Shown one piece after another: positions 1-36,408 of a DNA stretch of 36,408 nt. Positions within the stretch are counted from its first letter, which is position 1; each line of letters opens with the position of its first letter. The notes under the pieces were generated by a model. That model was given only the letters and a program-made list of their open reading frames with translations, searched no databases and was not told the DNA's origin. A program made the position numbers and the translations under genes. Source of the DNA: Candidatus Zixiibacteriota bacterium (lineage in GTDB: Bacteria > Zixibacteria > MSB-5A5 > JAABVY01 > JAHJOQ01); the NCBI GenBank assembly GCA_018820315.1, contig JAHJOQ010000087.1, positions 1 through 36,408 on the forward strand, written 5' to 3'.

Positions 1-2
1 TC

Positions 3-587
3 GGCGGCGATGAAGCGCCTAAGGAACGCTGGGACGTCTGCCCCTATTGTCAGGCCCGAATAGAGGCACTGAATTTGACCAGTGAGCACGCCTTACAGGA
101 GTGGTTCATGAAGGAGATTTCTTGGTACGTGTATACCACATACGGTCGCAATACCACCGGATGGTCAGAAGGGGGAGCTTGTCAGGACGATATGCCACCC
201 GGTTCTCAGTGTCAGTGGTGGGCGCCGGGAGACGATATCGCCACTCTTGTTGCCAATGGGCACGATGTCGTAAACACATACTTCGGGAATCTTTATCTCA
301 ACAACTGGTACTGCACTTTGCCTAGAATGTACCAGTATGATATCACCGGTGGAGCCGATCCGGCCTACCTTGTACACATCCTGGGAGCAGAGGCCGCTCT
401 ATTCACTGAATATGTTGAGACAGAGAGTCAGCTTAACGACAAGGTCTTTCCACGCATCATTGCCGTTGCAGAGAATGTGTGGACACGCAGCGGGGAGAAG
501 AATTACAACGAATTCTACCTGCGCCTGATCCGGAAGCTGGAATGTCTCAACTATATGGGCATCGATTATGGATCGATGGAAGAGTAA
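3..587 (+). CDS. Glycoside hydrolase family 20 (beta-N-acetylhexosaminidase), 3' part
   Basis: The open frame runs in from the left edge, so this is the C-terminal part of a larger enzyme. It opens with GGDEAPKERW, the family 20 signature whose adjacent Asp-Glu pair is the substrate-assisted catalytic machinery; next come CPYCQARI, a GR..TGWSEGG segment, QCQWWAPGDD and the late motif FPRIIAVAENVWT, all in the usual GH20 order along the TIM barrel. Family members remove terminal N-acetylglucosamine or N-acetylgalactosamine from chitin fragments, glycans or peptidoglycan. The N-terminal domain and any signal peptide lie outside the window. The TTG at 75 is not the start, because coding similarity continues upstream of it. 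It converges on the dockerin gene, with 54 bp between stops. Family assignment is firm; substrate is not determined. Confidence 0.88.
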   Translation, partial: GGDEAPKERWDVCPYCQARIEALNLTSEHALQEWFMKEISWYVYTTYGRNTTGWSEGGACQDDMPPGSQCQWWAPGDDIATLVANGHDVVNTYFGNLYLNNWYCTLPRMYQYDITGGADPAYLVHILGAEAALFTEYVETESQLNDKVFPRIIAVAENVWTRSGEKNYNEFYLRLIRKLECLNYMGIDYGSMEE

Positions 588-641
588 TCGTCCTTCGCGC
601 AAACACCCCTCAAAGAAGAGACTGCTGACGAATACGCTCGC

Positions 642-1667
642 CTAACAGTCCGGCAATCCGTCGCCATCGGCATTGCACGGTGATGGTCCGCCGGAGAATA
701 TATAACTGATCAAATACACGACGTCGTCGATATCCAGCGCACCGCTGCAGTCTGGGTCGAGCTGCTCTATTGGAATGCCGGAGCAATCCACAAAGATGCA
801 CTGCAGCATCGCGAGCACGTCGTCGATATCAACCGCACCGCTGCCGTCCACATCACCGCAGACATATGCGCCAATGATAATATCAGCTTCCCCACAATCG
901 ACAAAATTGGGTCGTATCGTACCGTGAGTTTTCGGTGAAAACATGAATTCGCCGGCAGGCTGCACAAAAGCAGAGTCTATGTCTACGGCCTGATTCGTTA
1001 CACCATCCGGTATTTGCAGCCACAGAGTGGCCAGTAGACCGTCTTCCTGCGGCTCGATGTAGGCTTCTGTGCCCTGTCCAATCCAATAAAACACTATTAA
1101 TACGAAGTTGCTGTCATCGACCGGCCAGATGTATGAGCTGTCTGATGGCAACACCAGAATGGCGTCCCAGCTGGATGGGATAATCGATCCGATAACGTCT
1201 ACAGATGTTATGGCGATGTCATCGTAATCATAGCGGAGGCCGAGTGTGATCGCTGCGATATCGGCACCGTTTGTGATGTAGATCGGCATTGGTACCGAAT
1301 CCCAGTTCCCGACAGGAATATCGAGCGGACAGCCGATAGATATCTCGTATCCTTCTGCAGAAGGAAAACAGTCGTCCTGAGGCTGGCAGATGCTGGATGG
1401 AAGTCCATGCACAAACAAATCTACATACAACGCAAGATCAGAGATATTCACGCTTCCACATAGGTCCACGTCGCTGTTCTCCAATGGAGCTACGGCTGGT
1501 GCATGACCCAGTACATAGCGAGCCAGAAGGACCATGTCCCCCACGGTATAGGTTAGACCGTCTCCGTTAACGTCCCCGCAGAGAGTGTCCGCAGACGCAA
1601 CAGTCTGCAGGCCCGACATCAATGCTGCTGCAAGAGCCAGCACGACAACAAATGTTACCTTTCTCAT
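642..1667 (-). CDS. Secreted protein with N- and C-terminal dockerin-type repeats
   Basis: The 341-residue product starts with a signal peptide (hydrophobic residues 5-20, likely cleavage after ASA at 26). Residues 29-92 form a dockerin-like pair (CGDVNGDG.., then DLCGSVNISDLALYV), and residues 270-323 form a second pair with clear calcium loops, DVDGSGAVDIDD and DPDCSGALDIDD. The chain ends in another Asp-rich loop, NADGDGLPDC. Residues about 108-255 between them are beta-rich and look like a cohesin or carbohydrate-binding sandwich, which I infer only from the hydrophobic pattern. Cysteines are frequent, suggesting disulfides outside the cytoplasm. AAGGAGA sits 9 bases before the ATG. Such proteins are common in Zixibacteria-like genomes; the role is unknown, probably surface adhesion or polysaccharide binding. 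No cohesin partner is visible here. Confidence 0.8.
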   Translation of the reverse strand: MRKVTFVVVLALAAALMSGLQTVASADTLCGDVNGDGLTYTVGDMVLLARYVLGHAPAVAPLENSDVDLCGSVNISDLALYVDLFVHGLPSSICQPQDDCFPSAEGYEISIGCPLDIPVGNWDSVPMPIYITNGADIAAITLGLRYDYDDIAITSVDVIGSIIPSSWDAILVLPSDSSYIWPVDDSNFVLIVFYWIGQGTEAYIEPQEDGLLATLWLQIPDGVTNQAVDIDSAFVQPAGEFMFSPKTHGTIRPNFVDCGEADIIIGAYVCGDVDGSGAVDIDDVLAMLQCIFVDCSGIPIEQLDPDCSGALDIDDVVYLISYIFSGGPSPCNADGDGLPDC

Positions 1668-1753
1668 TTCGTCGATCTCCTTCGATACATTTCGATAATC
1701 GGAGCCCAGAAGTTATTAGTAATCCAGTGATGAATTGCTGTAAAGACATTATA

Positions 1754-1782
1754 AATATAGCCCCAAACGCCAATTCTGTCAA
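1754..1782 (-). promoter_or_regulatory. Sigma-70 type promoter of the dockerin gene
   Basis: On the minus strand a perfect -35 box TTGACA (1782-1777) is followed after 17 bases by TATATT (1759-1754), about 87 bp before the dockerin start codon. Match to the consensus is by eye. Confidence 0.55.
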
Positions 1783-1831
1783 TATGCAAAAGGGTATCAT
1801 GCAAGCGAGCGCGGAATGATTCTCCGCCACC

Positions 1832-4012
1832 TCAGAAGCGAATCTTCTGATCCCCGGTCGAATCCGGTTCGTCGAGATTGAACTGGCGGGTACGCCGATT
1901 GATGTAATCGCTGGCGGAACTGTGAATGTGGCAAAGCTCCTTCGGCACGGTCTTTTCGGTGAAGACTTCGCGCCTGACATCGGGACAGTTGTTCGTAGCA
2001 AGCTCGCAAGTCTCAAGGCAGATGTCCTTGAAGATGATCCCTTCGGGAATGTCAAAATCTTCAACGGGCAATGAGTCATGCGCGGCAATCATAAACGGTG
2101 TCCATATTGGGAGGCCGTTCTTGGCACCGGTTTGATTCTTGCCGAGTGTCGTGAACCCATCGCCAAACCCGACCCAGACACCGGTCGTAATCTGTGGAGT
2201 ATACCCCATAAAAAGATTGTCGGAGAAGTCGCTAGACGTACCGGTCTTGCCACCGGCCGGCCTGAGGAAGCCGCGCCACCGGACGCTATGGCCGGTGCCG
2301 CCATCATCGTCAATGACCGACTGCATGAGATTAACCATGATGTAAGCTGTCTGCGGTGTCAGTACCTCTTCGCCGGGAGATACAGCATTGTCTTCGCGAA
2401 CATTGCCGTACCGATCTATCACCTTGGTCACGAATCTCGGTTTGATGTGAATCCCGTGGTCCGGGAAAACGGAGTATGCCGACGTCAGCTCCAACAGTGT
2501 AACCTCGCTTGTACCGATGGCGAGAGTGACAACCGGCTGCAGGGGAGAGGTGATCCCCATCTTGCGTGCGAAGAAGATCGGTTGCTGCGGTTGAATCATC
2601 TGCAGTATTTTTATCGCGACAACGTTGCGTGAAAACTTGAAGGCATCGCGCAGAGGCATCTTTCCCATGAACTTGAAATCGAAGTTGTGCGGACGGTAGT
2701 CTTCCTGCCCAGGTATATTGATTGTGACGGCGTTATCATAGAAGATATCGCAGGGCCGCATGCCATTTTCGATGGCGGCAGTGTAGACAAACGGTTTGAA
2801 AGCCGAGCCGGGGGAGCGCAGCGCCTGGACGGCGTTGTTGAACTTATACTTTGTGAAGTCCTTTCCTCCAACAAGTGAGATAACGTCGCCGGTCTTGTTA
2901 TCGATTGCCACGAGAGCCGCCTGTATCTCTTTGAATCTGTAAGCCACCGAATCTCCGAGCGAGTCGTAGTATTGCTCAGTGTGATCCGGGTCGTTGTACG
3001 GCCAGATCGCTGCAGTCATGCGCTGAAGTGAATCTGCGTACTCCTGAACCACCTGAGTTGCTACTCGCTGCAGACGTGAATCAATTGATGTGTACGCATG
3101 CAGGCCGCCTGAATAGACTTCATCCTCCCCATACTTCTCCACGAGGTACTGCCTGACTATTTCTGTAAAATATGGCGCTTCACCGGGGGGCGATGTTGCG
3201 ATGTTTACGATGAGCGGGAGCTGCTGCAGACTATCTCGCTCCTCTTCCGAGATCATTCCTTCAATCGACATGCGGCCGAGAACGTAGTTCCTTCGCTGCT
3301 TGGCTCTATCGTGGTGATTGACAGGTGAGTATCGCGCCGGCGCATTAAGGATCGCTGCAAGCAGGGCAGCCTCCTCAATCTTGAGATCTTCGGCACGCTT
3401 GCTGAGGTATGCACGAGAGGCTGCTTGAATTCCGTAAGCACGTTGGCCGAACCAGTACTGATTGAGGTACATCTCCAGAATTTCATTCTTTGAATACGCT
3501 CGCTCAATCTTGATGGCAGTAAGCGCTTCTCTGAATTTGCGCATTAATGAGACTTCTCGGTCAAGAAACAGCATCCGAGCCAACTGCTGACTGATAGTTG
3601 ACGCCCCCTGCGAACCGAAGCCTCGAGTGATGTTCTTATACACCGCCCTCGTAAGATCGTAGCTCGATATCCCCCAGTGGTCATAGAAGTTAGCATCCTC
3701 GGCTGCAAGTAGTGCATCAACCATGCATTTAGGTATACTATCGAACGGAATCAATATGCGTTTCTCGTTGAAATAGGTCTGCAGGACCGAGCCGTCGTTC
3801 GCATATATGTAAGTGATGAGTGATGGTTCTATGTCGGTTAGCTGTTCAATCGACGGAAGATCGTCGTGGTAAATATGAAGGACTTCTGCGATTAGCAGTA
3901 TTGCCGCGAGCAGTACCAATGCTCCGGCTGCAGCAGTAATCACGTGCCTATTGTTGATCTTCTTCTGTTCCGGTTCGTTCTCCGACCGGCGCTTTCTGAG
4001 CAGATATTTCAT
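1832..4012 (-). CDS. mrcA: Penicillin-binding protein 1A (class A, bifunctional)
   Basis: A 726-residue inner-membrane peptidoglycan synthase. One membrane anchor spans residues 25-45. The glycosyltransferase domain follows with the catalytic glutamate in EDANFYDHWG (E105), then GASTISQQLARM and the EILEMYLNQYWFG segment. The transpeptidase domain has all three active-site boxes: SAFK (S403, K406), SRN (461-463) and KTGTS (589-593). It polymerises lipid II and cross-links peptides in the periplasm. Length and domain order are normal for PBP1A. It is divergent from an exported protein, with about 130 bp between starts. The C-terminal extension after 655 holds five cysteines and may form disulfides. 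The symbol follows E. coli usage; ponA would be equivalent. Confidence 0.93.
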   Translation of the reverse strand: MKYLLRKRRSENEPEQKKINNRHVITAAAGALVLLAAILLIAEVLHIYHDDLPSIEQLTDIEPSLITYIYANDGSVLQTYFNEKRILIPFDSIPKCMVDALLAAEDANFYDHWGISSYDLTRAVYKNITRGFGSQGASTISQQLARMLFLDREVSLMRKFREALTAIKIERAYSKNEILEMYLNQYWFGQRAYGIQAASRAYLSKRAEDLKIEEAALLAAILNAPARYSPVNHHDRAKQRRNYVLGRMSIEGMISEEERDSLQQLPLIVNIATSPPGEAPYFTEIVRQYLVEKYGEDEVYSGGLHAYTSIDSRLQRVATQVVQEYADSLQRMTAAIWPYNDPDHTEQYYDSLGDSVAYRFKEIQAALVAIDNKTGDVISLVGGKDFTKYKFNNAVQALRSPGSAFKPFVYTAAIENGMRPCDIFYDNAVTINIPGQEDYRPHNFDFKFMGKMPLRDAFKFSRNVVAIKILQMIQPQQPIFFARKMGITSPLQPVVTLAIGTSEVTLLELTSAYSVFPDHGIHIKPRFVTKVIDRYGNVREDNAVSPGEEVLTPQTAYIMVNLMQSVIDDDGGTGHSVRWRGFLRPAGGKTGTSSDFSDNLFMGYTPQITTGVWVGFGDGFTTLGKNQTGAKNGLPIWTPFMIAAHDSLPVEDFDIPEGIIFKDICLETCELATNNCPDVRREVFTEKTVPKELCHIHSSASDYINRRTRQFNLDEPDSTGDQKIRF

Positions 4013-4046
4013 ATCTATTTATACCCTCGCGAGAATCTTGTGGCAA

Positions 4047-4076
4047 CATAAACTGGAATTTTTTGCGCGTTGTCAA
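4047..4076 (-). promoter_or_regulatory. Candidate promoter for the PBP1A gene
   Basis: TTGACA (4076-4071, minus strand) is followed by an 18-base spacer and a weak -10, TTTATG (4052-4047). It lies in the divergent gap shared with the gene at 4145. The -10 match is poor, so confidence is limited. Confidence 0.35.
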
Positions 4077-4082
4077 ATTTTT

Positions 4083-4111
4083 TTGATTCACACCGATGCA
4101 TTCACTGTATA
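4083..4111 (+). promoter_or_regulatory. Candidate promoter for the exported protein at 4145
   Basis: TTGATT (4083-4088), a 17-base spacer and TGTATA (4106-4111) lie 33 bases before the GTG start on the plus strand. It overlaps the divergent regulatory gap in front of the PBP1A gene. Confidence 0.35.
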
Positions 4112-4144
4112 TTCAGCGAAAGCCCTAAGCAAGGAATTGCCACT

Positions 4145-4867
4145 GTGAATGCGACTTGGATGTGGATTTTCTTATCATTTGCGCTGCTCTCCCTGACATC
4201 GGCAGTCTCTGCAGAGATAGTCGTAGTCACAAGACCGTTGCCTGATCTCCAGGGTGATGTTTGGCCGAGAGAGTATTTTGATGTCAATCATGTGGTTTTC
4301 GACATTCCTCAGGGTGTAACCTTCACTGCAGGTGCAGAGCCCAGTCCTATAAGGCCTGGTGTCACACGTCGGGCAGCAGTGAAGAATGGGAGATCGGTCG
4401 TCGAAGACGCTTGGGTCAATATCATCGATGTTGTGAACAAGCGATTTTACGCAGGTAACTTGAAGCGGTGGTATGATCTCGACTCAATCGAGCTCATTCA
4501 AATCAGAGATGGCTACGACACCTGCGCGGTCTACTTTCGTACCTGCGATAGGCTTGGAGCGCCCCCGGACTCATGCCGCACCTTTCGCACCTTACTGCAT
4601 GACAGCCTCTCAATGTCGGATATTGTGTATATCGTATTCACTGCGTTCGATTGGAACAGGGATGTCGATCTCAAAGCATATGCGAGGTCTCAGTATTACT
4701 TCCGAAGTCTGCTGGGCTATGTGACCAGAGACATTCCACTCAGCACTCTTCTGGATATTTCTTCAGCTGAAGTCACATCCTGGCCGATTGAATGTGGCTG
4801 TCTCCACGATTTCAAGCCGCAGTCTATCCGCAGAGTCGTGTACTTATCTGACACATCTGAGAAGTGA
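4145..4867 (+). CDS. Unrecognised exported protein
   Basis: I do not recognise a family. The best start is the GTG at 4145: AAGGA ends 9 bases before it and the product then begins directly with a signal peptide (hydrophobic stretch up to TSAVSA, cleavage near residue 22). Longer readings upstream (from 4070) would put about 25 odd residues ahead of the signal peptide. The mature part of about 218 residues is soluble-looking, with six cysteines, no lipobox and no membrane segment. Segments such as DAWVNIIDVVNKRFYAGN and LIQIRDGYDTCAVYFRTC suggest a mixed alpha/beta or beta fold. Its stop codon abuts the stop of the convergent MscS gene with no intervening base. Confidence 0.6.
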   Translation: MNATWMWIFLSFALLSLTSAVSAEIVVVTRPLPDLQGDVWPREYFDVNHVVFDIPQGVTFTAGAEPSPIRPGVTRRAAVKNGRSVVEDAWVNIIDVVNKRFYAGNLKRWYDLDSIELIQIRDGYDTCAVYFRTCDRLGAPPDSCRTFRTLLHDSLSMSDIVYIVFTAFDWNRDVDLKAYARSQYYFRSLLGYVTRDIPLSTLLDISSAEVTSWPIECGCLHDFKPQSIRRVVYLSDTSEK

Positions 4868-5953
4868 TCAGGCGTCTTTCGTTTGTTCATCCTGTCTCAT
4901 CCAGAGTGTTCTCTGTGGGAATGGTATTTCGACATCAGCTTCATATAGAGCATCATAAATCATCTGGCGCAGTTCATTCTGAGTAGTCCACTGATCAGTG
5001 ATTTCATTGACGTAACCCACGAGAGCGAAATCGACCGAGCTGTCGCCCAGCCCGACTAGGTGAGCGCTCGGCTCAGGGTTGTTCAACACTTTCGAATGCT
5101 TCTCGGCGCATTCTGTGAGTATCCTGCGCACCTCCTCGATCTTTGAGCCGTAGGCGACACCGATGTCGACTTTGACTCGAATCTGGGAATCCGGGTAGGA
5201 GATGTTCGTGATCTTCGAGGTCAGAAGTTGCTCATTTGGGAGAATTATCAGCGTGTTCTCGAATGTCTTGAAGCGTGTAGATCTCAAGCCAATCTGAAAG
5301 ACGTCACATTTTTCACCGCTGTCGAGAATGACCCGATCGCCGACTCTGAAAGGTCTGTCAATCATAATTATGAAACCGGAGATCATATTCGCGATTGTGT
5401 CCCTGGACGCAAGAGCGATAGCCAGGGAACCGACACCGAGGACCGTGAGCAATGAATTGACATTGATCCCGAAGTGATCGAGAATCGCCATCAAGGCAAT
5501 GACCAGTACGATCAGCCTGAGAACTCTGTTGAGAAGAGGCAGGAACTCGGCGTACATATCTGATTCGGCTCGCTCTGCGATGTTCTTGGTCAGCCAGCTC
5601 CCCAGGACATCAACGAGACGATAGACAATCAGCGTTACGAAGATTGAACCGGCTAGCCAGATACCACCCTTAATGTAGCTGTAAAACCAACCGATGCTCT
5701 CCTCGTACCTACCGTGCAGGTGGTCCGTCAATACCGAGAATCCGGCTATGATAATCAGCCAGAACAGAGGCTTTGTGATTGCTTTGATGATGTCATCGTC
5801 AAGTTCAGTTTTCGTTCTTGCAGCAATCTTGTGCCTTATCTTCACAAGCAGCCAGAGTGCAATCATAGCCGAGATAAGCGTCGCGAGCATAATCCCTCCC
5901 GCTATTATCAGCTCTCTGGCCCATACCGGTAGTGTGGATAGGTCTGGCATCAT
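4868..5953 (-). CDS. MscS-family small-conductance mechanosensitive channel
   Basis: A 361-residue inner-membrane protein with hydrophobic helices near residues 12-37, 63-80, 95-115, 143-160 and 165-195. The last of these is the pore-lining TM3 type, with alternating Gly/Ala (LGVGSLAIALASRD). The cytoplasmic beta domain follows (DRPFRVGDRVIL), ending with VEIPFPQRTL, the conserved C-terminal signature of the family. MscS channels open under membrane tension and release osmolytes. Two adjacent ATGs (5953, 5950) follow AGGAGGAG; 5950 has the better spacing. It lies 6 bp after the stop of the Big_5 lipoprotein gene, so the two are likely cotranscribed. Confidence 0.9.
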   Translation of the reverse strand: MMPDLSTLPVWARELIIAGGIMLATLISAMIALWLLVKIRHKIAARTKTELDDDIIKAITKPLFWLIIIAGFSVLTDHLHGRYEESIGWFYSYIKGGIWLAGSIFVTLIVYRLVDVLGSWLTKNIAERAESDMYAEFLPLLNRVLRLIVLVIALMAILDHFGINVNSLLTVLGVGSLAIALASRDTIANMISGFIIMIDRPFRVGDRVILDSGEKCDVFQIGLRSTRFKTFENTLIILPNEQLLTSKITNISYPDSQIRVKVDIGVAYGSKIEEVRRILTECAEKHSKVLNNPEPSAHLVGLGDSSVDFALVGYVNEITDQWTTQNELRQMIYDALYEADVEIPFPQRTLWMRQDEQTKDA

Positions 5954-5959
5954 CTCCTC

Positions 5960-7645
5960 CTAACGTTCCTGCAAAACGACATTCTCTGTCTCAAATCGCG
6001 ATCTAACCGACACTGTATCATTAATGATGATCATCGGCTCGGCATATTCGAATGGCATTATGCGACCAGAAGAGTAGAATCCGTCATTATCGCGATCATA
6101 GAATCCGGTGAATTTGTACTTGCCCGGTTCGGCATCCTTACTGAACGTCCCTGTCAGACTCACTTCCAACGGTGTCCAGTTTCCATTCGGCAGCAGTGCG
6201 AAGAAGACCTTGGGCAGTTGATCCTTCATCCTCTGAGCGAATGTCACAGTCCCGGAGAAGGATCCGAGCGAATCGCGATTCACCGTCTCGAACCGAAAAG
6301 AGTAGGTCGAGTCAGTAACGCGATTTCCGGAACGATCAGCCACCGCGCCAAGGTCGAGCACGGCCCTGTAATCTAAAGCCTGCATCAGTGTATCGGTTGG
6401 AATGAAAGATATTCTAAAGGCGTCAAGTTGATCATGCTCGCAGGGGAGAGGAAGCGAGTCGGGGGTGAACAATGTCATCCCTCCAGAGTCGGAATCAAAC
6501 CTCACTGGCTCGTTGAATCGAACAGTGATTACAGGATTGACTGAAATACCGCGCGACCCCGATGGCGGATCGACCGTTTCAACTGTCGGCGGCTGTCGGT
6601 CGGAACCGATCGGAGGCTGAAGGAGAATGGAATCCTCAACTGTGGCAATCTCATTTCCCCATATGTCGGACAGGCTCTCGATTTGAAGATAGAGAGCTTC
6701 CGGGAATTCCACGTCAGGCAGCACAGCCACGAACGATTTTGCAGAGTCAGTAAATACAAAAATCTCGTCAGTTTGGATTGTATCGGGCGAATCTGCGGAG
6801 ATGAGCAGCATCCTCGCATTTTCTATATTCTGCTTCAGTGCCATATACGTCATTTCGACGCGTAGGACTCTATCCGACCAAATCGTTGCGCTTGCCACGC
6901 CAAGGCGGACTGTATCACGCGATGTCATCGTGATATCTATGCTCGATGTCGCACTGACGGTTGGTGTGACCAGCGCCGGCAAGCTGGGGAAGCCAATCTG
7001 CTCTTTCGGCGGGTCCCAGGTGTTGTTCCGGTTCCCGTCATCGAAGGCAAACAGAAGATAGTCGCCGGGGGAGACGTATGACAACTGATATGTTCCATCT
7101 GATCCGGTCTGTGTAATATACTGCGGTCGCATCTCACTGAAGTTAAGCGAGTCGGCCTGCGCGAGCATATAAGCCGTTACGGTTGCGCCGCCATCCGGAA
7201 GGCCTTTGGAGCGAACCGTGCCGGAGATGCTCCCGCTGTCCAGCGATGATCCGGTTGAGAATGCTACAGAAATTGATTGCGTCAGTCGATTGTTGTGCTC
7301 GTCTGTTGCACCACTTCCGATCGTAACCAAATACGTGCGGTCGGCGTCGAGACTGTCCGAAAATCCAATCCTCAGGTTGTTCTTCTTCCAGTCGATCCGC
7401 AAATCGCCATCGGTCGGAGGAGAGACAAAGATCGCCTCGCGTGTACGCTCTTTATTCATTCGCTCCGAGAATGAGACTGTGATTTCGGGAAGCCTGCTGA
7501 CTTCTGTTGTGCCGGACTCAGGAATCGTCGAGATGATTTCTGGAGACGTTTTATCTTCCGGACCACCGGGAGGCTGCTGCTGCTTTGCGCATGATAGGAA
7601 TAACGGAATTAAGAGCGCCAGCGCAACCAGGGACCTGCGTTTCAC
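5960..7645 (-). CDS. Lipoprotein with Big_5 Ig-like domains
   Basis: The start is the GTG at 7645, which overlaps the stop of the upstream TPR gene as GTGA; it gives a 561-residue product beginning with a short lipoprotein signal ending FLSC (lipidated Cys19). A start at 7705 would overlap the upstream gene by 64 bp and bury the signal. Residues about 30-135 (PPGGPEDKTSPEIISTIPES, then FSERMN) are the Big_5 domain typical of Bacteroidetes-type lipoproteins. A carboxypeptidase-regulatory-like segment follows (GSISGTVRS, DGTYQLSYVSPGDYLLFAFD). A second Big_5-like domain starts with PPTVETVDPPSGSRGISVNP. The family is usually called Ig-like domain-containing protein; no activity is established. 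It is translationally coupled to the TPR lipoprotein upstream. Confidence 0.8.
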   Translation of the reverse strand: MKRRSLVALALLIPLFLSCAKQQQPPGGPEDKTSPEIISTIPESGTTEVSRLPEITVSFSERMNKERTREAIFVSPPTDGDLRIDWKKNNLRIGFSDSLDADRTYLVTIGSGATDEHNNRLTQSISVAFSTGSSLDSGSISGTVRSKGLPDGGATVTAYMLAQADSLNFSEMRPQYITQTGSDGTYQLSYVSPGDYLLFAFDDGNRNNTWDPPKEQIGFPSLPALVTPTVSATSSIDITMTSRDTVRLGVASATIWSDRVLRVEMTYMALKQNIENARMLLISADSPDTIQTDEIFVFTDSAKSFVAVLPDVEFPEALYLQIESLSDIWGNEIATVEDSILLQPPIGSDRQPPTVETVDPPSGSRGISVNPVITVRFNEPVRFDSDSGGMTLFTPDSLPLPCEHDQLDAFRISFIPTDTLMQALDYRAVLDLGAVADRSGNRVTDSTYSFRFETVNRDSLGSFSGTVTFAQRMKDQLPKVFFALLPNGNWTPLEVSLTGTFSKDAEPGKYKFTGFYDRDNDGFYSSGRIMPFEYAEPMIIINDTVSVRSRFETENVVLQER

Positions 7646-9345
7646 CTGGTGAGTTTCTCCTGTATTTCGACATTGTCTGGGTCTATATCGAGTGCTTTTT
7701 TCCAACTCTGCTTTGCCTCTTCAAATCGGCCCAGCTCGTGACATATATCGCCAAGATGATCGAAGAGGATGTAGTCTTCGTTAGCCACCAAAGCTATGGC
7801 CTTCCTGATCTGTACCTCGGCATCCTTGTAATTGCCGAGCCTGTAGAGCACCCATCCGTATGAATCAAGGTAAGCGCCGTTTTCGCCGTCGATTTCAAGG
7901 GCCCTCTCAATCATTCTTCGCGATTCATCGAGGTTTATTCCGAGATCGGCCCACATGTATCCAAGATAATTAAGCGTCTGCGCGTGATCGGGATTCATTT
8001 CGAGGATCTTTGTGAATGCTGCCGTTGCCGAATCAAACATCTGCGTGCGTTCATATGCCGAGCCCAGCATGAACAGGAATCTGATCTCTTCGGGATGAGT
8101 CTTGGTCAGCGCCCGGGCAATCGGGAGCACTTCATCATATCTTTCCGCTCGGCCGAGAGCGGTCGCGAGATAATACTGAGCCTCTTCACGGCCATTGGCG
8201 GCACGCGCTACACCATCTTTTAGTATGTCGACCGCAAGATCAAGGCTGTCCTCGTCAAGGTATATCATGCCGAGATTGATGTATCCATCCGGCAGGGAAT
8301 CAGCGACGTCTATGAGCTTCCAGAAGAAACCTTTCGCATCGCTGTTTCTATCCTGTATAATCGCAATTCGTCCACGGTAGAAATTGCTGAGAATCGACTC
8401 AGGTGACATCGTCAATTGACGTTCGAATATGCTGTCCGCCAGGTCCAGCCGGTCAAGCTCAAATGCGATCTGTCCAATGCGCTCCAGTATCGGTTCCTGG
8501 GCCTCAGAGTTCGCCCAGATCCATTCTACAATCTCTATGGCCGAAGTCGTATCGTTCTGATCGTTGTACAATTCAGCGAGGTACAACCTGAATGCCCTCG
8601 ACTCGGGGTTTGCCGCGATGCCGTGAACCAGGATTTCCTCTGCACCCGATGCATCGTTGTTTGCCCTGAGAAGCCCGGCCAGATTCAGGTATGCCTCCAT
8701 ATTGCTCTCAGTCGGATCGAGTTCGATTGAATTCCTGTATGCCGCGATTGCATCATCGACCTGGTGGCGAGAGTTGTGCAGCTTGGCTATCTCAACATAG
8801 ATTGCAGGCGTGGGGTTGAGCTGCGCAACTTCCTCGAAATGCATCGCCGCGGCATCAATATCTCCACGCTGACTGGCATAGACGCCGGAATACCAGTGTG
8901 CCTGCAGATTGTGCGGGTCCATCCGAAGAACCTTCGCATACGTCAGCTCCGCCGTCGCGTGATCTCCGAGCGCCCGGTAGCAATTGGCAATCAGCATATT
9001 CGCGTTCTTGTCTTTGTAGAATATCTTCTGAGCGGTCTCCAGAGCCCTTTGCGGTTGTCTCAACCTGAATTCAAGATCCGCAAGCGCATAGAGAATATCT
9101 GTGTTGCCGGGCGCTTGTTTGAGCGCTTCACTGTAATACGCAAGTGCTGCGGTGTAGTCTTTCTCCTGCTCTGCAAGTACAGCGCTGGCATAGAAGGAAT
9201 AGGCATATTGATTGACAATCTGTCTCGGCTGATCTGCCTTCGACGGCACGGTGGTGGTGACTTTGGCCCCCGAACCGCATCCTCCGGCGGTCAGAACCAC
9301 AGCAGCCATTACTGCCATCAATAATGTCGAAATTCGCTTGCTCAT
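7642..9345 (-). CDS. TPR-repeat lipoprotein
   Basis: The 567-residue product has a hydrophobic signal ending in LTAGGC, so lipidation at Cys23 is likely, although the -3 residue is Ala rather than Leu. From about residue 50 to the C-terminus it is a continuous superhelix of tetratricopeptide repeats of about 34 residues, for example DYTAALAYYSEALKQAPGN, DHATAELTYAKVLRMDPHN and RFEEAKQSWKKALDIDPDN; roughly a dozen or more units can be picked out. Such proteins scaffold envelope complexes; the partner is unknown. GGAG lies 3 bases ahead of the ATG. It follows tyrS by 48 bp and its stop overlaps the start of the next gene, placing it in a tyrS-TPR-Big_5-mscS run. Confidence 0.85.
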   Translation of the reverse strand: MSKRISTLLMAVMAAVVLTAGGCGSGAKVTTTVPSKADQPRQIVNQYAYSFYASAVLAEQEKDYTAALAYYSEALKQAPGNTDILYALADLEFRLRQPQRALETAQKIFYKDKNANMLIANCYRALGDHATAELTYAKVLRMDPHNLQAHWYSGVYASQRGDIDAAAMHFEEVAQLNPTPAIYVEIAKLHNSRHQVDDAIAAYRNSIELDPTESNMEAYLNLAGLLRANNDASGAEEILVHGIAANPESRAFRLYLAELYNDQNDTTSAIEIVEWIWANSEAQEPILERIGQIAFELDRLDLADSIFERQLTMSPESILSNFYRGRIAIIQDRNSDAKGFFWKLIDVADSLPDGYINLGMIYLDEDSLDLAVDILKDGVARAANGREEAQYYLATALGRAERYDEVLPIARALTKTHPEEIRFLFMLGSAYERTQMFDSATAAFTKILEMNPDHAQTLNYLGYMWADLGINLDESRRMIERALEIDGENGAYLDSYGWVLYRLGNYKDAEVQIRKAIALVANEDYILFDHLGDICHELGRFEEAKQSWKKALDIDPDNVEIQEKLTR

Positions 9346-9393
9346 ATCTCCAGCATATTAAACACCGAAATATCGGTAACGTTCGATCTCAAT

Positions 9394-10635
9394 CTAATCT
9401 GGGTACTCATCAACTTTCTTGGTCTTGTACCAGCCTCGCTTCCCAACTTTCAATATGTGCTCTTCAGTAAAGGGAAGAGCTGTTGAGAAGTCCATTATTC
9501 GCTCACCATCTACGTGAAATCCTCCTTGTTCGATCAGTCTGCGCGCGGCAGAAGAGGACGTCATTATTTCCCAATCAGCCAGAGCCTTCGGCCAGTAAAT
9601 CAAAGTGTTTTCAGGCGAATAACCTTCGGGAGGTGGTAAGGTCGGCTCTATATCAGGAACCTGTTTCTGAGAGAATACTTTCTCGAAATTCTCACGAGCC
9701 GCGATTGCTTCATCGGGAGACGCGTACATTGATGCGATAGTGACTCCAAGATGCTTCTTGGTATCCATCGGATTAACGGTAGTATCTGCGAGCTGCTTCT
9801 CAATGGAGCCGATCTCATCGTCAGGCAAGTCAGTCAAGAGCCTGAAGTAGCTCAGAATCAGCTTATCCGGGATCGACATAATCTTCCCGAATATCTCACC
9901 GGCGGATTCTGCTACCCCGATGTAATTGCCAATGGACTTGGACATGCGCTGTTCACCGTCGAGCCCTTCGAGAATCGGCAGAGTCAGCGCGACCTGTGGC
10001 TCGACGCCGAAAGCTTCCTGAATCTGCCTGCCCGCAAGCAGGTTGAACAGCTGCTCTGTGCCGCCAATCTCGATATCCGCCTTGATCGCGACGGAATCGT
10101 AAGCCTGCATCAGCGGATAAAGCAATTCATGAATCGAAATAGGCGATCCGGATTTGTATCGCTTCTCGAAGTCGTCCCGCTCCAGCATGCGTGCGATCGT
10201 GAATCTGGAACAGAGTTCCAGTATCTCCTTGAAGTTCATCTTCGAGAACCACTCACCGTTGCGCCGCACCTCGGCCTTGTTTCGATCGACGATCTTGAAG
10301 AACTGTTCGAGATAGGTCTTTGCGTTGGATTCAACCTGATCGGATGTCAACTGCGGTCTTGTCGCCGAACGTCCCGATGGGTCTCCGACTAACGCCGTGT
10401 AATCACCGACGATGACGACGACCGTGTGCCCCAATTCCTGGAATTCGCGCAGTTTCCTGAGGCCGACCGTATGGCCGAGATGGATGTCGGGCGCTGTCGG
10501 ATCGAATCCCTGTTTCACGCGCAGTGGACGGTTCTCTTTGATCGAAACTGCCAGCTTTTTTTCCAGCTCGCCTTCCGGCAGCGAATCGACAACGTTGCGG
10601 GTCAGTATCCTGAGTTGTTCTTTGATGTTTTTCAT
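9394..10635 (-). CDS. tyrS: Tyrosyl-tRNA synthetase
   Basis: Class I synthetase that charges tRNA-Tyr. From the chosen ATG (10635) the protein has 413 residues. The ATP-binding HIGH motif appears as HLGH (52-55), after QGFDPTAPDI, and KMSKS appears as RMSKS (within EQRMSKSIGNY); a C-terminal S4-type RNA-binding segment covers roughly the last 65 residues (LIEQGGFHVDGERI). A GTG at 10662 would add nine residues; I prefer 10635 because the product then begins like other family members, although its AGGA is very close to the ATG. A short hairpin after the stop (about 9363-9376) may be a weak terminator, so cotranscription with the genes downstream is uncertain. Confidence 0.93.
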   Translation of the reverse strand: MKNIKEQLRILTRNVVDSLPEGELEKKLAVSIKENRPLRVKQGFDPTAPDIHLGHTVGLRKLREFQELGHTVVVIVGDYTALVGDPSGRSATRPQLTSDQVESNAKTYLEQFFKIVDRNKAEVRRNGEWFSKMNFKEILELCSRFTIARMLERDDFEKRYKSGSPISIHELLYPLMQAYDSVAIKADIEIGGTEQLFNLLAGRQIQEAFGVEPQVALTLPILEGLDGEQRMSKSIGNYIGVAESAGEIFGKIMSIPDKLILSYFRLLTDLPDDEIGSIEKQLADTTVNPMDTKKHLGVTIASMYASPDEAIAARENFEKVFSQKQVPDIEPTLPPPEGYSPENTLIYWPKALADWEIMTSSSAARRLIEQGGFHVDGERIMDFSTALPFTEEHILKVGKRGWYKTKKVDEYPD

Positions 10636-10757
10636 CTTCCTAAACTTGTATCGGGCTGCCACTGCAATTACTAAACAGGCGTATCAAATAACACCATTTT
10701 GGCTTCATAGCAAGATAAAACCTCGGAGCCGTTTCGGCTTAGGAATGTAACGTTTGT

Positions 10758-10874
10758 ATGCAGACAATGTTCATGGCGAAAGAGCGTATGGCAGCTCTTT
10801 GTGAAACCTGCCATTATGGTGCGGCTGTGAATATCTGCCGCGCAACGGAAACCGGAGCGATATTTTGTGGTTGA
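10758..10874 (+). CDS. Possible small Cys-rich protein (38 residues)
   Basis: A short frame begins MQTMFMAKERMAALCETCHY and ends in IFCG. It holds four cysteines (15, 18, 27, 37), the first two as CxxC, an arrangement compatible with a tiny zinc-binding knuckle. The best upstream purine run, AGGA at 10741, is about 14 bases from the first ATG and nearer none of the alternatives (10767, 10773), so the start is doubtful. It lies in the gap between divergent tyrS and the M48 gene. A hairpin AGCCG-TTT-CGGCT (10727-10739) sits just upstream. It may be chance; the clustering of Cys is the only positive sign. Confidence 0.3.
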   Translation: MQTMFMAKERMAALCETCHYGAAVNICRATETGAIFCG

Positions 10875-10920
10875 ATACTCTAAAAGATGTGACTAACGTA
10901 TGAAGAAATACGGAGGTCTC

Positions 10921-11721
10921 ATGAGAAAATATGCACTCGTGATAATCGTTCCAATTCTCGCGCTGCTTCTTTCATGCGCCACCACCGGGCCGGGAGGGAA
11001 GAAGAGCGTAATTCTGATTTCTGACAGCCAGGAAATCGGGCTTGGGCAGGAATTCGATAAGCAGGTTCGTTCCGAATCGAAAATCCTCGCGGATCAGGAC
11101 TGGCAGAATTACTTCAACGAAGTCGGACAGAAAATCGTCGCGGTGTCCGACCGGCCGAATATCGAATATCATTTCACCGTTATTGAATCTGATGACATCA
11201 ACGCATTCGCGACGCCGGGTGGGTATGTCTACATCTACACAGGTTTGCTGAAACTCATGAACACCGAGGCAGAACTCGTTGCGGTGACTGCACACGAGAT
11301 TTCTCACATTGTCGCGCGGCATGGTGTCAAGAGACTGCAGCAGGCTATGGGGATAGACATACTCTATCAAATAGTGGTTGGCGAATCGGATACCAAGACA
11401 CTGCAAACTGCAATCGGACTCGGATTGACCGTAGCATTATCGGGCTATTCGCGGGCGAACGAGAGAGAGGCTGATCAGTACGGTATTCTCTATATGACTA
11501 ACGCCGGCTACAATCCGACAGGCGCGATTAACATGTTCGAACGGCTGGCTTCGGTTTCAGAGGGTCAGCGGAACTTCTTCGAAAACATGTTTGCAACTCA
11601 TCCCGAAACGCAGGAGCGGATCGACAATGCCAGAGCGGAGATCGCGCAGTTTCCCGCCGATGTGAAAACCCGCGATCTCGGCAAAGGCCGCTACGATCTG
11701 ATGAAGGGGCGGTTGAAGTGA
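10921..11721 (+). CDS. M48-family zinc metalloprotease lipoprotein
   Basis: The start is the ATG at 10921, with GGAGG 4 bases upstream (10912-10916); an earlier in-frame ATG at 10900 lacks this site. The 266-residue product has a lipoprotein signal ending LLLSC (Cys19). The zinc motif HEISH is at 125-129, followed by VARHG, and the third ligand is Glu181 in SRANEREAD, the standard M48 pattern. The family includes BepA/YfgC and LoiP, periplasmic proteases that degrade misassembled outer-membrane proteins. There is no TPR extension like that of BepA, so it is closer to the LoiP type. It appears monocistronic, followed by about 750 bp of noncoding DNA. Confidence 0.9.
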   Translation: MRKYALVIIVPILALLLSCATTGPGGKKSVILISDSQEIGLGQEFDKQVRSESKILADQDWQNYFNEVGQKIVAVSDRPNIEYHFTVIESDDINAFATPGGYVYIYTGLLKLMNTEAELVAVTAHEISHIVARHGVKRLQQAMGIDILYQIVVGESDTKTLQTAIGLGLTVALSGYSRANEREADQYGILYMTNAGYNPTGAINMFERLASVSEGQRNFFENMFATHPETQERIDNARAEIAQFPADVKTRDLGKGRYDLMKGRLK

Positions 11722-12469
11722 TAGTTCGCCAAGCCTGACATCGAAATCGTAAGAGCGATTGCCACAGTTTTGCGGTACTGATTGCGGTCAGATTTACACA
11801 CTTTTTGAGATTAAGACTTCAATTCCCGCTTGTGCAATTATTCACAAAGTCGCTCCGTGGATGCAGTAGTTTAACGTGGCTTCGTCGCTTCATTTATCCC
11901 TGATTTATATACAGTTATCACGATCTATGTATATGTCTTGCAATACTAAGAAAATTTCAGATATGTCGAAGTTTTAGTTGCATAAGAGTATTTGAGTGAT
12001 TACTATCAGCCTCGATACTCGCTACGGGTTTCAAGCTGGAGGGGGAACGAACCCGGCTGGAGCCACAGAGAACACGCATGAATCGACATCTGGGTCCCGG
12101 CGAAGAGTAAATGCTGGTTAATCCGGCATAATGTATGGAAGGTGAACAGCGGACGTTAACCTGAATCGACACAAGGAGGTGCCCCGCAGGGTCTTGTTGA
12201 AATCCAATAGTTTGCTCAAGATGAAGGCTGTTCAAGGTACTTCGCGAGAGGGCTGTGTAGTGGTACTCCCACGAATTTCTCGCGATACTTGACAAATGGA
12301 ATTTGCTATCTAACACGTTGAAGAAACAGGATGTTAGCTTTGTTATGTCAGCACCAAAGACACCCACAAAGCGAATCTCATGGTTCACTCATAACATCCG
12401 GCATCATCGTTGCGTTGGTTCTCGGTGAACTCGCAACACTTAAGCTTTAACATCACCGGGGTGGATGAC
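11722..12469 (+). other. Noncoding gap with structured segment and promoter
   Basis: About 750 bp separate the M48 and PorV-like genes. The first 270 bp are AT-rich (for example GATTTATATACAG near 11900). From about 11985 to 12290 the sequence holds several strong stems: GAGTAT/ATACTC, CGGGTT/AACCCG, ATGCTGG-TTAAT-CCGGCAT (12111-12129), and a long stem pairing 12237-12249 with 12278-12288 (8 bp TCGCGAGA/TCTCGCGA plus GTA/TAC) that encloses GTGG/CCAC. This is more pairing than expected for a spacer and may be an RNA or an intron relic. A 143-residue antisense frame over it is probably not a gene. A sigma-54 type promoter is near the end. Confidence 0.5.
12400..12413 (+). promoter_or_regulatory. 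Sigma-54 type (-24/-12) promoter of the PorV-like gene
   Basis: GGCA at 12400-12403 and TTGC at 12410-12413 give the obligatory GG-N10-GC spacing. The first base before GG is C rather than T. Transcription would start near 12425, about 45 bases ahead of the start codon at 12470. Confidence 0.5.
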
Positions 12470-13426
12470 ATGGGGAACCGGATATCAATACGACCGCTTG
12501 CGGTCTTCGCAATAACTGCGCTGATGTGTGGCATCGTCTCTGCCAATGCTCACGCGCAGACCAACTCGTCGTCCCATGTTGGAACGACATCTGCCAACTT
12601 CCTGAAGATGGGGGTTGGCGCACGCGCCTCCGCTCTTGGAGGAGCATTTGTTGCTATCGCTGATGACGCTACTGCTGGCTACTGGAATGCTGCCGGCCTT
12701 GTTCAGATCCCGACCACTGAGATTACTTTCATGCACAACGACTGGTATCTCGACATTAAGTCGGAATATCTCGGCGCCGCATTTCCTGTCTCAAGAACTC
12801 TCGCCTTCGGGTTAGGCATTTCATATCTCGATTACGGATCGTTTGATGGCTATGACAGCAAAGATCAGCCGACAGGGTCGTATTCAGCCAATGCGATGGT
12901 TGTTTCATCGTCTGGATCGATCCGCCTGACCGACCAGGTCAGTTTTGGTGTCACGGGAAAGTTCTTCTCTGAGGAACTTGACCAATCCTCGGCGAACGGC
13001 TACGCAGTCGACGTTGGCGCTCTCTATGTAACGGGAGCTTTTTCACTCGGTTTGAACGTAACGAATCTTGGCGCCGGCCTGCGCCATGACACCGAGGAAT
13101 TCCCCCTGCCGAGCAGCGTCACGGCGGGGCTGGCATTGAATCTGTACGATGGAAGACTGCGGATTGCATCAGACCTCTCCAAACCACAAGATAACGCCTT
13201 TGCAATTCACCAAGGCGTTGAATACTGTTACGAAAACACAGTATTCCTCAGAACCGGATACAGTCATGACTTCAGCGGCACAGACTTGGGCGGGTCAACC
13301 GGTATGGCTCTGGGATTGGGAGTCAGGCACTCGTTCGGTTCAATCGACTACTCGTACTTGCCTGATGAACAGATTGGTGATGTTCACAGAATCAGTCTCA
13401 GGCTGCAATTCGGCAAGACAAGATAG
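12470..13426 (+). CDS. PorV/PorQ-like outer-membrane beta-barrel protein
   Basis: From the ATG at 12470 the product has 318 residues, beginning with a signal peptide (cleavage after NAHA at about 29). The mature N-terminus carries the family hallmark TSANFLKMGVGARASALGGA followed by AIADDATAGYWNAAGL, shared by UPF0164 and PorV/PorQ proteins of the FCB group. Alternating hydrophobic strands up to the end (LRLQFGKTR) fit an outer-membrane barrel. In Bacteroidetes PorV acts with the type IX secretion system, but many homologues occur without it and no other such gene is here, so function stays open. The longer frame from 12410 would start inside the sigma-54 promoter and is rejected. Confidence 0.85.
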   Translation: MGNRISIRPLAVFAITALMCGIVSANAHAQTNSSSHVGTTSANFLKMGVGARASALGGAFVAIADDATAGYWNAAGLVQIPTTEITFMHNDWYLDIKSEYLGAAFPVSRTLAFGLGISYLDYGSFDGYDSKDQPTGSYSANAMVVSSSGSIRLTDQVSFGVTGKFFSEELDQSSANGYAVDVGALYVTGAFSLGLNVTNLGAGLRHDTEEFPLPSSVTAGLALNLYDGRLRIASDLSKPQDNAFAIHQGVEYCYENTVFLRTGYSHDFSGTDLGGSTGMALGLGVRHSFGSIDYSYLPDEQIGDVHRISLRLQFGKTR

Positions 13427-13865
13427 ACCCCGGAAGTTGTCGGAAAGCCAGTACCCTATTCAAGTTTGATCTAACGACTTAGACTGTGTAGTCTCGGATT
13501 CATCCATTACATTCGCAACAGCTTTATTGCAAAAGCATGCATATAATCCGCTCCGTTGTGCATTGCTCTGCCTAACGGGGTTGAGAATGTATGCACTTCA
13601 TATTCTACTAGTTGTGCCATGTTCCGCAATTGGCCACAGCCTATAAATCACTGAACCACAAGCTGTAAGAAGGCTGTGAGAGTCTAATGCGGATATGTGT
13701 GCTCCTCTTTGATTTGGATTGTACTAGATTTCTATGATGCATTGGTAAGGTGGCAGAGCATTTGCTCATAGCAAGCGAAACAAGTGAACTATAAACCTCA
13801 TAGACGGGGGAACGTACTAGAGGATGTTTCAAGAAAACTCAAAAGAACGCGCGCGGAAGAATATT
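13427..13865 (+). other. Noncoding gap with candidate activator sites
   Basis: About 440 bp without a convincing gene (a 63-residue antisense frame at 13641-13832 lacks support). Three related octamer-like sites lie upstream of the sigma-54 promoter: CCACAGCC (13633-13640, inverted), GCTGTAAG (13662-13669) and GCTGTGAG (13673-13680); the latter two are 11 bp apart, one helical turn. They sit 70-120 bp before the -24 box, where enhancer-binding proteins usually bind. I see nothing else besides the promoter and ribosome site. Confidence 0.4.
13751..13766 (+). promoter_or_regulatory. Sigma-54 type (-24/-12) promoter of the sugar transferase gene
   Basis: TGGCA (13751-13755) and TTGCT (13762-13766) match the -24/-12 consensus at nine or more key positions, with the required 10 bases between GG and GC. 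The transcript would start near 13777. This is the strongest of the three such sites in the window. Confidence 0.7.
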
Positions 13866-14804
13866 ATGAGCAAGAGCAGCTTCCTGACATATCGTCAGGA
13901 TCTGACTCTTTCTGTTCCCGGATCATCCCGGGCGACATTTCCCGGTGTCCTGCCAGCCAAGCCAAGACCAATTGATCAGATAACTGGTGAAATTGCGCAG
14001 TTTGCGGGTGCGGCTGAGTTTGCGTTCAGGGAATTTGTTCTGTCCAATTTCACGATGGCGCTTTTTGTCGTGTATTCGGTGGCAGCTGAAATCAGACCAC
14101 TTTCATGGATCGAGGAAGTTCTAGGGAAGTTCTCCATCGGTGCGACATCAAAGAGATCCATTGACATCATAGCATCAACAGTAGGATTGATTATCCTGCT
14201 GCCATTGTTTGCACTGTTAGCTATCGCTATCAAGCTGGACTCGGATGGACCGGTATTTTTCTCGCAGTCGCGAGTCGGGCGTAATCGCAGGCGGTCTGCT
14301 CGCAGAGCTGGAACACAGATGTGTTTCGATCGGCGCGAACGTGATAGACGCCGCGACGACGTCCACGGCCAGCCATTCAAAGTGTGGAAATTCAGAAGCA
14401 TGGTCAATAACGCAGAGAAGAAGAGCGGTCCGATCTGGGCCACGGAGAATGATCCTCGGATCACACGTGTAGGCTCTTTTCTGCGCAGGACTCGGCTCGA
14501 TGAATTCCCACAGCTCTTCAACGTCTTGAAGGGCGAAATGAGTCTTGTCGGACCGCGTCCGGAACGACCGGTGTTTGTTGAATCGCTTAGGCATGAGGTC
14601 AAGGACTACACTAAGCGGCTTGAGGCGAAGCCTGGAATCACCGGCCTTGCCCAAGTCACCTGCGGTTATGATACTTCGGTGTCGAGCGTGAGAGCGAAAG
14701 TCGATCACGACCTTCGCTATATCAGGAGCTGGTCACTGACTCAAGACGTGAAGATTTTGATGAAGACTGTTGTGGTAATGTTGACTGGAAAGGGAGCCTT
14801 CTAA
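13866..14804 (+). CDS. Undecaprenyl-phosphate sugar-1-phosphate transferase (WcaJ/EpsE-like)
   Basis: A bacterial sugar transferase that moves a sugar-1-phosphate from a UDP-sugar to undecaprenyl phosphate, the first step of exopolysaccharide or O-antigen assembly at the inner membrane. From the ATG at 13866 (GGAAGA 5 bases upstream; 13824 is an alternative) it has 312 residues. After a variable N-terminal 110 residues come [20 protein letters not shown], with the membrane helix, then [49 protein letters not shown] and PGITGLAQV, all core motifs. Between RVG and [10 protein letters not shown] there is an Arg-rich insert of about 28 residues where many relatives have only a few. A sigma-54 type promoter precedes it and a strong terminator follows, so it is probably a single-gene unit. 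Confidence 0.9.
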
Positions 14805-14823
14805 GCTGTTTTTGGTGCTGACG

Positions 14824-14853
14824 AAAGCCGGGCTGTTTATTCAGCCCGGTTTT
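14824..14853 (+). terminator. Rho-independent terminator after the sugar transferase
   Basis: Stem CCGGGCTG (14828-14835) pairs perfectly with CAGCCCGG (14842-14849) around a 6-base loop. AAAG before and TTTT after extend the stem and provide the U-tract, and could allow weak action on the other strand. Confidence 0.9.
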
Positions 14854-14895
14854 CAGTTTCTGGCAGTAGTGTTGACACCGCCTCACATTTAAGCC

Positions 14896-14924
14896 TTGCA
14901 TTGAGGATCAACTAATTCTATATT
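14896..14924 (+). promoter_or_regulatory. Candidate sigma-70 promoter of the PEGA-to-prsR operon
   Basis: TTGCAT (14896-14901), 17 bases, then TATATT (14919-14924), about 55 bp before the first gene of the operon. A second possibility, TGGCAGTAGTGTTGA at 14861-14875, resembles a sigma-54 site but has GA instead of the invariant GC. Confidence 0.45.
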
Positions 14925-14979
14925 TTTCCGACTGAGGTTAGTATACGGGAACCGCGGAACAAGGAGGTTCTGAATCCTT

Positions 14980-15705
14980 ATGCTGTATAATACATTAAAG
15001 GTCCTATTCCTCTTCCTTGTAATATCATCGGCAGCGATTGCACAGACTGGTAGCGGTAACCTCACAGTTACCTCTTCGCCTGCGGGGACTGCGGTGATGC
15101 TCGATGGAGAGTATGAGCTTGCAGGAGTTACTCCTGTCACGTTCAACCAGAAGCTGTTCGGTGTGTATAAGCTCACAGCTCTGCGTGGCGGGTACGAGAA
15201 GTACCAGACAACCCTTGTACTGGTGGGAGATGAACCACGCACGATCAAGTTTGACATGGTTCCGAAGACCCGTTCTAAGGCAGCGTTCAGATCTCTGCTA
15301 ATCCCCGGATGGGGACAGATGTACTCCGGGCAAAAACTGCGGGGAGCAGCTTACACATTCGGTGCGGCTGCATCGCTTCTTACGTTGGCGATTGTCGACA
15401 ATAATTTCAGAGACAAGAAGGACGAGTTTAACCGCTTGAACGACGCCTACGTTAGTGCGAGAAGTATCGATGAAAAGCGACGGTTGAAGGTGGGAGTGGA
15501 TGACGCCCAGCAGGCAGCCTATGACGCTGAGTCCTCCAGAAACATTGTTTTCGGAGTGGCTGCGCTGATTTGGGCATTCAATGTGATAGATGCTGCAGCG
15601 TTTTTTCCGGAGAGCGGCTATTCGGTCGGCGGGCCGACCGCCATTTCGATCGATACCGGCGAAGGATTCGATCGCGTGCAGCTGAAACTCGCCGTTAACT
15701 TTTAG
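14980..15705 (+). CDS. PEGA-domain / DUF5683 protein
   Basis: A 241-residue exported or membrane protein. A signal peptide ends near SSAAIA-QT (residue 21). A PEGA domain covers about 24-94 (GNLTVTSSPAGTAVMLDGEY ... GYEKYQTTLVL), a small beta fold found in surface and S-layer proteins. Then comes a DUF5683 segment, with AFRSLLIPGWGQMYSGQKLRG and a hydrophobic helix at about 120-137, a charged middle, and another hydrophobic helix near 185-200. The function of the combination is unknown; it is frequent in FCB-group genomes. AAGGAGG (14961-14967) lies 12 bases from the ATG, a long spacing, but no better in-frame start is visible. The next gene's ribosome site overlaps its stop. Confidence 0.75.
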   Translation: MLYNTLKVLFLFLVISSAAIAQTGSGNLTVTSSPAGTAVMLDGEYELAGVTPVTFNQKLFGVYKLTALRGGYEKYQTTLVLVGDEPRTIKFDMVPKTRSKAAFRSLLIPGWGQMYSGQKLRGAAYTFGAAASLLTLAIVDNNFRDKKDEFNRLNDAYVSARSIDEKRRLKVGVDDAQQAAYDAESSRNIVFGVAALIWAFNVIDAAAFFPESGYSVGGPTAISIDTGEGFDRVQLKLAVNF

Positions 15706-15714
15706 GTGGTCCAG

Positions 15715-17238
15715 ATGAAGAAGCTAATTATTCTTACTGTAGGAATAGCAGTGCTATTAGGAGCATGCTCCAGGCAGATTGACAAGGTTGCGGATTCAGG
15801 TGGCCTGCCGACTGCTCCCGATGCGCCATCGAATCTTGTACTGACTGTCAGTGACGGCAGCCTTGCGCTTTCCTGGGATGCGAGTGCGGCAGCCGTAGAC
15901 AAGTACCTCATCTATAGAGCCGATTCGACTGCGGCAAGTTTCAGTTTGCTCGATTCCGCAACCACAACGTCCTATATAGATAATGATGTCCAGAATGGGA
16001 TAAGATACTATTTCAAAGTCTCTACGGTATCTGTGGCTGGGATCGAAGGCCCAAAGTCGCGCTCAGTCGCCGGCATACCTGGATTGTTCTCGATCCGAAT
16101 TGCCGGAGACGACGAGTACGTGAACAATACTGACGTCACCATTCTTGTCGAGTACCCACCCAATGCTTCGCATATAATGGTGTCAAATGATCTGAGTTTC
16201 TCCAGTGCGAAGTGGGAAGGCGTCACACCAGCGGTAACTTGGGAGCTGCCCGATCTGGATGGCTCGCACACGGTCTATGCCAAATTCAAAATGCAGGACG
16301 GGAACGAATCGAGTATACCTGTATTCGACGATGTCAAACTGGACAGAGTGGCGTTGATAGAGAGTTTTGTCAGCGATGACGGCGGCGCTGTTCTGAGTGC
16401 AGGCGATGTGATACACTTCTCGATGACCACCGGTGAACCTGGCGGAAGAGCTGCTGTGGTACTTCCTGAAATCGGTGAAGCTGCTCTCTTCGATAACGGC
16501 ACTGCCGGTGACGCTGTGGCACGAGATGGGATATATGAATACGACTTCACGATCCCTCCGGGATATGAATTCGAAAACGGCGCTGTTTTCGGAACGTTCC
16601 GTGATGCTGCCACCAACGCCGCGCCGCAATCGGCTATTGACCACCTGATCACAGTTCGCAATGCGCCGAAGCCGGTGACTGTGCATCTCAACGGCGCCTT
16701 TCAGAGCAGGCTCGAGATCGCATGGACTATGTCCGAAGATCCTGACTTTGCATCTTATAGAATCTACCGTTCGGAATCGATACCGGTTACTGAGAATTCC
16801 GATTTTGTCACCAAACTCGGCACGAGTGCGCAGTTAACAGTTACCGATACGAATGTTGTCCCGGCGACCACTTACTACTACATCGTGATCGTCTCCGATC
16901 AGAGTGGGCTCAAAGCCACAAGCAACACTTTGACCGCAAGAACGCTGGCCAATGAGGCTCCCGATGATGTTGTTCTGGCGTACGAGAAAACGAGTGAGAC
17001 GGGATTCAAGTTGACCTGGACACGAAACGACGATAGCGACTTCGAATCATACAGAATCTATCGTTCTGAAACGCAGGATGTCGACAACGACATCGCGAAA
17101 CTGTATGCAATTGTCAATACGCAGGGGACTACGACATTTACGGGAGATAACGACGGCGACGTGTATTACTATGTGCTGTACGTCTATGACAGGTACGGTT
17201 TGCCGAGTGCCGGCTCTAATGTAGTTCCGTCGCAGTAA
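15715..17238 (+). CDS. Lipoprotein with three fibronectin type III domains
   Basis: The start is the ATG at 15715, with AGGTGG 5 bases upstream; the GTG at 15706 merely follows the previous stop. The 507-residue product has a lipoprotein signal ending LLGAC (Cys18). FN3 domains occupy about 35-120, 317-412 and 413-507; the last two share the strand YRIYRSE. Between them, about residues 215-315 contain DNGTAGDAVARDGIYEYDFT, a motif seen in choice-of-anchor or FixG-C-like Ig domains. The protein is presumably anchored in the envelope facing the periplasm or surface and mediates binding; no enzymatic motif is present. It is the second gene of the operon that ends with prsR. Confidence 0.82.
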   Translation: MKKLIILTVGIAVLLGACSRQIDKVADSGGLPTAPDAPSNLVLTVSDGSLALSWDASAAAVDKYLIYRADSTAASFSLLDSATTTSYIDNDVQNGIRYYFKVSTVSVAGIEGPKSRSVAGIPGLFSIRIAGDDEYVNNTDVTILVEYPPNASHIMVSNDLSFSSAKWEGVTPAVTWELPDLDGSHTVYAKFKMQDGNESSIPVFDDVKLDRVALIESFVSDDGGAVLSAGDVIHFSMTTGEPGGRAAVVLPEIGEAALFDNGTAGDAVARDGIYEYDFTIPPGYEFENGAVFGTFRDAATNAAPQSAIDHLITVRNAPKPVTVHLNGAFQSRLEIAWTMSEDPDFASYRIYRSESIPVTENSDFVTKLGTSAQLTVTDTNVVPATTYYYIVIVSDQSGLKATSNTLTARTLANEAPDDVVLAYEKTSETGFKLTWTRNDDSDFESYRIYRSETQDVDNDIAKLYAIVNTQGTTTFTGDNDGDVYYYVLYVYDRYGLPSAGSNVVPSQ

Positions 17239-17261
17239 CCGAGAGGGAAGAGGTTGATCCA

Positions 17262-18089
17262 GTGGAAAAACTAAATTTCCTGATAAGTGCATATTGCGGG
17301 ACCATTAAGGCCATGTTCTCATTCAGACTCTGGACCCCGTTTTTCTTGTTTGCGATTCTGTCTTTGGCGCTGGCCTTGGTTCTTACAAATCCATACCTAC
17401 CCGTAATCGGTCCGATTATGACCGGAATCGCCGAGTTCATAACCGGTACAGAGGCAGTGGCACATTATCCTGATCTCTACGCTCTGCTTCCGCAGACCCA
17501 TGGATGGCAGACTCTGATTCTGTCGATACTCATTGAAGCACTCCTCATTGCAGTCGGTTTTATCATGTTTAGCGGATACTACAGAAATGAGAGAATCGGT
17601 TTCGGTGCGGCTCTAGGTGCTGCCAAGGGGAAATACTTCCAGGTCCTGGCAATCTGGCTATTCTATTCGGTGGTGTTCTTGCTACTGCTTATTTTCCTGC
17701 CAAGGCTCTTTGATCCCCTGATTGGCGGGTCACCTAGAAGAACCATGGCGTTCAATTTTGGTATACGACTTTTCGGATCGGGAATACTCGCGATGTTCAT
17801 GTATGCACTTCCATACATACTGCTTGACGGTGAGAAGTTTGTTGCCGCTCTGGGTAAGTCAGTGCGGACGTTCTTCAGGAACTTCGTATCTTCGTATGTG
17901 CTGGCCGTAGTACCTTACTTGCTGGTTTTGCCTCTCAGTGCGGCCTTGTTTGATCCGGTGCTAATCGTGAGAAGATTCTCTCCTGAGCTGGTGTTGTATT
18001 TGTTGATCGGTCAGATAGTGGCTAACATGATCGCGAGCTTTGTTTTTGCCTCAAGCGTGTTGCGATTCTACTGGGAGTATGCGGAATAG
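17262..18089 (+). CDS. Unrecognised multi-pass membrane protein
   Basis: I do not recognise a family. The 275-residue product starts at a GTG with AAGAGG about 7 bases upstream, 23 bp after the lipoprotein gene. Hydrophobic helices lie near residues 24-42, 84-104, 123-146, 165-187, 205-228 and 238-263, giving about six membrane spans. Short charged linkers (YYRNERIGFG, GKSVRTFFRNF) alternate with them. The order of helices and the KSVRTFFRNF element after a membrane span is reminiscent of glycerophosphoryl-diester-type or YciC-like integral membrane domains, but this is only an impression. It is followed after 5 bp by the prsK-like kinase gene, so it belongs to the same operon. Confidence 0.7.
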   Translation: MEKLNFLISAYCGTIKAMFSFRLWTPFFLFAILSLALALVLTNPYLPVIGPIMTGIAEFITGTEAVAHYPDLYALLPQTHGWQTLILSILIEALLIAVGFIMFSGYYRNERIGFGAALGAAKGKYFQVLAIWLFYSVVFLLLLIFLPRLFDPLIGGSPRRTMAFNFGIRLFGSGILAMFMYALPYILLDGEKFVAALGKSVRTFFRNFVSSYVLAVVPYLLVLPLSAALFDPVLIVRRFSPELVLYLLIGQIVANMIASFVFASSVLRFYWEYAE

Positions 18090-18094
18090 AGCCT

Positions 18095-20182
18095 GTGATG
18101 TCTCTGTGGGAATCACTTCTGTTCTGGTCTGCCGGAGCAATCTCATTTATATCTGGTGTGCTGGCGTTGAGGGCAAACCAGGGACGAATCCCGCGCCTGC
18201 TGTTTCTGCTAATCGCGCTATCGTCCGGCCTCTGCTTTTGGTGCTTTCCGGCGTTCGCCGAATCGACTCTTGATGTTCGCATTGAGTACTTCTTCTTCTG
18301 GGCGGTCACTCTTACGCCGTTTCTATGGCTGATCTTTTCACTCACGTTCGCATGCGAGAATTACCGTACCTACATTCGCCGCTGGAAGGTCTGGTTCTGG
18401 ATTGTCGGAGCATTGAGTGTTTTCTTCGCCGTTATGTCGACCATCACACCCCTCATGATCATTCAGATCGGTGTTTCGGATCGCCCTGAGCTGATCCTGA
18501 ATCCATACGGCAAATGGTTCATAGTCCTTCTTCTGTTGATATGCTCGTTTGTGCTAATCAATTTCGAAAGCACGTACAGAGCCGCGACTGGTATATACCG
18601 CAGGCGTCTCCGGCTCTCGGTGATGACGACTGCGATATTTTTTGCGACAATCATAGTTGCATTGTCTAGCGGAATGCTGAAGACAAGCCTGAGTATCAGA
18701 TATGTAGAGTTTGCGACGGCAGTTGCGATAGTCATGTACCCGTCGGTGGGCTACTACCTGCGTACTTATCAGCTGCAGAAGTCGGGAGTGTTCATCAAGA
18801 GACAGGCGGTCTATTCGTCAGTCGGTATTATTCTGATTGGGATATATCTGATTCTCGTCGGGGCGGTTGGCAAGGCTGTGCAGTTAATCGGTGCGGATTC
18901 GAAAGTATTCTATTCTATACTCGCCGCCTTTCTTGTGATAGTTGTTTTCTTGTCGCTGCTTCTGTCAAGCTCTCTTAAGAAGCGAATACGGTCTTTTGTT
19001 GATCGATCCTTCTATTCCGGCTCGGCTGCGGATTACCAGGAGGATCTTGCGCTGTTCTCTGAAGATATCTCAACGACATTGAACGTCTCTGACCTTGCGG
19101 AGAGACTCTCAACACTGCTTAGAGAAAAGCTGGGTGTGAGTCGGTTGTGGCTTTATCTGGAACACTCACAGCTCCCGGTTTTCACCAGAGTATACCCGGC
19201 GATTGAGCGGGTAAGTGGCCAGATCGAAAGGAACAGCGGATTTGTGGATTGGATGTTTCGGCATGGTGAAGCCATCGAATTTGATGACCTGATTGCGCGT
19301 TTGAGTTCTGCCGGTGTACCGGTGCCGGATGAGGGGCTTCCCGCCTCAGCTGAAATATCGGTTTGCATGCCTCTGATTGCCAAGCGGCGCATAGTGGGCC
19401 TTCTTCTCGTAGGTTCCAGAAAGAGCGACGATAATTTCAGTCACCAGGACATGCAGTTGATCAGTGCTGTCGGAAACCAGTTTGCTCTTGCGGTTCTCTC
19501 CGCGCGACTGTCGCAGGAATTGCTCGCCGCCCGCCAAATCGAATCGTTTCACAAATTCTCGACATTCGTAGTTCATGACCTCAAGAATTCGATTTCGATG
19601 CTCTCGATGCTGCTGCAGAATTATGAGTCCAAAGCAGACAATCCTGAGTTTCAGAAGTCGGTGCTGGTTACGATTCAGGGAGCTGTTGCCAGGATGCAGT
19701 CGGTTATATCGAAATTGAGAGGATCTGAGATGATCGAGTCTCAGACAATTTCGAATTGTAATCCGGTCGATATTGTTGTAAGTTTGCGGGACAAGCTGGG
19801 ACTTGAGAGTCTGAGCGGTATCCGCTATCGAGAGAATTTCGACAGCACAAGTCCGATAAAGGCAGACGTGGAAAAACTGACTGGTGTGATAGAGAATCTC
19901 GTCGTAAACGCTATCGAAGCGATGCCTCAGGGCGGTGACTTGACCATATCGGTTTTCAACGGCTTAGAGACCCTGACGATTGAAGTGAAAGACACCGGAA
20001 AAGGAATGGATGCGGAATTCATAAATAAACGGCTCTTCAGCCCATTCGAAACCACGAAGAAGAAAGGACTCGGAATAGGATTGTATCTGTCACGTGACCA
20101 GCTTGAGCGCATGGGAGGAACATTCCATGTGGAATCCGAACCCGGCGAACGGACCACGTTTCAGATTGTATTTCCGAGATAG
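18095..20182 (+). CDS. prsK: PrsK-like membrane histidine kinase
   Basis: A 695-residue sensor kinase. Eight or so hydrophobic helices fill residues 5-290, a GAF-type domain follows at about 325-470, and the kinase core ends the chain. The phosphoacceptor is His494 in FSTFVVHDLKNSISML, a form of the H-box characteristic of the PEP-CTERM/XrtA-system kinase PrsK (F.VHDLKN). The ATPase has N-box ENLVVNAIEA (600-609), DTGKGMD (633-639) and GLGIGL (658-663). It should phosphorylate the next gene product. GTG at 18095 and ATG at 18098 are both possible starts; the ribosome site is weak. The XrtA context (exosortase, PEP-CTERM proteins) is missing in this window, so the signal it senses may differ. 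Confidence 0.85.
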   Translation: MMSLWESLLFWSAGAISFISGVLALRANQGRIPRLLFLLIALSSGLCFWCFPAFAESTLDVRIEYFFFWAVTLTPFLWLIFSLTFACENYRTYIRRWKVWFWIVGALSVFFAVMSTITPLMIIQIGVSDRPELILNPYGKWFIVLLLLICSFVLINFESTYRAATGIYRRRLRLSVMTTAIFFATIIVALSSGMLKTSLSIRYVEFATAVAIVMYPSVGYYLRTYQLQKSGVFIKRQAVYSSVGIILIGIYLILVGAVGKAVQLIGADSKVFYSILAAFLVIVVFLSLLLSSSLKKRIRSFVDRSFYSGSAADYQEDLALFSEDISTTLNVSDLAERLSTLLREKLGVSRLWLYLEHSQLPVFTRVYPAIERVSGQIERNSGFVDWMFRHGEAIEFDDLIARLSSAGVPVPDEGLPASAEISVCMPLIAKRRIVGLLLVGSRKSDDNFSHQDMQLISAVGNQFALAVLSARLSQELLAARQIESFHKFSTFVVHDLKNSISMLSMLLQNYESKADNPEFQKSVLVTIQGAVARMQSVISKLRGSEMIESQTISNCNPVDIVVSLRDKLGLESLSGIRYRENFDSTSPIKADVEKLTGVIENLVVNAIEAMPQGGDLTISVFNGLETLTIEVKDTGKGMDAEFINKRLFSPFETTKKKGLGIGLYLSRDQLERMGGTFHVESEPGERTTFQIVFPR

Positions 20183-20196
20183 GAATACTCGCTCTT

Positions 20197-21561
20197 ATGG
20201 CTGATAATCCAGGGAAGCAGAAAATTCTGATCGTCGACGACGAAGAGGGAATCAGATCACAGATTTACTGGGCTTTGGCGGATCAGTACGAGGTGTTCCA
20301 GGCCGGCAGTTCAGATGCGGCTCTCGAGATAATAAGGGAGAGGATGCCTGACCTTGCGACTCTGGATATCGCGCTCTCTTCAGTCGGCGAGGACACTCAT
20401 GGTTTGGATCTTCTGGTCAGCGCGCTTGAAATCAACCCGAAGATGAAGGTAATCATGGTTACGGGCAATGAGGACAAGCAGACGGCTCTCGAATCGATCA
20501 GCGCCGGGGCGCACGATTACTTCCAGAAGCCGGTCAATCTGGATGAGTTGAAAGTGATCATCAGGCGCGCACTGTATGTGAAGCAGCTCGAATCGGAGAA
20601 TCAGAGCCTTCAATCCAGGCTGGCTCAGAAGAAGGTGTACGAGGATATCATCGGAGAATCTCCGAAGATGGCTGATGTGTTCAGGAAGATCGAGACCATT
20701 GCCGCATCCGATTATACCGTGTTGATTTCAGGCGAGTCGGGCACCGGCAAGGAACTCGTTGCAAAGGCAATTCACTCGCGCTCACCGAGGCATGGGATGC
20801 CATTCATCACAATCAACTGCGGAGCCATCCCGGAGATGCTCCTCGAATCGGAGCTGTTCGGACATGAGAAAGGTGCGTTCACAGACGCTGTCACGCAGAA
20901 GATTGGCAAGTTCGAGTCCGCCGAGGCCGGGACGCTTTTTCTCGATGAGATCGGTGAGCTCTCTCTCGCACTCCAGGTGAAGCTCCTCAGATTCTTGCAG
21001 GAGAGGACGATAGAGCGGGTCGGTGGCAATAAGCCAATCAAGCTCGATGTTCGGGTGCTGGCAGCAACTAATCGCGATCTATCCGAGGAAGTCAGCAAGA
21101 AGGCGTTTCGCGAGGACCTATACTACAGGCTTTCGGTAATCAATGTGGTTCTTCCTCCACTCAGAGAACGGGGAGATGATGTTATTCTGCTCGCGAATCA
21201 CTTCCTGGATCGTTTCAGTTTGGAAAGCGATCGGGCAGGATGCAGCTTCGATCCGAAATCGGTTGCAAGAATGAAAGGCCATGACTGGCCAGGAAACGTG
21301 CGAGAACTGGAAAATCGAATCAAGAGGGCAGTGATTCTATCGGATGACTGCAAAATAAAGCCACCTTCAATGGGATTTGATCCGGAAAAAGCTGGAAAAA
21401 CAAAGTCGCTCGACGATTTCAGGAGAGAATCTGAAACGGAACACATCAGAACCGCGCTGGCACGCCACAACGGGAATGTGTCACGCGCTGCGAGCGATTT
21501 GGGCGTATCCAGGACAAGGCTCTACGATCTGCTTGAGAAGTATGGGATCGAACGAGATTAG
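20197..21561 (+). CDS. prsR: PrsR-like sigma-54 dependent response regulator
   Basis: A 454-residue NtrC-type activator, 14 bp after prsK. The receiver domain (1-125) has the acidic DDEEG pocket, phosphoacceptor Asp57 in TLDIAL, and the family-typical KVIMVTGNEDKQTALESISA and DYFQKPV. The AAA+ domain (150-380) has Walker A GESGTGKE (179-186), Walker B GTLFLDE (245-251) and the arginine-finger region PLRERGDD. The sigma-54 contact loop reads GAFTDA (226-231) instead of GAFTGA. A Fis-type helix-turn-helix ends the chain (NVSRAASDLGVSRTRLYDLL). PrsR activates sigma-54 promoters of exopolysaccharide and PEP-CTERM genes in other bacteria; here sugar transferase and PorV-like genes are plausible targets. 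The ribosome site (AGGAA) is distant from the ATG. Confidence 0.87.
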   Translation: MADNPGKQKILIVDDEEGIRSQIYWALADQYEVFQAGSSDAALEIIRERMPDLATLDIALSSVGEDTHGLDLLVSALEINPKMKVIMVTGNEDKQTALESISAGAHDYFQKPVNLDELKVIIRRALYVKQLESENQSLQSRLAQKKVYEDIIGESPKMADVFRKIETIAASDYTVLISGESGTGKELVAKAIHSRSPRHGMPFITINCGAIPEMLLESELFGHEKGAFTDAVTQKIGKFESAEAGTLFLDEIGELSLALQVKLLRFLQERTIERVGGNKPIKLDVRVLAATNRDLSEEVSKKAFREDLYYRLSVINVVLPPLRERGDDVILLANHFLDRFSLESDRAGCSFDPKSVARMKGHDWPGNVRELENRIKRAVILSDDCKIKPPSMGFDPEKAGKTKSLDDFRRESETEHIRTALARHNGNVSRAASDLGVSRTRLYDLLEKYGIERD

Positions 21562-21647
21562 GCTGCCGCTTGATTATTTCCCGCCACAAGCCCCCACAAA
21601 ATCATCCTAATCGCAACATTCTTCTGACCAAAATCTAAATGAAACGG

Positions 21648-21663
21648 CTAATCGGCCGATTAG
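21648..21663. promoter_or_regulatory. Perfect 16-bp palindrome before the orphan activator gene
   Basis: CTAATCGGCCGATTAG reads identically on both strands and ends 11 bases before the ATG at 21675. Its place between promoter region and start suggests an operator, perhaps for autoregulation; a stem in the mRNA leader is the alternative. A related CTAATCG occurs at 21607-21613. Confidence 0.5.
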
Positions 21664-21674
21664 AGAAGTAGTAG

Positions 21675-23120
21675 ATGGAGGTTTCTACTCATACGATGAA
21701 GAATATACTACTTGTTGATGATGACAAACAAATTGGCGAAACTCTGACGAAGCTCTTTGACCCGTCCGAGTATCGCTTCTATTGTATTACTGACGGCGAT
21801 CAGACAATTGACATGATTGGCTCGACAGCAGCCGATCTTGTACTTTTGGATGTCAATCTGCCAACTGTTTCAGGTCTCGATGTGCTCAGGGAAATCAGAT
21901 CTCAAAACATCGAAGTGCCTGTCATTATGATATCCGGTTTCATCTCGACGGAAAATGCAATCAAGGCCATGCGCGAAGGTGCCTATGAATACATCACGAA
22001 GCCGTTTCAGATGGAGCGACTTCTGATGACAATTGCGAAAGCATGCGGTACACAGGCAACGGATATCTCGACTGCTCCAGCACTCAAGAGCAGTGCCGAT
22101 GCAACCCAAGATGAGATAGTAGGGAGAAGTCCGGAGATCGTCGAAATCGCAAAGCTGATTGGTCAGGTCGCCAAGTCCGACGCCTCGGTTCTCATCTTCG
22201 GCGAGTCAGGTACAGGCAAGGAGCTTGTTGCTCACGCTATCCACCGTAATTCAAAGCGCGGCGACGCAGCATTCCTGTCCGTCAACTGTGCCGCTCTGCC
22301 CGACACCCTTCTCGAATCAGAGCTATTCGGTCACGAAAAGGGAGCGTTCACAGGCGCTCATGTTCGCAAGCTCGGCAAATTCGAGCTGGCTGACGGCGGC
22401 ACACTGTTTCTTGATGAAGTTGGCGATATGTCGCTGACAACCCAATCGAAGCTGTTAAGGGTACTGCAGGAGCAGGAATTTGAGAGAGTCGGTGGCGAGC
22501 AGACACTGCATGTAAATGTCAGGGTTCTTGCTGCTACCAATAAATCGCTGGTAACGGCAATGAAAGATTCCCGCTTCAGAGTAGATCTGTTCTACCGTCT
22601 GAAAGTCGTCTCTATCTATCTTCCTCCACTTCGCGAGAGGCGCAGCGACATTCCGATTCTTGCCGATCATTTCACCAACATGTACTCAGATCTCTCCGGC
22701 AAGCAAATAAGAGGGACATCCAAGAAGGCAATGCAGCTCCTGATGAACCACAACTGGCCCGGCAATGTAAGGGAGCTCGAGAACAATATCCACACGGCCG
22801 TGGTGATGACCAAGAACGAGATCCTGCAACCGGATGATTTCCCGATCGCATCAGATGCAGGTGAGCATGTTCAAGTCGATTTTGAAGCAATCAAGGATGA
22901 CTACACAAGGATGTTTGACGATTTGATAGATCCGATATTCGATAAAATCATGAACGTCTCCGCAGGTCAGGTCTTTTACCATCTGCAATCGGCACTCGAG
23001 AAATCAATTATTCGAAGAGCGTTGTCACGTCTCAAATCAAACCAGGTCAAAACCGCACAGGTGCTCGGCATTTCACGCAACACCCTGCGTGACAGAATGC
23101 AGAAGTACGAGATTTTCTAA
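21675..23120 (+). CDS. Orphan NtrC-family sigma-54 dependent response regulator
   Basis: A 481-residue activator. Receiver domain with DDDKQ, phosphoacceptor Asp59 in LVLLDVNLP, and YEYITKPFQ. AAA+ domain with Walker A GESGTGKE (176-183), an intact GAFTGA (223-228), Walker B GTLFLDE (242-248) and NWPGNVRELEN. A linker of about 55 residues (398-452), longer than usual and mostly helical, leads to a Fis-type HTH (VKTAQVLGISRNTLRDRM). No kinase gene adjoins it. It ends convergent with the minor-pilin operon, which has its own sigma-54 promoter, so a PilR-like role is a reasonable guess. Start 21675 has GAGAAG 6 bases upstream; the ATG at 21696 is an alternative. Confidence 0.87.
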   Translation: MEVSTHTMKNILLVDDDKQIGETLTKLFDPSEYRFYCITDGDQTIDMIGSTAADLVLLDVNLPTVSGLDVLREIRSQNIEVPVIMISGFISTENAIKAMREGAYEYITKPFQMERLLMTIAKACGTQATDISTAPALKSSADATQDEIVGRSPEIVEIAKLIGQVAKSDASVLIFGESGTGKELVAHAIHRNSKRGDAAFLSVNCAALPDTLLESELFGHEKGAFTGAHVRKLGKFELADGGTLFLDEVGDMSLTTQSKLLRVLQEQEFERVGGEQTLHVNVRVLAATNKSLVTAMKDSRFRVDLFYRLKVVSIYLPPLRERRSDIPILADHFTNMYSDLSGKQIRGTSKKAMQLLMNHNWPGNVRELENNIHTAVVMTKNEILQPDDFPIASDAGEHVQVDFEAIKDDYTRMFDDLIDPIFDKIMNVSAGQVFYHLQSALEKSIIRRALSRLKSNQVKTAQVLGISRNTLRDRMQKYEIF

Positions 23121-23230
23121 CAAACCGGATCCCTTTTCTCGAACTCTCAGTTCTGACTCAGCGATCTCAATTTCAGATATGCGTTGAGAAGTGAACCGCT
23201 GCGTGAAGCCAGGGGAGAGGATCACATTAA

Positions 23231-23262
23231 TTGAAAAACGGAGCGACCTGAGCCGCTCCGTT
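23231..23262 (-). terminator. Terminator of the minor-pilin operon
   Basis: Perfect 8-bp stem ACGGAGCG/CGCTCCGT (23238-23245 with 23254-23261), 8-base loop. Read on the minus strand the stem is followed by TTTTTCAATT, a good U-tract, 40 bp after the pilX-like stop. On the plus strand the following bases (TCATT) are poorer, though it may also end transcripts of the activator gene. Confidence 0.8.
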
Positions 23263-23299
23263 CATTCGCCCTGCATTGGAGGCTGAAGAAAATGTATAT

Positions 23300-24934
23300 C
23301 TAGTTTTCCGCCACAACCTTCTCCATCCAGCTCACCTTCTGCATGATTGCAATCAAGGGAGTCCCCGGTGGAAGTTTTGTCGGGTCCTTCAAGTCCTCAT
23401 CGAATGCCCAGTTTCGATTAGGGGCAGTGTAGTACGCGCCGTAGGACCAAGGTGCGTTCGCTTCTTTTGATAGCCATAGATCGACGGCAGATCCCATCCA
23501 GTTGAAGTCAATGCCGCTCCACTGCTCCAGGAATCTCGGCAGATTCTCGAATCCTCCGTTATAAGCGCTGCCCCCTTCTCCGGTATTCTGATTGCCGGTC
23601 ATGTAGCTACAGTTGACGGTTGTCTCGGAAGCGTTCCTATTCGACAGTGGCTGAGAGCTGTTTGCATCATTCCAATTGTTCGAAAGGATGGTCAGTGCGT
23701 CGGTCATAACGGCTGACGGCTTCTTGTTGACAGTGTTGTAGTCCCCCTGAATGTAGACCGAGTTTCTTGAACTCAGTGTAAAGGGCTGACCAATGTCGCT
23801 GGCATTCACCAACCGTGTAGCCTTGAGATTCGCACCGCCGGTGGTGTTGGCCGTGTACATGATGCCGTTCGACGGGAAGTATGCCGAGTTCTTGAAATTG
23901 CTCATGTCGATGTCCCAGGAATTCACTGTATTGCCCTGATGAGCGTCATAGAACGAATTCGTCGTCAGCGATCCTTCGGCTATCAGTGCGGCAGTGACGT
24001 CAATCCAGGAACCGTCGATCTGCTGGTATGATGCGACACCGTCAATGATCTTCAGAGTTGCTTTGTTCTCATATGAATCCGCAGATTCGGTGGCGGTAGC
24101 GATCATATTATCGGGGACACCCGATGATACCACCGGCAGCTCAAGCTCGGTAATTCCATGATCGCTGTCTTCGACCATACCGCCCCAACGAGAAATCGAC
24201 TCCGCTACCCAGTCAGGATCAGTCGAGTCGAGCCATGTGCCACTATCATACATCTCCTGATAGGTTCCGTTCGCATCCATAATCCTCACATCGCCACTTG
24301 ACGTACTCTGTCCGGATCCCGGTTTACGACCATGAAATATGTTTCCGGCTGCGCTCGTGTACGAATCGATATTAAGTTGATTGCCTGACTGCAAATAGAG
24401 ATTGCCGTTCGAGTGAACTCGGCCTCCAAGCGTCATTGGTGGCCCCGGAGCTATCTCCAGATCGTTCTCATAGAATACCGCGAACTGGAACAGAGGAACC
24501 AGATCACACTCGATTCCCTGGACAAGAGTCGCCTCTGTTTCAGTTCCTCCGGCAGTCGCGGTCGCCGTGATTTCATATGGCGTCGCGAGCGCGTAGAGTC
24601 CTCTATATGTCCCGTTCGACAAATCCTTGGTCTCGGACGCACTTGTCTGGGTCGTGGTATATGTTACTGCGAAGCGGCCCAGGTTCAGCGTTCCGCTCGG
24701 CAGCGGATGCGGCGCTGCACCGGTTGTTCTGTAGGCGTGCGCCATCTCTGTAGATGCCTTTTCGAGCGCGGCTTCGGCGGCATAGAACGAGTTCATGTAA
24801 TTGACTTCGTTCCCTGCTATGTTGACTTCGACCGTCGATGTCATCACAGAGTTGATGCCGATCAGCGTTAGCATTAAGAGCAACGCCAGAAAGATGATCA
24901 TTGTGAAGCCGCTATTTGATCTCAGTTTCTTCAT
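23300..24934 (-). CDS. PilX-like minor pilin / pilus assembly protein
   Basis: From the ATG at 24934 (GGGAG 7 bases upstream) the product has 544 residues. It opens with a prepilin leader, KKLRSNSG, cleaved before FTMIIFLALLLML, and a long hydrophobic helix. The fifth mature residue is Ile, not Glu, as in PilX/GspK-type minor pilins. The motif NSFYAAEAALEKA after the helix is the standard PilX N-terminal domain. The large C-terminal part (about 450 residues, rich in Ser, Asn, Thr and Asp, with repeated NG and SN turns) is beta-like and of unknown function. PilX is normally about 200 residues, so this is a strongly extended version. It is last in the pilV-pilW-pilX operon. Confidence 0.8.
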   Translation of the reverse strand: MKKLRSNSGFTMIIFLALLLMLTLIGINSVMTSTVEVNIAGNEVNYMNSFYAAEAALEKASTEMAHAYRTTGAAPHPLPSGTLNLGRFAVTYTTTQTSASETKDLSNGTYRGLYALATPYEITATATAGGTETEATLVQGIECDLVPLFQFAVFYENDLEIAPGPPMTLGGRVHSNGNLYLQSGNQLNIDSYTSAAGNIFHGRKPGSGQSTSSGDVRIMDANGTYQEMYDSGTWLDSTDPDWVAESISRWGGMVEDSDHGITELELPVVSSGVPDNMIATATESADSYENKATLKIIDGVASYQQIDGSWIDVTAALIAEGSLTTNSFYDAHQGNTVNSWDIDMSNFKNSAYFPSNGIMYTANTTGGANLKATRLVNASDIGQPFTLSSRNSVYIQGDYNTVNKKPSAVMTDALTILSNNWNDANSSQPLSNRNASETTVNCSYMTGNQNTGEGGSAYNGGFENLPRFLEQWSGIDFNWMGSAVDLWLSKEANAPWSYGAYYTAPNRNWAFDEDLKDPTKLPPGTPLIAIMQKVSWMEKVVAEN

Positions 24935-24954
24935 TGTTGACTCCCGTAAAATAA

Positions 24955-25779
24955 TCATAAAGCGAGATTTCTCACCTGAATGCTCGTGGTCAGAGAATCA
25001 TACCTGTAGTCCTTTAGGAGCAAGTCTTCCTTGTTGGTGCGTGCAACAAGCACGAGATCGACCTGACGCACGTATCGCGACATGTTTATCGTATCCACTA
25101 TCGTTCCGTCTGTCAGCACATATCGAATCTGCAGATCGCTGATATTGTCAGAGTAAATGTCTGCCGCATTGGCGTGCTCCTGTCGCATCAAACGCGGATG
25201 AGTGCTGTCGGACCAGTTATCAATGAAGTACCTGAAAACATCAAATGTATATATCTCACTGCCGGTCGGGTACTTCTTCGACAGAGGCATAGTGTTATGC
25301 TGGATGTGGAATGCAGCCTCCTGCACATGTGTAATGACGAAAAACTCGCCCTCTTCCGCGAATGGGTCGTATATGTACGCCCATTGGTCATCCTCGAAGC
25401 AACCGAGATCACCCTGGCACTTCAGCTCGGCTGACGGCTTCGGCATAGGTGCCGAAAGCGTAGTTGTACACATAGGTTCGTGCAGGAATACCAGCGTGAT
25501 CGAATCCGGTATCGATGTCCCCGGTGTTCCGGATGATACTATAGCCTCCAGTCCCTGGAAGGGGATACCGTAACCGGCCATCCGGGTCTTGGATGCTATT
25601 TCGTCGACTCCTGCGCGGCCGTTCTGCTGAAGGTCGGAAACACCTTCCTGGATAATCCAGTTCTTATGCTGATGGATATAGATCTCGACAGCCGCTGCCG
25701 TCGCAATTATGCCGATGATCGACGCGATCATTAACTCCATCAGAGTGAATCCGAGGTTATTTCTGATTTTCTTGATCAT
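24955..25779 (-). CDS. pilW: PilW-like minor pilin
   Basis: A 274-residue prepilin with leader KKIRNNLG cleaved before FTLMELMIASIIGIIATAAA; Glu at mature position 5 is present. The following QQNGRAGVDEIASKTRMAGYG is the hallmark of PilW. The rest is a globular beta domain; the last part (YRYDSLTTSIQVRNLAL) also resembles PilW C-termini. PilW works with PilV and PilX in priming assembly of type IV pili in the inner membrane. AAGGTG lies 6 bases before the ATG, and the gene begins 21 bp after pilV and ends 20 bp before pilX. Confidence 0.85.
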   Translation of the reverse strand: MIKKIRNNLGFTLMELMIASIIGIIATAAAVEIYIHQHKNWIIQEGVSDLQQNGRAGVDEIASKTRMAGYGIPFQGLEAIVSSGTPGTSIPDSITLVFLHEPMCTTTLSAPMPKPSAELKCQGDLGCFEDDQWAYIYDPFAEEGEFFVITHVQEAAFHIQHNTMPLSKKYPTGSEIYTFDVFRYFIDNWSDSTHPRLMRQEHANAADIYSDNISDLQIRYVLTDGTIVDTINMSRYVRQVDLVLVARTNKEDLLLKDYRYDSLTTSIQVRNLAL

Positions 25780-25800
25780 AGTGTCACCTTTTGAATGATA

Positions 25801-26172
25801 TCACTTTGCCTTTATGTAAGTTTGAGTGGAGCATGCGTGATCGCGTGCGTCGATATCTGTCCAGTTGACTGCGACCGTGACGTCATAAAGACCAGGCGTG
25901 CCCAGAGCCGAGATGTCCCAGGATCGCAGGACACCGCTAACGACATCGCTACCAGAATTGAGACTCGCTTCCGGCGTGCTCTTCAGTTGCTCGATCTTCT
26001 CTCTTATCAACTGCGACGAGAGGGTCTCCATCTCCGACCAACTGTTACTCTGGATTGAAACCACGAGCATCGACATTAGGAGCAGCAATCCGAGACTGAA
26101 GATAAGGAGACCGACCATTACCTCAAGTATCGAGAAGCCGTCCTGAGCGAGCATTTTCCTGAGTTTTTTCAT
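25801..26172 (-). CDS. pilV: PilV-like minor pilin
   Basis: The 123-residue product starts at the ATG at 26172, with GAGG 7 bases upstream; a start at 26271 would lie upstream of the sigma-54 promoter and add residues before the prepilin leader. Leader KKLRKMLAQDG is cleaved before FSILEVMVGLLIFSLGLLLL, with Glu at mature position 5. The short globular part includes SQLIREKIEQLKSTPEASL, typical of PilV after the helix. First gene of the operon with PilW and PilX; these minor pilins form the pilus tip or priming complex. No fimT, pilY1, major pilin or assembly ATPase is in the window. Confidence 0.83.
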   Translation of the reverse strand: MKKLRKMLAQDGFSILEVMVGLLIFSLGLLLLMSMLVVSIQSNSWSEMETLSSQLIREKIEQLKSTPEASLNSGSDVVSGVLRSWDISALGTPGLYDVTVAVNWTDIDARDHACSTQTYIKAK

Positions 26173-26210
26173 ATTTTGACCTCGCACATAAAGTTTCACT
26201 TGAAAGCTTT

Positions 26211-26225
26211 GCAAATGTGATACCA
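26211..26225 (-). promoter_or_regulatory. Sigma-54 type (-24/-12) promoter of the pilVWX operon
   Basis: On the minus strand TGG (26225-26223), 10 bases, then GC (26212-26211), within TGGTATCACATTTGCA; the TTTGCA -12 element is a full match and the -24 is TGGTA. Transcription would begin near 26199, 27 bases before the pilV start and upstream of its ribosome site. Sigma-54 control of pilin genes is well known from Pseudomonas. Confidence 0.6.
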
Positions 26226-26873
26226 GCGCAGCACCAAAATATGAGCAGTACTTCAGTACGCTGGCACACAACGACTTAGGCGCATTCTCGGTGTGCGAAG
26301 TCTGGAGCGAGGCGATGCTCTATGCACTTTCGATTATGGGGGAGAACCAACACATGTAGGAAAGGTCGGCTTTCGATCTTTGCTTGGTTTGGTGCCCTGT
26401 GGCGCTGTATGCTGTGGCTCCTGTGAGTGCCGCAAGAGAAAGCGCAGAGGAACAGCCACTGCGCCACACTCTGAATGACGGGCAGATTGCCACGGCAGGT
26501 CAGAATGCCAGGTTTCTCACCGGCACGCGCCCAGAAATGGGGCCGAATACGGTCCAATGTGGCACTCAGGAGGCTCACAGACGCCAGCAGAAGACTGCTG
26601 AGAACCGAACTCGCGGGAAGATGTCCTTGTGGACATGCTCGCGGGCAGGAATCCTTGATGACCCGTCAGGATGGAAATCCTGACGGCTGCGAAAAAGAAC
26701 AAAGCGACGTGGCGATCTCAATGTCTCACCAAGTGCACACAGGAGCTGTGCTCCTGTGTGTGCTGTGCGGAGGCAGGGAATGACATCCGCAGTGTCCTAT
26801 AATATATATTATGTAAACGTGCGGGGCTGAATCTATTCGACATCTGGGATCTGCGATGATCAGGTTGAGATTC
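26226..26873. repeat. Noncoding region with a cluster of hairpins
   Basis: About 650 bp between pilV and leuS lack a credible gene; several overlapping frames of 60-100 residues have no start signal or recognisable sequence. From 26398 on there are many inverted repeats: TGTGGCGC/GCGCCACA (26398-26405 with 26461-26468) enclosing GTGGCT/AGCCAC; CAGCA/TGCTG (26585-26600); ATGTCC-TTGT-GGACAT (26621-26636); a perfect 10-bp stem CCGTCAGGAT with 4-base loop (26663-26686); a perfect 10-bp stem CACACAGGAG (26736-26760); and TGCGGA/TCCGCA (26766-26791). None has a U-tract like a terminator. The palindromes look like a mosaic of small repeat elements. Confidence 0.55.
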
Positions 26874-29390
26874 TTACTTCACGACAAGATTGACAAGTCG
26901 GCCCGGTACAACAATCTCTTTGATGATCTGCTTGCCTTCAATGAACTTCTGAACGCGCTCTGAGGCCTTTGCTGCCACCAGAAGCTGCTCTTTACCCGTG
27001 TCAGCCGGGACATCGATATTGTCGCGGACTTTGCCGTTGATCTGAACGACTATCGTGATAGTATCAGCCACGATTGCGTTAGCATCGTATTCCGGCCAGT
27101 GCGACTTGAAGACGCTCGTCTTGTATCCGAACATCTCCCAGGCTTCTTCAGCCAGATGCGGCGCCAGCGGCGCAACAAGCTGTGTCATTTTCTGCAGCAT
27201 GTACGGATAGAATTCCGGGTTGTCCTGCTGCTTCAGGTCAGCGGAATCATTCATGAATTCCATTATGGCCGCAATGCAGGTATTGAAATGCAAGTCATCG
27301 ATATCGTGAGTGACCTTTTTAATCGCCTGATTCAGCTTGACGTAGATATTCCACGCCGCCTGGCCGAGGTCATCTTTGGTGAAGTAGCGCTTTAAGTCCA
27401 GAGGTTTGCGGTCCTGGCAGCCATCTATCAGCCTGTAGAATTTGGTCACGAATCGCTCGACACCGATGACGGCCTCGTCCGACCAGAGAACGTCTTTCCC
27501 AGCCGGAGCGGCAAAGAACATAGCGAGACGCGTCGTATCGACGCCCCTCTCCCCCATCACATCAATCGGAGAGACGACATTCCCCTTGGAGCTCGACATG
27601 GGCACGCCTTCGGCATCGTTGACCATGCCGTGATTGACGAGCCTCAAAGCCGGTTCATCGATATCTAGATAGCCGATATCCTTCAAGAACTTCGTGAAGA
27701 ACCGGAAGTAAAGCAGATGCCCTGTGGCATGTTCGAACGTACCGCCAATATAGAGATCAACCGGCAGCCACTTGCGCGCCTTTTCTTTGTCCCACGGCTC
27801 GTTATCATTGTGGTTATCAGCGTATCTGAATAGATACCACGAGGAGCAGACAAACGTATCCATCGTGTCAGCGTCCCGTTCAGCAGGGCCGCCGCACTTG
27901 GGACAGGTCGTATTGATGTATTCCTTGGCATCGGCCAGCGGAGATCTGCCTTTCGGGACGTAGTCGTCGATTTCAGGCAGCAGAATCGGCAGGCTTTCGG
28001 CTTTTTCAGCGACCGGACCACATTTTTTGCAGTGGACAATCGGGATCGGACATCCCCAGTACCGTTGGCGGGATACGAGCCAATCTCTCAAGCGATAGTT
28101 TATCTCAAATCCGCCAATACCTTGTTTATCAGCATATTGTGTGACTGCCTCTATTGCAGATTCGCCCTGCTTCCCATCGAAATGATCCGAATTCGTCATC
28201 GTGCCGAGATCGACATACGCCTCAGTCATATCGTCGACTTTCAACGTGCGATCAGGCGGATTGATGACCACTTTGATCGGAATGCCATACTTCCTGGCGA
28301 ACATAAAGTCGCGCTGATCGTGAGCCGGGACTGCCATCACGGCACCCGTTCCATAAGATGCGAGCACATAGTCGGCGATCCAGAGCTGGACCTTCTCGCC
28401 GGAGAATGGGTTCATTGCATAGCAGCCTGTGAATACACCGTCTTTGTCATCGCTGGCTGTAGTGCGCTCGATGTCAGTCTTCTCAATAGATTTCTGAATA
28501 TAAGCAGTGACCTCTGCGTTCTTGTCCGCCGGTATCGGCAGCCTTTCAACGATATCAGCCTCGGGGGCAATTGCCATAAACGTGACACCATAGACGGTGT
28601 CGGGACGCGTAGTGAAAACGGGCAGCTTCTCCCCTGTTCCGTTGATCGCGAAATCGATCCTGCAACCGGTCGATTTGCCGATCCAGTTGCGCTGCATGAT
28701 CCTAACGCTTTCGAGCCATCCGGGCAGATTATCTAGCCCCTGATGCAGCCGCTCGGCGTAATCGGTGATCCTGAAGAACCACTGTTTCAGCTTACGCTTG
28801 GTCACCGCGTTGTGGCAGCGCCAGCACTTCCCTTCGGCGTCGACCTGCTCGTTTGCGAGCACAGTGTTACAGTCCATACACCAATTGACAGAAGCTTCTT
28901 GCTGAAAAGCGAGATTCTTCTCGAAGAGTTTTATGAACATCCATTGAGTCCACTTATAGTAATCGGGAAGGCAGGAAGCGACCTCTCGGTCCCAGTCGTA
29001 GGAGATGCCGACTTTCTTAAGAGTGGACTTCGACTTTTCGATATTTGCAAGCGTCCAATCGCGCGGGTGGAGCTTGTGCTTAATTGCTGCTCGCTCCGCC
29101 GGCAAGCCAAACGCGTCCCATCCGAATGGATGCAAAATATCATGTCCCTGCATCATCTTCCATCGCGCCATCACATCGCCGTACGTGTAGTTGCGGAAAT
29201 GCCCCATATGAATGTCGCCGGAGGGATAGTTGAACATCACAAGCACGAAATAGGGATTCTTCGGCATGTCAGGAGCCTTGAACAGTTTAGTCTTATCCCA
29301 GCGCTTTTGCCATTTGGTCTCGATTTCCGAGAATGGATAGCCGCCGGTCGATTGCTTCGCCGGTGCCTCAGTCTTAGATTTTTCCATCAT
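26874..29390 (-). CDS. leuS: Leucyl-tRNA synthetase
   Basis: An 838-residue class I synthetase, near the usual bacterial length. The HIGH motif is HMGH (61-64, after FNYPSGDI). The zinc-binding insertion has CMDC and CWRC (171-192), and a second Cys cluster is CPKCGG near 496. The CP1 editing domain includes TTRPDTVYG (260-268) and GTGAVMAVPAHDQRD (348-361). The catalytic lysine motif normally KMSKS is PMSSS (597-601, within GVPMSSSKGN), so both lysines of the motif are replaced, while a Lys follows at 602. The C-terminal VVQINGKVRDNIDVPADTG segment is the typical tRNA-binding end. Two adjacent ATGs at 29390 and 29387 are equally likely starts. Confidence 0.95.
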   Translation of the reverse strand: MMEKSKTEAPAKQSTGGYPFSEIETKWQKRWDKTKLFKAPDMPKNPYFVLVMFNYPSGDIHMGHFRNYTYGDVMARWKMMQGHDILHPFGWDAFGLPAERAAIKHKLHPRDWTLANIEKSKSTLKKVGISYDWDREVASCLPDYYKWTQWMFIKLFEKNLAFQQEASVNWCMDCNTVLANEQVDAEGKCWRCHNAVTKRKLKQWFFRITDYAERLHQGLDNLPGWLESVRIMQRNWIGKSTGCRIDFAINGTGEKLPVFTTRPDTVYGVTFMAIAPEADIVERLPIPADKNAEVTAYIQKSIEKTDIERTTASDDKDGVFTGCYAMNPFSGEKVQLWIADYVLASYGTGAVMAVPAHDQRDFMFARKYGIPIKVVINPPDRTLKVDDMTEAYVDLGTMTNSDHFDGKQGESAIEAVTQYADKQGIGGFEINYRLRDWLVSRQRYWGCPIPIVHCKKCGPVAEKAESLPILLPEIDDYVPKGRSPLADAKEYINTTCPKCGGPAERDADTMDTFVCSSWYLFRYADNHNDNEPWDKEKARKWLPVDLYIGGTFEHATGHLLYFRFFTKFLKDIGYLDIDEPALRLVNHGMVNDAEGVPMSSSKGNVVSPIDVMGERGVDTTRLAMFFAAPAGKDVLWSDEAVIGVERFVTKFYRLIDGCQDRKPLDLKRYFTKDDLGQAAWNIYVKLNQAIKKVTHDIDDLHFNTCIAAIMEFMNDSADLKQQDNPEFYPYMLQKMTQLVAPLAPHLAEEAWEMFGYKTSVFKSHWPEYDANAIVADTITIVVQINGKVRDNIDVPADTGKEQLLVAAKASERVQKFIEGKQIIKEIVVPGRLVNLVVK

Positions 29391-29452
29391 TGAACTCGTT
29401 TTCAGTCGTCCGGAAAAACGACAAATCGTAATTCTTCAAAACAATAACAGAC

Positions 29453-29470
29453 GCAGCCCGAAGAGGCTGC
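29453..29470 (-). terminator. Hairpin between the YvlD-like gene and leuS
   Basis: GCAGCC/GGCTGC with a 6-base loop. On the minus strand it is followed by GTCTGTTATTGTTTT, an interrupted U-tract, and it lies 65 bp past the stop of the YvlD-like gene. It is also just downstream of the leuS promoter, so it would form the very 5' end of the leuS mRNA. Confidence 0.5.
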
Positions 29471-29478
29471 AAGCCATG

Positions 29479-29507
29479 ATTATATACCCATTAGCACCGT
29501 TTGGCAA
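29479..29507 (-). promoter_or_regulatory. leuS: Sigma-70 promoter of leuS
   Basis: TTGCCA (29507-29502) and a perfect TATAAT (29484-29479) are separated by 17 bases on the minus strand, about 90 bp before the leuS start. It makes leuS independent of the operon upstream. Confidence 0.65.
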
Positions 29508-29534
29508 TGGAAAACTTTGTCGGCTATAGTGAAT

Positions 29535-29912
29535 CTATCGTCTGAATACTCTGAATCTGAACCGGCTCCTGTCCGCTATCAGGAAATTCAGAATCGATGA
29601 GATGATCGAAATGCAGACCGACGCGATCAGAGCTATCACGAATCCACCGACTTCAAAACCCTGCACCAGAATGTCGGTCAGTTTGAGAAGGAGTGTATTT
29701 ATGACGAGAACGAAAAGGCCGAGTGTGAGTACGTTGATCGGCAGTGTTACGAAAACGAGAATCGGCTTCAGCCATGCGTTCAGAACACCGAGGACCAGAG
29801 CTGAGACTATCAATGTCGTGGCATTGTCGACCTCTATGAGACCGAAGAATTCGGCGACTATGAAAATCGAGGCGAAGTATATCAGCCATCTTATGAGAAA
29901 TCTCTTCATCAT
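29535..29912 (-). CDS. YvlD-like membrane protein (phage holin 4 family)
   Basis: A 125-residue protein with four hydrophobic helices (about 8-26, 31-50, 54-77 and 88-112) and an Arg-rich tail (RSRFRFRVFRR). The pattern NAWLKPILVFVTLPINVLTLGLF is the signature of the Pfam family named Phage_holin_4_2, which includes Bacillus YvlD and many chromosomal proteins with no phage link. In Bacillus, yvlD-type genes belong to envelope stress operons; here the role is unknown. Its start overlaps the stop of the deacetylase gene as ATGA. It is the last gene of the truB operon as I read it. Confidence 0.82.
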   Translation of the reverse strand: MMKRFLIRWLIYFASIFIVAEFFGLIEVDNATTLIVSALVLGVLNAWLKPILVFVTLPINVLTLGLFVLVINTLLLKLTDILVQGFEVGGFVIALIASVCISIISSILNFLIADRSRFRFRVFRR

Positions 29913-30733
29913 CTTCCCTTCCAGTCGTGAGTAAACGGTGCAAACATCCCTATGATTCGCGCTTTGACGACTTCCAGCCAGAGGAGTTTCCCGTTCATGA
30001 TCTTGGTTCTCAATGTAAATCGGTTGTCGAATCTATTCAAGGGAATTCTTGGGATGGCGAATCTGCCGCCCCACAGCTTTGGATCGCCGTTCAGAGAACA
30101 GAAGGCGCGATAGTAGCCTGCTTTCTTCACAGCGGCAATAACATCCGGATTGAACTTGCCGAATGGATATGAGAAACACTCAAACAGATCCAGATTGACG
30201 GCTTTGATTTCCTGAGCCAGTTTCTCTTCTGACAGGCGCGTCAGGTCTGGATGGGATGCTGAATGCGATCCGAAGAAGACGAGCCGACTCGCGGCCATCT
30301 CATCGATCTGCTCAGGAGAGAGATGTTTTCGACCCGAGTTACGATAATCCCAGGCGGCATCTTTGCCAGTATAATCACGCACTGTGAAGACCAGAGCAGG
30401 TATAGTTTTGGCTTTGAGGATGGGATACACATGCTCATAGAATGACTCGAAACCATCGTCAAATGTCAGCAGAATCTCCGATGAAGACTCCGATGACAGG
30501 AAATGTTCTGGAGAGACAAAGGTGAACCCCTCCGCCTGGACTTCATCCACAAATGTAAGAAACTTGCTGACTGCTATCTCGCTTGCAGATAACAACGACG
30601 GTCGAGGCACGACTTCATGTATCAGGAAGCACCGGATAGGGTGCCTCATGTGCGATTTAAGCAATACAATCCAGTACAGGTAAGCGAGAGAGAATGCTAG
30701 CAGAATGGCAACGAGTATAACAATCAGCCACAT
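29909..30733 (-). CDS. Membrane-anchored polysaccharide deacetylase (NodB family)
   Basis: A 274-residue protein with an N-terminal membrane anchor (residues 2-26) and a NodB homology domain. Motif 1 is LLTFDDGFESF (Asp92, Asp93), motif 2 is the metal-binding pair H157-x3-H161 in FGSHSASHPDL, and motif 3 is FSYPFGKFN (187-195). Such enzymes remove acetyl groups from N-acetylglucosamine in peptidoglycan, chitin oligomers or exopolysaccharide, outside the inner membrane. The start is 2 bp after the M16 peptidase stop, so expression is coupled to the pnp operon. Substrate cannot be told from the sequence. Confidence 0.88.
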   Translation of the reverse strand: MWLIVILVAILLAFSLAYLYWIVLLKSHMRHPIRCFLIHEVVPRPSLLSASEIAVSKFLTFVDEVQAEGFTFVSPEHFLSSESSSEILLTFDDGFESFYEHVYPILKAKTIPALVFTVRDYTGKDAAWDYRNSGRKHLSPEQIDEMAASRLVFFGSHSASHPDLTRLSEEKLAQEIKAVNLDLFECFSYPFGKFNPDVIAAVKKAGYYRAFCSLNGDPKLWGGRFAIPRIPLNRFDNRFTLRTKIMNGKLLWLEVVKARIIGMFAPFTHDWKGR

Positions 30734-30735
30734 GC

Positions 30736-32010
30736 TCAGGAAGATAAGTTCTTCCAGGCTATCTCGTCAAGCACCGATTCTTTGACCGGACCAAGAAAAG
30801 CGGCTGCGCAGCGATCGAACTTGAAGATCGAAACTGCCGCTTCATTCAGGTCATCGAGAGTCACTTTCTCTATGTTGCTGAGTGTATCCTCAAGCGACTC
30901 ATATCTATTATATCCGAGTTCATGACGTGCGAGACGGTTCATTCTGCTGCTTGATCCTTCAAGGCCGAGAACGAGATTGCCTTTGAGTTGCTGCTGCGCA
31001 GATTCAAGCTCGGACTGCGAAACGTTTTCATCTCTGATCCTGGCAATCTCGGTGAGTATCACATCCGTACTCTGGACCACCTTCTTGTCATCTGTGCTGA
31101 GACAGACACAAAACGTACCGCAGTCCCTGTAGTAATCCTGATACGTGTAAACAGAGTAAGCGAATCCAAGCTCCTCTCTGACTGCCTGGAAAAGACGCGA
31201 TGACATCCCAGCCCCGAGAATGCTGTGAAGAACCAGCGTGGCGAATTTGTTTGGATGCGCATATCTGTATCCCGGAAAACCAAGGCAGATGTGAGTCTGG
31301 TTAGACTCTCGGGAGCTTACAGTGCGCTTAGGCGTCTCTCCGCTGTACTCCGTTTGAATTGCTGCCAGCGGATTCTCGGTCTCAAGGAGGAGCTTCTCCT
31401 GTAGCATCTCTACCAGTCTATCATGATCGACATGCCCGGCGGCCGCCACGACGATTCGTCCCGAGGTGTACTTGGTCTTCATAAACTCAGCCAGTTCATT
31501 GCGAGTCATAGCCGAGATCAACTCCGTTGTTCCCATTATGGGATTGCCAAGAGTGTGATCTGTCCAGATCGCTCTGGAGAAGAGATCGTGAACATGATCC
31601 GAAGGCGTGTCGAGCACATCATTGATCTCATCGATTATGACGTTGCGTTCCTTCTCGACGTGATGTGCTGCAAGCGTGGAGTTCATAAGCATGTCGGTAA
31701 GGATGTCGACTGCCGCGGGGAGATGTTCATCGATTACGCGAGCGTAGAAACAAGTCTGCTCACGGCTGGTGAATGCATTCAGGTTTCCACCGAGGGATTC
31801 GAGAGCGGACGCGATCTCAAGAGCAGTTCTGGACTCGGTGCCCTTGAACAGCATATGTTCAATGAAATGGCAGATGCCGTTTTCAGAGTTCGCTTCGTCG
31901 CGGGACCCTATATCAACCCAGATGCCGATAGAGGCTGATTTCAGATGCGGCATGCCCTCAGTAACGACTCTGACGCCGTTGGGAAGAACGGTCTTCTTGT
32001 AATCCGTCAT
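30736..32010 (-). CDS. M16 family zinc peptidase (processing-peptidase-like, PepR/YmxG)
   Basis: From the ATG at 32010, 13 bp after the pnp stop, the product has 424 residues; the longer frame to 32217 overlaps the pnp 3' end and gives a basic, non-homologous leader. The inverted zinc motif is HFIEH (in ICHFIEHMLFKGT), with the distal glutamate in EKERNVIIDEI, and the second, inactive M16 half has the usual GAGMSSRLFQAVREELGFAYSV. This gene next to pnp is typical of many bacteria (ymxG in Bacillus). The enzyme is cytoplasmic, without a signal peptide, and resembles the mitochondrial processing peptidase beta subunit; natural substrates are unclear. Confidence 0.92.
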   Translation of the reverse strand: MTDYKKTVLPNGVRVVTEGMPHLKSASIGIWVDIGSRDEANSENGICHFIEHMLFKGTESRTALEIASALESLGGNLNAFTSREQTCFYARVIDEHLPAAVDILTDMLMNSTLAAHHVEKERNVIIDEINDVLDTPSDHVHDLFSRAIWTDHTLGNPIMGTTELISAMTRNELAEFMKTKYTSGRIVVAAAGHVDHDRLVEMLQEKLLLETENPLAAIQTEYSGETPKRTVSSRESNQTHICLGFPGYRYAHPNKFATLVLHSILGAGMSSRLFQAVREELGFAYSVYTYQDYYRDCGTFCVCLSTDDKKVVQSTDVILTEIARIRDENVSQSELESAQQQLKGNLVLGLEGSSSRMNRLARHELGYNRYESLEDTLSNIEKVTLDDLNEAAVSIFKFDRCAAAFLGPVKESVLDEIAWKNLSS

Positions 32011-32023
32011 AGCAGCCCCCGGG

Positions 32024-34213
32024 CTATCTGGATCTCGGTCTGTACGGACCTCTGCTGGGCCGTCGATCATCGTCCCTCGGGGGTCTGCGATCACCATCTC
32101 TCGGTGGCCGCCGATCTTCATCGGAATAACCTTCAGGTCTCTCCAGAAGTGCCTTGCGCGAGAGCCGCACCTTGCCATCCTGATCAATGTCGATAACCTT
32201 GACATTAACCTTGTCACCCAACCTGAAGACGTCCTCTACCCTCTCAATCCTGCGGTAGTCGATTTCCGAGATGTGTAGCAGGCCGTCGGTCCCGGGAAGT
32301 ATCTCAACGAATGCACCAAACGTGGCGATTCGCCTGATAGTGCCTTCATACTCCTTGCCGATCTCAGGCTCTTCGATAAGCGCCAGAATGCGTGCCTTCG
32401 CCGCTTCTCCTGCCTCACCTCCGACAGCCGCGATAAAGACAGTGCCGTCATCCTCGATATCGATCTTGGCGCCTGTTTCCTCGATGATAGAACGAATCAT
32501 CTTGCCACCCGGGCCAATGATCTCACCAATCTTAGACTGCTTGACTTTGAGGATGATAATTCGCGGAGCATAAGTTGATAGCTCTGCGCGCGGTTTGTCG
32601 ATGGCCTTATTCATCGATTCGATGATGCTTAAACGAGCATCTCTCGCCTGGTTCAGAGCAGTCCTCATAATATCCAGTGTAATACCGGTAATCTTGAGAT
32701 CCATCTGGAAGGCCGTGATTCCCGTCTCAGTACCCGTAACCTTGAAGTCCATATCTCCGTAATGATCCTCGGCTCCCAGAATATCCGTGAGCACCGCGAC
32801 TTCGTCACCCTCTTTGATGAGACCCATTGCAATGCCTGCAATAGGACACTTGATCGGAACACCAGCGTCCATGAGCGCAAGACTTGATCCGCAGACTGAT
32901 GCCATCGATGAGGAACCGTTGGATTCCAGAATATCCGAAACCAGACGGATAGTATATGGGAAATTGTCTTCGGTCGGGATAATCTTCTCTACCGATCTTT
33001 CAGCCAGTGCACCATGTCCAATCTCGCGACGACCCGGTCCTCTCATCATACGCACTTCGCCAACAGAGAATGGCGGGAAGTTGTAGTGGAGCATCAGTGA
33101 CTTCGTGGTCTCCCCCATGATATCATCGATCCGCTGTTCATCAGCTTTCGATCCGAGAGTGACCGTCACCAGCGCCTGAGTCTGCCCACGAGTGAACAGT
33201 GCTGAACCGTGAGTACGAGGAAGGATTCCCACCTCGCAGGATATATCTCTGATGTCGGTAAGACCGCGTCCATCCATCCGCACTTTGTCTTTGATGATAC
33301 GCTTGCGCATATCCGCCTTCTCGATCTCTTCGACGATGCCTCTGATTGCATCCCGGGACTCGGGATATTCCTCCTCGAGTTCACTTGCGGTTGTGTCTAT
33401 GAGATCGGTGAACTTGTCGGCACGTTCCTGCTTGTCCAAGAGGAAGTTGATTCCGGGAATTGCAGACTTTACTTTGTTCTTAACCTTAGACTCGAACTCC
33501 TCGTTTGACTCCGGAGGCTTGACCTCTCTCGTTGGTTTGCCCACCTTGGCCTTCAGCTTTTCAATTGCCTCAACGATTCTATTGATCTCGGCATGTCCGA
33601 AGCTGAGAGCAGTGAGCAGTTCTTCTTCTGATATCTCTCTGCACCCGCCTTCGACCATAGTGACGGCATCTGCGCTGCCTGCCATGATTATGTTCATATC
33701 GGATTCTTCAAGCTGAGCAAGCGTCGGATTAACGACAAGCTGACCGCCTACTCTGCCGACTCTCACACCCGCAATCACTTTCGCGAATGGGATGTCGGAG
33801 ATGCTAAGCGCTGCCGAGGCTCCGATAAGGCCGAGAACGTCAGAATCGTTCTCCTGGTCAGAAGAGAGCACCGAGATCAGTACCTGTGTATCGCATCTGA
33901 AGCCATCGGGGAAAAGCGGACGTATGGGACGGTCGATAATACGACATGAGAGAATCTCTTTCTCAGACGGACGACCTTCACGTTTGAAGAAACCTCCCGG
34001 TATCTTCCCCGCGGCGGATGTTTTTTCTCGATAATCAACTGTGAGCGGGAAGAAATCCCATCCCACTTTCGGCTCTTTGTTGGCGCATGCGGTTGCGAGA
34101 ATCATTGTGTCGGCGTAACGAACTGTGACGGCGCCGTCGGCTTGTTTTGCGAGGCGACCGGTCTCGATGGTCAGAGTCTTGCCTCCAACCTCGAGTTCAA
34201 TCTTTTCAATCAT
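32024..34213 (-). CDS. pnp: Polyribonucleotide nucleotidyltransferase (PNPase)
   Basis: A 729-residue phosphorolytic 3'-5' exoribonuclease, a trimer and part of the RNA degradosome in many bacteria. Two RNase PH domains are visible: the first with GKIPGGFFKREGRPSEKEIL, the second with FTRGQTQALVTVTLGS, then RREIGHGALAERS and GTETGITAFQMDLKI. A KH domain follows (IGEIIGPGGKMIRSIIEETG) and an S1 domain (GTIRRIATFGAFVEILPGTD). The tail of about 28 residues is a repeated Arg-Pro-Arg-Asp run, RRPPRDGD-like in three copies, likely a flexible RNA-binding extension. AAGGTC is 7 bases before the ATG. It sits between rpsO (33 bp gap) and the M16 gene. Confidence 0.97.
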   Translation of the reverse strand: MIEKIELEVGGKTLTIETGRLAKQADGAVTVRYADTMILATACANKEPKVGWDFFPLTVDYREKTSAAGKIPGGFFKREGRPSEKEILSCRIIDRPIRPLFPDGFRCDTQVLISVLSSDQENDSDVLGLIGASAALSISDIPFAKVIAGVRVGRVGGQLVVNPTLAQLEESDMNIIMAGSADAVTMVEGGCREISEEELLTALSFGHAEINRIVEAIEKLKAKVGKPTREVKPPESNEEFESKVKNKVKSAIPGINFLLDKQERADKFTDLIDTTASELEEEYPESRDAIRGIVEEIEKADMRKRIIKDKVRMDGRGLTDIRDISCEVGILPRTHGSALFTRGQTQALVTVTLGSKADEQRIDDIMGETTKSLMLHYNFPPFSVGEVRMMRGPGRREIGHGALAERSVEKIIPTEDNFPYTIRLVSDILESNGSSSMASVCGSSLALMDAGVPIKCPIAGIAMGLIKEGDEVAVLTDILGAEDHYGDMDFKVTGTETGITAFQMDLKITGITLDIMRTALNQARDARLSIIESMNKAIDKPRAELSTYAPRIIILKVKQSKIGEIIGPGGKMIRSIIEETGAKIDIEDDGTVFIAAVGGEAGEAAKARILALIEEPEIGKEYEGTIRRIATFGAFVEILPGTDGLLHISEIDYRRIERVEDVFRLGDKVNVKVIDIDQDGKVRLSRKALLERPEGYSDEDRRPPRDGDRRPPRDDDRRPSRGPYRPRSR

Positions 34214-34246
34214 TTGTAGACCTTTTCAATCTGTGTCGGGTACAAT

Positions 34247-34516
34247 TTAGCGGCGTAGATCGAGCTTTTGAATCAATTCGCGATAAGCTTCAATGTCGCT
34301 GCCCTTAAGATAGTCGAGAAGCCTTCTTCTTCGACCGACGAGCTTGAGAAGACCATGTCGTGAATGGTAGTCTCTTTTGTGGTTTTCCATGTGCAGAGTG
34401 AGTTCATTGATTCTCTGTGTCAGTAGTGCTACCTGCACTTCCGGAGAACCCGTATCTTTGTCATGAAGGCTGAAATGCTGCACGATCTCAGCTGTCTTTT
34501 CTTTCGCTAACGGCAT
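34247..34516 (-). CDS. rpsO: Ribosomal protein S15
   Basis: The 89-residue product has the standard S15 length and motifs: [40 protein letters not shown] and [21 protein letters not shown]15 binds the central domain of 16S rRNA and starts assembly of the 30S platform. GGGAG lies 5 bases before the ATG. It begins 8 bp after the ribF stop; the order ribF-rpsO-pnp is the classical arrangement. In E. coli S15 represses its own translation through a pseudoknot in the leader; the 8-bp gap here leaves room for such a structure only inside ribF. Confidence 0.98.
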
Positions 34517-34524
34517 GTTACTCC

Positions 34525-35445
34525 CTATGTACGTGACAAAATGTCTCTGATTTCTTTTTCATCTTTCGCGATCTGCACGACGAGCTTGTCAGCAGATTCG
34601 AATTTTATGCTATCGCGAGTGCGATCAAATATATCAACGTCGACTTGTCTATGATACATATCCCCTTCGAAATCGAATATGGCAACTTCGAAATCGAAAA
34701 TGCTGCGATCCTCGCCGATGTACATCATGCCGGGTAGCCAATTTCCATTGATTCTAACCTTGGCCGCGTAGACACCGCTCATCGGGATAAGTTTGTCTTT
34801 GTGCGCACGGACGTTAATCGTCGGATATCCGAGCCCACGTCCGACACCTCTTCCTTTCACGACTTCGCCGGAAATGCGATACGGGCGATTTAGCATGGTC
34901 ATAGCCGAGCGAAATCTCCCTTCAAACAGTTCCTTCCTGATACGGCTGGAATGGACAGGCTCGTTCTCGTAGAGAACAGGAGTCTGGATTTTCGCCTCGA
35001 AGCCATACTTTGTTGCAATCTCCTCAAGAAATCGGCCATTGCCTTCACGCTTTCTTCCGAAAGTGTGATTGTAGCCAACGACCACCACCTTCGCGCCGAA
35101 TTTGCCAGCGAGAATCTCACGCACGTAGTCCTCTGCCTGCAAAATGGCTAATTGCGTATTAAACTCAAATAAGGCCATGTAGTCAAGCCCAATTTTCTCC
35201 AGGATGCTGGTTTTCTCATCGAAAACTGTCAGAAGCGGAATCCTCCTGCTCGGGCGTAACACCATGGCAGGATGAGGCTTAAATGTCAAGAGAACAGTCG
35301 GCAATCCGAGCTTCTGGCCCGCCTCTATAACCTGCCGCAGCAACTCACAGTGTCCCAGGTGAATTCCGTCAAATGTCCCCTGTGTCAGAACACACCCATC
35401 AGGAAAGGCGTTCGGTGAGTCGAGATTGAGCTGGATTACTTTCAT
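34525..35445 (-). CDS. ribF: Bifunctional riboflavin kinase / FAD synthetase
   Basis: A 306-residue enzyme that converts riboflavin to FMN and then FAD. The N-terminal adenylyltransferase has [10 protein letters not shown] (23-32), VLLTFKPHP and a late [10 protein letters not shown]. The C-terminal kinase has [15 protein letters not shown] (about 196-210), MSGVYAAKV and the closing [17 protein letters not shown]. In the kinase part the usual NIG-x-x-PTF is altered to [10 protein letters not shown] and the FLRPE segment to DIFDRTRDS, so kinase details diverge, but the main nucleotide and flavin motifs are intact. The ATG directly follows the truB stop, with no intervening base. Confidence 0.94.
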
Positions 35446-36375
35446 TCAAATAACTCTGATATATTTAAAGACCGGATTCAGGTCGGTTTTATTCATCCGC
35501 AGTTCTGCACTGCCTATGAGGGCTTCACCGACCGCGAGAAGTTTACCTGAGGCATCAATTAGCGAAATCCTCTGACCGACTTCGAAGTCCTCTGATGCTT
35601 TCGTAATATATGATCCCAATACATCGGCTCCGCCCTGTATGCCGGAGACACACGAATCGTCAACAGTTAGTGACGGCAGCTTCAACGCATCCGAAAGAGC
35701 GATCAGCTTCTCGTCCAGTCGACCAAGTTCTCTTCTGGCGCCGATCTGACCGAGCGTCAGAGCGTCATCAAGTTCGAACCTCCCAATGCGGGTGCGGCAA
35801 AGATCGAACAGATGCGCTCCACTGCCGAGTTTTCGACCGAGATCGTTTGCAAGCGAGCGTATATATGTCCCCTTCGAGCAGACGACCTCTATCTTGATAT
35901 GCGGAGGATCGAATTTCAGCAGTTCAATGCGTCGGATGGTGACCATTCTGCGCTTCACCGGAACGTCGATATCTTTCCGTGCATACTCATACAGTGGTTT
36001 ACCGTTATACTTGACAGCAGAATGTGGCGGCACGATCTGCTCGATATCTCCCTTGAAGGACTCCAGCGCTTCCAGGACATCGCTCTCCGATATTGCGCTC
36101 CAATCAGACTCCCTGGTGACGACACCGTAGCGATCAAATGTATTGGTAGATTTGCCCAGAAGGATATCTGCTGTGTATTCCTTCTCTTGACTCGAAAGAA
36201 ACTGCACCAGTTTAGTGGCTCGACCTACGCAGACAAGAATTAGACCCCTTGCAATTGGATCAAGAGTGCCGCAATGACCGATCCGTCTGACGCCGAGGAT
36301 TTTCCTCAGTCGAGCGATAACATCAAATGAAGTAATTCCGTGGTACTTGTTTATCAACAACATGCCGTCATTCAT
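35446..36375 (-). CDS. truB: tRNA pseudouridine(55) synthase
   Basis: From the ATG at 36375 the product has 309 residues, beginning MNDGMLLINKYHGITSFD as in other TruB proteins; the alternative start at 36399 would add eight unconserved residues and overlap the upstream gene further. The catalytic aspartate is in HCGTLDPIARGLILVCVGRA, and KEYTADILLGKSTNTFDRYG and CSKGTYIRSLANDLGRKLGS are the other family blocks. A PUA-like domain ends the chain. It isomerises U55 in the T-loop of most tRNAs. Overlap of 8 bp with the preceding frame and direct abutment to ribF show it is part of a tight operon. Confidence 0.95.
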   Translation of the reverse strand: MNDGMLLINKYHGITSFDVIARLRKILGVRRIGHCGTLDPIARGLILVCVGRATKLVQFLSSQEKEYTADILLGKSTNTFDRYGVVTRESDWSAISESDVLEALESFKGDIEQIVPPHSAVKYNGKPLYEYARKDIDVPVKRRMVTIRRIELLKFDPPHIKIEVVCSKGTYIRSLANDLGRKLGSGAHLFDLCRTRIGRFELDDALTLGQIGARRELGRLDEKLIALSDALKLPSLTVDDSCVSGIQGGADVLGSYITKASEDFEVGQRISLIDASGKLLAVGEALIGSAELRMNKTDLNPVFKYIRVI

Positions 36376-36408
36376 GGTGGTTGAGCAGTTCCTCTGCATA
36401 TTTGAAGA
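36368..36408 (-). CDS. 3' end of the gene upstream of truB (perhaps rbfA)
   Basis: Read from the right edge, the frame ends FKYAEELLNHHE and stops at 36370-36368, overlapping the truB start by 8 bp. Such an overlap, and the usual order infB-rbfA-truB, makes the ribosome-binding factor RbfA the likely owner, but twelve residues are too few to prove it; a DHH phosphoesterase is the other common neighbour. Confidence 0.35.
   Translation of the reverse strand, partial: FKYAEELLNHHE

Follow-up and report, generated by a model that had tools for sequence, protein, structure and literature searches.

A cluster of REP-like hairpins between leuS and a pilV-like gene in a Candidatus Zixiibacteriota bacterium

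REPs are short palindromes that are repeated genome-wide. According to excerpts of PMC3733652, PMC6006769, PMC8266576, and PMC3116915, REPs tagged by GTAG or GTGG form intergenic hairpins of ~20–25 nt, occur as inverted pairs, have a conserved tetranucleotide immediately before the foot of the hairpin on its 5' side, and adjoin genes of REP-associated tyrosine transposases (RAYTs, such as TnpAREP). The GTAG motif is contacted in E. coli TnpAREP by residues that include Q95 and R104 (excerpts of PMC8266576 and PMC6006769). RAYT subclass 2.6 is described as mostly from Bacteroidetes and as having "atypical secondary structures" (PMC6006769, in part). Excerpts of PMC3733652, which covers CGTC, REPs, transposase, and palindromic repeats together, describe a further kind of repeat with a CGTC end, an 8–9-bp stem, a loop of 4–5, and a CCA tail; its dimers have no dedicated transposase known in those excerpts. 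A literature search found nothing joining "REP-associated tyrosine transposase" and "Zixibacteria", and one for Zixibacteria, transposase, and palindromic found nothing on topic, as judged by the start of the abstracts. The letters GTCATTGCGAG turned up only in papers that appear unrelated by title.

Here, we focus on a hairpin cluster in a window of 36,408 nucleotides, which is the whole of contig C87 in a 3.78-Mb genome of 173 contigs. An initial annotation had read the cluster as REP-like elements or an RNA. The REP-like reading is supported for the best hairpins by copies throughout the genome and by eight RAYT genes.

The gap and its hairpins

A gap of 701 bp separates leuS from the pilV-like gene (Table 1). 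A pilW-like gene and a PilX_N-like gene lie downstream of the pilV-like gene, and the best of the named relatives among the matches listed for leuS are mostly Candidatus Zixiibacteriota MAGs at 57–59% identity. No sign of coding was found in the gap ORFs scanned with Pfam and NCBIfam: four ORFs of 61–102 aa have no Pfam family at E ≤ 0.01, and three of these four have no NCBIfam match. The scans covered four of five ORFs, the fifth being one of 61 aa at 26293–26478 on the plus strand. Searches of the gap found no sigma70 promoter (0.7 expected) and one terminator (0.6 expected). No known RNA family was recognized, as nothing in Rfam passes the gathering thresholds; a permissive scan returned two miRNA matches far under threshold.

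The hairpin cluster is real and exceeds chance, as judged from the located stems and from dinucleotide shuffles. Two perfect stems of at least 8 bp occur in the gap, compared with a shuffle mean of 0.07 (none of 400 shuffles reaches two), and four of at least 6 bp, compared with 0.76 (2 of 400 reach four). The hairpins at 26663–26686 and 26736–26760 are the only perfect stems of at least 10 bp (loop 3–10) in the whole window. The nested long-range pair of the initial annotation is also present, with 26398–26408 and 26458–26468 being 91% complementary over 11 nt. The direct repeat CTCGCGGG exists as well: one copy lies at 26638–26645 as had been stated, and the other lies at 26610–26617 and not at 26609–26616. 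The hairpin that these copies frame weakly resembles GATGT..ACATC palindromes of a few fetched loci. Three hairpins (26585–26600, 26621–26636, and 26766–26791) have little or no family support.

Table 1. Features of the leuS–pilV gap and its surroundings, in window positions.
Feature	Positions	Strand	Remarks
pilV-like gene	25804–26172	minus	N-methylation motif just below the Pfam cut-off
leuS–pilV gap	26173–26873	none	between the leuS stop (26874–26876) and the pilV-like start (26172)
sigma54-like promoter	26209–26225	minus	TGGTATCACATTTGCAA; 52 nt before the pilV-like gene
Composite repeat, right half	26411–26494	plus	partial family-B hairpin, hairpin 26442–26464, degraded CGTC-type right half
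Imperfect hairpin	26442–26464	plus	partner hairpin within the composite right half
Perfect hairpin	26585–26600		6-bp stem; without family evidence
Imperfect hairpin	26610–26645		around 26621–26636; framed by CTCGCGGG repeats
Perfect hairpin	26621–26636		6-bp stem; weak family evidence
Truncated inverted partner of family-A REP	26638–26656	minus	AAGGATTCCTGCCCGCGAG on the minus strand
Family-A REP (perfect hairpin)	26663–26686	minus	CCGTCAGGAT..ATCCTGACGG; 10-bp stem, 4-nt loop; leader GCAG here, TGCG in the family
Composite repeat, left half	26697–26765	plus	degraded CGTC-type left half, then family-B hairpin
Family-B REP (perfect hairpin)	26736–26760	plus	CAGGAGC-TGT-GCTCCTG; 11-bp stem, 3-nt loop; intact leader GTGCAC
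Imperfect hairpin	26766–26791		without family evidence
dif-like site	26792–26819		GTGTCCTATAATATATATTATGTAAACG; 28 bp, beside leuS, conserved in Zixiibacteriota-like records
leuS	26874–29390	minus	right neighbor of the gap

Two REP families and a composite CGTC-type repeat

The hairpins are not each unique to the site. With 40 out of 113 initial candidates scored, the gap matches 30 other places in its own genome at E ≤ 1e-3, and the genome-wide count proposed by the initial annotation gave 34 and 17 sites for the best hairpins, including the window's own. The 34 sites belong to family A, CCGTCAGGA..TCCTGACGG, and were found with the pattern CGTCAGGA-N6-TCCTGACG at ≤1 mismatch (reversed control, 1). 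Exact family-A sites number 20 in the own genome, 38 in G001 (a sister genus), 25 in G011, 13 in G020, and 9 in G014, and there are 1 or 2 in seven further genomes. The family is therefore present in 12 of 21 genomes, with no exact site in the other nine and none in the control throughout. Among 30 copies from fetched loci, selected by dropping sites with equal G and C in the loop beforehand, the leader has GCG at -4 to -2 in 25, 22, and 29 copies, respectively. Most of them read [T/A]GCG, and the first pair after this is C-G or T-A as a rule. Several family-A copies are followed by an inverted GGCAGGAAAGGATTCCTGCC partner.

Exact matches to family B, CAGGAGC-N3-GCTCCTG, number 17 for the own genome, 4 for G001, and 1 each for G007 and G014; the remaining 17 of 21 genomes and the control have none. 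Its exact 23-nt core has no match in viral contigs. Among 26 copies from fetched loci, with loops other than TGT, TAT, and TCT dropped beforehand, G stands at -6 in all 26 and C at -1 in 24; the leader is GTG[C/T][A/T]C-like, and the first pair that follows is complementary in 24 of the 26. In addition, an inverted pair of family-B type is enclosed in a CGTC-type dimer; the resulting composite is a repeat in its own right.

Both families are short palindromes repeated genome-wide. A tetranucleotide preceding the foot of the hairpin is conserved in each (judged from 30 copies of family A and 26 of family B), and copies adjoin a RAYT gene, at contig C73 for family A and at contig C522 of G001 for family B. 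Families A and B resemble the GTAG-tagged REPs in these respects and in their hairpin size of ~20–25 nt, inverted pairs, and intergenic location. Unlike those REPs, neither family has GTAG or GTGG as its leader, which reads [T/A]GCG in family A and GTG[C/T][A/T]C in family B; the host phylum also lies outside the host lists in the excerpted literature. Because their leaders are GCG(C) and GTGCAC-like, the two families are not filed as GTAG-type REPs.

The window holds the composite in pieces: its right half, then the family-A pair, then its left half, whose first 31 bp (26697–26727) were also counted as a composite half. In 10 of 20 fetched loci, the counterparts of 26697–26765 and 26411–26494 are adjacent, in the opposite order compared with the window. 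The fuller order is a CGTC-type half, an inverted hairpin pair, and the other CGTC-type half, and the inner inverted pair consists of CAGGAGC-TGT-GCTCCTG and CAGAGGC..GCCTCTG. Without this inner pair, the CGTC dimer lies within an element of ~150 bp with ends GGGCTTGTTGAAAAA..TTTTTCAACAAGCCC. A typed 152-nt form of the element gives 43 match rows in the own genome, where some elements account for two rows, and it matches 8 of 21 genomes, outside the own genome mostly as single 30–40-nt units. At the center of one of these elements (L035) is a REP pair resembling family A. Because composite copies and L035 show such centers, REP pairs are nested in CGTC dimers, and the dimers in a palindrome.

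CGTC ends and inverted dimers are observed for this repeat, the window's own CGTC end being degraded. It shares with the CGTC-tagged REPs and dimers in excerpts of PMC3733652 the outer CGTC ends, the inverted dimer, and a palindrome of the GGG..CTTG..GAAAA kind. It differs from them in its longer unit, its imperfect stem, and the other REP pairs held centrally in some copies. As a separate observation, the palindromic ~150-bp element with GGGCTTGTTGAAAAA ends occurs across L029–L096 of the own genome; the flanks of several of these copies form an interrupted inverted repeat, some resembling GTCATACCG..CGGTATCCA, as if the element had been placed inside the loop of another palindrome.

Ends of the GGCTTGTTGAAAAA type give 39 and 38 matches in the own genome (controls, 0 and 1). 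An autonomous transposon with these ends was looked for by eye; facing pairs lie ~140–215 bp apart and none 1–3 kb apart, and since the assembly is in 173 contigs such a transposon may be missing from it. A RAYT directly flanked by the CGTC-type repeat was likewise rejected, as the repeats in L060 and L066 lie ~0.8–1.1 kb from the gene and none adjoins it.

RAYT genes and leader recognition

The search for a REP-associated tyrosine transposase, which the initial annotation had proposed, gave eight RAYT genes in the own genome. All eight match Y1_Tnp, seven of them above the Pfam cut-off, and all eight proteins exceed the 80-bit cut-off of the NCBIfam model for REP-associated tyrosine transposases. 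A perfect palindrome lies within ~30 bp of the gene at seven of them, and the palindrome near the eighth (C40) has one mismatch. Family-A copies flank the C73 gene: one hairpin overlaps the 3' end of the gene, and another lies shortly before its 5' end. A hairpin at 1183–1206 of L064 overlaps the 3' end of a RAYT gene. The single Y1_Tnp match of G001 is cut by the end of contig C522 and scores 85 bits with the NCBIfam model; a family-B hairpin lies 6 bp from its stop codon. None of the eight own RAYTs is flanked by family B, the nearest being C159, with a composite copy ~1.1 kb away. RAYT-type matches occur in 19 of 21 genomes. Because RAYTs are common also where families A and B are both absent, their presence as such is no predictor of these families. 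In a side observation at L061 (C103), GTGG-CCGCGATC palindromes lie on either side of the RAYT, with three copies within 0.8 kb.

When nine RAYTs are aligned, six own proteins (C134, C83, C89, C40, C138, and C159) have both Q95 and R104, and a GTAG palindrome lies beside all six genes. Compared with PDB 4er8, the C134 protein retains both residues, whereas the C73 protein has K95 and S104. The G001 protein, which adjoins family B, has Q95 and Y104. It may be that Zixiibacteriota RAYT lineages read non-GTAG leaders and that the leader and the GTAG-contacting residues change together, although on present comparisons this is a tentative idea and rather doubtful. The link is at best suggestive, because the C103 protein also has Q95 and Y104 and adjoins palindromes with GTGG, and because the C73 gene's own two family-A copies have the leaders AACG and TGTG. 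If the idea were true, both unusual kinds of REP would be present in the window, and a readable pairing code would link protein to leader.

The C73 and G001 proteins resemble RAYT subclass 2.6, as tabulated in the excerpts of PMC6006769, in the motifs NHxH and YIHxNP (NHFH and YIHNNP in C73, NHLH and YIHENP in G001) and in their non-canonical flanking hairpins. C73 departs from it in having WK where the subclass row has WQ, and the comparison covered motifs and flanking hairpins.

Origin of the cluster at the leuS–pilV junction

The two genes lie together in seven relatives (L098, L099, L101–L104, and L107), with gaps of 336–557 bp. The window's hairpins are absent from the junction in all seven; six of these gaps have no perfect stem of at least 8 bp, and the two of L107 are unrelated. 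Here, 640 nt separate the dif-like site from pilV, versus 275 and 278 nt in the two same-family genomes. The excess of ~365 nt is near the 381 bp of 26411–26791. Because this distance varies between 269 and 447 nt among all seven relatives, the excess is 193–371 nt and not a fixed number. The gaps fail to align with those of the relatives outside two short motifs, so the insertion is read from length, and no empty site was seen in a near-identical genome. The hairpin cluster was probably inserted in this lineage, because the hairpins are absent from seven relatives and the gap is ~365 bp longer than in the two same-family genomes.

One conserved motif, GG-N8-TTGC, is sigma54-like. It occurs 48–62 nt before pilV in 8 of 8 gaps, including all seven relatives, with a pattern that was chosen after seeing the sequences.

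The dif-like site occurs once in the genome at ≤3 mismatches and has 25 of 28 bases identical to the Syntrophus dif given in an excerpt of PMC2731167. With its length of 28 bp, its likeness to known dif sequences, its single occurrence, and its position near a GC-skew shift, it is a putative Xer site. A similar sequence (≤6 mismatches), inverted relative to leuS and within 300 nt of its end, occurs in 16 of 73 testable named loci, by title 13 Zixiibacteriota and one each of FCB group bacterium, Ignavibacterium sp., and bacterium. The 57 loci that do not have it, L121 included, are from other phyla or untitled; at the same threshold, 16 further matches occur elsewhere in 830 kb. The GC-skew peak is expected near the replication terminus. 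The cumulative skew of this one 36-kb contig peaks at 22.5 kb and stays on a plateau to ~27 kb, with its maximum 4.3 kb from the site, which probably marks the terminus. That the REP block lies beside it is probably coincidence, because the seven relatives have no such block there. In L107 (relative G005), two facing TTATCCAC sequences, presumably DnaA boxes, lie beside the dif-like site.

In all likelihood, the cluster is a pile of decaying, non-autonomous REPs and REP pairs that entered the leuS–pilV gap one after another. Repetition, shared leaders, pairing, RAYT adjacency, and absence of the hairpins from seven relatives are what is observed. Small palindromic elements would have entered the gap of this lineage successively and would now be decaying. 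Families A and B would each have an identifiable candidate mover in a RAYT, presumably acting on folded single strands, and the cluster would have no selected role at this place. Counting against this explanation are the three hairpins with little or no family support, the altered leader of the window's family-A copy (GCAG), the lack of an empty site, the variable gap excess, and the lack of an own RAYT flanked by family B.

It is improbable that the block is a structured RNA (a pilin-operon leader or a small RNA), possibly one that was recruited from repeats. The block does lie upstream of a conserved pilin operon, and 26380–26820 folds strongly on both strands (z of -5.9 on plus and -4.7 on minus). 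However, it has no Rfam match, such hairpins are absent from the seven relatives and recur elsewhere in the genome, and the sigma54-like promoter 48–62 nt before pilV would start transcription downstream of the block.

The chance is slimmer still that part of the block was left by a larger element which had integrated at the dif-like site before the REPs arrived. Insertion sequences that target dif have been published (PMC10132070, in part), and the block's end at 26791 adjoins the first base of the site; yet the genome has no second dif-like site at ≤3 mismatches, the scanned gap ORFs hold no coding remnant, and the best-matching pieces are genome-wide repeats. That the hairpins are inverted repeats arisen by chance in noncoding DNA has a negligible probability, for although the three weak hairpins could each be chance, two stems of at least 8 bp appear in none of the 400 shuffles, and the long stems at 26663–26686 and 26736–26760, for which chance is refuted, are genome repeats.

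The hairpins of this locus are most likely ordinary insertions rather than a new RNA. As a mosaic of decayed and partly nested REP elements, the locus is of an ordinary kind; less ordinary are the non-GTAG leaders, the REP pairs nested in CGTC dimers, and the dif-like landmark. Elements of this kind are familiar, but the phylum has been little studied. REP/RAYT pairs exist in Zixiibacteriota, where REP pairs also nest in CGTC-type dimers, and two REP families have candidate movers that can be named. For the question of how a RAYT recognizes its leader, families A and B offer naturally occurring variants.
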